A stretch of 61,213 nt of DNA. Source: Gammaproteobacteria bacterium. Its GTDB lineage: Bacteria; Pseudomonadota; Gammaproteobacteria; Pseudomonadales; Azotimanducaceae. Below the pieces are notes generated by a model that ran no database searches, was not told where the DNA came from, and saw only the letters and a list, made by a program, of their open reading frames with translations. Shown here piece by piece: positions 1-61,213 of this stretch (position 1 is its first letter; every line of letters begins with the position of its first letter). Position numbers and translations under genes: made by a program. The stretch covers positions 1 to 61,213 of the forward strand of contig PBRP01000044.1 of NCBI GenBank assembly GCA_002726655.1. Direction: 5' to 3'.

Positions 1-1310
1 AAAAGTGCCACCTGGATAGCATTTCCTGCCGGGACCCAGTTCACCGTTGGAATCTTGTTTGATCTGCGATAGATGAGAAAGCTGACGGCGGTGAACAATA
101 TCATCAGGTTAACCGCTGTATTCTTGGCAGGCATAATACCCAGGGGGCCAAGATACTTGTGGTATGGACCACCCAGTGCCTTAAGCTCTTCGTTAGTCAG
201 AACCAGTGTGTGTGGTGTGAACCAGACCAGGAATGCAGCAACGATTACCAGGGCGATGTATTTAACGTAAGGGTTGTAACGGTAGGCGCCTTCACTTCTA
301 CCCATTCCGCACCAGAGGTAGTAATTTGCAGCAATGAACAGTGTGCCTATTAGTACGGCCTGGATTATGAACAACCAGGCGAACACACCACCCATCAGCG
401 TAATGCCCATCTGCTGGCTATAGGCGTAAATCTCTGCAGTAAGGTAGTAGCCGGCGAACGGCAGGGGCAGCAGGGCAATAATGGCTATAAAGTTTGCGTT
501 GTATCCCATCCAGTCATAGTGCGCACGTTCCTCCTCATCTGAAGCTGACAGGAACTTAAATGCAGCGTAGGCCCCGACCACTGAACCACCGAAAGCCACA
601 TTGGCTATAACCCGGTGCAGGTTGATGGGGTTCCACAGGAAATTGTGAATAGCAGCCCAGGTATCACCGCTGAACGTGCCAGCCGCATCAATACCGTTGG
701 GGCTCATCATAAAGGTTAACCAGGCATTCGCCAGGAACATCAGAAGGGTGCCCACGGCATTAAGTGCAAGTCCCAGCGTCAGATGGATCCACTTTCTGTT
801 TGCACCCTGTAGCCAGTGCCAGCCATAGTAGTAGAGATAGAGGATCGCACTTTCAGCAAAGAAGAGCAGCGCATAGGCGAACATACTCTCACTGAATATC
901 CCGGTCAGATAGTTCATCACGTGGGGATAAAAGATGAAGAGGTTAAATGCAAGCAACCCTCCGAGTATTGCGGTCAGCGAATAGGCAGTAATGCTGACCT
1001 TGATGAATTCATAGGCCATCTCGTCGTAGCGCTGGTCGCGGGTCCACATGCCAATGGCTTCGATAATGAAGACAAAAATTGGAACCGCCAGTACAAAAGC
1101 CGCAAACCACAGGTGAAGCTGGGCGGCGAGCCATACGGCGATCCTGCCATTGACCCCGGCAATTTGTGGGTAGTCAGAGGCATCCAGCTCGGGCACTGTC
1201 ACTTGGGAGACATCGCTCACTTCTTCAGCGAGAGACATATCCGGAACCAGGAGGCAAAAAATTACGAAAAGTGCCATTAACGGCGTTGATCGTACGACGT
1301 AATTGATCAC
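1..1310 (-). CDS. CydA-like (cytochrome bd superfamily) oxidoreductase subunit, 3' end outside window
   Basis: The gene runs off the left edge; 436 codons are visible. The start is GTG at 1310 with GGAG seven bases upstream, 3 nt after the preceding stop. A possible signal or anchor segment (about residues 5-28) precedes at least eight hydrophobic helices. Residues that line up with CydA are His66 (QLHLWF), Glu153 (FFAES), the NAVGTLLMFLANAW helix and His232 (NLHRVIANVAFGG), which correspond to E. coli His19, Glu99, the LVANGW helix and His186. The GRQPW motif of quinol bd oxidases is not seen in the visible part. Together with the adjacent cytochromes c, this suggests a bd-superfamily member that is not a standard quinol oxidase (OR-C or OR-N type in the literature). 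No CydB is upstream; it could lie beyond the edge. The family is fairly sure; substrate and electron donor are inference. Confidence 0.8.
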   Translation of the reverse strand, partial: MINYVVRSTPLMALFVIFCLLVPDMSLAEEVSDVSQVTVPELDASDYPQIAGVNGRIAVWLAAQLHLWFAAFVLAVPIFVFIIEAIGMWTRDQRYDEMAYEFIKVSITAYSLTAILGGLLAFNLFIFYPHVMNYLTGIFSESMFAYALLFFAESAILYLYYYGWHWLQGANRKWIHLTLGLALNAVGTLLMFLANAWLTFMMSPNGIDAAGTFSGDTWAAIHNFLWNPINLHRVIANVAFGGSVVGAYAAFKFLSASDEEERAHYDWMGYNANFIAIIALLPLPFAGYYLTAEIYAYSQQMGITLMGGVFAWLFIIQAVLIGTLFIAANYYLWCGMGRSEGAYRYNPYVKYIALVIVAAFLVWFTPHTLVLTNEELKALGGPYHKYLGPLGIMPAKNTAVNLMILFTAVSFLIYRRSNKIPTVNWVPAGNAIQVAL

Positions 1311-1313
1311 TTC

Positions 1314-1463
1314 TTACTCCTCGGTGACCGCTTCGTGAGCGGCCCCATCCAGTTCAAATATCAAAGATAAGCCCTGCATGTCCATGACGACATAGTCCAT
1401 GGTCACAAAAACCAGTGAGAAAGCGACGAGGCCTACTGCAAATGCAACTATTGGGGACTTCAT
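1314..1463 (-). CDS. 49-residue single-helix membrane microprotein
   Basis: A small ORF starting at ATG 1463 (MKSPIVAFAVGL...) with GAGG 8-10 nt upstream and ending TAA at 1314. One hydrophobic helix (about residues 4-22) is followed by an acidic tail (GAAHEAVTEE). It lies 8 nt after the 30-residue ORF and 3 nt before the CydA-like gene, so it is almost certainly co-translated. I do not recognise the family. Position and size recall the small CydX/CydH-type subunits of bd oxidases, but that is an analogy from context, not from sequence identity. Confidence 0.65.
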   Translation of the reverse strand: MKSPIVAFAVGLVAFSLVFVTMDYVVMDMQGLSLIFELDGAAHEAVTEE

Positions 1464-1471
1464 TTACTACC

Positions 1472-1564
1472 TCACAAAAACCAGATAAAAAGACCAACGA
1501 TAGCAACGAGGGTCAAAAAAAATATCGTTGGGCCGATCCAAACTTTAGAACTTTCACTATGCAT
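1472..1564 (-). CDS. 30-residue single-helix membrane microprotein
   Basis: ATG at 1564 opens MHSESSKVWIGPTIFFLTLV and the ORF closes with TGA at 1472 after 30 residues; an in-frame TGA five codons upstream rules out an earlier start. A short polar N-terminus is followed by one helix to the C-terminus. The stop overlaps the ribosome-binding site (GAGG) of the next microprotein. No strong Shine-Dalgarno is seen for this ORF itself, which lowers confidence. Likely an accessory subunit of the CydA-like complex, by position only. Confidence 0.5.
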   Translation of the reverse strand: MHSESSKVWIGPTIFFLTLVAIVGLFIWFL

Positions 1565-1603
1565 AAGAACTTCGACTCACAAGAGCTTCAATTTGTAAGA
1601 ACT

Positions 1604-1738
1604 TCAGATTACAAAAAAGTATAGGATGAGAATGATGACGACCGCGTTTATCAGCATGCCGATAAATATCAGGATGTCCGCGAGGTTTTTGCCCTTAAAC
1701 GTCCAGGGTTTTTTGTCCTCCCGCACCTGCTCGCTCAC
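1604..1738 (-). CDS. 44-residue single-helix membrane microprotein
   Basis: GTG at 1738 follows directly on the TAG stop of the upstream cytochrome c gene (no gap), giving VSEQVREDKKPWTFKGKNLA followed by a long hydrophobic helix and TGA at 1604. The charged N-terminus plus C-terminal helix predicts a tail-anchored inner-membrane peptide with its N-terminus in the cytoplasm. Tight coupling to the cytochrome c gene argues that it is translated. Family unknown; probably an oxidase-associated microprotein. Confidence 0.6.
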   Translation of the reverse strand: MSEQVREDKKPWTFKGKNLADILIFIGMLINAVVIILILYFFVI

Positions 1739-2104
1739 CTAGGGCGCACCCTTACATTTGCAAAAACCTCTTAGTACCTGCACCAGGCCATCGACTTCCT
1801 GCCCGGTCAATGTCTTGGACCAGGGTGGCATTAGTGCAGATTTGCTTAGGGCCGGGCCACCGTCAAGAATGACGTTCTTGATATCGGCGTCCGAGAGCTT
1901 CTCCATCTCGGCGGTCTTGGTAAAGTTTCTGGGGTCGGTGGCAAAATCGGCGGTGACATTCGGACCATCCCCTTCACCACCCAGTCCATGACATTGAGCA
2001 CAATAGAATTTAAATACAGCTTCCGGTTCTGAGGCACAAGCCGCCTCAGTCATGAAGACAATAAACAGCGAAGCAATTAGTAAAGTTGATTTCTTCATTT
2101 TCAT
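1739..2104 (-). CDS. periplasmic monoheme cytochrome c
   Basis: A 121-residue protein with a signal peptide (MKMKKSTLLIASLFIVFMTE, probable cleavage after AACA) and one c-type heme site, CAQCH at residues 35-39. The distal Met is probably in the SALMPPW segment near the C-terminal third, as in small class I cytochromes. The C-terminus ends CKCKGAP, with two extra cysteines of unknown use. Its start overlaps the stop of the diheme cytochrome gene (ATGA at 2104-2101). It probably passes electrons between the diheme protein and the CydA-like membrane subunit. Confidence 0.85.
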   Translation of the reverse strand: MKMKKSTLLIASLFIVFMTEAACASEPEAVFKFYCAQCHGLGGEGDGPNVTADFATDPRNFTKTAEMEKLSDADIKNVILDGGPALSKSALMPPWSKTLTGQEVDGLVQVLRGFCKCKGAP

Positions 2105-2772
2105 TCTCCCTTGAAGCTAGCCACGTAAGAAGAAACAAATTCCATATCCTTGGGGCTTAGTATCCCCTTGAAAACAGGCATCATCTTCACCGGCTTAAAA
2201 ACTGTTGGCTCCGTCAGATAGGCAAGTATCCAGTCCGGGTTGAGGCGTTTCCCTGCGCCAACCAGGGACGGGCCACTAGCACCTCCCCTTACATTTTTCC
2301 TGTCCTCATATTGGTGGCAACCACTGCATGGCATCTTCTTCTTGAAAATTAGTTTGCCCTTGGGGTGAGCCTTGGCTTTGATTTTTCCTGCTACGACCAC
2401 ATCCGATGTGAGCGACATCAGAAAGTCTGCAACCTGTGTCGCATCACCAGCTGAAAGCGCCGGATGATCGCCAGGATTCTTCTCCTCGAGGGAATTGTAT
2501 TTCATCAGGCGAATAGGTTTTGGTGTGCTGAGCCAGGCTTCCAGCCATGGTCGGTTAAATTTGCTGCCGGCATACCAGAGTTCCGGTCCTTTTTTTGCCA
2601 GCTGATCTTCAATCGTTTTTTCCCGCGCAGGTCCCTGCGTATAGTGGCAGTCACCACAGCCATTTGTACCGAACGCTGCTTCACCACCGCTGGCGTCTGC
2701 CAGAGCAGGTGATGTCTGAATAGCTACAACCAGCGTTGCGGCCAGTAACAGAAATTTGTTCACATTTTCCAC
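2101..2772 (-). CDS. periplasmic diheme cytochrome c
   Basis: A 223-residue secreted protein (signal peptide to about residue 26, SPALADA) with two c-type heme motifs, CGDCH (39-43) and CSGCH (149-153), each in its own domain separated by a Lys-rich linker. It is first in a tight minus-strand operon: diheme cytochrome, monoheme cytochrome, three microproteins, CydA-like subunit. A duplicated cytochrome of this kind fits an electron carrier or donor subunit for the membrane oxidoreductase. A perfect Anr/FNR box lies about 216 nt upstream of its start (2988-3001), pointing to oxygen-responsive control. Confidence 0.85.
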   Translation of the reverse strand: MENVNKFLLLAATLVVAIQTSPALADASGGEAAFGTNGCGDCHYTQGPAREKTIEDQLAKKGPELWYAGSKFNRPWLEAWLSTPKPIRLMKYNSLEEKNPGDHPALSAGDATQVADFLMSLTSDVVVAGKIKAKAHPKGKLIFKKKMPCSGCHQYEDRKNVRGGASGPSLVGAGKRLNPDWILAYLTEPTVFKPVKMMPVFKGILSPKDMEFVSSYVASFKGE

Positions 2773-2987
2773 CTTGAATGTATTTGTTTGAATATCTTAA
2801 GTTCTAGTCGTCAAATTATTAATGTACTAGCCCAGGAGCAAATTCATGATGCCAGCTCCCACAGTACAAAATATACACTGATCGCATTAAGGGCGAGATA
2901 TTGGCCGTTCTGCCTCATCCCAGGCCGTCATCAAATGCATATGGCGAATTAAGCACCGGACATTAGCATTAGGAGCATGGTACTTTG

Positions 2988-3001
2988 TTGATTTAGATCA
3001 A
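2988..3001 (-). promoter_or_regulatory. Anr/FNR box upstream of the cytochrome c / CydA-like operon
   Basis: TTGATTTAGATCAA is a perfect match to the palindromic consensus TTGAT-N4-ATCAA. It is the main recognisable element in the 338-bp gap 2773-3110. The only gene that starts downstream of it is the minus-strand cytochrome operon (start 2772). A class II arrangement would put the transcription start near 2953, leaving a long leader; the corresponding -10 (TAATGT near 2965-2960) is weak. The operator is strongly supported by sequence, its target by position. Confidence 0.7.
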
Positions 3002-3110
3002 CGCAACCTGATGCATAGAGACATCATTGCTCTTTAATCTAAATGATCTGAGTGTTTACTTGAAATGTTAATCCACACTTCCTGGCAGTGGGGAAAAACC
3101 TTGCAGGTCC

Positions 3111-3539
3111 CTATTTCAGCAGCAGGACCGCGCAACTGGCCAGGGCTGCAACCTGATAACTGAGTTTGCCCAGCGCGTTCTCTGGCTGGCCGTTTTGAAT
3201 TCGATGTGAATTCAAAATGATCATGTCAACTTCGTTGCTGTTGGCAAATCTAATTATTTCTGTGGCTCTGCTGCCAATGAGGTTCTCGCTGGTCACGGTA
3301 ATATCCAGATCACTGAAGCGCTTTTCCCGCGCCAATAACTGTTCGTCTGCCTGGCTGCGAAGTTGCTCAGTAAAATCCTGGACTTCAGAATCCTCGGCGA
3401 CATCGATGGGTTCGATAACATGTAGGAGCGTAACCCTGGCGGGCGCAGTTGATGCAATCTCAATCGCAGCCTCTATCGCAATCTCATTGCTGTCCGCGAA
3501 ATTCAATGGAACAAGCAGGTGCTGCAGTTGGTCAAGCAT
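3111..3539 (-). CDS. universal stress protein (UspA family)
   Basis: A 142-residue UspA-fold protein beginning MLDQLQHLLVPLNFADSNEI, the usual first strand of the family. The C-terminal half has the family pattern: an IIRFANSNEVDMIILNSHRI segment and a final CAVLLLK strand. The usual G-x2-G-x9-G(S/T) ATP loop near the end is weak (HRIQNGQPENALGKLSYQ), so nucleotide binding is uncertain. The frame stays open to 3641, but starts upstream would add a non-homologous leader. It sits between two Anr/FNR boxes and two respiratory operons; usp genes of Pseudomonas are known Anr targets, so it probably belongs to the same low-oxygen response. Confidence 0.8.
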   Translation of the reverse strand: MLDQLQHLLVPLNFADSNEIAIEAAIEIASTAPARVTLLHVIEPIDVAEDSEVQDFTEQLRSQADEQLLAREKRFSDLDITVTSENLIGSRATEIIRFANSNEVDMIILNSHRIQNGQPENALGKLSYQVAALASCAVLLLK

Positions 3540-3736
3540 TTCTGAAGTTTTCTCCGTTTTCGAACAATAATCCCGGAAGTCATCGACAGCCATTGGGCCC
3601 ATACACGATCTGATTATCACCCAGTCTGACCGGACCGTCATTGACCTGAGTCACACCAGATAGAATTGCCGTGACCACATTGTTGGGATGTCACTGGGTA
3701 TAGCTTAGGCGCAGGTTGTATAGATTCCAATGGCAT

Positions 3737-3777
3737 TTGATCTGCGTCAATATACCGCGCGGAAAACTGTCTACAAT
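3737..3777 (+). promoter_or_regulatory. class II Anr/FNR-type promoter of the heme-copper oxidase operon
   Basis: TTGATCTGCGTCAA at 3737-3750 matches TTGAT-N4-ATCAA except for one base (G for A in the second half-site). A good -10 hexamer, TACAAT, follows at 3772-3777. A start 7 nt after the -10 (about 3784) places the box centre at -41, the classical class II activation position. No -35 is needed in such promoters. The leader to the ATG at 3812 would be about 28 nt. The same box is also upstream of the usp gene on the minus strand, but the spacing there fits less well. Confidence 0.7.
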
Positions 3778-3811
3778 ACGCCTCAACCAATAACAGCAAG
3801 GATTTATAGTC

Positions 3812-3958
3812 ATGGACGAAGATCAGGAATCTGTTCCTCTCCTCCAACGCATTCTGGATAACCCGTTCATTTTACTAGCGATTGGTGTTGCCTTCCCAGC
3901 GGTTCTCTATTTGATTTGGGGAATTATGGAGATCGTGAGCGTCCCGCTGGCTAATTAG
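3812..3958 (+). CDS. 48-residue single-helix microprotein, first gene of the heme-copper oxidase operon
   Basis: ATG 3812, with AAGGA about 10 nt upstream, opens MDEDQESVPLLQRILDNPFI and ends TAG at 3958. An acidic cytoplasmic-type N-terminus is followed by one helix (about residues 19-42, with WGIMEI at its end). It lies 91 nt before subunit II and directly after the Anr/FNR promoter. In ba3 oxidases of Thermus a one-helix subunit IIa is encoded next to subunit II; this gene has the right place and size to be the equivalent, although I cannot claim sequence homology. Confidence 0.65.
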   Translation: MDEDQESVPLLQRILDNPFILLAIGVAFPAVLYLIWGIMEIVSVPLAN

Positions 3959-4049
3959 CCGGAACCCGCTCACGGAATATCAAACACAAAATCAATCACT
4001 TGCCGGGAAGCAGCCCGCTTGAATTCAGGCAAGAACTAGGAGTTAAGAA

Positions 4050-4595
4050 ATGACCAGTCTGTCACCGCCGAAAGACAAAATCTGGTGGAATGAACCGATT
4101 GAACGCACCGAGTTGATCTGGATCACCATCGTATTCTTATGGGGTCTCGTAATGACTTTCATGATGCCATTCTGGCATGTGGTGGGGGATCAGAACATAT
4201 CCAGTGAGACCTACAAGACCACGCCTGAAAAGTTCATGCAGCAGACCCAGGCATTTGTGGACGAGTATACGGTTAGAAAGGATGATGGCCCACGGCAATA
4301 CCCGGTTGTGAAACCACCACCCGGTGGTGATGTGTATCTGGTGGCAAGACTCTGGGATTTTTGGCCCGTTGTCGAGTTAAAGAAAGGCGAATCCTATCGA
4401 TTCCACCTGAGCTCTCTGGACTGGCAACATGGATTTTCTCTCCAGCCAGCAAATATCAATATTCAGATTATTCCAAAGTACGAGCATGTTGTGACCTTCA
4501 CGCCTAACAAGTCGGGAGATTACAGTGTGTTGTGTAATGAATATTGCGGCATCGGTCATCACATGATGATCGGCAAGATAATCGTTGTGGAGTAG
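4050..4595 (+). CDS. ba3-type heme-copper oxidase subunit II with CuA site (NorS-like)
   Basis: 181 residues: one N-terminal membrane anchor (about 22-42) and a periplasmic cupredoxin domain. A complete CuA set is visible: His127 (DWQHGF), Cys162, Glu164, Cys166, His170 and Met173 in the CNEYCGIGHHMM segment. The single-helix anchor is typical of B-type (ba3) oxidases and of the sNOR subunit NorS. AGGAG lies 6-7 nt before the ATG. Five nucleotides separate it from the start of subunit I. It accepts electrons from a cytochrome c or cupredoxin and passes them to the low-spin heme of subunit I. Whether the terminal acceptor is oxygen or nitric oxide depends on subunit I. Confidence 0.9.
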   Translation: MTSLSPPKDKIWWNEPIERTELIWITIVFLWGLVMTFMMPFWHVVGDQNISSETYKTTPEKFMQQTQAFVDEYTVRKDDGPRQYPVVKPPPGGDVYLVARLWDFWPVVELKKGESYRFHLSSLDWQHGFSLQPANINIQIIPKYEHVVTFTPNKSGDYSVLCNEYCGIGHHMMIGKIIVVE

Positions 4596-4599
4596 GGTT

Positions 4600-6291
4600 A
4601 TGTCAGAACAATTCAGAATTTGCCCTGACACTGGGCTCAAGCTATACCAATCAACGGAAACACTTATTAAGGCTAATGCGGTCGCTGCTGTTGTGTTTTT
4701 ACTGGTGGGTGGAATATATGGACTGTTAGTCGGCCTGACACGTTGGCCCGCTGTACACCTGCTGCCCGCCGACTGGTTCTATCTGGCCCTGACGGGGCAT
4801 GGCCTCAATGTGCTCATCTTTTGGCTTATATTTTTCGAGATGGCGGTATTGTATTTTGCGTCTTCTGTGATACTGGGAAGTCGTCTTGCCGTACCGAAAT
4901 TTGCGTGGGCGGGGTTTGCGCTGATGCTGATCGGGGCGCTCATGAATAACTATATAGTCCTGAGTGGTGAAGCAAGCGTCATGATGACATCCTATGCACC
5001 GATGGATGCGCATCCACTGTTTTATCTAAGCCTTATACTGTTTGCAGTAGGTGCTCTGTTGGGCTGCTTTGTATTTTTCGGCACGCTGGTGGTTGCGAAA
5101 GAAGAAAAAACCTATGAGGGCTCTGTTCCCCTGGTCACTTTTGGCGCAATCACAGCAGCAATCATTGCTGTATTTACGATCATAAGCGGAGCAATCATCC
5201 TGATTCCCACCCTGCTCTGGAGCCTTGGGTTCCTGGCGGAAATTGATGCCCTGATGTATCGCCTTATCTGGTGGGCTTTTGGCCATTCGTCACAGCAGAT
5301 TAATGTGGCAGCTCACATTGCGGTCTGGTATGCCATCGCTTCGATTGTTTTTGGTGCGAAACCCATGTCTGAAAAAGTCAGTCGCATGGCCTTTTTCATG
5401 TATATCCTGTTTTTGCAGCTTGCAAGTGCACACCACCTGCTGGTGGATCCAGGTGTCAGCTCAGAATTCAAGATGTTCAACACCAGCTATGCCATGTATC
5501 TCGCGGTTATGGCCAGCATGGTTCACGGGCTTACTGTCCCAGGTTCCATTGAGCAGGCGCAACGTGCCAAGGGAATCAACGCTGGCCTGTTCGAGTGGTT
5601 GCGACGTGCCCCCTGGGGTAATCCGACCTTCTCTGGAATGTTTCTCTCGCTGATCGGGTTTGGTTTTCTCGGCGGGATTTCGGGTGTAACGATGGGCGCG
5701 GAGCAGATCAATATCCTGGTTCACAATACTGTCTATGTTCCTGGGCATTTTCACGCCACCGTGGTTCTTGGCACCACACTCGCCTTCATGGCCATGACCT
5801 ATTGGCTGGTCCCGGTTATTTTCCGCCGTGATCTGATTTGGAAAGGTCTGGCGAGTTGGCAGCCTTATCTGTTCGGCCTGGGTATGGCAGGCGTATCCCT
5901 GTTCCTGATGGGTGCTGGTACTCTCGGTGTTCCCCGTCGGCATTGGGACATTACCTTCTCGATGACAGGTGGTGAGGTCTACGAATTCCCCGCAGCCGCC
6001 AATACGTTGCTTGCGCTCAATGGTTTGTCGGTTGCGCTGGCCGTCGCGGGAGGTGCCGCCTTCTGTCTTATCATTGTCGGTTCATTGCTGTTTGGCAGGA
6101 AGCTCGGGCCGGATGAAAAACTGGCGACACCACATATCGCAACACCTCCCAGTGACGCTGATTACGAGAAACTGGGTAATGGAATTACAGTACCCGGTAC
6201 ACTGGTCCTGGCGCTTGTGTTCTTTGCGGCATTTGCAGTGTATTATTTCATCAACTGGAAATACCTCGCGGAAACCTGGGGTATTAGCTGA
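4600..6291 (+). CDS. ba3-type heme-copper oxidase subunit I lacking the active-site Tyr; candidate nitric oxide reductase (sNOR/NorY-like)
   Basis: 563 residues, about 13 helices. The metal ligands are present: low-spin heme His67 (GHGLN) and His385, high-spin heme His383 (PGHFH), CuB His229 (WAFGHSS), His278 and His279 (ASAHHLL). The residue four after the first CuB His, which in Thermus ba3 and other A/B-type oxygen reductases is the Tyr cross-linked to that His, is Gln233 (GHSSQQINV). Loss of this Tyr is a hallmark of NO-reducing members. Gene order subunit II - subunit I - senC equals norSY-senC of Nitrosococcus, Nitrosomonas and methanotrophs. ATG 4600 follows the AGTAGGG stretch that overlaps the subunit II stop; an in-frame ATG at 4585 would overlap subunit II. 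The oxidase family is certain, NO reductase activity is inference. Confidence 0.9.
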   Translation: MSEQFRICPDTGLKLYQSTETLIKANAVAAVVFLLVGGIYGLLVGLTRWPAVHLLPADWFYLALTGHGLNVLIFWLIFFEMAVLYFASSVILGSRLAVPKFAWAGFALMLIGALMNNYIVLSGEASVMMTSYAPMDAHPLFYLSLILFAVGALLGCFVFFGTLVVAKEEKTYEGSVPLVTFGAITAAIIAVFTIISGAIILIPTLLWSLGFLAEIDALMYRLIWWAFGHSSQQINVAAHIAVWYAIASIVFGAKPMSEKVSRMAFFMYILFLQLASAHHLLVDPGVSSEFKMFNTSYAMYLAVMASMVHGLTVPGSIEQAQRAKGINAGLFEWLRRAPWGNPTFSGMFLSLIGFGFLGGISGVTMGAEQINILVHNTVYVPGHFHATVVLGTTLAFMAMTYWLVPVIFRRDLIWKGLASWQPYLFGLGMAGVSLFLMGAGTLGVPRRHWDITFSMTGGEVYEFPAAANTLLALNGLSVALAVAGGAAFCLIIVGSLLFGRKLGPDEKLATPHIATPPSDADYEKLGNGITVPGTLVLALVFFAAFAVYYFINWKYLAETWGIS

Positions 6292-6320
6292 TTCCTGACT
6301 GGGAATTTGTAAGCTAGAAG

Positions 6321-6346
6321 AACGCCAGGCTCATCAGCCTGGTGTT
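6321..6346 (+). terminator. strong intercistronic hairpin between subunit I and senC
   Basis: Arms AACGCCAGGCT and AGCCTGGTGTT (6321-6331 and 6336-6346) pair over 11 bp with one G-U pair around a 4-nt CATC loop. The following bases TGCATTGGG are not a real T-run, so it is either a weak or leaky terminator or a processing/stability hairpin that lowers senC expression relative to the oxidase subunits. Confidence 0.45.
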
Positions 6347-6397
6347 TGCATTGGGAGAGTTATCAGCAAGGATGCTGGTCAAATAAGAACCCTGAAC

Positions 6398-7210
6398 ATG
6401 TTACGAGTGAAACCCTGGATTTTCCTGTTGCTGTGCCTGGCATACGCTGGCCTGATAAAGGCTGATGCGAATCATGGACAGATGCAGATGAGTGCCTTTG
6501 GCCGTGAAGAGGCGCTCGAGAAAAGTCAGTCTGTGATTGGTCGGCTGGTGGGTAACCACAGGCTCCTGGATACCGCCGGCAAGTACGTGGAGTTATCTTC
6601 CTATTCGGGCAAGCCGCTCGTCATCAGCTTAATCTACACCAGTTGCTTCCACATTTGCCCAACTACAACTCAGCATTTGTCGAGCGTGGTTCAAAAGGCA
6701 CGTGAAGCACTTGGCAATGAGACCTTCAATATCATCTCTGTTGGGTTTGACGTGCATAGGGACAGGCCTCCAGTGATGGAACAATTTGCCAAAAAGCAGA
6801 ATATTGACCTCACCAGCTGGCGGTTTCTGAGTGCTGATGAAGCAACAATTGGTCGTTTGAGCGAAGATCTTGGCTTCATCTATTATCCGTCACCGAATGG
6901 TTTTGATCATCTGATTCAGACTTCCATCATCGATGGGCAGGGGCGGGTGTACCGTCAGGTTTACGGTATGGATTTTGACATACCACTGCTGATTGACCCA
7001 TTGAAGGCGCTGGTATTCTCTTCGGAAGACAAGGGGTTGGTTGAGGGCGTATCCAATAAGATTCGCCTGTTTTGTACTATCTACGACCCTGCGCGGGACA
7101 AGTATCGTTTTGACTATTCCGTATTCATCGGTACATTCATTGGTTTTATGTGTGTCCTGGTCTTTGGCATACAACTGTTTAAGGAGTGGCGGTTAACGCT
7201 GCGATCCTGA
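6398..7210 (+). CDS. SCO1/SenC/PrrC-family copper chaperone
   Basis: 270 residues with an N-terminal signal/anchor, a thioredoxin-fold SCO domain and an additional C-terminal helix (about 240-262, IGTFIGFMCVLVFGIQLF), so it is anchored at the C-terminus too. The Cu ligands are visible: Cys83 and Cys87 (TSCFHICP) and His171 (GFDHLIQ). The family delivers copper to the CuA site of subunit II. It is third in the operon, as senC is in norSY-senC loci. Its stop TGA (7208-7210) overlaps the ATG of the next gene by one base, so expression is coupled. Confidence 0.9.
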   Translation: MLRVKPWIFLLLCLAYAGLIKADANHGQMQMSAFGREEALEKSQSVIGRLVGNHRLLDTAGKYVELSSYSGKPLVISLIYTSCFHICPTTTQHLSSVVQKAREALGNETFNIISVGFDVHRDRPPVMEQFAKKQNIDLTSWRFLSADEATIGRLSEDLGFIYYPSPNGFDHLIQTSIIDGQGRVYRQVYGMDFDIPLLIDPLKALVFSSEDKGLVEGVSNKIRLFCTIYDPARDKYRFDYSVFIGTFIGFMCVLVFGIQLFKEWRLTLRS

Positions 7211-8694
7211 TGCTGAAACCTGTCGCAAAATGTATGGATTGGGTGTTTCCCAACCACTGGAACCCGATGGAGAATCTCGGCGCTCTGTCCTTCTACTTAT
7301 TCTGGGTCATCACGGCGACCGGTATCTATCTTTTTGTCTTTTTTGAAACCAGCATAGATGGCGCCTGGCTATCGGTGGAAAAGATCAGCAATGAACAATT
7401 CTACATTGGCAGTATCATGCGAGGCGTACATCGCTTTGCATCAACAGCCATGGCCGTAACCGTAACGCTCCATTTGATCAAGGAACTGCTGTTGAAACGC
7501 TACGCGGGTGCGCGCTGGTTTTCCTGGGTCAGTGGGGTTCCACTGCTTTGGCTTCTGTTTGCTTCCGACCTGGGTGGTTACTGGCTGGTGTGGGATGAAA
7601 AAGCCCAGTACATTGCAATGACAAGTGCGGCACTGTTTGATGCCATTCCGATCGTCGTTGAGCCGATGGCATTCGGCTTTCTTAGCCAGGAGGTGGTGAG
7701 TGACCGGTTCTTTACGCTACTGATTTTTTTGCATGTGGGTATTCCTTTGGCATTGCTGCTGGGGATGTTCTTTCACCTCCAGAGAATCAATCATTCCCGG
7801 TCTATACCAAGAAGGCGGCTGGCCGTCAGTGTTCTAGTAGCGCTGATTGTTATTTCCCTGTTGATGCCTGCAACCAGCATGCCCCGGGCAAATCTCGACA
7901 AGGTATTAGGGCCGATTGAGATGGATTGGTTCTATATGAACCCGTTCCCCTTCATTGATATGTGGGGTCCAGGTGTTGTCTGGGCAGTCCTTGTCTCTTT
8001 TTCTACGTTACTGCTGCTATTGCCCTTGACCGCCCGTGCTACACGCAGCATTGCCAGAGTTGATCCTGATTATTGCAATGGCTGTGGCTGGTGTTACCAG
8101 GACTGTCCCTTTGATGCAATTTATATGAAGCCCCATGACTTTATGAAGAACCATATGCAGGCGGTTGTTAAAGAAGACTGGTGTGTTGGCTGCGGAATTT
8201 GTTCCGGTGCCTGCCCGACGGTCACGCCTTTCAAGCGGTTCAATGAGGCGAACAGCGGAATAAACCTGGTGGATCGCGTGAACTTTGATGTTTTGTCAGA
8301 AGCACGTGAAAAACTCAGGGAAAGAACCACTGCAGGAAAAATACTGGTCATTGGTTGTGATTACGGAACAGACGTTCGGCAGTTTGAAGATGAGCAGGTT
8401 GTTGCAGAAACTCTGGAGTGCATTGGCCAGTTGCCCCCTTCCTTCATGGACTATTTGTGTCGCAGGGAGGATGTGGAGGCAGTACTGATGACCGGCTGCC
8501 GGTCTGATGATTGTTACCACAGGCTAGGTGTGGAGTTGCAACAGGAAAGGCTTGTTAGGTTGAGAGAACCACATCTTAAATATGCTGATGTCAGAGACAG
8601 GATAGGAAAATTGTGGATAGGAAAGGGGGGCGAGAAAGAAATCAGATCGCACCTTACAGGAATTAAAAAGCAGCTGGAGGAAGAGGGTGTCTAA
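7210..8694 (+). CDS. cytochrome b - 2x[4Fe-4S] ferredoxin - MvhD/FlpD fusion protein
   Basis: 494 residues in three parts. Residues about 20-280 form a cytochrome b/b6-like membrane domain with His74 and His88 (GVHRF, TLHLIKE) and His175 and His189 (FLHVG, FFHLQR) as likely heme ligands. Residues 289-336 carry two [4Fe-4S] motifs, CNGCGWCYQDCP and CVGCGICSGACP. Residues about 375-485 match the hydrogenase iron-sulfur (MvhD/FlpD) fold, with VIGCDYG and MTGCRSDDCYHRLG. ATG 7210 overlaps the senC stop (TGATG); a GTG at 7186 is open in the same frame but coincides with the AAGGAG itself. It probably moves electrons between the quinone pool and a cytoplasmic iron-sulfur partner. MvhD normally serves Hdr/hydrogenase complexes of anaerobes, and the partner here is unknown. 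Confidence 0.8.
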   Translation: MLKPVAKCMDWVFPNHWNPMENLGALSFYLFWVITATGIYLFVFFETSIDGAWLSVEKISNEQFYIGSIMRGVHRFASTAMAVTVTLHLIKELLLKRYAGARWFSWVSGVPLLWLLFASDLGGYWLVWDEKAQYIAMTSAALFDAIPIVVEPMAFGFLSQEVVSDRFFTLLIFLHVGIPLALLLGMFFHLQRINHSRSIPRRRLAVSVLVALIVISLLMPATSMPRANLDKVLGPIEMDWFYMNPFPFIDMWGPGVVWAVLVSFSTLLLLLPLTARATRSIARVDPDYCNGCGWCYQDCPFDAIYMKPHDFMKNHMQAVVKEDWCVGCGICSGACPTVTPFKRFNEANSGINLVDRVNFDVLSEAREKLRERTTAGKILVIGCDYGTDVRQFEDEQVVAETLECIGQLPPSFMDYLCRREDVEAVLMTGCRSDDCYHRLGVELQQERLVRLREPHLKYADVRDRIGKLWIGKGGEKEIRSHLTGIKKQLEEEGV

Positions 8695-9226
8695 ATTGCT
8701 TGTTACCTTATCCGAGTTGGGGGCGCCGCGAGTGATTGCGCAGGCGACCTTTTATCTCTTTATCGGTCTCTTGATGGCTTATCTCAGCACTTCACCCACC
8801 TATCAGTATGCTGACGATACGGCAGTGGAACTAAAGCTGGTTATTCGCCACAGTGGTTTATTCATAGGGGAGTGTCGACCCATCAGTGAAGCGGAGGCAG
8901 GGAAATTGCGACCCAATATGCGTGCGCCGCAGGTTTGTCCAAGGGAAAAGTCTTCAATGAATGTATCCCTTGCCGTAAATGATGCGCCTTTCCATGAAGG
9001 CGTAATCAAACCAGCTGGTCTGCATAACGATGGAGTCCTCGCCCTCTACAGGCATTTCACCCTAGTAGCAGGCAAGATATCGGTGCGGCTGGCCATAGAG
9101 AATGGAAAGGATGGGTTGCGGGTCTTTGAACAGGTAATCGATGCGAACCCGGCAGATGTTTTGCTTCTGCAATACGACGATGCGGGCTTTCGCTTCTCAA
9201 AGGCTGCCGAGCGCGGCGCAGGGTAG
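8687..9226 (+). CDS. membrane-anchored protein of unknown function, end of the oxidase operon
   Basis: 179 residues from GTG 8687 (GGAGG six nt upstream); it overlaps the fusion gene by 8 nt. One N-terminal helix (about 17-36, TFYLFIGLLMAYLS) anchors a roughly 140-residue beta-rich periplasmic domain with CRPISEAEAGKLRPNMRAPQ and a second Cys in QVCPRE. I do not recognise the family. The overlap argues for a role together with the cytochrome b-ferredoxin fusion or the oxidase; it takes the position of 'orf1' in norSY-senC-orf1 clusters, but no homology is claimed. Confidence 0.7.
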   Translation: MSKLLVTLSELGAPRVIAQATFYLFIGLLMAYLSTSPTYQYADDTAVELKLVIRHSGLFIGECRPISEAEAGKLRPNMRAPQVCPREKSSMNVSLAVNDAPFHEGVIKPAGLHNDGVLALYRHFTLVAGKISVRLAIENGKDGLRVFEQVIDANPADVLLLQYDDAGFRFSKAAERGAG

Positions 9227-9255
9227 ATAGCGCCTATCCGATTTAGTACTGCGCC
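9215..9255. terminator. nested inverted repeats between convergent genes
   Basis: GGCGCAG (9215-9221) and CTGCGCC (9249-9255) form an outer stem that contains a smaller GATAG-CGC-CTATC hairpin (9226-9238). It starts inside the last codons of the plus-strand gene, 26 bp before the 3' end of the convergent heme A synthase-like gene. No T-run is present on either side, so terminator function is only probable. Confidence 0.3.
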
Positions 9256-9280
9256 AGGGGCAGGTTAGCTGAGAGCAATG

Positions 9281-10246
9281 TCAATCTTGGCTTGAAGCGT
9301 ACTGGTAGACAACTGCCAGAAGTAGCAGCAAAGACCAGAAGTTATGTATCCAGGCACTGAGAAGCGTCGGTTCTTCCAAAATACCCAGGGCGATCAGCCC
9401 AACCGTAATTGTTAGGATAGAAATTACCGTTTTCCTCGTATTTTTATGATTCAGCGTGGCCGAAACGATGAGAGAAATGCAGAGCAGTATTGCTAAGAAG
9501 TGATGTCCCCATTCGATTGATAAACGCACATCTGATAACAGCAGCCTTCCATCAGATTCCGTTAGTTCCGTCCTAATATTGAATGCATTACCCATCTGTT
9601 CGACTGACAAGGGTCCGCAGTCCAGGAAACCTGTACAGGTGCCGGCGGCGAAATTCCCGCTTACCCAGGCGCCTGATGCGATAACAATAGTAACCAGCCA
9701 TATGTTGGCAAGGTTCAGCCAGCGCCTGGTTGTCATAGGGGCATTACCGGGAGGGTTGCGCAGTCGCAAAACGAGCAACCAGACGATTGCAGTCGTCAAC
9801 ATTCCGCCGGTAAGGTTTGCCAGGGTAACAGCCGGAAGTAGAATATTCGGCGTATTGATGCCCACCAGTGCCAGAAGAATCGTTAGTGCAAAACACACTG
9901 TGGCAAGTGTCGGCCGTATGTGAATCTGCTGCCGATACAAGAGGCTAGAGAGCATTAGCAGGGTAGCGACAACGGCAAAAGTACTGGCCATGAGTCGATG
10001 CAGCAATCGCAGACCTCTGTTTTCGTCGTCTGCGGTGATAGTAATACCAGGCTCGGGGTCAATGGCGTAGTTTGAGGCCTGACAATCGGGCCAGGGTGAA
10101 CACCCAATGCTTGAACTAGCCAGTCTGATGTAGGCGCTCAGAAAAGTCATGGACAGGATCAGAGTCAACGCGATGACCGAAAGCGCTAATACGCGACGTT
10201 CTATATTGTTCACGGTTTGATGCTTCTCACTGGTTCCCCATGACAA
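9281..10246 (-). CDS. divergent heme A synthase-like protein (COX15/CtaA family)
   Basis: 321 residues, eight predicted helices. Recognisable CtaA/COX15 signatures are RLASSSIGCSPWPDC near the N-terminus (family: RLTxSGLGCPDWPxC), ENRGLRLLHRLMAS, WGHHFLA and a final IHNFWSLLLL. Where the family has a heme-ligating His in helix 4 (VVTxHL), this protein has Asn (PAVTLANLTGG), so one of four expected ligands is missing. Heme A synthase converts heme O to heme A; with a missing ligand the activity may be altered. The start could also be GTG 10213. It is convergent to the oxidase operon, so it may supply its heme. Confidence 0.75.
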   Translation of the reverse strand: MSWGTSEKHQTVNNIERRVLALSVIALTLILSMTFLSAYIRLASSSIGCSPWPDCQASNYAIDPEPGITITADDENRGLRLLHRLMASTFAVVATLLMLSSLLYRQQIHIRPTLATVCFALTILLALVGINTPNILLPAVTLANLTGGMLTTAIVWLLVLRLRNPPGNAPMTTRRWLNLANIWLVTIVIASGAWVSGNFAAGTCTGFLDCGPLSVEQMGNAFNIRTELTESDGRLLLSDVRLSIEWGHHFLAILLCISLIVSATLNHKNTRKTVISILTITVGLIALGILEEPTLLSAWIHNFWSLLLLLAVVYQYASSQD

Positions 10247-10652
10247 TGGTCGTACTTTGTTGGGTCAATGATCTATATGCTGGGAGCCTGATTGTAACCG
10301 CGTCACGGGACCCTGTGAGACCAATGGTTCCGGTCTCCCTGTTTGGCTGCTCAAGGATGGCAAAACCGCCGCCGGGCGCCTTCCTGCCCATGGGGTTGAT
10401 CAGCCGAATCCAGCCGGCAGAATTCTCTGGAAGTGGCATCAATCGGCGCTTTCCATGATTGAGTTCATGCCTGTCGAAGCTCCTCTGTACGATGTTGATT
10501 GCTTCCTGGTAAGTCGTCAGTGTTTTCGTCTCTGACCTTTCCGGTACATCTTTCATTGCCATTGGAACGATAACAGCCGGGACACCGAAAATTATTACTA
10601 AAAGTACGACACCGCCTATGCGGAGCAGGATGTCCTGTGTCTTGGTATCCAT
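10227..10652 (-). CDS. hypothetical single-helix membrane protein
   Basis: From ATG 10652 the protein has 141 residues: MDTKTQDILLRIGGVVLLVI begins one membrane helix, then a soluble domain with WIRLINPMGRKAPGGGFAIL and DAVTIRLPAYRSL. The layout resembles pseudopilin-like or secretion-type proteins, but I cannot assign a family. The stop overlaps the start of the heme A synthase-like gene by 20 nt, so both form an operon. The frame stays open upstream through a tandem repeat to a GTG at 10715; ATG 10652 is preferred because the helix then starts near the N-terminus. Confidence 0.6.
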   Translation of the reverse strand: MDTKTQDILLRIGGVVLLVIIFGVPAVIVPMAMKDVPERSETKTLTTYQEAINIVQRSFDRHELNHGKRRLMPLPENSAGWIRLINPMGRKAPGGGFAILEQPNRETGTIGLTGSRDAVTIRLPAYRSLTQQSTTIVMGNQ

Positions 10653-10654
10653 TG

Positions 10655-10700
10655 GGTCATGTCCAGACCGGGTCACGTCCAGACCGGGTCGCGTCCAGAC
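10655..10700. repeat. 16-bp tandem repeat, 2.9 copies
   Basis: The unit GGTCAYGTCCAGACCG repeats at 10655-10670 and 10671-10686, and as 14 bases at 10687-10700, with changes only at the CA(T/C)G/CGCG position. It lies immediately before the chosen ATG (10652) of the minus-strand membrane protein gene and could affect its leader or extend the reading frame. Confidence 0.85.
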
Positions 10701-10821
10701 AAACGTTTCCGGCACTGGTATTTGTCTGTCTCAAAAAGTTGAGGATTATTTTAGTGGCCAGTATAACCAGTTGTGAAGTATGCAGGTATCTTGAATCAGG
10801 CATATTCAACGGCAATGGTAT

Positions 10822-10872
10822 AAAAAAAGGCTGGTCAGTTCCCGTCTATAAGACGTTCACTGGACCAGCCTT
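10822..10872 (-). terminator. rho-independent terminator of the porin locus
   Basis: Read on the minus strand, GGCTGGTC (10870-10863) pairs with GACCAGCC (10836-10829), with an inner CGTC-TTATA-GACG hairpin, and is followed by seven T residues (10828-10822). It lies 24 bp after the stop of the interrupted porin gene, a classical terminator position. Confidence 0.8.
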
Positions 10873-10895
10873 GTATTTCAGCTGTATCTACATGA

Positions 10896-12104
10896 TCAGA
10901 ACTTGGCTGTTACCATGAACCAGGCCTTGTCCGTATCAACAGAATGCCCGTCAGAGTCGTATGCACTGTACTTAAACAGTATCGACCAGTGGTCATTGAT
11001 CTTCTTGCCAATCGCAAGGTCAATCTCACTGCCATAGTCACCACCACCACTCTCAGCGGAATAATCATGGTAGACAAACGTAACCTTTGTCCCGGCTACC
11101 TTGCCGCCAATCTTGAGAAACGTATCCTCAACCCCGCCGGCTGGCGTGCCAAGGAACTTATCATTCCAGCCCTGGTGTGCATGCAATGTTGCAAGTGGTG
11201 TTCTAAATACACCGCCTGAATCGGCTTCTAGCACTTCATGGTTGATAGAGACCGTGACAGCAGGCGTTTTCACACCGATGGACGCCAGAAAGTAGCCAGC
11301 GGAGTAGTTTGCTGTATTGTCTTTGTAATCCGACTGATCCGCATATTCCAGCGCTAAGGGGATAGACCAGCCACCGTCCAGCTTGAATGCATTCTGATAG
11401 CGTAATCCAACGGTGGCACTGGAGTTGGCAGGTGAATCCTCGATATCGAGGAAGTAGCCATAACCTACCAGCGAACCGAAGCCATCACTCTTGTACTTCC
11501 AGTTCAGCAGTTGTATGGAAGAGTCCCAGTCGGTGGCCTAGACACTACTATTGTCCGGCCCAAAAATACGGGATACGTTGTCAATATAGGCATAGGTGAT
11601 GACATTGTTGGCTAATCCTGTCAGCACGAACTTAGCTGCATCATAGGTCTGTTCATTCTGCCGCCAGCCGACACCACCAACATATCGCTGGTTGTCGAGA
11701 AGGATACGCTGTCGTCCAAGGCGAAACAGAACATTGTCCGTTTTGTAGTCAAAATAGAACTGATTGAGATTCGTTCCATCGGGATCGGCGATGACTGGGT
11801 ACTGACCAGCTTTTCCATTTGCCAGACTATTGAAATCATCATCGCCAATATTGGAGACATCATCCATTTCAGCGAAGACGCTAAATCCATTGAAGGAATC
11901 TGATTTGAAGTTAATTCGGGTTTTGAGTGTGGATGCGGTGGCATCTTTGCTCATTTTGTCCTGGTCCACGTTTTCAAGTCGATACCTGAAGATCACGTGG
12001 GCGCTACCTGAAGTCATCGCTTCAGAAAAACTGTCAGCAGCTCCGGCTGTTGAAACAGAGAATACAAAAAGAAAAAGCACACAAAATGTCATTAAGTTCT
12101 TCAT
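10896..12104 (-). pseudogene. outer-membrane porin (alginate-export-like) interrupted by an in-frame amber codon
   Basis: ATG 12104 opens a signal peptide (MKNLMTFCVLFLFVFSVSTA, cleavage near GAA-DSF) and a beta-barrel sequence with alternating aromatic strands and the segment VLFRLGRQRILLDNQRYVGG, typical of alginate-export/OprB-like porins. TAG at 11540-11538 stops it after 188 residues (DNSSV). The same frame then continues without another stop as ATDWDSSIQLLNWKYKSD... to the natural end, TDKAWFMVTAKF, at 10896, with the C-terminal Phe expected of outer-membrane barrels. Joined length is about 402 residues. No frameshift is needed, so this is one nonsense substitution in an otherwise intact gene: recent pseudogene, strain variant or sequence error. 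Confidence 0.75.
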
Positions 12105-12247
12105 CAATACTTCCATTCCTTCCAATACTTCAATTACTTGATTATGTCCTAACACTAGGGAATCCCAGGTTGCATCTTGTTCGAGTACACTCTTTTGTTC
12201 GACTCTTTTTTGTACCGACGCACCCTGGGAATTTCACTCAGATCAGC

Positions 12248-13402
12248 TCAAAACTCAGCCCAGTCATCATCGTCACTGCCTGTCTTGGCAATGCTTGATT
12301 CAGCTATAACTGGCGCCTTTTTCGCAACCGGTAGTTGACGAACATTCGATTGTCTGGCAACAGAGCCGCCAACATCGAAGAAGCCAATCAGATCATCGAG
12401 CACCACTGCCTGCTCACCAAGTGATTCGCTGGCAGCAGCCGCTTCTTCTACCAAGGCAGCATTCTGTTGGGTCATCTCATCCATCTGAATCACAGCCTTG
12501 TTAACCTCATCAATGCCAGCCGCCTGCTCTTCACTCGATGTGGAGATTTCAGCAATAATGTCTGATACCTTCTTCACTGACGTCATAATCTCGTCCAGAG
12601 TCTCTCCGGACTTGTTCACCAGGCGGGATCCTTCCTCTACCTTGGCACCACTATCCTGAATCAACTCCTTGATCTCCTTCGCCGCTGTCGCACTTCGACC
12701 GGCTAGATTCCGAACCTCATCCGCCACAACTGCAAAGCCGCGACCCTGATCACCCGCTCTTGCTGCTTCAACTGAGGCATTCAGCGCCAGCAGATTCGTT
12801 TGAAAGGCTATCTCGTCAATCACACCGATGATGTCTGCAATCCTCTTGCTGGACTCGTTAATCTCTTCCATGGCCGAAACCGCTTCGCCTACTATTTGAC
12901 CACCAGTCTCCGCGGTGCCTCTTGCTCCCTGCGCAAGACTGTTAGCAGCATTTGCATTACTCGCATTCTGCTGAATCGTGCTGGTCATCTCTTCCATGGC
13001 AGAGGAGGTTTCCTCCAGACTTGCTGCCTGCTCTTCCGTTCTTTGCGACAGGTTGGTATTGCCCGAGGCAATCTCTTCCGAACCTGACTTCACCTGTGCT
13101 GCTGAATCCCTTATCTCAGTCACCAGGATCAGGTTGTTCAGGTCATGTTCTCCGATAATCCCCAGTGCACTGGAAATCTGGCTAATCTTGCTGGAGCGCC
13201 CATAATATGCGCTGTTGACGATTCTTAGTACACGCGCACTGAGAGATGGATCGAACATAATCAAGTCAGCTAAGTCTCTCCTGCTATGCTCAGGATCTTC
13301 CAGCACAGTCCTTATTTTCATACAGGACTCAGGTAGTGACACCAGGCTTCTACAGCCAGCAACCAACGCTTCCGGGGTAACATGTGAAGTCTGCAGAATC
13401 AT
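12248..13402 (-). CDS. soluble HDOD - chemoreceptor signalling domain hybrid
   Basis: 384 residues without a membrane helix. Residues about 8-95 match the first half of an HDOD domain ([38 protein letters not shown]). Near residue 97 the sequence switches to a methyl-accepting chemotaxis coiled coil: methylation helices rich in EE/QQ, hairpin tip [12 protein letters not shown] (197-208), then the return helix. The C-terminus DDDDWAEF resembles the CheR-docking pentapeptide NWETF. It is therefore a cytoplasmic receptor whose sensor is a truncated HDOD domain. No che genes are in the window. Either a real domain swap or the product of recombination between two genes; codon phase is intact across the joint. 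Confidence 0.8.
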
Positions 13403-13613
13403 CTCTATTGTCTATTCTTCTTGCCCATACTTATCGACTGACTAACAGGAACCTGAAGCGAATTTTGGGACATTTACCATATAGTCAAATTCAGCTTCCA
13501 TCATTGAACTGCAGCACTGCAACCATGCACATTAAAATCCTCCATTTTCCTACCGATATAAAAACAGTACGAACGGCAAAAAAGTTAAGCAAAACTGAAT
13601 AGAACGGTTGGAC

Positions 13614-14480
13614 ATGAGGAATCAGACTCTAAATCAACTCTACATAATTCTTGAATCCTTCCGACAGGCTCCACTTTTTACATTGTCGGTTTCGGTTTTT
13701 CTGTTCTCAGGGATTATTACCTACTAACAACTCAGTCAACTTAACTGGCAATTAAGTAAGTCCATCTCGCTTGAGAAGGCGGCTTTGTATACTGAGATGC
13801 TACAGGCCTTTAACAAGATACAGAATGATGAAGCGAGCCAAGGTGACATACACCATCGTCACATCAAGTCACCTCACTCTCGGATCGAGCATCAAGTAAC
13901 TGATTTCCAAAAAGAATATGAAAAAAGTGCTTTGGTAGCGCTTAAGGCGTCAGAGACACAACCCTATTATGAATTCGAAGAATTGGCTAGCGGATCTGTC
14001 CTGCACTATTCGATGACAGGCAGCCACATCAACGAATGCGTCGACTGCCCCAGTGAAGGATCGAGAGTTCTGGATAGCATGATAGAGATCACCATGCCTG
14101 TTAAACCCTATGAATCAATTCCCGGAAGACCGTTGCTTGGAATTCTAATTGCCATGACAAGTTGCATCATGGCAGCGATATTGGTGACTACGTTGATGAC
14201 CCGGCACCTTGCAAGGCAAGCACGCGAGATTGAACAAACAATGAAGACTCGTATAACCAGTTTGCGTGAGACCAACGAATTGCTTAACAAAGATGCAGAG
14301 GGCTTGAGACGAAAATACGATGAACTTCAACAAGCCAATCGTGAATCAGCCATATTCAACGACGTCATCACGGAACGGGGTTTGTATCTGGCAGAGCCTA
14401 AACAACCACTTGATAAACATGTCAGCAAATACCAAACATTCGAACCTGATATTCGTCGCTCAGCTGTCAAGGCCAGATGA
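13614..14480 (+). pseudogene. degenerate DUF3365-like heme-sensor remnant with in-frame stop
   Basis: ATG 13614 starts MRNQTLNQLYIILESFRQAP, then a membrane helix (LFTLSVSVFLFSGIITY), then TAA at 13725-13727 in frame. The frame continues open (QLSQLNWQLSKSISLEKAAL...) to 14480. The second part has the DUF3365 pattern YEFEELASGSVLHYSMTGSH followed by CVDCP, where the family has a c-type heme site CxxCH; His is Pro here. A second helix (about 120-140 of the part starting at ATG 13785) and a coiled coil follow, but no cyclase or kinase output domain. Stop codon, lost heme motif and missing effector all point to a decaying sensor gene. If translated, the part from ATG 13785 gives 231 residues. 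Confidence 0.6.
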
Positions 14481-14542
14481 TTGGTGCTTAACCACAGGCT
14501 CTGTCCTGGCATCGATCAATTGATGGCTGGCAGGTAACTTGA

Positions 14543-16108
14543 TTAGATTGGTAGGTCCACAACCTCCAATATCGCTTCAATCAATACGGGTCCTGGTTCA
14601 CTCATGGCTGCTGCGAACTGTTTGTTGAACTCTTCCGCACTGGTAGCACGACCCCCTCTAACACCCATCCCCTCGGCCAGTTTCACAAAGTCGAGGTCCG
14701 GATTACCTAGATCCATCATATCCAGGGTTTTCTTGTTCATGGATTGTGCCCCCACTCGCGCCAGTTCAATCTGCAAGATCTGATACTTCCTGTTGGCAAA
14801 TATTACCACGCAAATATCCAGGTTTTCCCTCGCCATCGTCCAGAGGGACTGGATCGTGTACATGGCTCCGCCGTCACCCTGGAGACATATCACTTTTCGT
14901 TCAGGACATGCGACTGCAGCGCCGATTGAAGTGGGCAGACCAAAGCCGATCGATCCCCCCGTAAGGGACAGCCAGTCATGGGGTTCAGCTGTTTCACTCA
15001 AGGGGTAGGTAAGAAAACCTGCGGTCGCACTTTCATCAACTACAACGGCATCAGTTGGCATCAGTTCTGTAAATGCCCTGGCGACAGTCTCTGGCGAGAG
15101 GCTACCAGTCGCCAGCCCTGGCTTTACCAGCTGCTGTCTTCTCAGGTTAAACTTACTGGCATCAAGTTCATCAACAAGTTTCTGCAGAGCATCTTCAGCA
15201 TCCTCAGACACTTCTGCCAGGGTATGCAATGTGCTACCCGGCGGGTAAAATTCACTGGCCTTCCCTGGATACGCAAAAAAAGCAACGGGTGCCTTGGTGC
15301 CAACCATAATGAGTTGTTCAACACCTTTGATTTGCTCCGTTGCCTGCTCGGCAAAATATCCGAGGCGCTCGATCGGGCACCGCCCCTCACCCCTTGCAAT
15401 TTTTGTCGTGAAGGTATCGCAAAACGACCTCGCACCTGTCGCCTGGCAAAGCTGGTCAGCCAATTCAATGCATCGTTCTGACAAGGCGGCATTAGACATC
15501 AATAAAATCGTTGATTTGCCGTTACCCAGCAATTGGGCCGCTCCCTTAACCGCATCATCCGAAACTCTCTGCGCGGCTGGCATGCCCTGCGTACCAACGG
15601 GATCAACTGATTCGTTCCAGGCACAGTCTGCCGGAACAATCAGGGTTGCTATTTGACCTGGCTGAACATTGGCCGCGACAACAGCGTCTGCCGCATCACC
15701 TGGTAAATCAGCGGCACTTGCGGCGGTGCGCACCCAATGCGAAACGGGCTTGGAAAGGCCAATCACGTCCGAGTTCAGCGGGGCATCGTATCCCTTATGA
15801 TAGATTGCATGATCCCCGATAAGGTTTATCACCGGTGAATTAGCCTTGAAGGCATTGTGCAAATTAGCAGAAGCATTGGATAAGCCCGGACCAAGATGCA
15901 ACAGCGTGCAGGCCGGTTTCCCCGCCATGCGTCCATACCCGTCAGCTGCACCGGAACAAACCCCCTCGAACAGACCCAGTATAGAGCGCATATGCGAGCT
16001 TTTACCCATTGCTGCCACCATATGCATTTCCGATGTACCGGGGTTGCTAAAGCAAACGTCAACTCCGTTATTGACCAGGGTCTCCAACATGCTTTCAGCG
16101 CCATTCAT
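14543..16108 (-). CDS. thiamine-diphosphate-dependent enzyme of the acetolactate synthase/benzoylformate decarboxylase superfamily
   Basis: 521 residues with three domains: N-terminal PYR domain (FSNPGTSEMHMVAAM, catalytic Glu48 in LFEGVCSGAADGYGR), central domain, and C-terminal PP domain with the ThDP/Mg motif GDGGAMYTIQ...FANR (about 411-439). It belongs to a clade often annotated 'acetolactate synthase large subunit homologue' whose members are a little shorter than IlvB and lack IlvN partners; the substrate is not known. No ilvN or ilvC lies nearby, so valine biosynthesis is unlikely; a 2-oxoacid decarboxylase is the better guess. Confidence 0.85.
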   Translation of the reverse strand: MNGAESMLETLVNNGVDVCFSNPGTSEMHMVAAMGKSSHMRSILGLFEGVCSGAADGYGRMAGKPACTLLHLGPGLSNASANLHNAFKANSPVINLIGDHAIYHKGYDAPLNSDVIGLSKPVSHWVRTAASAADLPGDAADAVVAANVQPGQIATLIVPADCAWNESVDPVGTQGMPAAQRVSDDAVKGAAQLLGNGKSTILLMSNAALSERCIELADQLCQATGARSFCDTFTTKIARGEGRCPIERLGYFAEQATEQIKGVEQLIMVGTKAPVAFFAYPGKASEFYPPGSTLHTLAEVSEDAEDALQKLVDELDASKFNLRRQQLVKPGLATGSLSPETVARAFTELMPTDAVVVDESATAGFLTYPLSETAEPHDWLSLTGGSIGFGLPTSIGAAVACPERKVICLQGDGGAMYTIQSLWTMARENLDICVVIFANRKYQILQIELARVGAQSMNKKTLDMMDLGNPDLDFVKLAEGMGVRGGRATSAEEFNKQFAAAMSEPGPVLIEAILEVVDLPI

Positions 16109-16373
16109 ACAGTTATCCCCGTTAGATTTAGAAATTGCGGTTAAAAAAGAGCGGGAAGTATAGCCTAATCCGCTTTCCGAGGGGTTTTCCGGCGTTCAGT
16201 TGGTTAAATTCACTAATTCACAGTGTTTTTGCCTTGATTGAGAAACAACTCAGCTCAATGGCAGTATCATATTCCCTTATTAATCAACATCTTATATGAA
16301 TATTAGGAGCTGGCATGATTAATGTATGTGCAATAGCATTAGTCAAAAAGACGATGCAGGAGAGAAAATTAAG

Positions 16374-16598
16374 ATGAAATACACAATCAAAAACTTTCGA
16401 CCGGCAACCAACTGGTTCACCACGGTGACCTTGACCTTGTTCATATCTTGCTTCGGGATCATTGCCCAGACTCAGGCGAACGAGCCTCATATCAGCCTTG
16501 CTGATTTCAGTTCCAGTCTTACATCGTTCGTTCAAAAATTAGTGCCCTCCTGCAATGACGATGCCCTTGCAGTCACTGGCAACTTATACCTCCACTAA
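16374..16598 (+). CDS. 74-residue secreted peptide upstream of the PspA homologue
   Basis: ATG 16374 has a strong AGGAGAG nine nt upstream and encodes a signal peptide (basic start, hydrophobic core about 17-32, TQA cleavage site) followed by about 38 residues, NEPHISLADFSSSLTSFVQK..., with one Cys. It ends 19 nt before the start of the PspA-family gene, so they are probably co-transcribed. No family recognised. The good ribosome-binding site is the main support. Confidence 0.45.
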   Translation: MKYTIKNFRPATNWFTTVTLTLFISCFGIIAQTQANEPHISLADFSSSLTSFVQKLVPSCNDDALAVTGNLYLH

Positions 16599-16617
16599 TT
16601 ACACAGGAACCAACAAC

Positions 16618-17295
16618 ATGGGTGTATTTAATCGATTCTCAGACGTCATTAACTCAAACCTCAACGCAGTTCTCGATCAGGCAGAGGATCCCGGGAAAAT
16701 GGTGAAACTTATCACCCGCGAAACCCGTGATACTCTGGTTGAAGCAAGGTCAGCCGCTGCACACTATGTGGCAGAAAGAAAACAACTCCATGAGCGTATC
16801 CGGCGCGCAAGGCAAGAGTCTGAAGCGTGGCAGAGCAAAGCTGAAGTCGCCATAACCAAGAACAGAGACGACCTCGCGAAGCTTGCCCTAATTGAAAAGG
16901 CACACCATGACGAAGCCGTAACATCCATGGATGCCGAACTTGTTCATATAGACGATGCCCTCAGCAGGTTGAGTCATGACACAAATCGGCTCGAAGAAAA
17001 GCTGAAGCTGGCGCTCTCGCGTCAAAAAGCTTTGATAGTACGCGGGCAAACCGCTAAATCAAGAATAAGGGTCAAACGCCAGTTGCATGACGTCAATTGT
17101 GATGAGGCGCTATCCCGTTTTGAGGAATACGAATCCAAGTTAGATGATGTTGAAGGCCAGGTCGAATCCTGTGGACTTGGCAATCAAACACTCTCCCAGG
17201 AGATCGACGAGCTACAGAGTGATGAGCTATTAAGCCGGGAGTTGCATGCACTGAAGTCAAAAATCAGGACGAATAAGGCTATAATCACCCGTTAA
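16618..17295 (+). CDS. pspA: PspA/IM30-family membrane-stress protein
   Basis: 225 residues beginning MGVFNRFSDVINSNLNAVLD, the amphipathic helix 1 signature, followed by EDPGKMVKLITRETRDTLVE and a long coiled coil to the end. PspA/Vipp1 proteins assemble into ESCRT-III-like scaffolds on the inner membrane under stress. ATG 16618 with AGGA upstream is chosen because the helix 1 motif starts there. No pspB, pspC or pspF is in the window; partner is only the small secreted peptide. A TGGCATG-like -24 element near 16311 lacks a proper -12 GC, so sigma-54 control is not shown. Confidence 0.85.
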   Translation: MGVFNRFSDVINSNLNAVLDQAEDPGKMVKLITRETRDTLVEARSAAAHYVAERKQLHERIRRARQESEAWQSKAEVAITKNRDDLAKLALIEKAHHDEAVTSMDAELVHIDDALSRLSHDTNRLEEKLKLALSRQKALIVRGQTAKSRIRVKRQLHDVNCDEALSRFEEYESKLDDVEGQVESCGLGNQTLSQEIDELQSDELLSRELHALKSKIRTNKAIITR

Positions 17296-17303
17296 AAGGC
17301 TCA

Positions 17304-17329
17304 GAGCAAACAGGCTAGCCTGTTTGCTC
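17304..17329. terminator. 26-bp perfect palindrome shared by two convergent genes
   Basis: GAGCAAACAGG-CTAG-CCTGTTTGCTC is a perfect inverted repeat 9 bp after the pspA stop. On the minus strand it encodes the last codons and the TAG stop of the amidohydrolase (17315-17317). It would form a stable hairpin in both transcripts; there is no T-run, so it may act as a bidirectional 3'-end block. Confidence 0.55.
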
Positions 17330-19123
17330 ATACACCTTCCTGCCACCCATCCACGTCTGCAGTACCTTGATCTTGCTTATTTCGGTCGGAGGCACTGCCC
17401 TTGGATCCTTGTCCAGAATGATGAAATCTGCATATTTGCCAGCTTCGAGACTGCCAATCTCATGCTCGGAATGGCATTGCCACGCAGCATCTCTCGTCAT
17501 GGAGCGAATTGCGGCCTCGACGGAAATACATTCATCCGGTGCCAGTTGATTTTCAGGTTCTTTCCACATCCGGCGGCTAACGGCATTTTCAATACATCGA
17601 AGGGGTCCCATTTCTGTCACAGGCTCATCAGAGTGGAGTGACCACCTGATTCCCTTCCTTTCACATGCGGCTGTTCTGTCGAGAAGAGCGGCCTTCGCTT
17701 CACCAAACACCTGGTCACGCATGGCTTTTCCCCAATAATAAACATGGCCAATGAGGAAGCTTGGCGATAAACCCATCCTGGCGATTCGATCTATTTGCTC
17801 ATCATGAAGTATCGAACAATGCTCAATGCGACAAGGTGTATTCGTTAGCAACCCGGCATCAAAGGCTGCTTCATAGGCATCGAGCGTGTTATCTATCGCC
17901 TGATCGCCATTGGCATGAATAACGAGGGGCCAGCCTTTTTCTGCACGATCAAGAACCATTTCTTTAAGATCATTTGCCTCGACATAGGCGATACCCTTAT
18001 CTTCGCTACCCAGATAGGGTTCCCTCTGCAGTCCTGAATAGCCCTGATTTGAACCATCGGACACTATTTTCCAACCCGCGGCACGAATGACTTCATCACC
18101 ATCTCCGAATGCCACTCCATACTCATCGAAACCCTGCTGCACCGCGTTACTAAGGGAATACCGCAGCCTGGTGGTCATGCTGCCGGATTGTGCAAGAGCC
18201 TTGTAAATATCCAATTCCTTGACCCCCTGCATCAGACCGGTGCCCTGATCACAAAAGGTGGTGACACCAACAGCGTTTGCCTTTGCGCACACATCAAGAC
18301 ATCCTTCTGACAGGTCGATAACAGATTGACCTGAGTTGTGCCTGATAACGCTGCCGATTGCTTTGCCACCCATGAGAACACCATTCGGATTACCTTTTGC
18401 ATCCCTGCCATAGGGCGAAGATGGATCATCTGGTGTATCAATGGAGATGCCTGCAATTTCCAAAGCCCTGCTATTGCAATAACCAATATGCAGGGATGCG
18501 TTGTAGACAAATACTGGATTTTCAGTCGACACCTCATCCAGCAAACTCCTTGTCAGAAGATCGCCTCCTTCCTGAAGCGAAGGGTCAAACTGGCGCCCCA
18601 TAATCCATTCGTTGGGAGACGACCTCTCGGCCACTTCCTTCAATTTTTTGAGCGCTTCTGCCACCGTCTCACATCGAAACGGGCCAACATTCTCATAGGG
18701 ATCAAGTACCACGATCGGAAGGAAATGCATATGCGGTTCAATAAACCCGGGAAGGACGATCCCACCACCACAATCAATCAATTCTGCATCTTCATCTGCT
18801 GAGGCTTTTACAAATTCTTCATCGCCAACCGCCACTATCTTCCCATTCTTTATGGCAAGGGAGGTGGCTTCAGAGAAAAGCTCATCCACCGTCAGTACTT
18901 TTGCATTGAAAAAAATCCTGCTCCCCATTTTTTTGTCAGTACAGCGGTTCTTTCTTCTCCAGAAGGTCGGATCGGTCAGATCTTCACTGTCAATATTGGT
19001 GGTATTGGCCAGATTAGCCCATAGAGGCGAACAGCACGCACAGGGCACAGTTGCCTGAGTATTAACGGATGAACCCGTATCCAGATCTCCATGGTCAAAT
19101 GGCCGCATCTGCTCTTCAAACAT
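17315..19123 (-). CDS. YtcJ-like metal-dependent amidohydrolase
   Basis: 602 residues of the amidohydrolase superfamily (Amidohydro_3). Metal-site motifs are visible: HMH at 131-133 (GFIEPHMHFLP), HANGDQ, EHCSILHDEQ and LHSDEPV, with the C-terminal ADFIILDKDP typical of the group. Substrates of this family vary (N-formyl or N-acyl compounds, cyclic amides), so the reaction is not assigned. Compared with the usual start (MGSRIFFNAKVLTVD at residue 66) there is a 65-residue N-terminal extension with Cys28, Cys30 and Cys31 (VPCACCSPLW). The start is therefore uncertain: 19123, 19108 or 18928. No signal peptide. Confidence 0.85.
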   Translation of the reverse strand: MFEEQMRPFDHGDLDTGSSVNTQATVPCACCSPLWANLANTTNIDSEDLTDPTFWRRKNRCTDKKMGSRIFFNAKVLTVDELFSEATSLAIKNGKIVAVGDEEFVKASADEDAELIDCGGGIVLPGFIEPHMHFLPIVVLDPYENVGPFRCETVAEALKKLKEVAERSSPNEWIMGRQFDPSLQEGGDLLTRSLLDEVSTENPVFVYNASLHIGYCNSRALEIAGISIDTPDDPSSPYGRDAKGNPNGVLMGGKAIGSVIRHNSGQSVIDLSEGCLDVCAKANAVGVTTFCDQGTGLMQGVKELDIYKALAQSGSMTTRLRYSLSNAVQQGFDEYGVAFGDGDEVIRAAGWKIVSDGSNQGYSGLQREPYLGSEDKGIAYVEANDLKEMVLDRAEKGWPLVIHANGDQAIDNTLDAYEAAFDAGLLTNTPCRIEHCSILHDEQIDRIARMGLSPSFLIGHVYYWGKAMRDQVFGEAKAALLDRTAACERKGIRWSLHSDEPVTEMGPLRCIENAVSRRMWKEPENQLAPDECISVEAAIRSMTRDAAWQCHSEHEIGSLEAGKYADFIILDKDPRAVPPTEISKIKVLQTWMGGRKVYEQTG

Positions 19124-19245
19124 GATATTGATTGCCCTGGTTTCGATGCGTCGAGTCTACAAATGTCTGATCCAACCCACAAGTTGATGGCACAGCTCAA
19201 TAGCTCTGGTACTATTTCATGCCCGTACTACAGTAAAGAGACCAG

Positions 19246-20169
19246 GTGGCAAACAACAGAATCGGTATTGACCTCGGGGGCACCAAAATTGAGGCTATCA
19301 TCTTAGGTGGAGATGGTGAGATCAGTCTGAGGCGAAGAATTGATACACCAGGGCAGGACTACGATGAGGTCATTGGCGCTATCACGAGACTCACCCACGA
19401 CATCGAGCAGGAAGCCGGCATCACCGAACCACTGCCACTCGGCATCTGTACGCCAGGGGCCGTCTCACTCAAAACCCAGTTGATGAAAAACTGCAACAGC
19501 ACCTGCCTGAACGGTAAACCGCTGAGGCAGGATCTGACAACGCAACTATCCAGACCCGTCAGAATTGCTAATGACGCGGACTGTTTCACCCTATCTGAAG
19601 CAACCGATGGCGCGGCTTCTGAGGCTGACAATGTATTTGGCGTTATCCTCGGCACTGGTGTCGGTGGTGGCATTTGTATCAACGGGAAACTGCTGAATGG
19701 CGCTAACGCCATTGCCGGTGAGTGGGGGCACAACCCCCTGGCACTTGATAAACTCCAGGAGACTGTCAGACCTGACAGAAAGCAAAAACGATCCTGTTAT
19801 TGTGGTCGCTATGACTGTGTTGAATCCTGGCTTGCAGGTCCCGCGCTTGAACGCAGTTATAAAACAAGTTCGGACCAGAAAAAGGACGCTGCCTCCATCG
19901 TCGCACTCGCAGAGAACGGAGACCCCTGTGCGTTAAAAGTCATGGACTCCTATCACCAGATGCTGGCACTGGCAATTGCGAACGTTATCAACATCCTCGA
20001 CCCGCAAATCATAGTACTGGGCGGTGGCATGTCAAATACGGACAGCCTCTATGCTGAAGTTCCAGGACACCTGGCAGACCATGTTTTCTCCGACAGGGTG
20101 GACACCAAAATCGTGCAGGCTAAACATGGAGATTCAAGTGGCGTACGGGGAGCAGCATGGCTCTGGTAG
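19246..20169 (+). CDS. ROK-family sugar kinase (fructokinase/N-acetylglucosamine kinase type)
   Basis: 307 residues. Phosphate-binding DLGGTK (9-14), catalytic region NDAD (109-112), sugar/zinc motif EWGHNPL (about 158-164) and zinc ligands Cys184, Cys186 and Cys191 in CYCGRYDC, which mark it as a kinase rather than a ROK repressor; no N-terminal helix-turn-helix is present. GTG start with AAAGAG six nt upstream. Specificity (fructose, glucose, GlcNAc or mannose) cannot be read from sequence; a GH20 hexosaminidase 26 kb away would fit GlcNAc. Confidence 0.85.
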   Translation: MANNRIGIDLGGTKIEAIILGGDGEISLRRRIDTPGQDYDEVIGAITRLTHDIEQEAGITEPLPLGICTPGAVSLKTQLMKNCNSTCLNGKPLRQDLTTQLSRPVRIANDADCFTLSEATDGAASEADNVFGVILGTGVGGGICINGKLLNGANAIAGEWGHNPLALDKLQETVRPDRKQKRSCYCGRYDCVESWLAGPALERSYKTSSDQKKDAASIVALAENGDPCALKVMDSYHQMLALAIANVINILDPQIIVLGGGMSNTDSLYAEVPGHLADHVFSDRVDTKIVQAKHGDSSGVRGAAWLW

Positions 20170-20208
20170 CTAGAGACGCGCTGCCGACTCTAATTCGTGT
20201 ATGTCAGC

Positions 20209-20919
20209 TCAGGCCGGGTCACCAGCGATAAAACGGACGATCCAGTTGCTTACCATGTCACTATGTAATTCATGCTGCAGCGACTCAATTCCTGCATGGA
20301 GGATATTCACTCCAAGTAATTCTGCTCTCATTTGCATGAGTTCCAGGGCATATTCGCGGGTAAATTCCGGATGTCCCTGTAATGCAAGGATATGGTCGTC
20401 AATTACGAACATGGCGTTGGGACAGAACTCGCTTGCGGCCAGCAATTGCGCACCAACGGGTAATTCAGTCACCTGGTCCCTGTGACTGACAATAAGCCCA
20501 AAATCCTCAACCGCGGGATCCATGAAATCCTTTTTCTGAACAATACGGCTCTGGTGAATACCTACGCCCCATCCTTGTGAGGCTGCTTCTGTTTTGCCAC
20601 CCAGAAGATGCGCAACCAACTGATGTCCAAAACAGATCCCCACCATCTTTTTACGCCTGCCATGGAGTTGCCGGATATAGTCAGACAAATCCTTTATCCA
20701 GGGTTCATCGTCATAAACACTCTTCTTGCTTCCGGTAATAACGTAGCCATCACACGCATCCGGATTTATTGGGTACTCCCCATTTACCACCGCATAAGTT
20801 TCAAATTCGATACCCAGACCAGCATCACCCAATATTCTGCAAAACATATCGGGGTAGTCACCATGCTCTTTCTGAAATTGTGGTAATACCGAATCTGCCT
20901 GTAAGATGCCTACTCTCAT
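20209..20919 (-). CDS. class I glutamine amidotransferase
   Basis: 236 residues with the triad elements of the class: Cys96 in VGICFGHQ, and His-x-Glu in LQGHPEF near residue 190. The SKKSVYDDEPWIKDL segment is typical of GMP-synthase-like GATases (YfeJ group). It is the last gene of a minus-strand operon, 13 nt after the lipoprotein hydrolase, which follows a glutamine synthetase-like gene. Such pairs occur in pathways that make and hydrolyse gamma-glutamyl amines; this role is inferred from neighbours. Confidence 0.8.
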   Translation of the reverse strand: MRVGILQADSVLPQFQKEHGDYPDMFCRILGDAGLGIEFETYAVVNGEYPINPDACDGYVITGSKKSVYDDEPWIKDLSDYIRQLHGRRKKMVGICFGHQLVAHLLGGKTEAASQGWGVGIHQSRIVQKKDFMDPAVEDFGLIVSHRDQVTELPVGAQLLAASEFCPNAMFVIDDHILALQGHPEFTREYALELMQMRAELLGVNILHAGIESLQHELHSDMVSNWIVRFIAGDPA

Positions 20920-20932
20920 GGTTTCCCTTCTT

Positions 20933-22597
20933 CTATCTTAGCTGACTGAATACTTGATCCAACACAGTCAAACCACAGATGGTATGTACGACACCCACCT
21001 TGTCAATAGATTCGAACAGTATCTGGAAGCCCGGCGAGTTACACACATCCTCATGCAATGTCATGGCGACGGTACCATTTAGCAACGATGCGAATTCCAG
21101 GGTATTGCTTACCGGTACCAGTCGATCATACTCAGAATGATACAGGTCGATGTTAACCAGGGCATCGCTAAACACTTCACCCCTGTTGACCACATTGGTA
21201 AAACTACCGAGTTGCATCAATATCCTGACATTGTCATAGGCAAGGTCATCACCCAGAAACCCAGATACAAAATCCGGATTCAATGCTCCTTCAGAAATCA
21301 CATCATCCGATGTTAAACCGGTATCAGAATAGCTGATGAGCGCTGGTAGTATCCGGTCGGTAGCAAACGGAACTGAAGTTTCGCTGTCAACAAGGTCACA
21401 GTAACCATCACCACCACAGCTTCCATCAATATGCTGCATGACCCCGCGAACAGTTTTATAGAGATTGAGCGGCGCACCGCCACTGCTCAATTTTCTGGTC
21501 TGAAAGCGGCTGCCATGTCCACGAACAATCTCAAGCCAGCTAGCGATCGCGCTGTGTCCGCCCTGGGAATAGCCGATGATATTCAGATTAACCGGTTCTC
21601 TGTTATCGAAGACAAATCCATAGCGGGGATCTTCGACGACACTCGATAGCAGGGCAACTGCATTGAGGCCGGTGCGATTAGCCTGAAGATAGGTCTCTGG
21701 AAAAGCAGCAGTACCACCACGACCGTAATTGTCTGGTGCAACCACCAGGTAGCCCTGTGCTGCAAAAAGGTTAGCGAGTACATACCAGGCATCACTTTCA
21801 TTTAGATCCGATGGTGTTGAACCCGTGGCATGTGTCAGAAGAATCACTTCCGTGCGCTTCTCAAAGGTACTGACAGCCTCTACATCCGGATAGGCAACAA
21901 GGCCGGTCAATTCTCTGGAAAAGACCCCATCGGGCTGCATGGATCCGTACTGAACTCGCTGTGAAACAACATCATACAACCCTGCAGGGTTCGCCAGGTT
22001 AGCCCACTCGGATTCAGCTAAGTCTATAATGGAGGTCAGTATCAGCAGTTGCAGCGATGAAGGCAGATCGATTTCGTTCAGCAGGGCTCCGCTGACGTAA
22101 TTGGCGAAGAAAGCATCAACATCCTCCCTTGATGATTGCTTTTCCAGCAGGACATTTATTGATGATGAGTCTGTACCCGCAGTAAACTCAACAGAACCTT
22201 CAAGCTGACCCCCATCTGCTCTCGTCTCCGCAACGCCGAAAGTATAGGCAGTCTCGGCAGTTAATCCGTCAGGGCAAACAAACTTGTGGTCTACCAACTG
22301 ATCAAGAGATGCAACCGTTATATCTTCAAGCGAACGTTGGACGGTAAACGTATCGAGCCCATCGCAATCCAGTTGATAACTGAATTCAGCACCAGTGACA
22401 CTGGTATGAACAAGACTAAACCCCTTGCTATCAACACCCACTCCACTTGCATTATTTCCCGGCAGAGAATCGATAAAGGAAATTTGCATGACCTGCGATT
22501 CCGGTTCCGTTGTGCCAGTGCTACTACCGCCGCCACCGCCACAGGACGACACCAGCGGCACCACAAAAAAAGTAAGCAGGAAGGTCCTCAAACGCAT
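20933..22597 (-). CDS. lipoprotein alpha/beta hydrolase
   Basis: 554 residues. Lipoprotein signal with Cys19 (LVSSCGGGGG) and a Gly/Ser linker, then an Ig-like region (about 40-140) and an alpha/beta hydrolase domain with the nucleophile elbow GYSQGGH, an oxyanion-type TGSTPSD loop and EYDRLVP near the expected acid. The overall layout resembles secretory lipases or esterases attached to the outer membrane. It lies between a glutamine synthetase-like gene (20 nt upstream) and a glutamine amidotransferase (13 nt downstream), an unexpected place for a surface hydrolase. Confidence 0.75.
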   Translation of the reverse strand: MRLRTFLLTFFVVPLVSSCGGGGGSSTGTTEPESQVMQISFIDSLPGNNASGVGVDSKGFSLVHTSVTGAEFSYQLDCDGLDTFTVQRSLEDITVASLDQLVDHKFVCPDGLTAETAYTFGVAETRADGGQLEGSVEFTAGTDSSSINVLLEKQSSREDVDAFFANYVSGALLNEIDLPSSLQLLILTSIIDLAESEWANLANPAGLYDVVSQRVQYGSMQPDGVFSRELTGLVAYPDVEAVSTFEKRTEVILLTHATGSTPSDLNESDAWYVLANLFAAQGYLVVAPDNYGRGGTAAFPETYLQANRTGLNAVALLSSVVEDPRYGFVFDNREPVNLNIIGYSQGGHSAIASWLEIVRGHGSRFQTRKLSSGGAPLNLYKTVRGVMQHIDGSCGGDGYCDLVDSETSVPFATDRILPALISYSDTGLTSDDVISEGALNPDFVSGFLGDDLAYDNVRILMQLGSFTNVVNRGEVFSDALVNIDLYHSEYDRLVPVSNTLEFASLLNGTVAMTLHEDVCNSPGFQILFESIDKVGVVHTICGLTVLDQVFSQLR

Positions 22598-22617
22598 AGG
22601 TTTTTTAGTCCAGGGCG

Positions 22618-24003
22618 CTAAATAAGTTCAAAATATCTGCGCAATTGCCAATCAGTAACGGTTCGTTCGTACTCGCGAACTTCCCATTCACGACTGGCAA
22701 CAAAGTGGTCAATGAATGTCTCACCCAGTATCTCTCTGGCCTCATCAGAAGCCGCAAGATTGGCAGTGGAGTCCCGCAAATTTCCAGGCAACTGCATCGC
22801 CCCCGGCAGTTCATCCTGGATGTCATAGGCATTACCTGTAACCGGTGGTTCTAGATCGACTTTATCGTGAATCCCCAGCAGGCCCGCACCAAGTGTCGCT
22901 GCCGCGACCAGATAAGGATTCGCGTCTGCCGAACCAACGCGGAATTCAACCCGCTGGGATTTGCTCGTCCCGGGTATCACTCGCAACGCCGTCGTACGGT
23001 TTTCAACTCCCCAGGTTGAGGCAGTCGGTGCCCAGGCTCCCTTTATAAGTCTGGTGTAGCTATTGATAGTTGGTGATGTCAAGGCCAGGAACGGCTTCAT
23101 GAATTTTTGCTGACCGGCAACATAATGCTGCATGGTGGGGCTCATCCCATGTTCTGAATCTGAATCATGAAAGGCGCTGTCGCCGCTGGCAAGATTCATC
23201 AGGGATTGGTGGCAATGGCCACTTTGGCCTGGAAAATCCATCGACCACTTGGCCATAAATGTCGCTACCATCCCGCGTTTTTGGAAAAAAGCCTTGGCGA
23301 AGGTCTTAAACAACGCCGCCTTATCAGCTGCCAATAGGCAATCGTCCACGGCAATAGCGGCTTCCCACACGCCGGGACCCGTTTCGCAGTGCAATCCTTC
23401 AAGGGCAAAATCATGATCGATGCAATAGTCCATGAACTCATTGAACAGGTCTGAAAAAGCAAGCGTGCGCATGATCGAATATCCAAAGTTGCCCTCGGAA
23501 AGTGGTACCAGGTTCTGATAGTTTTTCTCCCTGATGGAACTCGGTGTTTCGTCGAAGATAAAAAATTCGTATTCGAACGCCATTCTCGCTGCCAGACCCA
23601 TTGACGCGGCTCTCGACAGCACATTTTTCAAACGACCTCTGGGACAGATAGGGTGAAGCGTCTGCCTGTCTGCCTGCACAAATTCACCAATGAAGTAGGG
23701 GGTGCCATGCTCTTCCTTGAGCCTTCTTTCTGTCGTTAGATCCAATCGGAAAAGCGCGTCAGGGAAGGCTGTATGCCAACCGGTAAATGTCGCATTGTCA
23801 TAAAGTTGGTCGTCCAGATCCCAGCCGAACACACAATCACAAAAACCCGAGGTGGAGGCAGCAATGGACTCAAATTTGTCGAGGCTAATGTATTTACCCC
23901 TGATGACGCCATCGACATCAGTGACACCCAGCTTGATTCGCTGGATTCCCTCCTTGTTGTATTGAGCAATCAAATCACTCGCAATGGTCATGTTATCTGT
24001 CAT
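22618..24003 (-). CDS. glutamine synthetase-family protein (gamma-glutamylamine synthetase type)
   Basis: 461 residues. N-terminal beta-grasp part (GVTDVDGVIRGKYIS), catalytic ATP-grasp part with EYEFFIFDE, HCETGPGVWE, SGHCHQSL, and NRTTALRVIPG/RVEFRVGSADANPYL. The Tyr-adenylylation motif of GlnA is not seen, and length and motifs fit the GlnA-like group that ligates glutamate to amines (PuuA and relatives). First gene of an operon with a lipoprotein hydrolase and a class I GATase. The amine substrate is unknown. Confidence 0.85.
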   Translation of the reverse strand: MTDNMTIASDLIAQYNKEGIQRIKLGVTDVDGVIRGKYISLDKFESIAASTSGFCDCVFGWDLDDQLYDNATFTGWHTAFPDALFRLDLTTERRLKEEHGTPYFIGEFVQADRQTLHPICPRGRLKNVLSRAASMGLAARMAFEYEFFIFDETPSSIREKNYQNLVPLSEGNFGYSIMRTLAFSDLFNEFMDYCIDHDFALEGLHCETGPGVWEAAIAVDDCLLAADKAALFKTFAKAFFQKRGMVATFMAKWSMDFPGQSGHCHQSLMNLASGDSAFHDSDSEHGMSPTMQHYVAGQQKFMKPFLALTSPTINSYTRLIKGAWAPTASTWGVENRTTALRVIPGTSKSQRVEFRVGSADANPYLVAAATLGAGLLGIHDKVDLEPPVTGNAYDIQDELPGAMQLPGNLRDSTANLAASDEAREILGETFIDHFVASREWEVREYERTVTDWQLRRYFELI

Positions 24004-24175
24004 GTCTGCCTCGGCACTACTGGAACATTTTCCATAATTTTTCGCTTCAATGCAGGAGGTGATGTGAACGGGTCGACCGTTATGAAGCCCATAAGGTTCA
24101 CCAATATCCCCGGGGTACCAATACTCTCAGGTGAAATACCAATTCAACTGCCTGCAGCACTGTTTTGAACCTTGA

Positions 24176-25549
24176 TTAACTACCGGCAGGAGCCTTGAAT
24201 CTCTCCTCATCACGGCTGGGCATCTCAACCAGATTCTGGGGCAACGACTTACTGACCTTTGCGCCAAGTTCGCGCATCCCTTCTGCCCTGCGTACCAGAT
24301 TGCCTTTGCCTGAAGTTAACTTGTTGTGGGCATCGCGATAAGCAGCCTGGGTTGACTCGATTCGAGAGCCAATGACCTCCAGGTCAGAGACAAAGTTAAC
24401 AAACTTGTCATACAAAGCGCCTGCCTTGTTGGCAATCTCCTGGGCATTTTTATTCTGTTGTTCGTAACGCCATATATTTTGAATTGTTCGCAAGGTTGCA
24501 AGTAATGTGGAGGGCGCAACCATCACAATATTCTTTTCAAAAGCGGCAGAAAAAAGTTCATTGTCGGTCTGCACAGCCACCGAAAAGGCAGCCTCAATTG
24601 GCACAAACAGCAAAACGAAATCTAACGTCTTTACTCCTTCCAGCTTGTGGTAGTCCTTGTCGCTTAGCTGTTTGATATGCGCTCTTAGTGATTGGATATG
24701 CAGTTTCAATGCCTCGGCACGTTCGATATCGTTTTCGGTCGAACAGTATCTCTCGTAGGATGTCAGTGAAACTTTGGAATCAATAACGATATCTTTTCCT
24801 TCCGGAAGGTGCACTACAACATCTGGTTGCAATCGCCGGCCCTCTTCACTTTGTAACGAAACCTGTATCTCGTATTCACGGCCTTTGGTAAGGCCGGATT
24901 TCTCAAGCACTCGTTCAAGGATTATTTCACCCCAGGTTCCCTGTGTTTTATTTTCACCCTTGAGCGCATTGGTAAGATTAATGGCATCTTTACTGATTCG
25001 AGCATTGAGATCCTGCAGACTATGAACCTCTCTGATAAGTGAATGTCGCTCCTTACTTTCCTCGTTGTAAACCTTCTCTACACGCTCCTCAAACGACTTG
25101 ATACGATCACTGAGGGGAGACAGTAAATTGCCTAGTTGCTCCTTATTTTCCGCCTTGAACACTCGCTGTTTAGATTCGAAAATTTCATTTGCGACATTCT
25201 TAAACTCGATGTTCATTCGTTCTTTTGCTTCATCGAGAAGAGCAAGCTTTTCCTTGTTCTGATTCTGTTGTTCAGCAAGAGAAGACCTCAGGGCCGCTTC
25301 CGAGACAAGCGCCTTGCGAAGATCTGCTTCGGTCTTCGAAATGAGTAGCAGATTTTCATGCAGTCGGGCGTTCAGGGTTTCAATCTCCCTGTCACGAGTT
25401 TTCAGGCTAGTATCAGCGATGGCAGCATCGACCAGGGACGATTTCTCTGCTAATGCCAAACGCCTGTTCATCAGAATGTAGACCAGGGTGCCGGCGACCA
25501 GCATGCCAATGAGTATTCCGAGGGATACGAATAGAGCGTTAGCAAGCAT
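24176..25549 (-). CDS. rmuC: RmuC, DNA recombination-limiting protein
   Basis: 457 residues: N-terminal membrane helix (about 4-27), a long coiled coil (about 35-185) and the RmuC domain (about 190-440) with NALKGENKTQGTWGEIILER, VDSK-type IVIDSKVSLTSYERY and FVPIEAAF. These are family signatures; the domain belongs to the restriction-endonuclease-like fold, with a proposed nuclease role that limits inverted-repeat recombination. It follows cnoX on the minus strand with about 90 nt between them. Confidence 0.9.
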   Translation of the reverse strand: MLANALFVSLGILIGMLVAGTLVYILMNRRLALAEKSSLVDAAIADTSLKTRDREIETLNARLHENLLLISKTEADLRKALVSEAALRSSLAEQQNQNKEKLALLDEAKERMNIEFKNVANEIFESKQRVFKAENKEQLGNLLSPLSDRIKSFEERVEKVYNEESKERHSLIREVHSLQDLNARISKDAINLTNALKGENKTQGTWGEIILERVLEKSGLTKGREYEIQVSLQSEEGRRLQPDVVVHLPEGKDIVIDSKVSLTSYERYCSTENDIERAEALKLHIQSLRAHIKQLSDKDYHKLEGVKTLDFVLLFVPIEAAFSVAVQTDNELFSAAFEKNIVMVAPSTLLATLRTIQNIWRYEQQNKNAQEIANKAGALYDKFVNFVSDLEVIGSRIESTQAAYRDAHNKLTSGKGNLVRRAEGMRELGAKVSKSLPQNLVEMPSRDEERFKAPAGS

Positions 25550-25639
25550 AGTGGAGCCTTTCTAGAACTGACCCCGACAAGTTTATCATCCCCGCTGTAA
25601 ATTTATACAGGAATGTCCAGGATATGGATAAGTGGCAGC

Positions 25640-26494
25640 CTAGTGGAGGAAGGTAAACATCTTGCGTCGATATGCCGTCGCTACGATATTGCCCGCACCA
25701 AGGAGATCAAATATCTTAATCATTGTTTTTCTTGCCATTTGTTCCTGCCACTCTCGATCCTGTTTAAGGATGATAAGAAGCTGCTCAAGCGCCGGTTCAA
25801 CCTGCTCGTCAACAATCAAGGCTAAGGCCAGGTCGAACCTTGCCTGGATGTCTTCAGGTTGGGCTTCCACACTAGCTGAAAGCTCAGTGACAGATGCAAG
25901 GGATGCAGCGGCATCGAGAAACTCGAGCCGGGTCTTTGGCTTATTGATACCTTCGCTGTCTGGTGGCAGGCTGGCAATGATCTGTTTGGCTTCATCCACT
26001 CTGCCTTCCAGGATTAGTAGATCACAGAGTTCACTATGCAGGGCATAGTTATTGGGCTCTTCGGCGATAACCTTCTGCAGCATCTCAATGGCGTTGTTGC
26101 GATCCCCCGCATCCAGGAAAACATTCAACTGCTCACGCACCCTTTCCATCGGGCTCATGGTGATCTGCTCGAGCACCTGGCGCAGGCGCGGTTCTTCGAT
26201 CGAGCCCTCCAGGTTCTCAAGCATCTGGCCCTCAAAAATCACTTTTACCGTGGGCAGAGTACGTACGCCCAGTTGCTGTACAAGCTGTTGATTCTGCTGA
26301 ATATCCACCCGGGCCAATATAAACTTGCCCTGATATTCATCCGCCAGACGACGCAATAACGGAGCCAATTGCTGGCTCGGTTCGGCCCCATCAGCATAAA
26401 ATTCCAGCAGGACAGGGACCTGCTTGGATTTCTCAGCAACCTCGGCCTGGAAATTCTCTACCGATACTTCTACGACATGGTTTACTGCATTCAT
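25640..26494 (-). CDS. cnoX: CnoX/YbbN-like chaperedoxin (thioredoxin-TPR)
   Basis: 284 residues: thioredoxin fold (1-110) in which the CxxC is replaced by ADGAEPS, followed by TPR-like helices (about 115-284, LDAGDRNNAIEMLQKVIAEE). This is the YbbN/CnoX arrangement; E. coli CnoX has SxxC, and here no cysteine is left, so redox chemistry at this site is absent and only the holdase/GroEL-transfer function is expected. The cis-Pro loop (LPTVKVI) is kept. Confidence 0.85.
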   Translation of the reverse strand: MNAVNHVVEVSVENFQAEVAEKSKQVPVLLEFYADGAEPSQQLAPLLRRLADEYQGKFILARVDIQQNQQLVQQLGVRTLPTVKVIFEGQMLENLEGSIEEPRLRQVLEQITMSPMERVREQLNVFLDAGDRNNAIEMLQKVIAEEPNNYALHSELCDLLILEGRVDEAKQIIASLPPDSEGINKPKTRLEFLDAAASLASVTELSASVEAQPEDIQARFDLALALIVDEQVEPALEQLLIILKQDREWQEQMARKTMIKIFDLLGAGNIVATAYRRKMFTFLH

Positions 26495-26572
26495 CTATTG
26501 CTGCTTTCCTAAATATGCCAGGGAAAGCCGCGTAGCCTAACGGTTTATTCAAATAATTTCATCCACACTCTA

Positions 26573-26846
26573 GCCCGGATAATTCATGAAGGGATCGGAA
26601 TTTGAGTGGTCCGGCATTCCGGAGATATGGCAAAGCATATTGGACTAACACCCGCAGAATCATAGCCGTAGCTATGGTTCAAGGGAGTTCGTTCAATAGG
26701 CGAAGCCAGATTGCCGGGGTGCCGGACCATACTAAAACCGATCAGGTACAAACTGGATTCCAGGTAAAACGAAAAAATAGCTCATAACAGATTGAAACTT
26801 AACATGTTAACAACTTTCTTTAGCCGCCTTCGTGAAATGTCCGGGC
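26573..26846. mobile_element. miniature inverted-repeat element, copy 1 (274 bp)
   Basis: Left end GCCCGGATAATTCATGAAGG matches the inverted right end at 17 of 20 positions. The left end is preceded by TA; the right is followed by TC. No ORF for a transposase. The centre is a long imperfect hairpin with apical CATAGC-CGTA-GCTATG. Unlike copies 2 and 3 it has two extra segments, TGGTCCGGCATTCCGG (26607-26622) and CCGGGGTGCCGGACCA (26714-26729), which pair with each other completely (14 Watson-Crick and two G-T pairs). It fills most of the 400-bp gap 26495-26893. The TA site is of the IS630/Tc1-mariner kind; the parent element is not in the window. Confidence 0.8.
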
Positions 26847-26893
26847 TCGATCCTAAAAAACGAGGCTAGCAGTCTGTCGGGCTTAGACGGCTG

Positions 26894-27040
26894 CTAGGCA
26901 ACCAGACGCCGGCCGTCACGTCGCAGCGCTGCAACAATGACTTTCTGTGACTGCCAGGGGTTCTTCCTGCCACGGTAGAGCACCTTATTGCCATTACTCA
27001 ATAGCCAGATGTCAGTAGATCGAATGTGTTTGATTTTCAT
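26894..27040 (-). CDS. LexA-controlled 48-residue basic protein of unknown function
   Basis: ATG 27040, with GGAG about 10 nt upstream, gives MKIKHIRSTDIWLLSNGNKV and a very basic second half (RGRKNPW..., ALRRDGRRLVA); it ends TAG at 26894. No membrane helix and no family I recognise. The frame is open back to 27088, but the ribosome-binding site fits ATG 27040. Two overlapping LexA boxes lie 69-106 nt upstream with a TATAAT inside one of them. Such strong tandem operators are found before tightly repressed SOS genes, including toxins and division inhibitors; the function here is open. Confidence 0.55.
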   Translation of the reverse strand: MKIKHIRSTDIWLLSNGNKVLYRGRKNPWQSQKVIVAALRRDGRRLVA

Positions 27041-27108
27041 AACTGCTGCTCTCCATATTATTTCGTACCGGGACCTGCCTGATATCATCGGCAGGAAGTT
27101 GACCGGTA

Positions 27109-27146
27109 TACTGTATTATTATACAGTACTGTACATTAATATAGTA
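27109..27146 (-). promoter_or_regulatory. two overlapping LexA (SOS) boxes with embedded -10
   Basis: Box 1, TACTGTATTATTATACAGTA (27109-27128), matches the E. coli consensus at 17 of 20 positions, with the perfect CTGT-N8-ACAG core. Box 2, TACTGTACATTAATATAGTA (27127-27146), matches at 16 of 20, with one core mismatch. On the minus strand, TATAAT (27123-27118) lies inside box 1, so LexA would cover the promoter. The boxes sit after the 3' end of the MBL-hydrolase gene, so the only downstream gene is the 48-residue ORF. Confidence 0.85.
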
Positions 27147-27164
27147 TTATTGACAAGCAACATC

Positions 27165-27926
27165 TCACTCTACTTCTATCCAGTTAATTCCATCCTGTTG
27201 ATCCGCAAGGTAGCTGGTGCCTGACCAGTCACAAAGCACGGGATGCATAGCCTCGCTGGCGAGCTGAGGCAGGTTGTTTTTTTCGCTGATATGGGACATC
27301 ACCAGGTGCTGCAGGCGCCCCAGATCGACTTTCTCAACCAGTTTTGCCGCCTGCTCATTACTAAGGTGCCCGTGCGTTCCCCCAACTCTCTTTTTCAACG
27401 GATAGGGATAGGGCCCGTCGGCCAGCATCCCAGGGTCATGATTGCATTCAAGTAGCAGGGCATCGCAGCTCTGGTACTGCAGCTCTACATGGGGAGTTAT
27501 GTGACCCAGGTCAGTGAGTATTCCTATCTTAGTGTCAGCCGATGAGAGGATATACTGGCAGGGTTCCTTGGCATCATGGGGTACAGGCACCGGTTCAATT
27601 CCGATACCGCCTATACTGAATGTTCGATGGCAGTTCACCTTATGCAGGGAAGGCAGAATCCCGTGCTGATCACAATCGTAAGTGCCCGGCGTCATGTATA
27701 CGGGTGTGGAGTACTTCCTCGCAAAAGGCGCCACTCCACCTACGTGATCGCGATGCTCGTGGGTTACGATGATGGCATCGATATCATCCGGGGATCGTCC
27801 AAGACGCTTAAGTCTTCTAAGCGTTTCTTTAAGGGTAAAACCAAGGTCGACTAGAATGCAGGTATTCTCATTCTCTATCAGTGTACTGTTGCCGCGGCTG
27901 CCGCTGCCAAGAGAGGCTATCCGCAC
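27165..27926 (-). CDS. MBL-fold metallohydrolase (YycJ/PhnP-like)
   Basis: 253 residues from GTG 27926. Metallo-beta-lactamase fold with HEHRDH (THEHRDHVGG, about 56-61) and further metal ligands around PVPHDAKEPC, DLGH and MSHISEKNN. The start, MRIASLGSGSRGNSTLIE, is typical of YycJ-type proteins, which are associated with DNA damage or cell-wall maintenance in other bacteria. It follows bamC on the same strand after about 180 bp that hold no other gene. Confidence 0.85.
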   Translation of the reverse strand: MRIASLGSGSRGNSTLIENENTCILVDLGFTLKETLRRLKRLGRSPDDIDAIIVTHEHRDHVGGVAPFARKYSTPVYMTPGTYDCDQHGILPSLHKVNCHRTFSIGGIGIEPVPVPHDAKEPCQYILSSADTKIGILTDLGHITPHVELQYQSCDALLLECNHDPGMLADGPYPYPLKKRVGGTHGHLSNEQAAKLVEKVDLGRLQHLVMSHISEKNNLPQLASEAMHPVLCDWSGTSYLADQQDGINWIEVE

Positions 27927-28107
27927 TGGTCGTTCTCAGACATAGCTCGGTTAATAGAGTTTCTCCTGGTTTTTTAACAGGTCAATCCTAACCCAGGATC
28001 GCATAAAGTTTAGCATCGAGCGGGCGACTTCCAGGTGATTGCCGATATACATGACGCTGCTATTGTGCCGTCAAAATTCACCAAACTGGCCGGTTCCAGA
28101 ACCGGGA

Positions 28108-29193
28108 CTAAGTTGAATACTCTTTGATAACCTTGAGCAACCTTTCCGCTATCAGTGACTCTGCCAGCACAGTATCTTTGAAAACCGTTACATGCACTTC
28201 TTCACCTTCACTATCCAGATGTACAGTGTAGCGATTTTCTCCTCCTTCCAGTTTCTTCTTACCGCGAGAGAACACCCGCTTGAAAAAGCCTGGATCCGGC
28301 GAATGTTCCGAGCTGTAGTAGACATAATAGTTGGCTGAAGTCCGATCAAGGTCCTCAATCGAAACCCGGGCATTTTCAAGTGCATTACCAACTGTAGCCC
28401 AGGCACGATTAAAGTCCAGCCTATATTTCAGGACCGGCCTTTCCCGGTCTGGAATAAGCTGCGACCTGCTCTCCTGAATGCCCGTGGCAAGCAGGGAAAC
28501 GGTTCCCTGGCTGACATTTTCACCGAGATAGTAGGCCATGACTGTCAGAATTTCGCCCTCAAGTTCCAGGTTGTCTGAGTTGCCATCCCATTCCAACTGA
28601 TCTACACGAAACGGCGCATCCTGTTCAACGGCCCGATGCTCAAGATATATCTCGGTACTTCCGGTGCGAATGCCAGGTTCAACCCGCAGGCGAAACTTGT
28701 GACTGCCGACTCCGGTGGAATTGGAAAAAACATCACCCTGCTTCAGGCTACTGAAGATCTCTTCCGGGGTTCCATCGCGAGCAGGGAGCCATCGGCTGGT
28801 GAGAATACCAGTGCCCGGATCCATATCCTCCACAAGAAGATTGTTTGCCTCCCAGAATTGAACGACCTTCGGCCAGATCGCCGCAGGCGGCATATCAAGA
28901 AATATCCACCGATCGTCACCCAGTTTCTTTATGACAATCGGCTCCACACCGAATCTCGTGCTAAGCGCCTCCGGCAGCCCCACTTCGTAGTCCACCCCGG
29001 CAAGACCTCGAGAATCAAGAACCTCCGGAATATGCATGGCATCAACAAATTTTGGCTGGTCCAGACCTTCTGGGATTTCCACCGGTTTGCTGGATCCCTT
29101 CTCCAGGCTCTCTCGTATTTCGCCCGCACCAAACCAACTGCATCCCGGGATGATAAGCGTTAGCAACAATAGTGTGATCGGCAGGTGCTTCAT
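28108..29193 (-). CDS. bamC: BamC (NlpB) outer-membrane assembly lipoprotein
   Basis: 361 residues from ATG 29193 (GGAG upstream; ATGA overlap with the dapA stop at 29190). Lipobox LIIPGC with Cys18; then the unstructured N-terminal segment and two helix-grip domains (SANYYVYYSSEH, DTVLAESLIAERLLKVIKEY). Gene order dapA-bamC is the E. coli arrangement. It is the nonessential BamC component of the BAM complex, in the outer-membrane inner leaflet. Confidence 0.9.
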   Translation of the reverse strand: MKHLPITLLLLTLIIPGCSWFGAGEIRESLEKGSSKPVEIPEGLDQPKFVDAMHIPEVLDSRGLAGVDYEVGLPEALSTRFGVEPIVIKKLGDDRWIFLDMPPAAIWPKVVQFWEANNLLVEDMDPGTGILTSRWLPARDGTPEEIFSSLKQGDVFSNSTGVGSHKFRLRVEPGIRTGSTEIYLEHRAVEQDAPFRVDQLEWDGNSDNLELEGEILTVMAYYLGENVSQGTVSLLATGIQESRSQLIPDRERPVLKYRLDFNRAWATVGNALENARVSIEDLDRTSANYYVYYSSEHSPDPGFFKRVFSRGKKKLEGGENRYTVHLDSEGEEVHVTVFKDTVLAESLIAERLLKVIKEYST

Positions 29194-30071
29194 TTCGCAG
29201 TAACTCCTGCCTGACGCATCGCCCGTCGAACTTTGTCGTGATACGGGTCGGATAGTTCCGTCAGCGGCAATCTGATACCAGTTCCAATCTTCCCCATTTC
29301 CATCAGCGCCCATTTTACCGGAATGGGATTTGACTCAAGAAACAAGTCATCGTGTAGTGCAGTTAAAGGTTCATTGAGTGCGTTCGCTTCATCAGCATTT
29401 CCAGCAACTGCCGCTTTGCAAACTGCTGCCATCTGGGCGGGCGCCACATTCGCTGTGACACTGATGGTCCCTTTCGCGCCCGTCAACATCAGCTCACACG
29501 CACTTGCGTCATCGCCTGAATACACGATCATTTCAGGTCCACAAAGTTCTAGTATTTCCTGGGTTCTTGAAATATCCCCCGTGGCTTCCTTTATCGCCAC
29601 AACCTGTTCTATTTCCGACAATCTTCTGACGGTTTCAGGCAACATGTCACAGGCGGTTCTGCCCGGCACATTGTATAGTACCTGAGGTATATCCACGGCT
29701 TCCGCAATTGCCTCATAGTGCCTGAATAAGCCTTCCTGGGTAGGCTTGTTATAATAGGGTGTAACCAGCAGGCACGCATCAGCACCAGAATCTCGGGCTG
29801 CTGCTGTCAGTTCAATCGCCTCACTGGTGGCATTTGCGCCAGTCCCCGCTATTATCGGAATTCGCCCGTTAGCGAAACGAACCACGCGATCGACGATTTC
29901 ACAATGTTCCGGTACGGCTATCGTCGCCGATTCCCCGGTTGTCCCGACAGGGACTATCGCTGTAGTCCCACTTTCTATATGCCACTCAACCAATGCCTCT
30001 AGATCCTGCCAATGAACAGATCCATCCTCATGCATCGGCGTGACCAGTGCGACGATACTGCCAGAAATCAT
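29190..30071 (-). CDS. dapA: 4-hydroxy-tetrahydrodipicolinate synthase
   Basis: 293 residues from ATG 30071 (GGAGG four nt upstream). All key residues are at E. coli numbering: Lys161 Schiff-base (VVAIKEATGD), Tyr133 (VLYNVPGRT), Thr44-Thr45 (GTTGES) and Arg138. The enzyme condenses pyruvate and aspartate semialdehyde in lysine/diaminopimelate synthesis. Overlap with bamC shows a common transcript, as in other Gammaproteobacteria. Confidence 0.95.
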   Translation of the reverse strand: MISGSIVALVTPMHEDGSVHWQDLEALVEWHIESGTTAIVPVGTTGESATIAVPEHCEIVDRVVRFANGRIPIIAGTGANATSEAIELTAAARDSGADACLLVTPYYNKPTQEGLFRHYEAIAEAVDIPQVLYNVPGRTACDMLPETVRRLSEIEQVVAIKEATGDISRTQEILELCGPEMIVYSGDDASACELMLTGAKGTISVTANVAPAQMAAVCKAAVAGNADEANALNEPLTALHDDLFLESNPIPVKWALMEMGKIGTGIRLPLTELSDPYHDKVRRAMRQAGVTAK

Positions 30072-30134
30072 GGCGCCTCCAAACAAAAGTCGATCATATT
30101 AACGGTGGTCATAGCTGATAACAAGGCAGCTTTA

Positions 30135-31211
30135 TTATTCATCAGGTACCCCATCGCCATCCACCCTGTTTGACGGCCAGGCCGTCATCGTGGCCTTGAT
30201 GAGGGTGGCCAGGGGGATGGCGAAAAATACCCCCCACAATCCCCACCAACTACCAAAAACAAGTACAGCTAGAATGATGGCAATCGGGTGCAGGTTTACT
30301 GCTTCCGAAAACAATAGGGGAACCAGAACCAGACCATCAGTACCCTGGATAAGCGAATAGCCCAGCACAACATAGAAGAAAGAGGCGGACCAACCATATT
30401 GAAGGTAGGCAATGATCACTACCGGTATTGTCACCGCTATAAGTCCAAGGTAGGGAATAATCACCGAGAGACCGACCAGAAATGCCAGCAAGGCCGCATA
30501 GTTCAGCCCGAACAGGGCAAAGAAAATATAGCTCACGCCTCCCGCAATAAGAAACTCGATGAATTTGCCCCGAATATAATTTTCCATCTGCAGGTTCATT
30601 TCTGCACCGACCTGGTTCATCAGCGGCCTTTCCTTTGGCAGGAACGACAGGAACCAGCCTAGTAATTGGTCCTTGTCCTTCAGCAGAAAGAATACCAGGA
30701 TTGGTACCAGCAACAGGTAAACCACGACCGTGACTACAATCGGTAGTTGAGAAAGTGAAAACGAGAGTATCCATTGTCCAATATCTCCCGCTTCACTGTT
30801 CAACATCTCTATCCAGGTATCCACCTGGTGTTGTGAGATGAGGGTTGGGTAGTTCTCCGGCAGTTTTTCCAACAATACCTGGCTCTCGTTGACCATACTG
30901 GGAAGTTCCGTAAACAACGCTCGCAACTGACGCCAGACTCTCGGGATGATGAGAAACAGGAAACCAATGAACCCACCGAGAAACATTAGAAAGGTCAGAG
31001 TAACAGCGATAGCATTTGGAATCTGATAGCGGGCGAGGGTTTTAATTAGTCCCTGCATAACGTACGCGAAAACAATTCCCGCAAACAAGGGTCCAAGGAC
31101 TGCCCCCATGGTCACGATGATCACAATGGACAATGCCAGAATGGCGGCAAATAGCACTGCCTCTTCATCAGACAGGTGCTGGTCGATCCATCCTTTTAGT
31201 ACTTTGTACAT
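30135..31211 (-). CDS. PerM/AI-2E-family membrane protein
   Basis: 358 residues from ATG 31211 (MYKVLKGWIDQHLSDEEAVL), about eight membrane helices and a large cytoplasmic-type central segment. Signatures: GLSVIIPYLGLIAVTIPVVI and LHPIAIILAVLVFGSWWGLWG near the end. The family is of uncertain function (permease; some members export AI-2 or act as Na+/H+ antiporters). It starts 4 nt after the tusA stop, and dapA follows 63 nt later. Confidence 0.85.
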   Translation of the reverse strand: MYKVLKGWIDQHLSDEEAVLFAAILALSIVIIVTMGAVLGPLFAGIVFAYVMQGLIKTLARYQIPNAIAVTLTFLMFLGGFIGFLFLIIPRVWRQLRALFTELPSMVNESQVLLEKLPENYPTLISQHQVDTWIEMLNSEAGDIGQWILSFSLSQLPIVVTVVVYLLLVPILVFFLLKDKDQLLGWFLSFLPKERPLMNQVGAEMNLQMENYIRGKFIEFLIAGGVSYIFFALFGLNYAALLAFLVGLSVIIPYLGLIAVTIPVVIIAYLQYGWSASFFYVVLGYSLIQGTDGLVLVPLLFSEAVNLHPIAIILAVLVFGSWWGLWGVFFAIPLATLIKATMTAWPSNRVDGDGVPDE

Positions 31212-31215
31212 AAAT

Positions 31216-31455
31216 CTACTTCTTGCATAACCAGTATGAATAGGTTCCTTCGTCTTCCTTGCTGCGCAGCAACTGGTGACCACTTTGCTCCGAGAACACC
31301 TGGAAATCCCTTACAGACCCTGAATCGGTGCAGATAACCTCCAATACCAGACCGCTATCCATGCCATTAAGTGCCTGCTTTGCCTTGAGCAATGGCAATG
31401 GACAAGTCAGACCCCTGGCATCAAGCTTCATGTCTGCACGCTGGTTCTGATCCAC
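31216..31455 (-). CDS. tusA: TusA-family sulfur carrier protein
   Basis: 79 residues with the defining CPxPxL box at Cys18 (LTCPLPLLKAKQAL) and the small beta-alpha-beta fold. TusA passes persulfide sulfur for tRNA thiolation and related pathways. First gene of the tusA-perM-dapA-bamC run. Whether this is TusA proper or a paralogue of the YeeD/SirA type cannot be decided from 79 residues. Confidence 0.8.
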   Translation of the reverse strand: MDQNQRADMKLDARGLTCPLPLLKAKQALNGMDSGLVLEVICTDSGSVRDFQVFSEQSGHQLLRSKEDEGTYSYWLCKK

Positions 31456-31718
31456 TGATTTCTCCAGTAACTTGCAGAATTATAGCAGCCTAATCGGCTT
31501 CCATGGATCGGGGAGCAAATCCTGCCTAGAACCAATCAGTCTCTTGTTTGAACATAGTGCCCAATGGAAGGTCTATATGGTACAGGTATTCAGCCTGGTT
31601 AGATTTGCGAAGGGTGCTCCATGCTGGTTTGATACCGGATCGCACCCCATAAAACCCTTACAGCGTGATAGAGTTATTCCAGCCTGTGCCGACCCATAAG
31701 TAGGATAGCTATACATAT

Positions 31719-33164
31719 ATGAACATGCTGAGTGCCCTGATTCTGCTCTCACTGCTGCCCTTGTCTCTGGCTGCAGGAGGCGCTGTCGCCGCGGATTCAC
31801 AAAACCTGCCGGAATTGGGAGACGCCACTTCAGGTATTGTCTCACTCGCAAAAGAAAGGGAGATTGGCCAGGACTTCCTGCGTTCCCTGCGTGCTCAGGC
31901 CCCCACACTTGATGATCCAATCCTGCAGGATTACCTGGAGCACCTGATGTATCGCCTTGCCAGCTACAGTCAGTTGCAGGACCGGAGGCTCGATGTAGTG
32001 CTAATCGATAGCCCCGTTATCAACGCGTTCGCAGCACCGGGCGGTATCGTTGGTATCAATTATGGACTGTTCACCTATGGCCAAACGGAACATGAAATCT
32101 CAGCCATCCTTGCTCATGAACTCGCCCATTTGAGCCAGCGACATTTCGCACGGGGAGTCGAGGCGGGCAAAAAGACCGGCGTTATTAATCTTGCTGGATT
32201 GCTGGCCAGTGTCATATTGATGACGACGGTAGGTGGCGATGCCGGTATGGCTGCATTCGGTGCGACACAAGGTCTTGTCCAGAATAAATACCTCACTCAC
32301 TCGCGTGCCAGGGAGTCAGAGGCGGATCGGGTTGGAATCGACACGCTGGTAGAGGCTGGAATGGATCCTCGCGCAATGGCCTACATGTTTGAGCGCCTGG
32401 AACGGGCAAATCGATATTCCAGCAGCAGGGTTCCTGAATTCCTGCGGACTCACCCGGTGACCAAATCACGGATATCCGATGCCTACAACCAGACCAGAAA
32501 ATACGTCAAAGAAACTTGGCCACCCAATGTTACCTATCAATTGATGCGCACCCGCGTTACTGCACTTACTACCAAATCGCCAAGAGAGGCTATCTCACTT
32601 TTTGAAGCAGGGCTAAATGACCGTGATGAAGTGAAAAGAGATGCAAACCAGTACGGATTGGTACTGTCACTTATTGAGGATTCTCAGACAGATGAAGCGA
32701 CCCGCCTACTTAGGCCTCTTCTGGATAAGTACGGTAGCAGCATCCTGTTTCAAATTGCGGAAGCTGATATTCACGCCAAGGCACAACGCTATGATCAGGC
32801 CCTTGAGTTACTCGAAAACGCCCTTGCAATTAATCCCGGAAACTACCCCCTGACTATGACCTATGCCGAGGTCCTGATCAGCGCGAACAGGCCGGTTGTT
32901 GCAGAAGAATTCCTGCTGAACCTGTCAGCTGAACGCAAGAATGATGAGTACCTGTGGTACCTCCTGGCAGAAGCCTACGGTCTTGCCAACGATATCCCCG
33001 GGGTGCACCAGGCGAGAGCTGAGTTCTTCGTGTTAAACGGGAATTTTGACCAGGCGATCAAGCAGCTTGGCTATGCGATTCCCCTCGTCCGCGGGAACTT
33101 CCAGCAGAACGCCAAGATTAAACAGCGAATAGAGGAAATCTGGGAGCTAAGAGCGAAACACTGA
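31719..33164 (+). CDS. bepA: BepA-like periplasmic M48 metalloprotease with TPR domain
   Basis: 481 residues: signal peptide (to about residue 25, AVAA-DS), M48 peptidase domain with zinc motif HELAH (133-137) and the third ligand Glu in RARESEADRVG, then TPR helices (about 280-470). BepA (YfgC) checks LptD and BAM assembly in the outer membrane. Its position beside tusA/perM is usual in Gammaproteobacteria. The stop overlaps the start of a tandem repeat. Confidence 0.9.
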   Translation: MNMLSALILLSLLPLSLAAGGAVAADSQNLPELGDATSGIVSLAKEREIGQDFLRSLRAQAPTLDDPILQDYLEHLMYRLASYSQLQDRRLDVVLIDSPVINAFAAPGGIVGINYGLFTYGQTEHEISAILAHELAHLSQRHFARGVEAGKKTGVINLAGLLASVILMTTVGGDAGMAAFGATQGLVQNKYLTHSRARESEADRVGIDTLVEAGMDPRAMAYMFERLERANRYSSSRVPEFLRTHPVTKSRISDAYNQTRKYVKETWPPNVTYQLMRTRVTALTTKSPREAISLFEAGLNDRDEVKRDANQYGLVLSLIEDSQTDEATRLLRPLLDKYGSSILFQIAEADIHAKAQRYDQALELLENALAINPGNYPLTMTYAEVLISANRPVVAEEFLLNLSAERKNDEYLWYLLAEAYGLANDIPGVHQARAEFFVLNGNFDQAIKQLGYAIPLVRGNFQQNAKIKQRIEEIWELRAKH

Positions 33165-33218
33165 ATCCCGGATTATCGAATCCCGGATTATCGAATCCCG
33201 GATTATCGAATCCCGGAT
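33163..33218. repeat. 15-bp tandem repeat, 3.7 copies, between convergent bepA and nadA
   Basis: The unit GAATCCCGGATTATC repeats exactly three times (33163-33207) plus GAATCCCGGAT. It starts within the bepA stop codon and runs to the nadA stop codon (33218-33220), filling the whole gap. Each junction contains GGATT-ATCG-AATCC, so the array can fold into hairpins in both transcripts. Confidence 0.9.
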
Positions 33219-34285
33219 CAACCGCCACCCTCTGCGAACTGCACCATCCTTTCCAGCGGCATTACTGCCCTTGCGGCAATAGCTGGATCGACTAATACCT
33301 CGTTGTCACCTGAAATAAGGGTAGCCTCCAGGTTATCGAGCGCATTCATTCCCATCCAGGGGCAATGAGCACAGCTGCGGCAGGTAGCACCTTCACCAGC
33401 AGTGGGCGCTTCAATAAAGGTCTTCCCCGGTTCCATTTGCCTCATCTTGTAGAAAATGCCTCTATCTGTCGCGACAATAAACTCTCGATTGGGTAATTCC
33501 CCTGCGGCATCTATCAATTGGCTGGTCGAACCTACCACGTCGGCAAGCTCAATAACCGTTTGCGGGGACTCCGGATGAACCAGGACCGCAGCATCCGGGT
33601 ATACCTTCTTGATGTCTCGCACTCCCTGCGCCTTGAATTCCTCGTGGACGACACAGGAACCATCCCACATCACCATATCAGCGCCTGTTTCCTTCTCTAT
33701 ATAGGATCCCAGATAACGGTCTGGTGCCCAGAGAATCTTGTGGTCCTGATCCATCAGATGTTCAACCACGGCAAGCGCATTGCTGGAAGTAACAACCCAG
33801 TCGGACCTGGCCTTAACGGCAGCCGAGGTATTGGCATAAACCACTACGGTTCTGTCGGCGTGGCCATCGCAAAAGGCGGAAAACTCATCAACAGGACAAC
33901 CCAGATCCAGGGAGCAGGTTGCCTCAAGAGTTGGCATTAGTACCCGCTTTTCAGGGTTCAGGATCTTTGCAGTCTCTCCCATGAACCTGACACCGGCAAC
34001 GACGAGCACTTCGGCCGGGTGCTGGTTACCAAATCTTGCCATCTGCAGCGAATCCGACACACAACCACCGGTTTTTTCGGCCAGCGCCTGGATAGCATCA
34101 TCGGTGTAGTAATGAGCCACGAGAACGGCATTTTTTTCCTTGAGCAGGGATTTGATCCGATCCTTGTACTCTTCTATCTCCTCAGTTGCCATCGTGTGGC
34201 TCTGATGCAGAGGGACGTCAAAGGCTATATTACTCACTGAAGCATTACCCACAAAAGCTACTAGGCTAGAATCCGGACCGTTCAT
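33218..34285 (-). CDS. nadA: quinolinate synthase NadA
   Basis: 355 residues with the NadA motifs [22 protein letters not shown], the [4Fe-4S] cysteines in [12 protein letters not shown] and [15 protein letters not shown], and VHPESPQTV. It makes quinolinate from iminoaspartate and dihydroxyacetone phosphate for NAD synthesis. ATG 34285 has AGGG four nt upstream; the conserved region begins near residue 32, so a start at MATEEIEEY is possible. Confidence 0.95.
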
Positions 34286-34374
34286 TATACCCTAAGGGCA
34301 GGTGCTATAGACTTACTGCGAGCAAGGCTGTTAAGAGGTAAACTTCGCGGCTCCACTACTTCCAGCCAATTGAT

Positions 34375-35304
34375 ATGGACAGCATTGCCTTTCTCATTGC
34401 AGACACTGAGAGTATCGAGGATGGAAATTACCTGCGACTGGGCAACGAGCTTTTACAGCGGGGATTCGGCGTTGCTGTTTGCCTGATTGATTCTATATCA
34501 ATGCACGATTCAAACATCAGGGTGAAAGGCTTCACCCTCAACCGGGCAATGAACGATGGCGACTCGATTCCAGCACTTGAGTCTTTTGATCTTTCAATAT
34601 TTTCACATCTCTGGCTACTGTCTTTGGGATTTCGCCGGACCTTCCTTGACAAGATGCAACTTCTTTACTCAATCAGTGACAGGGTACACATCATCAATTC
34701 ACTGGATACAATAACCCACCTTAATAGCAAATATTTCCTCGCCACCAGGCCTGGTCAATTCAAGTACCCAGCAACCTACGCCTCTACCGACCCTGAAGAG
34801 TTATATCAAATTATGCAGCAGGGGGGCATGTGGATAGCAAAGCCGCCTGCGGGAAGCCTGGGACGCGAAGTTTTCCTGATAAGTCATGAGGATGCCAATG
34901 CCCGCGTGATTCTGGAAACCCTGTGCGGCCCAGATAAAGATCAGTTCACGCTCCTGCAGGCATATATTCAAGGAGTTGAAAAAGGTGAGAAACGTGTTCT
35001 GCTCGCCGGAGGGAAACCAATTGGCCAATATCGCAGAATCGCAAAAAATGATCACCGTAATAACCTACATCAGGGCGCAAGTAGCGAAATGTGCGAATTG
35101 ACCGCTCAAGAAACTCGCTACTGCATCGCACTCGGTGCTTTTCTCAAGGATTTTGGCGCTGAATTTGTCGGCCTGGACCTGGTCTACCCATGGATCATTG
35201 AATTTAACGTCATCAACCCCGGCGGACTGGTGACCATCGAAGAACTCGGTGGGCAGGATCTAACTGCAATGATTATCGACGAGATTGGCTTCACTCATTC
35301 TTGA
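34375..35304 (+). CDS. glutathione synthetase-like ATP-grasp protein
   Basis: 309 residues in the GshB layout: N-terminal substrate domain (IAFLIADTESIEDGNYLRLG), ATP-grasp core with AKPPAGSLGREVFLIS, QAYIQGVEKGEKRVLLAGG, RNNLHQGASSEM, and the metal-binding end EFNVINPGGLVTIEELGG. These match the order of GshB motifs (KPLDGMGG, PEIKEGDKR, NLAAGG, EINVTSPTC), but with several replacements, so it is a divergent GshB or a paralogue ligating other peptides. Divergent from nadA; tRNA-Lys follows 41 bp after the stop. Confidence 0.7.
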   Translation: MDSIAFLIADTESIEDGNYLRLGNELLQRGFGVAVCLIDSISMHDSNIRVKGFTLNRAMNDGDSIPALESFDLSIFSHLWLLSLGFRRTFLDKMQLLYSISDRVHIINSLDTITHLNSKYFLATRPGQFKYPATYASTDPEELYQIMQQGGMWIAKPPAGSLGREVFLISHEDANARVILETLCGPDKDQFTLLQAYIQGVEKGEKRVLLAGGKPIGQYRRIAKNDHRNNLHQGASSEMCELTAQETRYCIALGAFLKDFGAEFVGLDLVYPWIIEFNVINPGGLVTIEELGGQDLTAMIIDEIGFTHS

Positions 35305-35345
35305 GTTTTAGACACGAATCGGTATGATACCGCCCTTCCTTCTGT

Positions 35346-35421
35346 GGGCCGTTAGCTCAGTTGGTAGAGCAGCTGGCTTTTAACTAGTTGGTCCCGCGTT
35401 CGAGTCGCGGACGGCCCACCA
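35346..35421 (+). tRNA. tRNA-Lys (anticodon TTT)
   Basis: A 76-nt cloverleaf from GGGCCGT to ACGGCCC plus encoded ACCA. D-loop GTTAGCTCAGTTGGTAGAGC, anticodon loop CTTTTAA giving TTT, and T-arm CCGCG-TTCGAGT-CGCGG all pair. No integrase or attachment repeat is seen nearby; copy 2 of the miniature element starts 170 bp downstream. Confidence 0.95.
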
Positions 35422-35592
35422 TTTTCAAGATGATCCATATGGCAACAGCTTTGTCTCGCCCGTGGCTTCAAATGAATTTTCGCACTGCCTGCACCGACGG
35501 TGTCTGCTGACCAGTGCAGTTCTTCCTTGCTCCCCATATACGCTACTGCCATTTCATCCGCTGGATCCAAGCTTGTTATAGTTATGGCTCTA

Positions 35593-35836
35593 GCCCGGAT
35601 AATTCATGAAGGGACCGGAATTTAGGAGAAATCTGGCGAAGCATATTGGGCTAACTCCTGAAGACTCATAGCCGTAGCTATGGTTCAAAGGAGTTCGTTC
35701 AATAGGCAAAGCCAGATTTATACTAAAACCGGTCAGGTATAAACTGGATTCTTCAGAATACTCTCAATTTTCGATAACCTATTGAAACTGAACATGTTAA
35801 CAACCTCAGTAGACCGCCTTTGTGAAATGTTCGGGC
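35593..35836. mobile_element. miniature inverted-repeat element, copy 2 (244 bp)
   Basis: Ends match at 15 of 20 positions and are flanked by TA on both sides (35591-35592 and 35837-35838). The internal hairpin extends from AAATCTGGC (35629-35637) to GCCAGATTT (35711-35719), with inner pairs AACTCCT/AGGAGTT and apical CATAGC-CGTA-GCTATG (35667-35682). No ORF. It lies in the 427-bp gap 35422-35848 between tRNA-Lys and the ceramidase gene; the rest of that gap shows nothing recognisable. Confidence 0.85.
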
Positions 35837-35848
35837 TAGTCACCACAA

Positions 35849-37867
35849 CTATCTAATGATGAAGGTCTCTGAGGTGGACTCAAATTCGTGATGTTGATCA
35901 TCTGGGGACTGGTAAACGCCAAGATGCCGAATACGATATTCCCCCAGGGTCTGGTTATATGGAATCTGCCATTTTATTGTGGCAATAAAACTCCCGGACC
36001 GGTCATCACGCCGCCAACGAACCCTGGTGGACCAATCACTTTCAGTAGCAGTGGTCACCCAGCCCTTATCGCGCTTGTGCTCTACTCTGAGAAATTCATG
36101 GTTGGTACCGAAGCTGGCATTAGGATTCGCCGACCAGAACTCTGATATAACCAGGTCACCTGGCACAAATTGATCATGGGTGAGGGGAAAGGCTTCACCA
36201 TGGCTGACACTCTCCGGCATAGTATCCTCACCGCCTTCAAGCAATTTTTCTGTTGACCTGCCACGCCAGTCATCGTAGGCGATACTGCCTTCCACAGGAT
36301 CCCCATTTTCAAGTACCTTTGCCAGGTAGGAGGAGATCTCCTGGTAAGCCGGTAACGTCCATTTGCCATGCAGTGTATGTCCGCCTTCATATTGCTGCGT
36401 TTGGTATTCTTCCGGCGTGGTGATATAGCCGGCATAACCGTTTGCGTAGCCAGCTATGACGATGTACCTGGCCCATCCCCCCAATTGAGACAGAACAGTT
36501 TTCCGCAATCGCCTGCCAGCCATTGTCGTTACCTCTGCAGGTAATGCCAAAATAGCCAGTTGCCCTATTCGGGCAACCGTGATTGCACGTATCTGTGATT
36601 GCAGTGGTACTGTACCTGTCCCGGTTTCAAACAGGATAGCCTTTGGCTCCTGGCACCGCTTCACTTCTGGCGTCCATTCTGGAGCACCTGTAAGGAAGCG
36701 AATCAGGAAGTCGAGTATAAAATTCTGGTTCACCATACCTTCTTCAAAAAGGAAATGGCCACCACCGTCTTCGGTGGACCCGGCGGCAAATGTATAGCCG
36801 TAAGCTGATGGACAAGTTGTCTGGGTTCCAGCCTGCGTAAAACTTTCATCTACCTTCATACTGGAAAGGTCAACATAGATCTGGCGATAATCAATATCGC
36901 CCTCCAACAGTTCACTGGCGTTTTCAAACAGTTCTTCAGCAACCGCAAGCTGCCGCGCTCCAATGATCCTGGTACTTTCAAAATCGTCGGTTCCAGGGCC
37001 AGTATTATCAAGATTCAGGTTGGCCGTGACATCACCGGCATTCGATTGCGCGAATGCAGCGACAAAATCTTCTTTAGAGTTGTAGCTGACATCTTTTCTG
37101 CGTTCAAATTCGAGCGAGGCATAACCCTTGTGGTCGCCTGAAATTAGCCTGTTGTTGTAGGTCATCGATGTTGGGTGGACCGCAAACCAGTTGATCATCC
37201 CGATGTCGCCCGAATCATCGACAAACTTCAGCAGCGTCATGTCTTTGTCCGTGTTGTCTGCAAAGGCAGCACGTTCCCTCTCCGGATTTTGCAGGTAGGC
37301 AACAACGGACCGGTTCACTCCTGCCGCTTCAACCTTTCCAGTATTAATCAAGATACGGCCGGGCTGCAAATCATCGTGGGCAAAAACAATCGCATCGACA
37401 ATCCCCTCTATGATTTTGTTGTAATGCGCTGGGTAGAAAGCGCCCGATAGCGCGAACTCAGTTCGACTATGCCAATAGCCACCAGCACCTGCATGCGTAT
37501 GTGTTGCGCTCAAAATCACATTATCCAGCGAGTAAAGCTCACCATACTTCGCCTGAAGTCGGTCTATCACCTCAAGAACCATATTGTGTTCAATACTGCC
37601 TATGTCAGCACTGACAAATACGAGGCGTCTGCCCTGCCTGGCTTTTTTGGAAGTTCGTTCACCGATAATAAAGGCGCGGGTACGCAATCGAAAATGAAGG
37701 CCTTCGGTCAACTGGTCTTCACGCCCAAACCCCCACATCTGAATACCGAAGGCTGGTCCCGTTATATCTGCCATTCCTCGACCAATGAGATAATTCTGCG
37801 ATGAAAGTGCGCCTGCGCTTCCACTAAACAGGAGAAGTATCAAACTTAATCTCAGCCAAAAATTCAT
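35849..37867 (-). CDS. secreted neutral ceramidase
   Basis: 672 residues from ATG 37867 (AAAGGA upstream) with a signal peptide (cleaved near SAGA-LSS). Neutral/alkaline non-lysosomal ceramidase signatures: GRGMADITGP at the mature start, SATHTHAGAGGYWH (zinc His123 and His125), HPTSM (His231) and the active-site region LISGDHKGYA (Ser243). The C-terminal Ig-like domain of the family is present (about 530-672). It cleaves ceramide to sphingosine and fatty acid outside the cell, which suggests use of eukaryotic sphingolipids. The frame is open far upstream to 38185, but the signal peptide fixes the start. Confidence 0.9.
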   Translation of the reverse strand: MNFWLRLSLILLLFSGSAGALSSQNYLIGRGMADITGPAFGIQMWGFGREDQLTEGLHFRLRTRAFIIGERTSKKARQGRRLVFVSADIGSIEHNMVLEVIDRLQAKYGELYSLDNVILSATHTHAGAGGYWHSRTEFALSGAFYPAHYNKIIEGIVDAIVFAHDDLQPGRILINTGKVEAAGVNRSVVAYLQNPERERAAFADNTDKDMTLLKFVDDSGDIGMINWFAVHPTSMTYNNRLISGDHKGYASLEFERRKDVSYNSKEDFVAAFAQSNAGDVTANLNLDNTGPGTDDFESTRIIGARQLAVAEELFENASELLEGDIDYRQIYVDLSSMKVDESFTQAGTQTTCPSAYGYTFAAGSTEDGGGHFLFEEGMVNQNFILDFLIRFLTGAPEWTPEVKRCQEPKAILFETGTGTVPLQSQIRAITVARIGQLAILALPAEVTTMAGRRLRKTVLSQLGGWARYIVIAGYANGYAGYITTPEEYQTQQYEGGHTLHGKWTLPAYQEISSYLAKVLENGDPVEGSIAYDDWRGRSTEKLLEGGEDTMPESVSHGEAFPLTHDQFVPGDLVISEFWSANPNASFGTNHEFLRVEHKRDKGWVTTATESDWSTRVRWRRDDRSGSFIATIKWQIPYNQTLGEYRIRHLGVYQSPDDQHHEFESTSETFIIR

Positions 37868-38099
37868 AATCCTTTGCTGTAGCCTTTCATTTGGAGCACT
37901 GCTGCTATAACGATTTGGGTAACTGGATATATTGTAACCCGCTGGCTCCATTTTGGGCGCACCCTGCAAATTCACTAACGCATCAGTGCCCCTATGATTA
38001 CTATGGTCAACAAATCGCTTGATAAACATGAGATTACTATGGTTTAAAGGAGGGCCAAAAATAGAGTCTTCAAATTTCCCAGGTAACCAGGGGGTTCGA

Positions 38100-39767
38100 A
38101 TGAACGCAGATAACATCAAGTGGGATATCGAGGCTGACGTTGTTGTCCTTGGGTCCGGCGGAGCCGCACTAACCTCGGCCATCACAGCTCATGACAGCGG
38201 TGCCAAAGAAGTCATCATCGTTGAAAAGTCCGGTATGGTTGGAGGTACGACGGCCATGTCTGGTGGCATGTTATGGATACCGAACAATCACCATCAGCAG
38301 GAAAACAAGGTCTCGGATTCCTGGGATAAAGCTGTGACCTACCTGGATTCACTGGCTCCTGACATGCTCGACCCGGATACGCTGGAGGCATTTCTTGAAT
38401 CTGGCCCGGAAATGGTGCGCTACCTGGAGGAGCACACGCCAGTCCGGTTTCATTTGTATGAAAAGTTTCCTGATTATCATCCGGACACAAAGGGTGCCAT
38501 GCAAAACGGGAGCCGTTCCCTAGATAATGATGTGTTTCCGTTTGAACAACTGGGCAACTGGGCGACGCGAGTTAATCCACCCAAGATTGGCGCACCTTCC
38601 CCTATCAGTATGAGAGAAGCCATGTATGGTGGTGCATGGGATCCTGAAACACTTGCTGAACGACGAAAATCTGACTGCCGCGGGCAGGGGCAGGCGCTCA
38701 TCGGCGCCCTGTTGAAGGGGGTTCTGGATCGAAATATACCAATTCACTTTGAGCACCGTGCCCGCAAACTCTATAAAGATGGCTCCCGTGTGGTAGGCGT
38801 TGTGGCGGAACAGGCAGGGAGCGAGGTTCACATACGCGCGAGGAAAGGTGTGGTAATAGCTACCGGCGGATTTGAATGGAACAAGGAACTTGTGCAAACT
38901 TTCCTGCGCGGCCCCATGACTGGCCCCAACAGCGTTCCGGAAAATGAAGGTGACGGGCTGATAATGGCAATGGAGGTCGGCGCCAAGTTAGGGAATATGT
39001 CGAATGCCTGGTGGATGATGTCAAGGCTACAATCAGCGCCGCAGCACCGCGACGCGAAACCGGTATATCTGTTATGTCAGAATGAGCGGACCCTGCCGGG
39101 TTCGATCATGGTGAACCGGTCGGGCAAACGATTCGTGGATGAAGCGGTAAACTACAATGCCCTAGGCAGGGTACTCCATACCTTCGATGCCAAAGCGTTT
39201 GACTATCCCAATTTACCCTACTGGCTGATTTTCGATAGTCGCTTCAGAAGCAAGTACCCCATTTTCGGGCTTAAGCCTAAAACACCTGTTCCTCCCGAGT
39301 TCCATAGCGGCGAGACACTCACTGAGCTCGCCAAATCGATTGGCCTGGACAGTAAAACACTGGAGGCAACAGTGGCGCACTTCAACGCCGGAGTACTAAA
39401 AGGCCACGATGATGAATTCAACAGGGGTGATGATACTTACGGCAATTTCTGGGGCGATCAATCTTTTGAGCCCCCTCACTGCACGCTCGGAGTATTGAAT
39501 GAGCCACCCTTCTTCGCGGTAGAGCTTGAGGCTGGCGCTATCGGTACAAACGGCGGGCCAAAAACCAACGGCAATGCACAGGTGCTGGACTGGGAGGGTA
39601 ACATCATTGAGGGTCTTTACGCGGCAGGTAATGCCATGGCTTCGGTGATGACGAGGGTTTATGCGGGTGCAGGTGGCACACTAGGTCCTGGTTTGACGTT
39701 CGGATTTATCGCAGGACGTCATGCGGCTTCTGGAGGAAAAACAGCAGTTATGCGATCAAATCAGTAA
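38100..39767 (+). CDS. FAD-dependent dehydrogenase, 3-ketosteroid delta-1-dehydrogenase-like
   Basis: 555 residues from ATG 38100 (AGGGGG upstream). FAD dinucleotide motif VVVLGSGGAALTSAI (about 14-28), EKSGMVGGTTAMSGGMLW typical of KstD/fumarate-reductase flavoproteins, and the C-terminal FAD site ...YAGAGGTLGPGLTFGFIAGR. Without steroid genes nearby the substrate is open: ketosteroids or other enones. It is divergent from the ceramidase gene, and its 3' end overlaps the GGDEF-EAL gene by 20 bp. Confidence 0.8.
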   Translation: MNADNIKWDIEADVVVLGSGGAALTSAITAHDSGAKEVIIVEKSGMVGGTTAMSGGMLWIPNNHHQQENKVSDSWDKAVTYLDSLAPDMLDPDTLEAFLESGPEMVRYLEEHTPVRFHLYEKFPDYHPDTKGAMQNGSRSLDNDVFPFEQLGNWATRVNPPKIGAPSPISMREAMYGGAWDPETLAERRKSDCRGQGQALIGALLKGVLDRNIPIHFEHRARKLYKDGSRVVGVVAEQAGSEVHIRARKGVVIATGGFEWNKELVQTFLRGPMTGPNSVPENEGDGLIMAMEVGAKLGNMSNAWWMMSRLQSAPQHRDAKPVYLLCQNERTLPGSIMVNRSGKRFVDEAVNYNALGRVLHTFDAKAFDYPNLPYWLIFDSRFRSKYPIFGLKPKTPVPPEFHSGETLTELAKSIGLDSKTLEATVAHFNAGVLKGHDDEFNRGDDTYGNFWGDQSFEPPHCTLGVLNEPPFFAVELEAGAIGTNGGPKTNGNAQVLDWEGNIIEGLYAAGNAMASVMTRVYAGAGGTLGPGLTFGFIAGRHAASGGKTAVMRSNQ

Positions 39768-41133
39768 TGGGAATTTTGCGTCCCACTCCATAGCCCTGTG
39801 CAAAATCAACACCAATCTCGCGCAGAATTTCAAGAATTTCATCGTTTTCAACATATTCAGCGATAGTCTTCTTGCCCATGAAGTGGCCGATCTCATTGAT
39901 CGATTTCACGACCGCATAGTCATTGGGGTTCGTCTTGATATCTTTTACGAAAACACCATCGATTTTCAGATAGTCCACCGGCAGATTTCTCAGGTAAGAA
40001 TAGGAAGACAGACCCGTGCCAAAATCATCAAGTGAAAACTGGACACCAATCACCTTCATTTTCTCCATGAATTCGATCACCTCATCCAGGTTACCGATGG
40101 CTGCAGTTTCAGTAATTTCAAAACAGATTTTTGATGTAGGCAAGCGTGATTCATTGAACTGCTCGAGCACGAACTCCATAAAGTCATCTTCCGTCAGCGA
40201 GTTACCTGAGATATTGATTGAAAACGCACCCAGGTGTTCAAGTCGTAAGATGTTGGTGGCAATAAACTTAAACGCATTCTTGATTACCCAGCGGTCTATC
40301 GCCCCCATCCTGTTATAGGTTTCAGCCGCAACGATAAAGTCCTGTGGTGGCAGCGGTTTATCATCTTCATCCAATACGGTTAACAGGACCTCATAATGTG
40401 CATGCTCACCGGCAGACTCATCAATGGGTGAAATTATCTGACCATTAAGAACAAAACGGTTTTCTTCAAGGGATTTATCAATTTGTGAGACAAATTGCAT
40501 GATCCCCTTGCGGTGTTCCATTTCAGAGTCATTAGTCTCGTAAATTTGAATTCTGTCTCTGCCCGCCTCCTTGGCCACATAGCAGGCGGAGTCTGCCCCA
40601 CTAAGAATCTTCTTTACGCTATCTGTTTCGGAATCCACGTTGACCACACCACAGCTGGTCGTTAACGTAAACACTTCCTTTTCCCACTCAAAACGAAAAG
40701 CCTTAACGAGAGAACAAATTTCCTTGATGGCCGCCATGCCTTCATCCTTACCACAGTCCTCAAGTAACACACCGAACTCATCGCCACCCAGGCGGGAGAG
40801 AATCGTGTTATCTGACGTCTTGTCTTGGAGTTCCTGGCCCAAATCCACCAGGAGCTTATCGCCCGCATCATGTCCACCCGTGTTGTTGATGACTTTAAAT
40901 TGATCGAGGTCCATAAAAGCCACAACGTGATGGGCATTGTCTCGCTTGGCTGAATCCAGAACTCTCGCCAGCTCACGTTCAAACTCTTTGCGGTTAACCA
41001 ACCCGGTCAGTTCATCGTGGGTGGCCTGGTGTGTGATTTGATTATGCATATTCTGCAACATGCGATGGGATGCCCTGTCGGTCAGGGGAATATCTGATTC
41101 TTCAAGAATTTTTGCCTTTCCATCAAAGAGCAT
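39748..41133 (-). CDS. GGDEF-EAL C-terminal part of a split PilZ-DUF1631-GGDEF-EAL protein
   Basis: 461 residues from ATG 41133. GGDEF domain (about 35-195) with intact RLGGDEFGVLL but no RxxD inhibitory site five residues before it; EAL domain (about 215-461) with EVL in place of EAL, NISGNSL, EITET, LDDFGTG, LKID and AEYVE, so phosphodiesterase residues are mostly kept. Upstream the frame is open to TAG 41218-41220, encoding VSDNNARLVFVNRRGVKVNE, the last part of a DUF1631 domain whose first part is the preceding gene. No alternative start lies between. It is probably the detached C-terminus of one large c-di-GMP protein. Confidence 0.75.
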   Translation of the reverse strand: MLFDGKAKILEESDIPLTDRASHRMLQNMHNQITHQATHDELTGLVNRKEFERELARVLDSAKRDNAHHVVAFMDLDQFKVINNTGGHDAGDKLLVDLGQELQDKTSDNTILSRLGGDEFGVLLEDCGKDEGMAAIKEICSLVKAFRFEWEKEVFTLTTSCGVVNVDSETDSVKKILSGADSACYVAKEAGRDRIQIYETNDSEMEHRKGIMQFVSQIDKSLEENRFVLNGQIISPIDESAGEHAHYEVLLTVLDEDDKPLPPQDFIVAAETYNRMGAIDRWVIKNAFKFIATNILRLEHLGAFSINISGNSLTEDDFMEFVLEQFNESRLPTSKICFEITETAAIGNLDEVIEFMEKMKVIGVQFSLDDFGTGLSSYSYLRNLPVDYLKIDGVFVKDIKTNPNDYAVVKSINEIGHFMGKKTIAEYVENDEILEILREIGVDFAQGYGVGRKIPITDLIA

Positions 41134-41217
41134 ACTCGCCAGTTCTTCGACCGTTAATTCGTTTACCTTGACGCCGCGGCGGTTTACAAATACGAGCCTC
41201 GCATTGTTATCACTTAC

Positions 41218-43797
41218 CTAGGCAACAATCGCTATTTCAGATTCCTGGCCTGACTGACCAAATTCAACCCATTCGCCCACATGAAGACCCAGTGCCCTGT
41301 CTAGCTGCCGCTGCCAGCTAGAATCATTTTCCCTTTCTTCACGAATCCGATTCCGATCATCATCCCGGTTAAGTACATCGGCAAATCCGAGCGTCTCGGC
41401 AGCGGACTGATCAGATATATCGACCATGGACAGAGCACTTCTGCTTTCTTCACTGGTCAGCATCTGCCGAAGGTTATTAACCAGAGGCACCCTTTGACCT
41501 GGTTCGAAGGAAATGGAATCAAGCCCGCTCTCGATTTGCTCCAGTAGTTCTTCGGGTGGAATATAGTCGGGCCTGCCAGTATCGGCACTCCCATCCAACT
41601 GCTGCATTAGCTGGTCAAAGACGCGAACATGTTGCTTCCAGTCAGCGCTGTCCTGTCCCTGGCGTAAATGAGTATTGACCAGAAGATTGCGCCAGCCCGG
41701 GAGCAGTTTCATGACAACTTCTGGAACAAGGTCCTCGCTAAACTGCTGATCTATCTCATCAATAACGGCGCGCTGTGCATTCACCAGAGTTTGCTGACCT
41801 TCACTTGCCTTTACGGCCCTCTGCACATTCCCAGTGAAGGCACGTGATTGTCGATCAATGATTGGTTGCAACTCATTCAGGGCAGAATCAAAAACTGCAG
41901 GATCAGAGTCGTAGTTTTCGTTGATCTGGCCGATTATCTGTTCAACTTTGCGCTGTACACCTGCAGATTCTGACCCGCCGAGCGCTGCCAGCTTGTTTAC
42001 GACTTCCAGCGACCTGTGGGGGTTTTCATCGTTGAGAAAGTCATGCTGTTGTGAAGCCACTTTGCCTAGAGTCAATTCCAACTGACGAATCCAGTTCTTG
42101 GCACTCCCAGACAACATTGAATCTTCTTCGATCGTCTCCACCAGGTTATCTACAACATCCAACCGCTCCAGAGAAGATGGTGCAAGGCGCCTTTGCCTGC
42201 CACCTGCTAAAACGGTATCAAGAATTCTCTGTCGTATTGGAATCCGCTGACCCGAGCCCCCGGTCAAATCGTGCTTTAACGTCTGTAAAAGGTCCTGCAC
42301 TTCCTCAGGTTCTACATAGTCCTGTTCTTCAAATTCATCATCCTCGTAGAGGTCGTTGTGAGGGTCAAGAAGGTCCCGAACAGTAGAATAAATATTGCTC
42401 ATAGCCGATTCCGATTCCGGCTCAGCTTGTCTTGCTCGACCACGAGAACTTTGGGCACTCCGCCTTCCACGTGGCTCTTTTGATACGCGTTGCTTCCGCC
42501 GATACTGTAATTCTTCACGCAGCTCGTCCTGAAGATCCTGAAGTTCCTCCTCTTCTTCATCTTCGGCAGCTTTTTCCTCTTCCACCGTTTCTTCCTCTTC
42601 AACGGCTTCTGGCTTTTCTTCCTCTTCACTGCTTGCCTTTGGGACACTCGTTGTCGTTGAAATATAATCGTCATCCAGATCTGGGAAGAGCCCTGTGTCT
42701 TCAAGCAGTTTCGTCGCGGCCATATATAACTTGCGAAAAAGAGGAATGGCTTTTATTTCGTAGCCTGTGTAGACCTTCTGCCTAATTTCCTTGGGAAGGC
42801 TAATGGTCTGGATGGCATCGTCAAATGCGTGACATACAACGTCAACACCCAGCGGGTTAGCTTCAGAATGGCCCCATGAATCCACCATCATGCCCATACG
42901 GGTAAGCAGTTCCTGAATGTATTTTTCATATGACCGTCCGCTGCGTGCGATAATATTTGCTACCGCAAGCCAGTCTTCAAATTCTTCCGTATTGACCAGG
43001 GACAACTTCACTCTTTTGGCAGCCGACGCCTGCTTTCTTTCCTCATCCGCCTTTCTGCGTTCCTCCAAAAGCGTTTCCAGGTCCCTCGGATTGTCTATCT
43101 GGTCCAATACATCATTAGTAAACTGTTGGGTAACTGAATTCTTGGCCTTCTCAAGATTAGACATGGCTGCAAAATATTCACTTTGCTCCGCATTGGATTT
43201 GGCGTCCTTTGCCATCTCCAGCAACTCACCATCCAGGTACTTAAATATCGCGATTGTCATCTCAGGAAGAACTTTGGCGACGCCCTTGCGAATCGCGGCA
43301 ACAATTTTTTTGGATTCAGCTGGAGGCAGTCCCCCAGTCAAGAACGGGGATTTTTTTGCTAAAGAGAGGTTCTTGGAAGAGGCCTTTACCGACCCCGACC
43401 CTTTAGCAGCAGTGTCTGTTTCGGGCACTTTCCCAGGCTTGGGTTGTGCCGGCCTTCCCGATGTCTGTGCGGTGTAATTTCCGAGCGCTTCAATGACGGT
43501 TGCATCCATCCCCTTTGGGAAGTTGAGCCCGACACTACCCTCCATAACGCGAACTATTTTTCCTTCGAGTCTGAAATGCTTATCTTTACCATCTATGGGG
43601 ACTGTGAAATGGATACCAACCATCTCGCCAGGACTAATCCCGGGTATACCCCTGCGTGACCTGCCGCCTTCCTGTTCGACCAGCAGCATGCCACCAGCAC
43701 AATAGTCACTGATCATACACAACCAGGATCGACCCACAGTGGGGTGAACCAAGGCATTAACATTGATGGGATATCTGGGACTTCTTCGCTTGTCCAT
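41218..43797 (-). CDS. PilZ-DUF1631 N-terminal part of a split c-di-GMP protein
   Basis: 859 residues from ATG 43797 (an upstream TTG at 43809 is possible). N-terminal PilZ domain (about 1-105, KRRSPRYPINV and SDYCAGGMLL, with Cys where Ser is usual), then a DUF1631 region with a highly acidic linker (about 395-440). The protein ends VEFGQSGQESEIAIVA at TAG 41220-41218. DUF1631 domains continue there with Trp-Val-Ser, and the downstream frame indeed continues VSDNNARLVFVNRRG. A single TGG-to-TAG change therefore splits a protein of about 1,350 residues. Confidence 0.75.
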   Translation of the reverse strand: MDKRRSPRYPINVNALVHPTVGRSWLCMISDYCAGGMLLVEQEGGRSRRGIPGISPGEMVGIHFTVPIDGKDKHFRLEGKIVRVMEGSVGLNFPKGMDATVIEALGNYTAQTSGRPAQPKPGKVPETDTAAKGSGSVKASSKNLSLAKKSPFLTGGLPPAESKKIVAAIRKGVAKVLPEMTIAIFKYLDGELLEMAKDAKSNAEQSEYFAAMSNLEKAKNSVTQQFTNDVLDQIDNPRDLETLLEERRKADEERKQASAAKRVKLSLVNTEEFEDWLAVANIIARSGRSYEKYIQELLTRMGMMVDSWGHSEANPLGVDVVCHAFDDAIQTISLPKEIRQKVYTGYEIKAIPLFRKLYMAATKLLEDTGLFPDLDDDYISTTTSVPKASSEEEEKPEAVEEEETVEEEKAAEDEEEEELQDLQDELREELQYRRKQRVSKEPRGRRSAQSSRGRARQAEPESESAMSNIYSTVRDLLDPHNDLYEDDEFEEQDYVEPEEVQDLLQTLKHDLTGGSGQRIPIRQRILDTVLAGGRQRRLAPSSLERLDVVDNLVETIEEDSMLSGSAKNWIRQLELTLGKVASQQHDFLNDENPHRSLEVVNKLAALGGSESAGVQRKVEQIIGQINENYDSDPAVFDSALNELQPIIDRQSRAFTGNVQRAVKASEGQQTLVNAQRAVIDEIDQQFSEDLVPEVVMKLLPGWRNLLVNTHLRQGQDSADWKQHVRVFDQLMQQLDGSADTGRPDYIPPEELLEQIESGLDSISFEPGQRVPLVNNLRQMLTSEESRSALSMVDISDQSAAETLGFADVLNRDDDRNRIREERENDSSWQRQLDRALGLHVGEWVEFGQSGQESEIAIVA

Positions 43798-43859
43798 TAC
43801 ACTCGTCAACGTACGGGTATCAAGTAATAATAACAGACTGCGAGGAAAGTGTAGCCCTC

Positions 43860-44963
43860 TTAGCCGACCCTTAAATCCTCAAGGGCATCTGCAATCACAG
43901 CCTTGTTACGGCCTGTGTGTTTCGCCTCGTAAAGTGCTTTGTCGGAACGTTCCAGACTTGCAGCAATATCTTCACCTTGACGATATTCAGTAATTCCGAT
44001 GGAAGCTGTAATCCGGTATTGCGGTTCGTTGGGGCTAACGATCATATCTCTTAGACCCTCAGCCAGCCTTTCAGCAGCGAGATAGGCATCTCTTTGAGAA
44101 GTGCTGGCCAGGACCAGGAGGAATTCTTCACCGCCCATGCGTGCCACACAATCGACTTCTCTAAGAATGGAATCTGCGACCCCTGCAAAATTCCGCAAAA
44201 CTGCATCTCCCGTACTGTGCCCGAATCGATCATTAACCCGCTTGAAGTAATCGAGATCCACAAAACACAAGGTGAAAAAATAGCCGCCACGATCAGCCAA
44301 CGCCTTTTGCTGAATCAGCAGGTCCATAACATGCCTGCGATTGTAAGCCCCCGTTAGTTCATCCTTGACGGCAAGATCACGAATCCTCTCAAGCGCAGTA
44401 CTGAGTTCCTTGTTCTTCTCCACCAGTACATTTTCGATCAATCCCAGTTCAAAACGATACAGGGCAGGGCCAAATACCAGTACCAGGCCAAAAGCTATCA
44501 TGACCACAATTTCTGTCACCCAGGCAAGGCTGGTTACCTGGGACAAATAGAGTACAGACATCAGATATAGTGCAATGCCGTATACGGCAAATACGATTTG
44601 TTCTTTTCTGCTGAGTCTGTTCGCACCCATAACAACCAAAGCCAACCCGGTGAGCAGTACGGCTGCCCTCACCTCTACGACATAATGTGTGGTCATGATG
44701 ACCACGCTCAATGCCCACAGCATCTGCGGCAAAGACATGTCCGGATCCTCAAGTGTGAGGTTCCATTCAAAATTGATCAGCAGGGCGAGGACGAGAAAAC
44801 CGGCCGCAGAAAAGGATGCCAGACTGAGGAACTGGATTGTCTCTAGCCTCATATAGCCAATAGAGAGCACCGTCCAGCAAACGACCAGGTGTATGAAAAT
44901 CCCAGCAGCTAATGTTGCAACTCTATAAATTCGGGATCGTTGTTGGGTCAGTGTATTTTCCAA
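43860..44963 (-). CDS. membrane diguanylate cyclase
   Basis: 367 residues: six predicted helices (about 15-185), a short coiled coil (ENVLVEKNKELSTALERIRD) and a GGDEF domain (about 205-360) with active-site RMGGEEF. RxxD (REVD) lies five residues before GGEEF, so the product-inhibition site is intact. It should make c-di-GMP. It lies between glycerol kinase and the split PilZ-DUF1631 gene, all on the minus strand. Confidence 0.9.
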   Translation of the reverse strand: MENTLTQQRSRIYRVATLAAGIFIHLVVCWTVLSIGYMRLETIQFLSLASFSAAGFLVLALLINFEWNLTLEDPDMSLPQMLWALSVVIMTTHYVVEVRAAVLLTGLALVVMGANRLSRKEQIVFAVYGIALYLMSVLYLSQVTSLAWVTEIVVMIAFGLVLVFGPALYRFELGLIENVLVEKNKELSTALERIRDLAVKDELTGAYNRRHVMDLLIQQKALADRGGYFFTLCFVDLDYFKRVNDRFGHSTGDAVLRNFAGVADSILREVDCVARMGGEEFLLVLASTSQRDAYLAAERLAEGLRDMIVSPNEPQYRITASIGITEYRQGEDIAASLERSDKALYEAKHTGRNKAVIADALEDLRVG

Positions 44964-45129
44964 AGCAGCTCAGACCCTCCTGTACCAGTCAGTACGGGCA
45001 TTCTAACCAGATGGAGGGAGAGAGTTGTGACCTGATGTAAGGAGAATGTAATGGTTTTGTAGTTTTTGCTTTCTGGATGATTTCAAATGAGTATATACAT
45101 TTATTTCAATGCGTTAGGACTGGATGAGG

Positions 45130-46608
45130 CTAACTTCTTACCCGTTTTACCGCATCAAGCCAGCCAGAATAAAGCATCGAACTCACCTCTGTTTTCATTT
45201 GCGGCTCAAAATGTCGCTCCCGTTGCCATTGTTCGGACAGTTCATCCAGGGATTCAAACAAACCGACCCTCAAACCAGCCAGATAGGCCACACCCAGAGC
45301 CGTGGTTTCTGTCACTCGTGGGCGGTCCACCGCTATTTGTGAAATATCCGCCAAACACTGGGTAAGCCAGTCATTGGCAACCATACCACCATCAACACGT
45401 ATCAAATCTGGTTTAATCCCATCCCCTGCCATCGCAGTCAACAGATCCCGGGTCTGAAAACATACAGACTGTAAAGTGGCTGTGACGATATCTTTAACGC
45501 CACTATCCCGGGTCAAACCAAGGATTGCTCCACGGGCATTGGCATCCCAATAGGGTGCACCTAAACCTGTAAAGGCCGGCACCAGATATACACCATGTGC
45601 ATCAGGATTCTCAGTGGCAATATTCTCGGTTTCAGCCGCGTCACTAATTAATCCTAATCCATCGCGCAACCACTGCACCGCAGCCCCTGCTATAAAGATG
45701 CTCCCCTCAAGACCATAGGTAACCTTGCCGTCTATCCGATATCCTACCGTCGTCAGCAACTTGTGCTCAGAGACAACGGCAGTCGCGCCCGTATTCATTA
45801 TCACGAAACAGCCAGTGCCATAGGTACTCTTTATCATGCCTTCTGAAAAACAGCACTGACCAACCAGCGCCGCCTGTTGGTCACCCGCAATCCCGGTAAT
45901 CGGAATAGCCGCTCCAAAAAGGGATTCATCAGTAAAGCCAAAATCAGCGCTGCAGTCCTCTACTTCGGGCAAAAGGCTTTTTGGAATGTCCAGCTTTTGC
46001 AGAATATCCTCATCCCACCGTTGATCATGGATGTTGAACAGTAGTGTTCTTGATGCGTTGGTTGCATCAGTCTTGTGGGATTTCCCCCTGGTCAGCCGCC
46101 AAAGAAGGAAGGAATCGATGGTACCGAACAGCAGTTCTCCGGACTCAGCCTGTTCTCTGGCACCATCAACATTGTCCAGCAGCCATTTTACTTTGGTACC
46201 TGAGAAATATGGATCCAATAGCAGGCCCGTTTTCCCTGTGACCATGCTTTCCAGCCCCTCAGACTTCAGCTCATCACAATAGTCAGCTGTGCGCCTGTCC
46301 TGCCATACGATGGCCCTGTAAATCGGCCTTCCAGTCTTCCTGTCCCAAATCACCGTCGTCTCGCGCTGGTTGGTAATGCCGATTGCAGCAATTTCCCTGG
46401 CTTGTATGCCACTGGAGGCAATAACTTCATTAACCACCTTTATGGTGCTACTCCAGATTTCTTCAGGATCATGTTCTACCCAACCATCGTGTGGGAAGTA
46501 CTGGTTGAACTCTTCTTGTGCCACGCCGAGTATTTCACTGGAATCATTAAAAAGGATGGCACGAGAACTGGTTGTTCCCTGATCTATAGCCAGGATATAA
46601 GTAGGCAT
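45130..46608 (-). CDS. glpK: glycerol kinase
   Basis: 492 residues from ATG 46608 ([22 protein letters not shown] eight nt upstream; the ATG two codons earlier is too close to it). FGGY kinase motifs: [43 protein letters not shown] and [11 protein letters not shown]. It phosphorylates glycerol to glycerol-3-phosphate. No glpF or glpD next to it. Divergent from the hexosaminidase gene. Confidence 0.95.
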
Positions 46609-46699
46609 CCACATCGCTCCCAGTTGTTAAAAGAAAGTACGAATCTGACACGAATTATGTCTTAATACTATAAGAATTCAATTCCGCTTTATCAGGTCG

Positions 46700-48517
46700 A
46701 TGACGTTTAAACTATTTCCTCCAGCCAAGAAGATAAAAACAACCTCAGCTGAACTCAGCCTGACAGGCAGGCGATACATCAGGCTCCTGAAGCCCTGCTC
46801 AGACACGCTAACAGATGCCATCCGTCGCTTTGCTGATGGAACAACAGTTAGCCTAAGCCTTACCCTTGGGAATCCAGATACGGACCAGGTGTTACTAACT
46901 ATTGACCCGGGATCAGGACCTACTACTGTAGGCAGCTACGAGCTCAAGTCAGACTCAGATGGCATATTGCTCCGCGCAAGAAATGAACCGGGGATCTACT
47001 ACGGACTCACCACACTGAATCAGATTCTCGAGCAGGCGGGCACATCCGCGTCCCATTTTCTAGTGCAGGACGAACCTGACTTTGCAACTCGTGGAGTAAT
47101 GCTGGACATCAGTCGTTGCAAAGTGCCATCCATGAAAACCCTGTATCGACTGATAGACCAGTTGGCGCAGATGAAAATAAATCAGTTACAGCTCTATACG
47201 GAGCATACTTTTGAATTTGTTCAGCACCCGTTGATCTGGGCTGACGCCTCACCAATGACTGCCGAGGAAATGGTGGAATTAAAGGCATACTGCCAGGAAC
47301 GTTTCATAGAACTGGTTCCCAATCTGAATTCCTTTGGTCACTTTGAGCGTTGGTTACGCTACCCTGAATACCACCACCTGGCAGAATGCCCCAACGGGTT
47401 CACTCATCCTCTTTCGAACCAACACAAAAAATTTGGCAGCACACTCAAACCCAGTCGGCAAAGTCTTGCTTTTCTGCGGGAATTATATGATGAATACTTG
47501 CCTTTGTTTGACAGCCCCTATTTTAATGTCGGCGGGGATGAACCATGGGAACTGGGTCAGGGCTGGAGCAGGAAGAAGTGCGGCAAACTGGGGACCACAG
47601 GTGTCTACATCAGCTTCATGGCCAAAATTCAAAAGCTGGTGGAAAGCAGTGGAAAACGGATGATGTTCTGGGGCGATATTGCTCTGAAAGAGCCGGAGAT
47701 GCTGCAACACCTGTCCAGGGACCTGATCGCCCTCAACTGGGGATATGAGAGTAATCATCCGTTCAAGACGGAATGTGAACAATTGGCCGCACAGAATATT
47801 CCGTTTTATGTCTGCCCGGGCACTTCAAGCTGGAATTCAATCATCGGCAGAATCTCGAATGCTCGTACAAACCTCAGCAATGCAGCTCGCAATGGCCTCA
47901 GATATGGTGCGAAGGGATATTTGATCACCGACTGGGGAGATCAAGGACACCATCAGTATCTGCCCTTTAGCTATCCTGGATTTCTGATTGGCGCGTGTCA
48001 GAGCTGGAATTCCAGGGGTAGCAGCAGGCTGGACCTCGAAGAGGGGCTCAACTTAACCTTCCTAAAGGGCGGGACAAGTTGTGCCGCAGGCCTTCTGGTT
48101 GAACTGGGCAAAGTCTCAGACGCAGCACAGTCCAGGCTTCGCAATGCTACCGTCTTCAATCAGCTGTTATTCTGGGACATGACCGAGGAGCCAGAAAGTG
48201 CACAATCTATTTCCGATAAACAGCTTAAACAATGTGAGCTATTGCTTGCCGATATCCGCTCGCGGGCGAAACTGATGAGCCCTGATGCTGATGGAAATCC
48301 GTTCAGTGGTGAGTTGTTGAACGCGATCGATATGGCAAGCCATGGCATCCATCGCCTGCAGATCTTCCGTGGCAAAAAAATCTCCCGCAATCGACTCCGC
48401 AAAGATCTGACCAGGATAATTCATCGCCACGAAGATCTGTGGCTTATGCGGAACAGGACCGGCGGCCTTGAGGAAAGTACAGCCTATTTACAGAGAAGCC
48501 TGCACGCTATTGGGTAA
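46700..48517 (+). CDS. glycoside hydrolase family 20 beta-N-acetylhexosaminidase
   Basis: 605 residues. N-terminal GH20b-type beta domain (about 5-125), then the catalytic barrel with RGVMLDISRCKVPSMKTLYR and the catalytic Asp280-Glu281 pair in NVGGDEPWELG. No signal peptide is seen, so it is cytoplasmic and would act on imported chito- or muro-oligosaccharides. Length and the KKISRNRLRKDL tail are somewhat beyond the usual core. The ROK kinase at 19.2 kb could phosphorylate the released sugar. Confidence 0.85.
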   Translation: MTFKLFPPAKKIKTTSAELSLTGRRYIRLLKPCSDTLTDAIRRFADGTTVSLSLTLGNPDTDQVLLTIDPGSGPTTVGSYELKSDSDGILLRARNEPGIYYGLTTLNQILEQAGTSASHFLVQDEPDFATRGVMLDISRCKVPSMKTLYRLIDQLAQMKINQLQLYTEHTFEFVQHPLIWADASPMTAEEMVELKAYCQERFIELVPNLNSFGHFERWLRYPEYHHLAECPNGFTHPLSNQHKKFGSTLKPSRQSLAFLRELYDEYLPLFDSPYFNVGGDEPWELGQGWSRKKCGKLGTTGVYISFMAKIQKLVESSGKRMMFWGDIALKEPEMLQHLSRDLIALNWGYESNHPFKTECEQLAAQNIPFYVCPGTSSWNSIIGRISNARTNLSNAARNGLRYGAKGYLITDWGDQGHHQYLPFSYPGFLIGACQSWNSRGSSRLDLEEGLNLTFLKGGTSCAAGLLVELGKVSDAAQSRLRNATVFNQLLFWDMTEEPESAQSISDKQLKQCELLLADIRSRAKLMSPDADGNPFSGELLNAIDMASHGIHRLQIFRGKKISRNRLRKDLTRIIHRHEDLWLMRNRTGGLEESTAYLQRSLHAIG

Positions 48518-48536
48518 AGAACCAGTAATTGACTAT

Positions 48537-48781
48537 GCCCGGATAATTCATGAAGGGATCGGAATTTAGGAGAAATCTGGCAAAGCATATTGGGCTAACG
48601 CCCGCAGAATCATAGCCGTAGCTATGGTTCAAGGGAGTTTGTTCAATAGGCAAAGTCAGATTTTTACTAAAACCGATCAGGTACAAACTGTACCCCTGGA
48701 AAAACGTGAAGATCATCCATAACTCGTTGAAACTGCTCATGTTAACAACAATCCTAAGCCGCCTTCATGAAATGTCCGGGC
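48537..48781. mobile_element. miniature inverted-repeat element, copy 3 (245 bp)
   Basis: Ends GCCCGGATAATTCATGAAGG and its inverse match at 18 of 20 positions, flanked by TA (left 48534-48535 with one extra T, right 48782-48783). Same internal hairpin as copies 1 and 2, with AACGCCC/GGGAGTT replacing AACTCCT/AGGAGTT. It begins 19 bp after the hexosaminidase stop, and its right terminal base plus the TA form the TAG stop of the convergent alpha/beta hydrolase gene. Confidence 0.85.
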
Positions 48782-49638
48782 TAGGCCCAGTCACTCAATA
48801 TCGAACTCAGTTGTTCCATGAATGCCACAGGCTGGTCAAGGAACAGGTGATGTTGGGCATCAGCAAGCTTATAGACTTCCAATGCAGGCTGTAGCTCTTT
48901 CATGTATGCCGCACTTTTCGAACTGAAGGATGCACTGTTCTCGCCATAGATTAGTGCAATCCTGCAAGTCACGGACTCTAAATCCTGAACTGTATCTCCT
49001 GTCAAGGCAAAACGGTTATTCAGTTCATCATCAAACTTCCAGATAAACCCCTCGTCAATATGCTCGATTGAGTTTCGCGCGATATGTTGCACCAGATACT
49101 CATTGGCACAGGTTTGAGGTGGTTGCAGACGAAAGCGTGATCTCGCCACATCCCTGTTTGGATATATTTTCGGCTTCGACCAGCGTTCCGCATCTGGAGG
49201 GCTCTCATCATCCGGGTGTTTTACGCCTGAATCAACCAGAACAAGACCTTTGAACCTGGTGGGATTTTGTGCCACCGCCCGCAGCGCCATAATGCCGCCA
49301 AAACTATGGGCTATCAGGATCGAATTGTCAGGCATCTGATTTTTGTCCGCGACTGCAACGATTTCCCGGGCATAAGTATCTGCAGAATATTCTTCACGGT
49401 GATCACTATCACCCATACCTGACAGATCGAGAGCCATGGTTTGGTAGTCATCCCTGTATGCCGGTGCGATGAAATCCCACCAATGAGCATGAGCGTTGTG
49501 CCCATGGACAAATAACAGTCCCGGGTTCCCCTGTTCACTCCACTTGAGGAAGTTTATATCGCTGTCTTCAACTTCGACAAAACCCGACTCGGGTATTGTC
49601 TCAACAGCTTCCCAAAACCAATCCGGTGTATCTGACAT
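48781..49638 (-). CDS. alpha/beta hydrolase
   Basis: 285 residues from ATG 49638 (MSDTPDWFWEAVETIPESGF). Typical fold: oxyanion loop FVHGHNAHAHWW, nucleophile AHSFGG (Ser about residue 110), late Asp/His around DAQHHLFLDQP. Small cytosolic esterase or hydrolase; substrate unknown. A 23-bp tandem repeat lies directly upstream of the ATG. The TAG stop is built from the end of miniature element copy 3 and its TA target site. Confidence 0.85.
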   Translation of the reverse strand: MSDTPDWFWEAVETIPESGFVEVEDSDINFLKWSEQGNPGLLFVHGHNAHAHWWDFIAPAYRDDYQTMALDLSGMGDSDHREEYSADTYAREIVAVADKNQMPDNSILIAHSFGGIMALRAVAQNPTRFKGLVLVDSGVKHPDDESPPDAERWSKPKIYPNRDVARSRFRLQPPQTCANEYLVQHIARNSIEHIDEGFIWKFDDELNNRFALTGDTVQDLESVTCRIALIYGENSASFSSKSAAYMKELQPALEVYKLADAQHHLFLDQPVAFMEQLSSILSDWA

Positions 49639-49643
49639 AGAGC

Positions 49644-49735
49644 CCTCAGCGGTTCTTATTAACAATCCTCAGCGGTTCTTATTAACAATCCTCAGCGGTT
49701 CTTATTAACAATCCTCAACGGTTCTTGTAAACAGC
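49644..49735. repeat. 23-bp tandem repeat, 3 exact copies plus one diverged
   Basis: The unit CCTCAGCGGTTCTTATTAAC + AAT repeats at 49644-49666, 49667-49689 and 49690-49712, with a degenerate fourth (49713-49735). It fills the gap between the acyl-CoA dehydrogenase gene and the alpha/beta hydrolase start. In mRNA sense (minus strand) each unit carries GAGG, so repeat number may affect translation or spacing. Confidence 0.9.
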
Positions 49736-49754
49736 CCTCCCCAACTGGGGCAGC

Positions 49755-50888
49755 CTAATCAATGCTCGCGTATTTCTTCAGGTGATAATCGACATTACCA
49801 AACAGGGTTTCAATTACGGTGAGCCTTTTGAAATAGTGACCCACATTCAGCTCATCCGTCATACCCATACCACCATGCAATTGAACCGCGTTCTGGCCAA
49901 CAAATTTACCACCCTTCCCGATCTGCACCTTGAGCGCTGATACTGCTTTCTGTGCAGCTGCACCATATCCCTCATCCAATCGCATAGCAGCCATATAGAG
50001 CAGGGACTTGCTCTGTTCATGTTCAATAAACATATCGACCATTCGATGCTGTAAAACCTGAAACTTGCCAATCGGTTGACCAAATTGCTCTCGGACTTTG
50101 CAATATTCAACGGTAGTCTTGTACAGGACTTCCATGGCACCAACAGCCTCGGCACCTACCGCCAGAATCGCAAAGTCAATGCATTTTTGCAGCAGAGAAA
50201 ATCCACCGCCGAGCTCACCAATGAGGGCACCCTTATCCACGGATACATTCTCGAAAGTAATTTCAGAGGCACGCAGCCCGTCGATCGTAGGGTAGTCTCT
50301 TCGCGATACGCCCTTTGCATCGCCAGCAACCAAAAACAGCGAGATACCATCTTCATCTTTTTGCTCGCCACCAGTTCTTGCAGGTACCACGAGAAGGTCT
50401 GCACTGGGTCCACCAATAACCACGCCTTTGAACCCATTGATCAGGAAACCTGCTTCATCGTCCGTAGCGGTTGTTGTGACATCAGCCAGGTTGAAACGCG
50501 CCTGGGGTTCAACAAAAGCGAGTGCCCCCAGTTTCGTCCCTGCAATAATCTCGGCCAGCACACCTTCTTTCATCTCCTGTGAGCCTCCGTCCGCAAGAAC
50601 GCGACCAGCAAGGATGACGGTGGGAAGGAAGGGCTCAACCACCAGTCCTTTCCCGAATTCCTCCAGCATAATCATGGTTTCGATCGGCGTACCACCAAAA
50701 CCCCCGTCTTCCTCTGAAAATGGCAGCCCCAACCACCCCAGTTCGGCGAACATCGACCAATTCTCTCGACTGAAGCCTTCTTCGGTCTGAATCAGTTTTT
50801 GTCGCTCCTCAAAAGTATAACTATTGCTTATGAAGCGCTGGACACTGTCCTGCAACATGTTCTGCTCTTCAGAAAATGAAAAATCCAT
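49755..50888 (-). CDS. acyl-CoA dehydrogenase
   Basis: 377 residues with the three ACAD domains: N-terminal helices (MDFSFSEEQNMLQDSVQRFI), middle beta domain and C-terminal helices with REQFGQPIGKFQVLQHRMVD and QLHGGMGMTDELNVGHYFKR. It oxidises an acyl-CoA to the enoyl-CoA with FAD. Sequence features place it in the group near steroid- or branched-chain-acting ACADs often found as heteromeric pairs, but no partner gene is adjacent. Confidence 0.9.
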   Translation of the reverse strand: MDFSFSEEQNMLQDSVQRFISNSYTFEERQKLIQTEEGFSRENWSMFAELGWLGLPFSEEDGGFGGTPIETMIMLEEFGKGLVVEPFLPTVILAGRVLADGGSQEMKEGVLAEIIAGTKLGALAFVEPQARFNLADVTTTATDDEAGFLINGFKGVVIGGPSADLLVVPARTGGEQKDEDGISLFLVAGDAKGVSRRDYPTIDGLRASEITFENVSVDKGALIGELGGGFSLLQKCIDFAILAVGAEAVGAMEVLYKTTVEYCKVREQFGQPIGKFQVLQHRMVDMFIEHEQSKSLLYMAAMRLDEGYGAAAQKAVSALKVQIGKGGKFVGQNAVQLHGGMGMTDELNVGHYFKRLTVIETLFGNVDYHLKKYASID

Positions 50889-51121
50889 AGATTCGGCCCA
50901 CGTGGAGAGCGGTCGATAATATTGATTGTGCGCGCCATTTTCAACAACCCAGCATCGTCACCCCATAAAATCAGGCCTCCTCACCAGCTGGGGACCGATA
51001 ACTGACAGCTCAGGGCCGAAGCCGGCTTTCGGCAATGAAGATGTAGATGGCAAATATAGAACCTCAAGGCTCACTTCCGGAACCTAGTTCATACTATTTC
51101 CGGGTCTTTCCAACAGGGTAA

Positions 51122-52570
51122 ATGAGCTTTATGGTCGACTCTGATATTTCAAGCTCCGCTCCTGCTCACAATCCCAGCGCCCACCTCCAGGAAATGAGCG
51201 CGGCCCTGGACGCGGGAGATATCAAGCAGGCCACGCGCCTGAAAAATAGTTTCACGAAGCAACCACTTAGCACCTATGCGAAGAAACTCCAGGCAGAATT
51301 CCATTTACTGGATGAAAAGCTTCGCAAGCTGGAAGACAGGCAATATTCAGTAACAAATTCCAAACGGCAGGAACTATGCGAAAAGATGGAGTCCCTGCAG
51401 CTGCACAACGACATCCATCCAGAAGAAAAGGCCAAAGCCATCAAAGAACTTCGGGACTGCTGGCGACAGCTTGGCCCCTCCAATTCGGGTGAAGGCCAAA
51501 GGCTTTGGCAGCGATTCAAACAGGCAGGTGATGTGGCCTTTTCAGTCTGTAGCGAACATTTTGACAACAAGCGGGAAAGCGGTGATCAAAACCTGAGAGA
51601 AAGAATCAAGATCTGTGACAGCCTCACGCTATTCTATGCTGAAACACCATGGCAGGACGTCAACTGGAAGGCCGTAGAAAGGATCATTAAGAAGGCAAAA
51701 TCGGAATGGAAGCGATTCAATGATGTACCCCACCAACACTACCAGGAAATCCAGGACAGATTTCAGGGTTCTCTGCTACCTATCCAGTCCAAACTGGCTG
51801 AAGAAAGAGAACGAAATCATCAACTGAAACGGAACCTCATTGGCGAGATCTGGCATTTGCTGGACAGCAACAATACTACCGTATCGCTGACTCAATCAAC
51901 CAAAAGAATTCAAAGCGCCTGGAAAGAAATAGGCATAACTGATCGCGGAACCGATCAGAAACTCTGGAGGGAGTTTAGAAGTGTATGTGATCAGGTCTTC
52001 AGATTGAGGGATGACGAGAAGGCCAGCAGGAAAGCGCTCGAGGCCGAACAAGCCAGGAAGGCTGAGTTGGCCCAGGAGGCGAGAGCACAAAAATCTGCTC
52101 AGAAAATTGAGAATTCAGAATGTATTCTGGATGAACTTAGGAGGAAGGCCGCGCTTTGCAATCTGTTGGAAAATGGCGGGGACATAAACGACATCAAGAA
52201 TCAATGGGATGGTTCGGTTGATCTGCCACAGAAACTTGCCGAGATCATCAATAGCCGTTTTCAGCGTGCCCAATCCGGTGATATACAGTATGCGGCATCT
52301 TCTCTGGCTGAAGATATTTGTGTAAGAATGGAGATGCTGGCCAACATTAGCTCACCTGAGTCCTCCAGGGGCATCCGCATGAAACTGCAGGTTGAGCGCC
52401 TCGACCAGCAACTTTCCAAAGGCATCAAGGATGATCGCTCCGCGGGAGAGCAACTTTCAGAGCTGCTAGAGCGATGGTATTGCATGGGGCCTGTCCAACA
52501 GGGCCAGGGCGAGCTGGAAAAGCGTTTTATGAAAGCAGAGTTGGCCATCAAGAACGCCAGCCAACCTTAG
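51122..52570 (+). CDS. DUF349 domain protein
   Basis: 482 residues, largely helical and coiled coil, with repeated DUF349 units: DCWRQLGPSNSGEGQRLWQR, AKSEWKRFNDVPHQHYQEIQ and AWKEIGITDRGTDQKLWREF. The function of the family is not established. AGGG lies five nt before ATG 51122; ATG 51131 is an alternative. Shorter than many DUF349 proteins, but no sign of truncation. Convergent with the sensor kinase gene. Confidence 0.8.
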   Translation: MSFMVDSDISSSAPAHNPSAHLQEMSAALDAGDIKQATRLKNSFTKQPLSTYAKKLQAEFHLLDEKLRKLEDRQYSVTNSKRQELCEKMESLQLHNDIHPEEKAKAIKELRDCWRQLGPSNSGEGQRLWQRFKQAGDVAFSVCSEHFDNKRESGDQNLRERIKICDSLTLFYAETPWQDVNWKAVERIIKKAKSEWKRFNDVPHQHYQEIQDRFQGSLLPIQSKLAEERERNHQLKRNLIGEIWHLLDSNNTTVSLTQSTKRIQSAWKEIGITDRGTDQKLWREFRSVCDQVFRLRDDEKASRKALEAEQARKAELAQEARAQKSAQKIENSECILDELRRKAALCNLLENGGDINDIKNQWDGSVDLPQKLAEIINSRFQRAQSGDIQYAASSLAEDICVRMEMLANISSPESSRGIRMKLQVERLDQQLSKGIKDDRSAGEQLSELLERWYCMGPVQQGQGELEKRFMKAELAIKNASQP

Positions 52571-52605
52571 TCAAGTATGGTTTTCCGTCCTGGAGCAGCT
52601 GGCAA

Positions 52606-53958
52606 TCAGGGCAGCTTAATAGTGACCCTGGCCCCACCAAGAATAGATTCATCCACCTCGATTTCACCGCTGTAGCGATCAACAATCTCACTGACCACGG
52701 CGAGGCCAATCCCCTGCCCTGCCATTTTAGTATCGAGTCTCTCACCCCTGAGCAGGACAGTATCGCGATCAGCCATGGCAATCCCCTCGCCATCATCTTC
52801 AACAACGATAAGGAGATCAGCCGTAGTTTCGCCTGGGTTTCCCACTGCCATTTTGACCCGGCCATTTCCGTACTTGCATGCATTATCCAGTACGTTCCCC
52901 AACAGTTCCATCAGGTCCCGTTCATCGCCAAAAAAATTACAATCCATGATGGTCGATTCAATTTCGACGGATTTCTCTTCATAAACCCGGGTAATCGCTG
53001 CCACCAGTTTGTCCGCTACCGGTTTTACTTCGATTGACTTTCGAATCAGTGAAGCACTCTTGGTTACCGCGCGCTGCAGTTGATAAGAAACGATCTCATT
53101 CATCCGGGGGATCTGCTCATCGATGGTCTCCCTGATGTTTTCGGCAGGTGCTCCCTGCAAAATTGCCAGGGGAGTTTTCAGACTGTGGGCAAGATCAGCT
53201 AGAGTGGTCCTGTATTTTTCGCGCTGTTGCCGCTCACTCGATAGTAGTAAATTAAGGTTGCGGGTAACACCATCAATCTCCACCGGGTACTCACCCCGGA
53301 GGTAATCCTCTTTGCCATCTTCTATCGCTTTTAGATCGTCCGCAAGATTGTGCAAGGGCTTCAAGCCCCAGCTCATGATGGCAGCCTGAACTACAACCAG
53401 AATGACCACAACCGCCAGCAGCCATCCCCAGAGGCTATTTCGAAACCCTGCAATTTCCTTGTCAAAAGGCTGCATATTTTCAAGGACAATGAAGATGTAG
53501 GGTGTGCTCTGCTCGCCCTTACCCTGCCACAGGATTTTATAGCTTAAGAAGAACAGCCAATCCTCACCATTTCCCTGGACCCTGCCAAATTTCTGTACAC
53601 CTGGTTTCAGGTCAAGATGCAGACTGTTCGTGTCGGCAGGCTTGATTTGCAAATCAAGTGCGGATGGGCTCTGCCACAATTCCTGCCCTTCCACTCCGAT
53701 CACGAGTCCGTATAGACCGCTTCCCAGGCTGTTAAACTGTGGCTCCTGAAGTTGGTCTGGCAAATAAATCTCACCATCACTTTCATCACTGACCGCGAGC
53801 AAGCCATATATTTGAATCAGCAGTTTTTCCTGTACTGCTTGCTCGGCACTCTTCTGGAACGCCCTATCCAGCACGAATCCCATCAACCCAAGAAACACCA
53901 TAAGCACCAGTGTTGCCGAGATCAGGAGTCTTGCGCGTAGAGAATAGGGTTTATTCAA
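52606..53958 (-). CDS. PhoQ-like sensor histidine kinase
   Basis: 450 residues: two membrane helices (about 10-30 and 175-197) flanking an about 140-residue periplasmic sensor, HAMP-like linker, dimerisation domain with His258 in LAHSLKTPLAILQG (the PhoQ-type H-box), and ATPase motifs NVLDNACKYG, VEDDGEGI and GQGIGLAV. The ATG overlaps the regulator stop (ATGA), so both are translated together. The stimulus is not certain; PhoQ of enterics senses Mg2+, acid and peptides. Confidence 0.85.
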   Translation of the reverse strand: MNKPYSLRARLLISATLVLMVFLGLMGFVLDRAFQKSAEQAVQEKLLIQIYGLLAVSDESDGEIYLPDQLQEPQFNSLGSGLYGLVIGVEGQELWQSPSALDLQIKPADTNSLHLDLKPGVQKFGRVQGNGEDWLFFLSYKILWQGKGEQSTPYIFIVLENMQPFDKEIAGFRNSLWGWLLAVVVILVVVQAAIMSWGLKPLHNLADDLKAIEDGKEDYLRGEYPVEIDGVTRNLNLLLSSERQQREKYRTTLADLAHSLKTPLAILQGAPAENIRETIDEQIPRMNEIVSYQLQRAVTKSASLIRKSIEVKPVADKLVAAITRVYEEKSVEIESTIMDCNFFGDERDLMELLGNVLDNACKYGNGRVKMAVGNPGETTADLLIVVEDDGEGIAMADRDTVLLRGERLDTKMAGQGIGLAVVSEIVDRYSGEIEVDESILGGARVTIKLP

Positions 53959-54638
53959 GCATCTACCGGCTTAAAGCGATAACCCTGGCCACGAACCGTC
54001 TCTATTGGCTTCAGCAGGTTATCAGGATCAATTTTTTTCCTTAGGCGGCCAACAAATACTTCAATAACATTGCTGTCTCTATCAAAATCCTGGTCATATA
54101 AGTGGTCAGTCAGTTCGCTTTTTGATATCACTTCACCTGGCCGCATCAGCAGGTATTGAAGTAAGTTGAATTCATAGGCGGTTAGATCCACTTTTATGCC
54201 ATCTACAGCAACCTGTTTGCCTTTCGTATCAAGGCGCAGGGGACCGTGCTCAATTACAGTCTTTAACTTACCTGAGGCCCTGCGAATTAGTGCTTCAAGG
54301 CGTGCCAGGAATTCCTGCACATGAAATGGCTTAACGAGATAGTCATCTGCACCCACCGACAGGCCATCCACCTTGTCTTTCCAATCCCCCCTCGCTGTTA
54401 ATATCAGTATTGGACAGTCCTTTCCTTCCGCTCTAAGCCTTTCAATAACTTCTATCCCTGAAATTTTCGGCAGGCCAAGGTCGATGACCGCTATGTCATA
54501 GTGATACTTCTGCCCCATGTGCAGACCGCGCTGTCCATCCTCACAGGCATCCACAGTAAACAGGTTCTTTTCCAGCAATTCCACGAGTTGCTCACGAAGT
54601 TTGGGTTCATCTTCAACTAGTAGTAAGTGCTGGGTCAT
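53955..54638 (-). CDS. PhoP-like OmpR-family response regulator
   Basis: 227 residues from ATG 54638 (AGGA nine nt upstream). Receiver domain with phospho-acceptor Asp53 (VIDLGLPKISG) and the conserved Thr/Lys (LTARGD, VKPFH), then a winged-helix DNA-binding domain (about 125-225, DSNVIEVFVGRLRKKIDPDN). Upstream on the same strand are a PepSY peptide and a glycine-zipper protein, likely members of the operon or its targets. Confidence 0.9.
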   Translation of the reverse strand: MTQHLLLVEDEPKLREQLVELLEKNLFTVDACEDGQRGLHMGQKYHYDIAVIDLGLPKISGIEVIERLRAEGKDCPILILTARGDWKDKVDGLSVGADDYLVKPFHVQEFLARLEALIRRASGKLKTVIEHGPLRLDTKGKQVAVDGIKVDLTAYEFNLLQYLLMRPGEVISKSELTDHLYDQDFDRDSNVIEVFVGRLRKKIDPDNLLKPIETVRGQGYRFKPVDA

Positions 54639-54649
54639 CCGTCGCAATC

Positions 54650-54958
54650 CTATTCAAAAACATCACCAGAAGTTCCATCAACAAAGACGTACTTGACTAC
54701 ACCACTGGCGGAAAGTGTCTTAACCTTGTAGACGGCGGGGCCTCGGCCCTTTATTAGGTTTATGGAGAGAATCTTGCTGTTCTGGTACTTTTGTTTAACC
54801 CTGGACGCGGCCTGTTTGCTACTGATTCTGGCACCATCCTGCTGAGGTAGAAGGTTTTGCGGGCCTCTCTGGGCTAACAAATAACCAGCTGGATCATAGG
54901 ATGCCGCGGTTGCAGCCATTGGAATGAGCAGCATTGCTAGGACAACGAAAAGTCGCAT
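54650..54958 (-). CDS. secreted PepSY-domain protein
   Basis: 102 residues with a signal peptide (cleaved near TAAA-SYD) and a PepSY-like domain (ISSKQAASRVKQKYQNSKIL ... AVYKVKTLSASGVVKYVFVD). AGGAG before the ATG. It is 11 nt upstream of the response-regulator start. Small PepSY proteins next to two-component systems are common and may modulate the sensor; here that is inference. Confidence 0.8.
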   Translation of the reverse strand: MRLFVVLAMLLIPMAATAASYDPAGYLLAQRGPQNLLPQQDGARISSKQAASRVKQKYQNSKILSINLIKGRGPAVYKVKTLSASGVVKYVFVDGTSGDVFE

Positions 54959-54977
54959 CTAAAACTCCTGAGTCACT

Positions 54978-55529
54978 CTATATTATGGGTGAGATTGCTA
55001 TTCGAACTCTGATGGTATCACCCGGATCTACTTTTGTGCGAGTTGAATAGGTGTGGTTGCTATACCGATATCTCACGTTATAACCAATGATCCTTTCTTC
55101 AACATGAGTATCTTCCACAATGCGACACCTCTCCTCAATCCCATATGTAACTGGCGGGGATTCCTGGTATTTTTGCGCCGCATAAGCGTTCCCTATAACT
55201 GCCCCCAGGGCAGCGCCCACCACAGTGCCAACCTGCCTGTTTCTCTTGCGATGACCAACAGCATTGCCAAAGGCTCCACCGATTACACCGCCCACCAGGG
55301 TGCTGACACCTCGATGCCTATTATCCCTGAATTCGTTCCGGTCGAAGTCATGATCGTTATAGGTAACCTCTTCCTCCCAGCACTCCCGTCTCGGCGTACT
55401 CACACGTAGAGTCTCAAAGATGGGTTCTGCATCTATCACCGTAGCAAAATCATATTCCACATCAACGGCAAACACTTCACTGCTAAAAAACAATACCAAC
55501 ATGAAACTGATGAGTAATTTCGACTTCAT
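54978..55529 (-). CDS. glycine-zipper (17-kDa antigen-like) secreted protein
   Basis: 183 residues from ATG 55529 (AAAGG eight nt upstream), with signal peptide and a glycine-zipper segment VGGVIGGAFGNAVG...VGTVVGAALGAVIGNAYA (about 78-115), the 2TM Rick_17kDa pattern. The C-terminus is rich in Arg and Tyr. Cell-envelope protein of unknown role; it lies 19 nt before the PepSY gene and is probably part of the PhoPQ-like operon. Confidence 0.8.
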   Translation of the reverse strand: MKSKLLISFMLVLFFSSEVFAVDVEYDFATVIDAEPIFETLRVSTPRRECWEEEVTYNDHDFDRNEFRDNRHRGVSTLVGGVIGGAFGNAVGHRKRNRQVGTVVGAALGAVIGNAYAAQKYQESPPVTYGIEERCRIVEDTHVEERIIGYNVRYRYSNHTYSTRTKVDPGDTIRVRIAISPII

Positions 55530-55611
55530 CGTCATCACCTTTCTAATCTGAGTGCTGACAAGCGTAGCCGATCAAGGCTGAATGCAACCTGAACTGGCCT
55601 AAAAACCGGTG

Positions 55612-56445
55612 CTAGCGGTATTCCAGGATCTTGTGTTCCTCATTGAGGAAGATCGTGATGTCAGATCTTTTCGGCAGGTCACCCAGCATCGCCCTGGTTA
55701 TCCTTTCGAAATACATAATAAATTCCCGGATAGCCCCCTCATCCATCACCTCTGCACCCGGGGGAAGGTCCTGTTCCTGCTGCAGGCGCCACTTCAATAC
55801 CGAGTCCATATCAGGGACGGCAAGAAAAATACGCATGTCACAGTCAAAGGCCTGTCGGTATTCACCTGATGCTAATTCTCCATTGACCTTTCGCCGCCAG
55901 CTGGCACCAGGATCCTTGACCGCCTCCAGTTCGTTAACCGGTATTTCCAGCAAGCTTTCAGGCTGCGGCAATGCACCCAGACACCAGCCCTCCAGCACCA
56001 GCACGTCAAGAGATTCCAATGTCTGCCACCGCGCATCCCGGTCATCTTCGGCCTTGTTAAATACCGGGTGCTTAGTGGTTCTCCGATCTCGAACACTTTC
56101 TAAGACACGGTTTAGCAGTGCCACATCATGTGTACCGGGGACACCCCGAACAGCAAACAGCGGATGACTATCGGCTGCTAATTTCTGTCGCGTTTCCCGG
56201 GTCTTATAGAAATCATCCAATGACAGGGCACCGGCTTTTAGTCCATCTACTTCCTGTAAAACCCCGACCAGTAAGTTTGCCAGTGTAGATTTACCACTAC
56301 CCTGGGCGCCTGACACCTCAACGATGAAGGGAGCCTTTTGTATTCTTTCAGTGATTTTCGCCGCAATTGCCTGAATCGCGTCGTAGTAGCCCGGGTCTTG
56401 AACTCGCATTGAAAGCGCGAGTTCATCGAAGTCCTTTCTATCCAT
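55612..56445 (-). CDS. P-loop kinase, D-glycerate 3-kinase-like
   Basis: 277 residues from ATG 56445. Walker A GAQGSGKST (46-54), SLDDFYKT, RGVPGTHD and LVLEGWCLG are the motif series of the plant-type glycerate kinase/YggC group. It would phosphorylate glycerate, though some members are uncharacterised. The start overlaps the end of dinG by 8 nt. Confidence 0.75.
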   Translation of the reverse strand: MDRKDFDELALSMRVQDPGYYDAIQAIAAKITERIQKAPFIVEVSGAQGSGKSTLANLLVGVLQEVDGLKAGALSLDDFYKTRETRQKLAADSHPLFAVRGVPGTHDVALLNRVLESVRDRRTTKHPVFNKAEDDRDARWQTLESLDVLVLEGWCLGALPQPESLLEIPVNELEAVKDPGASWRRKVNGELASGEYRQAFDCDMRIFLAVPDMDSVLKWRLQQEQDLPPGAEVMDEGAIREFIMYFERITRAMLGDLPKRSDITIFLNEEHKILEYR

Positions 56446-58570
56446 TTCCCAGCTCTCGACGAAATGGCGGCAGTGCATCAAGCAACCTTGCGCCATATCG
56501 CTGTGTGATCAGCCGCTTATCAAGAATCGTAATTCGCCCGACATCGGTCTCTGTCCGCAACAGCCTCCCACAGGCCTGCGCCATCTTTAGTGCGGCATCA
56601 GGGATCATAATTTCCTGGAATGAATTTCCACCTTCTGACTCAATCCACTCACTTAAGGTTGCACCAACTGGGTCATCCGGTACGGCAAACGGTATTTTTG
56701 CCAATACGACATGTCCGCAATATTTGCCCGGCAGGTCGATACCTTCAGAGAAGCTTGCCAAACCAAAAATGCAGCTGACCTCCCCATTGTCGATTCGTTT
56801 CTTGTGCTGGTTCACAATCTCTGATTTTGACAGGGTTCCCTGACTCAACACGAATTCAGCAAATGCCGGATCGATTTCATCAATGACCGCCAGCATTTGT
56901 CGCCAGGAAGTAAACAACACCAATGACCCTAATTCATCTTTCAGAATATCTGGAAGTAGCCTGCAAACCAGCTCAGTGTGCTGGTCGGCCTCTCTTGGAT
57001 CAACAGACATGGCAGGCACATTTAACACTGCCTGCTCATGAAACCTGAAGGGGCTGGGTAAGGTTGAAAACTGGTTTTCGGACGCTATTCCAGCCTTATC
57101 CCGAAAGAGAGAAAAGTCTCCCGCCATCGACAATGTTGCGGAGGTTACCACTGCAGCAAAGACTCTTGACCAGAGCAATTCGTTCAACGAATCACTAACA
57201 GAAATAGGACAGGCATTGAGCTGAATTTCCACACCGCTATCACTACTGGCTTCACGGAATGTAACCCAACGGGCATAGGGAGGTCCTCCAGGCATATCCT
57301 TTTGCATGTAGTTGGCCCATAGAGCCATGGCGGATTCGTGCCGGGCTGCCATAGCCGAGACAATGGGCAGCCAGTATTCATGACGCTCATTATCAAATTC
57401 ATCCGCATCTCCGAGACCTTCCTCAAGCGAAGATACCAGCCCGCCAGTTAGGCTGGTGAGTCTCGTGAACTGGCGCAGCAGGTCACCACTCATGTATGCG
57501 ATCTCATCAGTCACAAGACCCATGGGAAACCGATATTGCCAACCGGTATCGCTATGCTTTGCGTCCTCCTGAACCGGATCCAGCAAAGCAGACATCTGAT
57601 CAATTCCCGCAATGGCATCATTGACCACTTCTTCAAACTGTCCAAGTCCACCCGGTAGAATACCTACGTCCTGCAATTCCCCTGTCATCTGGAGCAGGGT
57701 TGCCGGGATTTGTGACAGCCAGCCTTGCGCGGATTTCAAGGCGATGAAATTAGAAAAATGATTCCCCGCCTTTTCCGGCAAGTGATGACCTTCGTCAAAG
57801 ATGTAGATGGCTTCCTCAGGCTCCGGCAGAACTGCACCACCACCCATCATAATGTCTGACAGGACGAGGTCGTGATTGGTCACAACGCAATCTACTTTAT
57901 GGATTCGTTCCCTGGCACGGTAAAAGAAGCAATTGTCGTAGTGCGAACATCGTCTGCCGGTGCATTGCACATGATCGGTACTAACCCTGAACCAAGCAGC
58001 ATTGTCAATTTCAGCCTGCCAGCCATCACGATCTCCATCCCATTGCCCTCGACCAAGGCTTTCCATCATGTCCTGATACAGGACGCGATGGGATTCATCG
58101 GGCTCAAATCTTTCATCATCGTATAGTGCCAGTGTCTGGTTAAGCGAACCCATTTCCTGCAAGGCAAGATCCAGTCGGGAAAGACACAAATATCGTCTTC
58201 TGCCTTTTGCGAGAACAAATGAGAAGTCCAGGGCGGCATGCTTCCTGATATCCGGCAGGTCGAGATTCACGAGCTGTTCCTGCAGGGCAATGGTCGCCGT
58301 TGAAATAACCAGTCGTTTCCCCAGGGCTTTTGCAATAGGTAGTGCAGCAATGGCGTAGGCTATGGTCTTTCCGGTACCAGTACCCGCCTCGATAACGCAG
58401 ATATTCGGACCATCCGATCCCTTTTCTTCTTCGCCTGGCTCTACATTGCCAAGCGAGCGTGCCATCTCAGCAATCATCAGGCGCTGGCAGCGTCGTCCAT
58501 TGAAACCTTTTTCAGAGAGCAAGCGCGTATAAGCAGCCTGTATCTCTTCCTTGAGTTCATCAGTCAACAT
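56438..58570 (-). CDS. dinG: DinG-family ATP-dependent DNA helicase
   Basis: 710 residues. XPD/DinG superfamily 2 helicase: Walker A EAGTGTGKT (61-69), DEAH-type FDEGHHLPEKAG, and the four Fe-S cysteines in RRRYLC, VQCTGRRC and DNCFF. The C-terminal motif VI QACGRLLRTETDVGR is present. In E. coli dinG is SOS-regulated, but I see no LexA box in the 238 bp upstream. Confidence 0.9.
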   Translation of the reverse strand: MLTDELKEEIQAAYTRLLSEKGFNGRRCQRLMIAEMARSLGNVEPGEEEKGSDGPNICVIEAGTGTGKTIAYAIAALPIAKALGKRLVISTATIALQEQLVNLDLPDIRKHAALDFSFVLAKGRRRYLCLSRLDLALQEMGSLNQTLALYDDERFEPDESHRVLYQDMMESLGRGQWDGDRDGWQAEIDNAAWFRVSTDHVQCTGRRCSHYDNCFFYRARERIHKVDCVVTNHDLVLSDIMMGGGAVLPEPEEAIYIFDEGHHLPEKAGNHFSNFIALKSAQGWLSQIPATLLQMTGELQDVGILPGGLGQFEEVVNDAIAGIDQMSALLDPVQEDAKHSDTGWQYRFPMGLVTDEIAYMSGDLLRQFTRLTSLTGGLVSSLEEGLGDADEFDNERHEYWLPIVSAMAARHESAMALWANYMQKDMPGGPPYARWVTFREASSDSGVEIQLNACPISVSDSLNELLWSRVFAAVVTSATLSMAGDFSLFRDKAGIASENQFSTLPSPFRFHEQAVLNVPAMSVDPREADQHTELVCRLLPDILKDELGSLVLFTSWRQMLAVIDEIDPAFAEFVLSQGTLSKSEIVNQHKKRIDNGEVSCIFGLASFSEGIDLPGKYCGHVVLAKIPFAVPDDPVGATLSEWIESEGGNSFQEIMIPDAALKMAQACGRLLRTETDVGRITILDKRLITQRYGARLLDALPPFRRELGNG

Positions 58571-58654
58571 CGGCTACTTTGGATACGTGGCCTGGAAATG
58601 TTTGATGAGGAGATGTTGCTATCATGAAGAAGCCCATCATAACATTTTGTCTGC

Positions 58655-58674
58655 TACTGGTTCGCTTACCAGTA
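58655..58674. other. 20-nt perfect inverted repeat between uvrB and dinG
   Basis: TACTGGT-TCGCTT-ACCAGTA: 7-bp arms around a 6-nt spacer, 81-100 bp upstream of the dinG ATG. It has the shape of an operator but is not the LexA sequence (CTGG...CCAG instead of CTGT...ACAG). No T-run follows on either strand, so a terminator is unlikely. The rest of the gap 58571-58808 shows nothing definite. Confidence 0.35.
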
Positions 58675-58808
58675 ATGGACAACCCCATCGCGTGGCATGA
58701 GACAGCCAATCCCAGTTAGTCAATAGAACGGCTGGCCCATCGAGGCATCATTACAAACTACTTACAACCCCATGACGGATAGCATCGAGTTCTGATTCGA
58801 TGTTTGGC

Positions 58809-60824
58809 TTAACCGCGAACGAATTGCTGACGTAATTCTTCTATCTGATCTCTGAGTTTTGCCGCCTCTTCAAATGCCAGGTTCTTGGCCTCAGCAAACA
58901 TTTGCTTTTCAAGGCTGAGTATCTCTTTTTCCAGCGCTTCCTGGCTGAGTTGACTACCGCGATAACGGCCTTTCTTTTCAGCAACACGAGCAGTTCCCCG
59001 CCTCCCCTTCGCCGGGACTCCACGGGCGCCTTCCATAATATCCGTGACTTCCCGTTTGATTCCAACGGGAACAATATTGTTCACCCGATTATGTTCCAGC
59101 TGTTTTTCGCGCCGCCGATCCGTCTCATCAATTGCACGCCGCATGGAATCAGTAACCTTATCGCCATACATGATGGCCTTGCCATGCAGATTTCTCGCGG
59201 CACGACCCACGGTCTGAATAAGTGAACGGTCAGAACGCAGGAAGCCTTCCTTGTCAGCATCGAGAATGGCAACGAGCGACACCTCCGGCATATCCAGACC
59301 CTCACGGAGGAGATTAATACCTACCAGCACGTCGAATTCACCAAGTCGGAGATCACGGATAATCTCAACCCGCTCAACAGTTTCAATATCAGAATGTAGA
59401 TAGCGGACCCTGATACTATTTTCATCCAGGTACTCAGTCAGATCTTCGGCCATTCTCTTCGTCAGGGTCGTTATCAGTACTCGCTCATTTTTTTTAACGC
59501 GTGTGCGAATCTCAGACAAGACATCATCGACCTGTGTCAGGGCTGGCCTAACTTCCAGTTCCGGATCCACCAGCCCCGTGGGCCGCACGACCTGTTCCAC
59601 TATCTGCCCGGACTTTTCCCTTTCATAGTTGCCAGGCGTAGCTGACACATAGATGGTCTGTGGCGCCATACTCTCCCACTCGTCAAATCTAAGCGGTCTG
59701 TTATCCAATGCCGATGGTAAGCGGAAGCCAAAGTCAACTAGTGTTTCCTTTCTTGAGCGATCACCCTTGTACATGGCGCCCAACTGCGGGACACCCACGT
59801 GAGACTCGTCCATAACGAGTAGCGCATCATCTGGCAGATAATCATAAAGTGTAGGTGGCGCCTCACCGGATGCACGACCAGACAGATACCGGGAATAATT
59901 TTCAATACCGCTGCAGTAACCCAGTTCCTTGATCATCTCCAGGTCAAACCGGGTTCTTTGTTCAAGGCGCTGTGCTTCCACCAGCTTATTGTTGTCCTTG
60001 AGATACTTGAGCCGGATGACAAGCTCATCCCGAATCTCATCAAGCGCCCTTTCGATCGTCTCGCGCGGCGTTACATAATGGGATTTCGGGAATATAGTGG
60101 CTCTCGGCATGCGCTGAATAATTTCACCCGTCAGGGGATCAAAGTAGGCCAAGTCTTCAATCACTTCATCGAACAATTCAATGCGGATTGCATTTCGGTC
60201 CGATTCAGCAGGAAAAACATCAATGACATCGCCCCTGACCCGATAGGTCGCCCGATGTAATTCAGTTTCATTTCGGGTGTATTGTAATTCAGCCAGTCGA
60301 CGCAGTATCCAGCGCTGGTCGACCCGGTCCCCGCGATCCAGGTGCATGACCATTTTCAGGTAAGCCCCGGGGTCCCCCAGACCATATATGGAAGATACTG
60401 ACGCCACTACAATCGCATCCTGCCTTTCCAGCAACGCTTTGGTAGCAGACAGTCGCATCTGCTCGATGTGCTCATTAATCGCGGCATCTTTTTCAATATA
60501 GGTATCGGAAGACGGTACATAGGCTTCCGGCTGATAGTAGTCATAGTAAGAGACAAAATATTCAACGGAGTTGAGTGGGAAAAATTCCTTGAACTCACCG
60601 TATAGCTGTGCCGCGAGTGTTTTATTGGGTGCCATGACCAGGGTTGGACGCTGGGTCTGCTCAACCACCTTAGCGATGGTGAAGGTCTTGCCGGAACCCG
60701 TAACACCCAGCAATATCTGCGATGCCAGCCCGGACTCGATACCGTCTATCAACTCGCTAATCGCCTGGGGCTGATCACCGGCGGGCTCAAAGTCTGATGT
60801 AACCGAGAATAAGCCTGATTTCAT
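58809..60824 (-). CDS. uvrB: excinuclease ABC subunit B
   Basis: 671 residues. Walker A GVTGSGKT (40-47), the beta-hairpin [23 protein letters not shown], and motif [11 protein letters not shown], ending in the UVR domain ([22 protein letters not shown]). Complete, usual length. It takes damaged DNA from UvrA and positions UvrC for incision. No LexA box is seen in front of it, although it is SOS-controlled in E. coli. Confidence 0.95.
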
Positions 60825-61160
60825 GGGTTCGTCCAGATCGAGCGATTATATTGAGTTCGAGGGTCTAGCGGTGGTTAACGCCACGCAGTTTATGGTTCAC
60901 AAGTCATCTGGATCATTCGAAACGCTTGACCGACCCCAACATGACATTCAAGACTATAACCTAGTCGCAGGGATTTTTCTTTTTGCCCGGACCCTCCTGT
61001 TGCCAGCCTTATGTCAGTATTCTTTCCCCTGGGGTCGCTTAGATAGAAAATGGAACTGACCTGTTTTGCCCAACCCTGGCGATCCGCTTTTGCAAGTAGC
61101 GTGGCTAATGATTGTTGACCGGATTTTCCCTGCACTATACAATTCGCCCCCTTCTGACGT
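60825..61160. other. 336-bp intergenic region, no gene recognised
   Basis: Between the uvrB start and tRNA-Asn. A short minus-strand frame (60890-61135, GTG start) shows no domain or ribosome-binding site and is not called. No repeat, LexA box or clear terminator was seen; it should contain the promoters of uvrB and of the tRNA gene. Confidence 0.5.
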
Positions 61161-61213
61161 TCCCCGATAGCTCAGTTGGTAGAGCAAATGACTGTTAATC
61201 ATTGGGTCCCTGG
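61161..61213 (+). tRNA. tRNA-Asn (anticodon GTT), cut by the window end
   Basis: TCCCCGATAGCTCAGTTGGT starts the acceptor and D-arm; the anticodon arm ATGAC-TGTTAAT-CAT reads GTT. The sequence stops in the T-arm (GGGTCCCTGG). The first 53 nt fit bacterial tRNA-Asn. Confidence 0.9.

Follow-up and report, generated by a model that had tools for sequence, protein, structure and literature searches.

An eNOR-type nitric oxide reductase, probably part of a NirS denitrification pathway, and its companion genes in a gammaproteobacterium

Introduction

Nitric oxide reductases (NORs) rank among the main biological sources of N2O, a greenhouse gas. One class of them, eNOR, is reportedly the subject of works by Hemp and Gennis (2008) and Murali et al. 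(2024), the latter of whom are said to have purified an eNOR. In oxidases, an active-site tyrosine gives an electron for O–O bond cleavage, which NO coupling does not need. In the cbb3 oxidases a helix-VII tyrosine, about six residues before the first histidine of the CuB pair, serves in place of the helix VI tyrosine. The cbb3 oxidase genes are followed by the assembly genes CcoG/RdxA and FixH.

The residue at the tyrosine position differs among the classes: according to Table A4 of PMC8756737, it is Tyr in oxygen reductases, Gln in eNOR, Asn in sNOR and CuANOR (bNOR), Asp in gNOR and Glu in cNOR/qNOR. The eNOR sequences of that study were picked by the Gln at this position; its passages on distribution name Proteobacteria, Chloroflexi and haloarchaea, with putative eNOR in Alpha-, Beta-, Gamma- and Deltaproteobacteria. 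A passage of PMC11388526 counts eNOR as one of four biochemically characterised NOR families. It is treated as an existing NOR class in the relevant parts of PMC8756737, PMC11388526, PMC9270275, PMC12569097, PMC10734462, PMC10359470 and PMC8114936, three of which (PMC8756737, PMC10734462 and PMC8114936) mention a proposed proton channel or pump. PMC12569097 worked with a reference set of 67 Nor sequences, drawn from cNOR, qNOR, bNOR, eNOR, gNOR, sNOR and nNOR.

Here we describe a locus from a gammaproteobacterium of the family Azotimanducaceae, in a window of 61,213 nucleotides (the whole stretch of DNA that was analysed). The locus very probably encodes an eNOR-type nitric oxide reductase, a member of an established class that has been characterised biochemically and was known before from Gammaproteobacteria; the enzyme would carry out the NO-to-N2O step of a NirS denitrification pathway. 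The basis of this reading is sequence, conservation, clade, gene neighbourhood and co-occurrence with NirS, from which we infer the reaction catalysed, the path of the electrons, the proton channel and the identities of the metals. The most interesting part of the locus is its companion genes. A cytochrome b/Fe-S/FlpD protein, a beta-sandwich protein and a CuB-less paralogue of subunit I are leads on eNOR assembly or electron feed.

A glutamine replaces the active-site tyrosine

The gene for the heme-copper catalytic subunit, subunit I, occupies positions 4600–6291 of the forward strand and encodes 563 residues with no internal stop and a Pfam COX1 match of 219.3 bits. We chose the ATG at 4600 as the start; the frame is already open from a TTG at 4585. 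When 103 subunit I rows are aligned, among them two copies of the window protein, H67 and H385 align with the ligands of the low-spin heme, H383 with that of the high-spin heme, and H229, H278 and H279 with those of CuB (codons of the H278–H279 pair at 5431–5436, forward strand). All six metal-ligand histidines that a preliminary description had claimed were found in this way. That description had also put Gln233 in the place of the cross-linked tyrosine, four residues past the CuB ligand H229, and the translation bears this out with exact numbering: the helix VI motif reads FGHSSQQINV, and the codons of H229-S-S-Q232-Q233 lie at 5284–5298 on the forward strand.

Relatives were sought across 84,980 species, each represented by one genome, and the best 80 of 573 relatives are referred to as named loci. 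Together with the window, seven relatives from its family and three plasmid records, they make up 91 eNOR rows, 88 of them distinct (L027 equals L008, and L029 equals L009, over the stretch compared; the named loci overlap with the genome census described below). H229, Q232, Q233 and N235 are identical in all 91 rows, and columns 232, 233 and 235 read V, Y and W in nine of nine B-type oxidases. With Q232, Q233 and N235 identical throughout, Gln233 is neither a sequencing slip nor chance. Eight residues in total (E80, Q232, Q233, N235, S261, Y268, N294 and H309) are invariant in the 91 rows and missing from the same columns of the nine oxidases. The histidine ligands are invariant as well, except for H385, which is kept in 90 of 91: the Thermus thermophilus eNOR (L014:8983–10668) has HFK for HFH, with Lys replacing the low-spin heme histidine at column 385. 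A degenerate homologue with ligand losses, which carries Tyr at column 233, was excluded from the nine oxidases. This COX1-family protein from an Azospirillum brasilense plasmid (L024:2001–3212) has YH for HH, besides further ligand losses.

From the lost tyrosine, the preliminary description had rightly recognised an NO-reductase-type relative of the B-type oxidases: Gln at this position is the published mark of eNOR in the table of PMC8756737. It had gone on to propose an sNOR-type nitric oxide reductase encoded by a norSY-senC-like cluster, pointing to the loss of the tyrosine and to the order subunit II, subunit I, SenC. The locus does resemble sNOR (NorSY of Nitrosomonas) in its two subunits, its kinship with B-type oxidases and this gene order. 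However, sNOR has Asn and eNOR has Gln at the tyrosine position in the same table (PMC8756737), so Gln233 argues for eNOR and against sNOR; moreover, the gene order is not specific to sNOR, since it is common to the eNOR loci examined, often with a heme O synthase gene inserted. The sNOR subtype was thus wrongly assigned, and an sNOR at this locus is extremely improbable.

The remaining classes can be compared in the same manner, the placement against sNOR, gNOR, bNOR and nNOR being by the published residue table rather than by a tree. That table (PMC8756737) leads one to expect Asp in gNOR, Asn in bNOR/CuANOR and Glu in cNOR/qNOR, where the window protein has Gln233. For cNOR/qNOR, in addition, a Sinorhizobium NorB query matches nothing in the genome at E 1e-15, the window gene included. 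With the described eNOR (PMC8756737) the enzyme shares Gln at the tyrosine position, six histidines and a B-type-like subunit I; the gene for a cupredoxin subunit II lies directly upstream of subunit I, and nothing excludes membership. Asn or Asp at the tyrosine position occurred in none of 50 regions from 369 genomes of the class, all of which have Tyr, Gln or Phe; these regions, from a profile search with at most three candidates scored per genome, comprise 30 loci chosen by the program and 20 lower-scoring ones picked by hand. The search for sNOR, gNOR and bNOR also took in plasmids, by tblastn with the window protein (59 of 59 records) and with Geobacillus b(o/a)3 (the best 60 of 111), and yielded no reference for these classes among the records listed. 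A Ruegeria sequence (L132) was discarded as a NOR reference, its annotation being that of a quinol oxidase cluster.

The Gln-bearing enzymes group apart from B-type oxygen reductases

In a quick maximum-likelihood tree of 70 rows, the 46 rows with Gln form one side of a branch with an SH-aLRT support of 100. The 18 Tyr-bearing B-type rows group separately (SH-aLRT 94), and six A-type rows serve as the outgroup; in a more careful tree of 32 rows, eight of the Tyr-bearing B-type rows group at 99/98. Placement of the window protein inside the Tyr-bearing ba3 oxidases, which the preliminary description had named as a refuting outcome, did not occur. The window protein pairs with its homologue in G003, the closest relative in the census, to which it is 90% identical (SH-aLRT 99). 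The Gln side also takes in homologues from Thermus thermophilus and Thermomicrobium roseum, which we call eNOR by their motif. A long-branch warning attaches to the 70-row tree, for L014 with L015 among others; the window's own place is unaffected.

The predicted fold of subunit I, computed from 44 sequences, has a mean pLDDT of 82.9. Foldseek ranks 1–21 are held by ba3-type chains and 7deg. VIA-align scores A-type chains at Z 36.0 (16% identity) and B-type chains at Z 34.8 (27%); this slight lead of the A-type chains in a comparison of predicted structure would count against the eNOR reading.

These results bear on a further possibility, also raised in the preliminary description, that the enzyme is an oxygen reductase in which the role of the lost tyrosine falls to another, the likeliest being Y268 of helix VII. 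Like the B-type oxygen reductases (Thermus ba3 and Geobacillus b(o/a)3), the enzyme has an oxidase-like predicted fold, six histidines and a CuA subunit II, and all 91 eNOR rows carry Y268 where nine of nine oxidases have Phe. It differs from them in having Gln for the helix VI tyrosine, N235 where they have W and H309 where they have T, and in lying outside the Tyr clade. Y268 itself lies ten residues before the first histidine of the CuB pair, one helical turn beyond the cbb3 tyrosine. Furthermore, the genome already holds an aa3-type oxidase, and eNOR tracks NirS across genomes (see below). With the reservation about Y268 kept in mind, we reject a B-type oxygen reductase and consider oxygen reduction by way of another tyrosine highly improbable.

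The nearest named relatives of the eNOR, in the species scan and in the tree, are from Pseudomonadales and Halieaceae metagenome-assembled genomes. All of the best 80 of 573 relatives belong to Pseudomonadota or its subgroups; being best matches only, they do not show the full spread of eNOR. The best plasmid matches come from Defluviimonas (65%), Thermomicrobium roseum (50%, covering 81% of the query) and Thermus thermophilus (48%), followed by halophile and other oxidases at no more than 35% over most of their length. The plasmid eNOR homologues are annotated as cbb3-type or b(o/a)3-type cytochrome c oxidase. Because routine annotation labels eNOR as an oxidase subunit, denitrifiers that use it can seem to have no NOR.

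A conserved gene set follows the reductase genes

Both flanking genes named in the preliminary description were recovered by Pfam search. Upstream of subunit I lies the gene for subunit II (4050–4595, forward strand), a protein of 181 residues with one N-terminal membrane helix and a cupredoxin domain; of its COX2/cupredoxin matches, those to Pfam lie under their cut-offs. Its CuA ligands H127, C162, E164, C166, H170 and M173 are kept in 83–84 of 84 aligned subunits II. Downstream lies a gene for an SCO1/SenC copper-insertion protein (6398–7210, forward strand; 270 residues; PF02630, 53.8 bits).

Two further genes follow on the same strand. The first (7186–8694) encodes a fusion protein of 502 residues, which combines an N-terminal di-heme membrane domain of cytochrome b with two 4Fe-4S motifs and an FlpD/MvhD-like domain (PF00033, Fer4 and PF02662, the last at 22.1 bits against a cut-off of 22.3). 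H82, H96, H183 and H197, which have the spacing of a di-heme cytochrome b, are conserved in 59 of 59 rows, as are 11 of the protein's 12 cysteines, the twelfth being kept in 58; the rows are the window and 58 of 70 homologues, in the range of 431–599 residues, the 12 homologues outside this range being excluded. The second gene (8687–9226) encodes a beta-sandwich protein of 179 residues with one membrane helix (predicted fold, pLDDT 93.1). It belongs to no Pfam family. We had labelled it FixH-like solely for its position, and we reject a FixH identity: no Pfam family is common to more than two of 41 members, and Foldseek gave weak hits, none of them a confident PDB match. In four loci (L041, L042, L088 and L089) it is fused to the cytochrome b protein.

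This set is a regular feature of the relatives. In 43 of the 44 named loci (of the best 80 of 573) that are flanked by 6 kb or more on either side, subunits II and I are followed by homologues of the SCO protein, the cytochrome b/4Fe-4S/FlpD fusion and the 179-residue protein, the exception being L073; the genes of the last two are swapped in four of the 44. Heme O synthase is found in 29 of these well-flanked loci and a hemerythrin-like gene in 24. By contrast, the Thermus and Thermomicrobium eNOR genes show no SCO, cytochrome b/4Fe-4S/FlpD or beta-sandwich gene and no CuB-less paralogue within 7–9 kb.

The arrangement recalls CcoG/RdxA-FixH, with oxidase-type genes followed by those for an SCO protein, a membrane protein that bears two 4Fe-4S motifs and a beta-domain protein with one helix. 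It differs in that the window fusion has a cytochrome b di-heme domain and an added FlpD-like domain, and in that no Pfam or PDB match ties the small protein to FixH. Assembly functions would fall to SCO and, in relatives, to heme O synthase. Since their position after SCO recalls CcoG-FixH, our first guess by analogy is that the fusion and the 179-residue protein may supply electrons for copper insertion.

A convergent neighbour at 9281–10246 (reverse strand) encodes a COX15/CtaA heme A synthase (PF02628, 62 bits). It has a homologue in 18 of the 44 well-flanked named loci and is probably a support gene for eNOR. Two c-type cytochrome genes recognised by Pfam (1739–2104 and 2101–2772; together 1739–2772, reverse strand) are possible electron donors, but a link to eNOR is not supported: the pair has a homologue in none of the 80 named loci (the best 80 of 573).

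Link to NirS and denitrification

The host assembly amounts to 3.92 Mb in 161 contigs and is 91.0% complete and 3.0% contaminated. It encodes NarG (1330 bits against a cut-off of 1084), NirS (574 residues, 484.7 bits to the Cytochrom_D1 domain) behind a NosR/NirI-like gene (573.9 bits, below the model cut-off of 1000), and a clade III lactonase-type L-NosZ on contig C151 (L111; 733.6 bits against a cut-off of 700), which is cut by the contig end and which is present in three of the 206 genomes of the host's family. The classical NosZ model and NirK both stayed below cut-off in the host genome, and cNOR/qNOR had no match there with the Sinorhizobium NorB query at E 1e-15. All three recognised genes are on contigs other than the window's, on which searches found no NirS, NosZ, NarG, NirK or c/qNorB, save a weak NosZ match to the cupredoxin domain of subunit II. 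The earlier claim that the window holds no other denitrification gene is thus right for the window but does not extend to the genome.

If these contigs belong together, the organism is a nitrate-to-N2 denitrifier with eNOR as its only recognised NOR. Given an assembly of 161 contigs, 91% complete and 3% contaminated, the contigs that hold NarG, NirS and L-NosZ could come from another organism. The G+C content is 0.49–0.51 in the window and in the stretches holding NirS, L-NosZ and the CuB-less paralogue (contig C33). A second NirS-like gene, consisting of two overlapping frames beside a molybdopterin oxidoreductase gene, lies on contig C102 (L117:7998–9607) and also on C47; the near-equal NirS-like scores on the two contigs suggest a duplicated stretch of the assembly.

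To follow these genes across relatives, we took a census of the 206 genomes of the host's family, its own included: 11 have eNOR, 18 have NirS at 380 bits or more, and 41 have a NorB match. The NirS threshold was set after the scores had been seen and leaves 11 genomes with weaker cytochrome d1 matches uncounted, and the NorB matches are by similarity with no active-site residue filter, many at 26–43% identity. NirS is present in 10 of the 11 eNOR genomes and in 8 of the 195 others (Fisher p 1.5e-11, relatedness ignored). Of the 18 NirS genomes, ten have eNOR, and one of these ten has a NorB match; of the eight without eNOR, five have such a match (two-sided p 0.043), and the other three (G002, G021 and G159) have neither eNOR nor a NorB match. 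Two genomes of one genus count against the NirS-pathway reading: G003 has eNOR and no NirS match, and G002 has NirS and no eNOR match.

NirS and eNOR are also linked physically. Of the 80 named loci (the best 80 of 573), 23 have a NirS match above 300 bits no further than about 10 kb from eNOR, against 0.42 expected if each 4-Mb genome held one NirS at a random position; nine of the 23 matches are within 5 kb. The other 57 have no NirS above 300 bits in the stretch, many of these stretches being short; five named loci with NirS-like matches under 300 bits were not counted as NirS. G090 has a NirS homologue immediately upstream of its subunit II gene. In Thermus thermophilus, the 48% homologue is within 6 kb of a nitrite reductase gene; it sits next to genes for an Rrf2 regulator and a DUF542 protein and near a multicopper oxidase-domain gene.

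The enzyme might instead be a detoxifying or dual-purpose NO reductase under micro-oxic conditions, not mainly one of respiratory denitrification. According to a passage of PMC11388526, eNOR also reduces NO under micro-oxic conditions; the G003 eNOR without a NirS match and the hemerythrin-like gene in 24 of 44 well-flanked loci point the same way. The tight co-occurrence and linkage with NirS speak against it, yet both roles can coexist. We judge a mainly non-respiratory role rather unlikely.

For the eNOR of a NirS pathway, we propose the following mechanism. Electrons would pass from a c-type cytochrome to CuA in subunit II, on to the low-spin heme (H67/H385) and then to the binuclear site, formed by the high-spin heme (H383) and CuB (H229, H278 and H279), at which two NO would be coupled. 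The reaction would most likely be 2 NO + 2 e- + 2 H+ -> N2O + H2O. Because NO coupling needs only two electrons, the tyrosine would be dispensable, with Gln233 in its place. Judging from residue conservation, protons would probably arrive through a modified K-type channel of Y244, S306, H309 and T312 with E21 of subunit II. In the eNOR rows Y244, S306 and H309 are invariant and position 312 is T or S, and the oxidases have T at 309 and Y at 240; E21 is kept in 84 of 84 aligned subunits II.

A COX1-family paralogue lacks the CuB histidine pair

Four COX1 matches are present in the host genome: the aa3-type oxidase (contig C27), the window gene, and proteins of 475 (C33) and 584 residues (C39). 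The 475-residue protein (C33:2043–3467; 2043–3470 in L116; COX1, 63.8 bits) is encoded on another contig than eNOR, beside COX3-like and SCO-like genes. Its H72, H219, H350, H352 and H397 are kept in 22 of 22 aligned members, an alignment that excludes seven of 28 named loci (L031, L032, L035, L059, L072, L088 and L100). A conserved His-His pair is lacking at the CuB position; three members carry an HH at some point from residue 219 to residue 350. The protein has no PDB profile match at 0.01 and no NCBIfam model. A literature search at the level of titles and abstract openings brought up no description of a CuB-less paralogue near eNOR; it may still have been described, for example as nNOR.

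This paralogue accompanies eNOR closely. It is present in 28 of the 80 named loci (the best 80 of 573), and 18 of these 28 belong to the 44 well-flanked loci. Twenty-two of the 80 carry it directly downstream of eNOR and in the same orientation, the alignment ends being -42 to +204 bp apart. Herbaspirillum sp. ST 5-3 (L083) has homologues of the paralogue, the cytochrome b/FlpD fusion and the 179-residue protein next to eNOR. All 11 eNOR genomes of the census have the paralogue, as do three of the 195 others (G002, G019 and G085; p 6.7e-16). Among NirS genomes it tracks eNOR (10 of 10) and not NirS as such (one of eight). Two genomes of the class, G292 and G555, have the paralogue and no eNOR among the matches listed, so the link is strong but not absolute.

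A profile comparison of the paralogue with eNOR gave a probability of 99.6. In the careful tree of 32 rows, which excludes a very long cNorB row that an earlier tree had held, the paralogue is joined to eNOR at 100/99, and eNOR then forms one side of a branch (94/79); the alternative topology of eNOR with the B-type oxidases was rejected (AU p 0.0018). Tentatively, and with more doubt than confidence, we suggest that the eNOR of Pseudomonadota may be part of a larger membrane system, with its CuB-less sister and the cytochrome b/Fe-S/FlpD protein as partners. The paralogue would then stem from an old duplication at the base of eNOR and might act, for example, as a second subunit with heme or as a module that binds NO or takes in electrons. 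If the suggestion is true, eNOR would be, to our knowledge, the first heme-copper reductase to have a degenerate subunit I for a permanent partner.

The 584-residue COX1-family protein (L115:6442–8196) has a C-terminal cytochrome c-like CxxCH and, by eye, no helix VI histidine. The C39 stretch that encodes it has a G+C content of 0.60, and this contig is probably foreign to the genome, given 60% G+C against 49.5% in the window.
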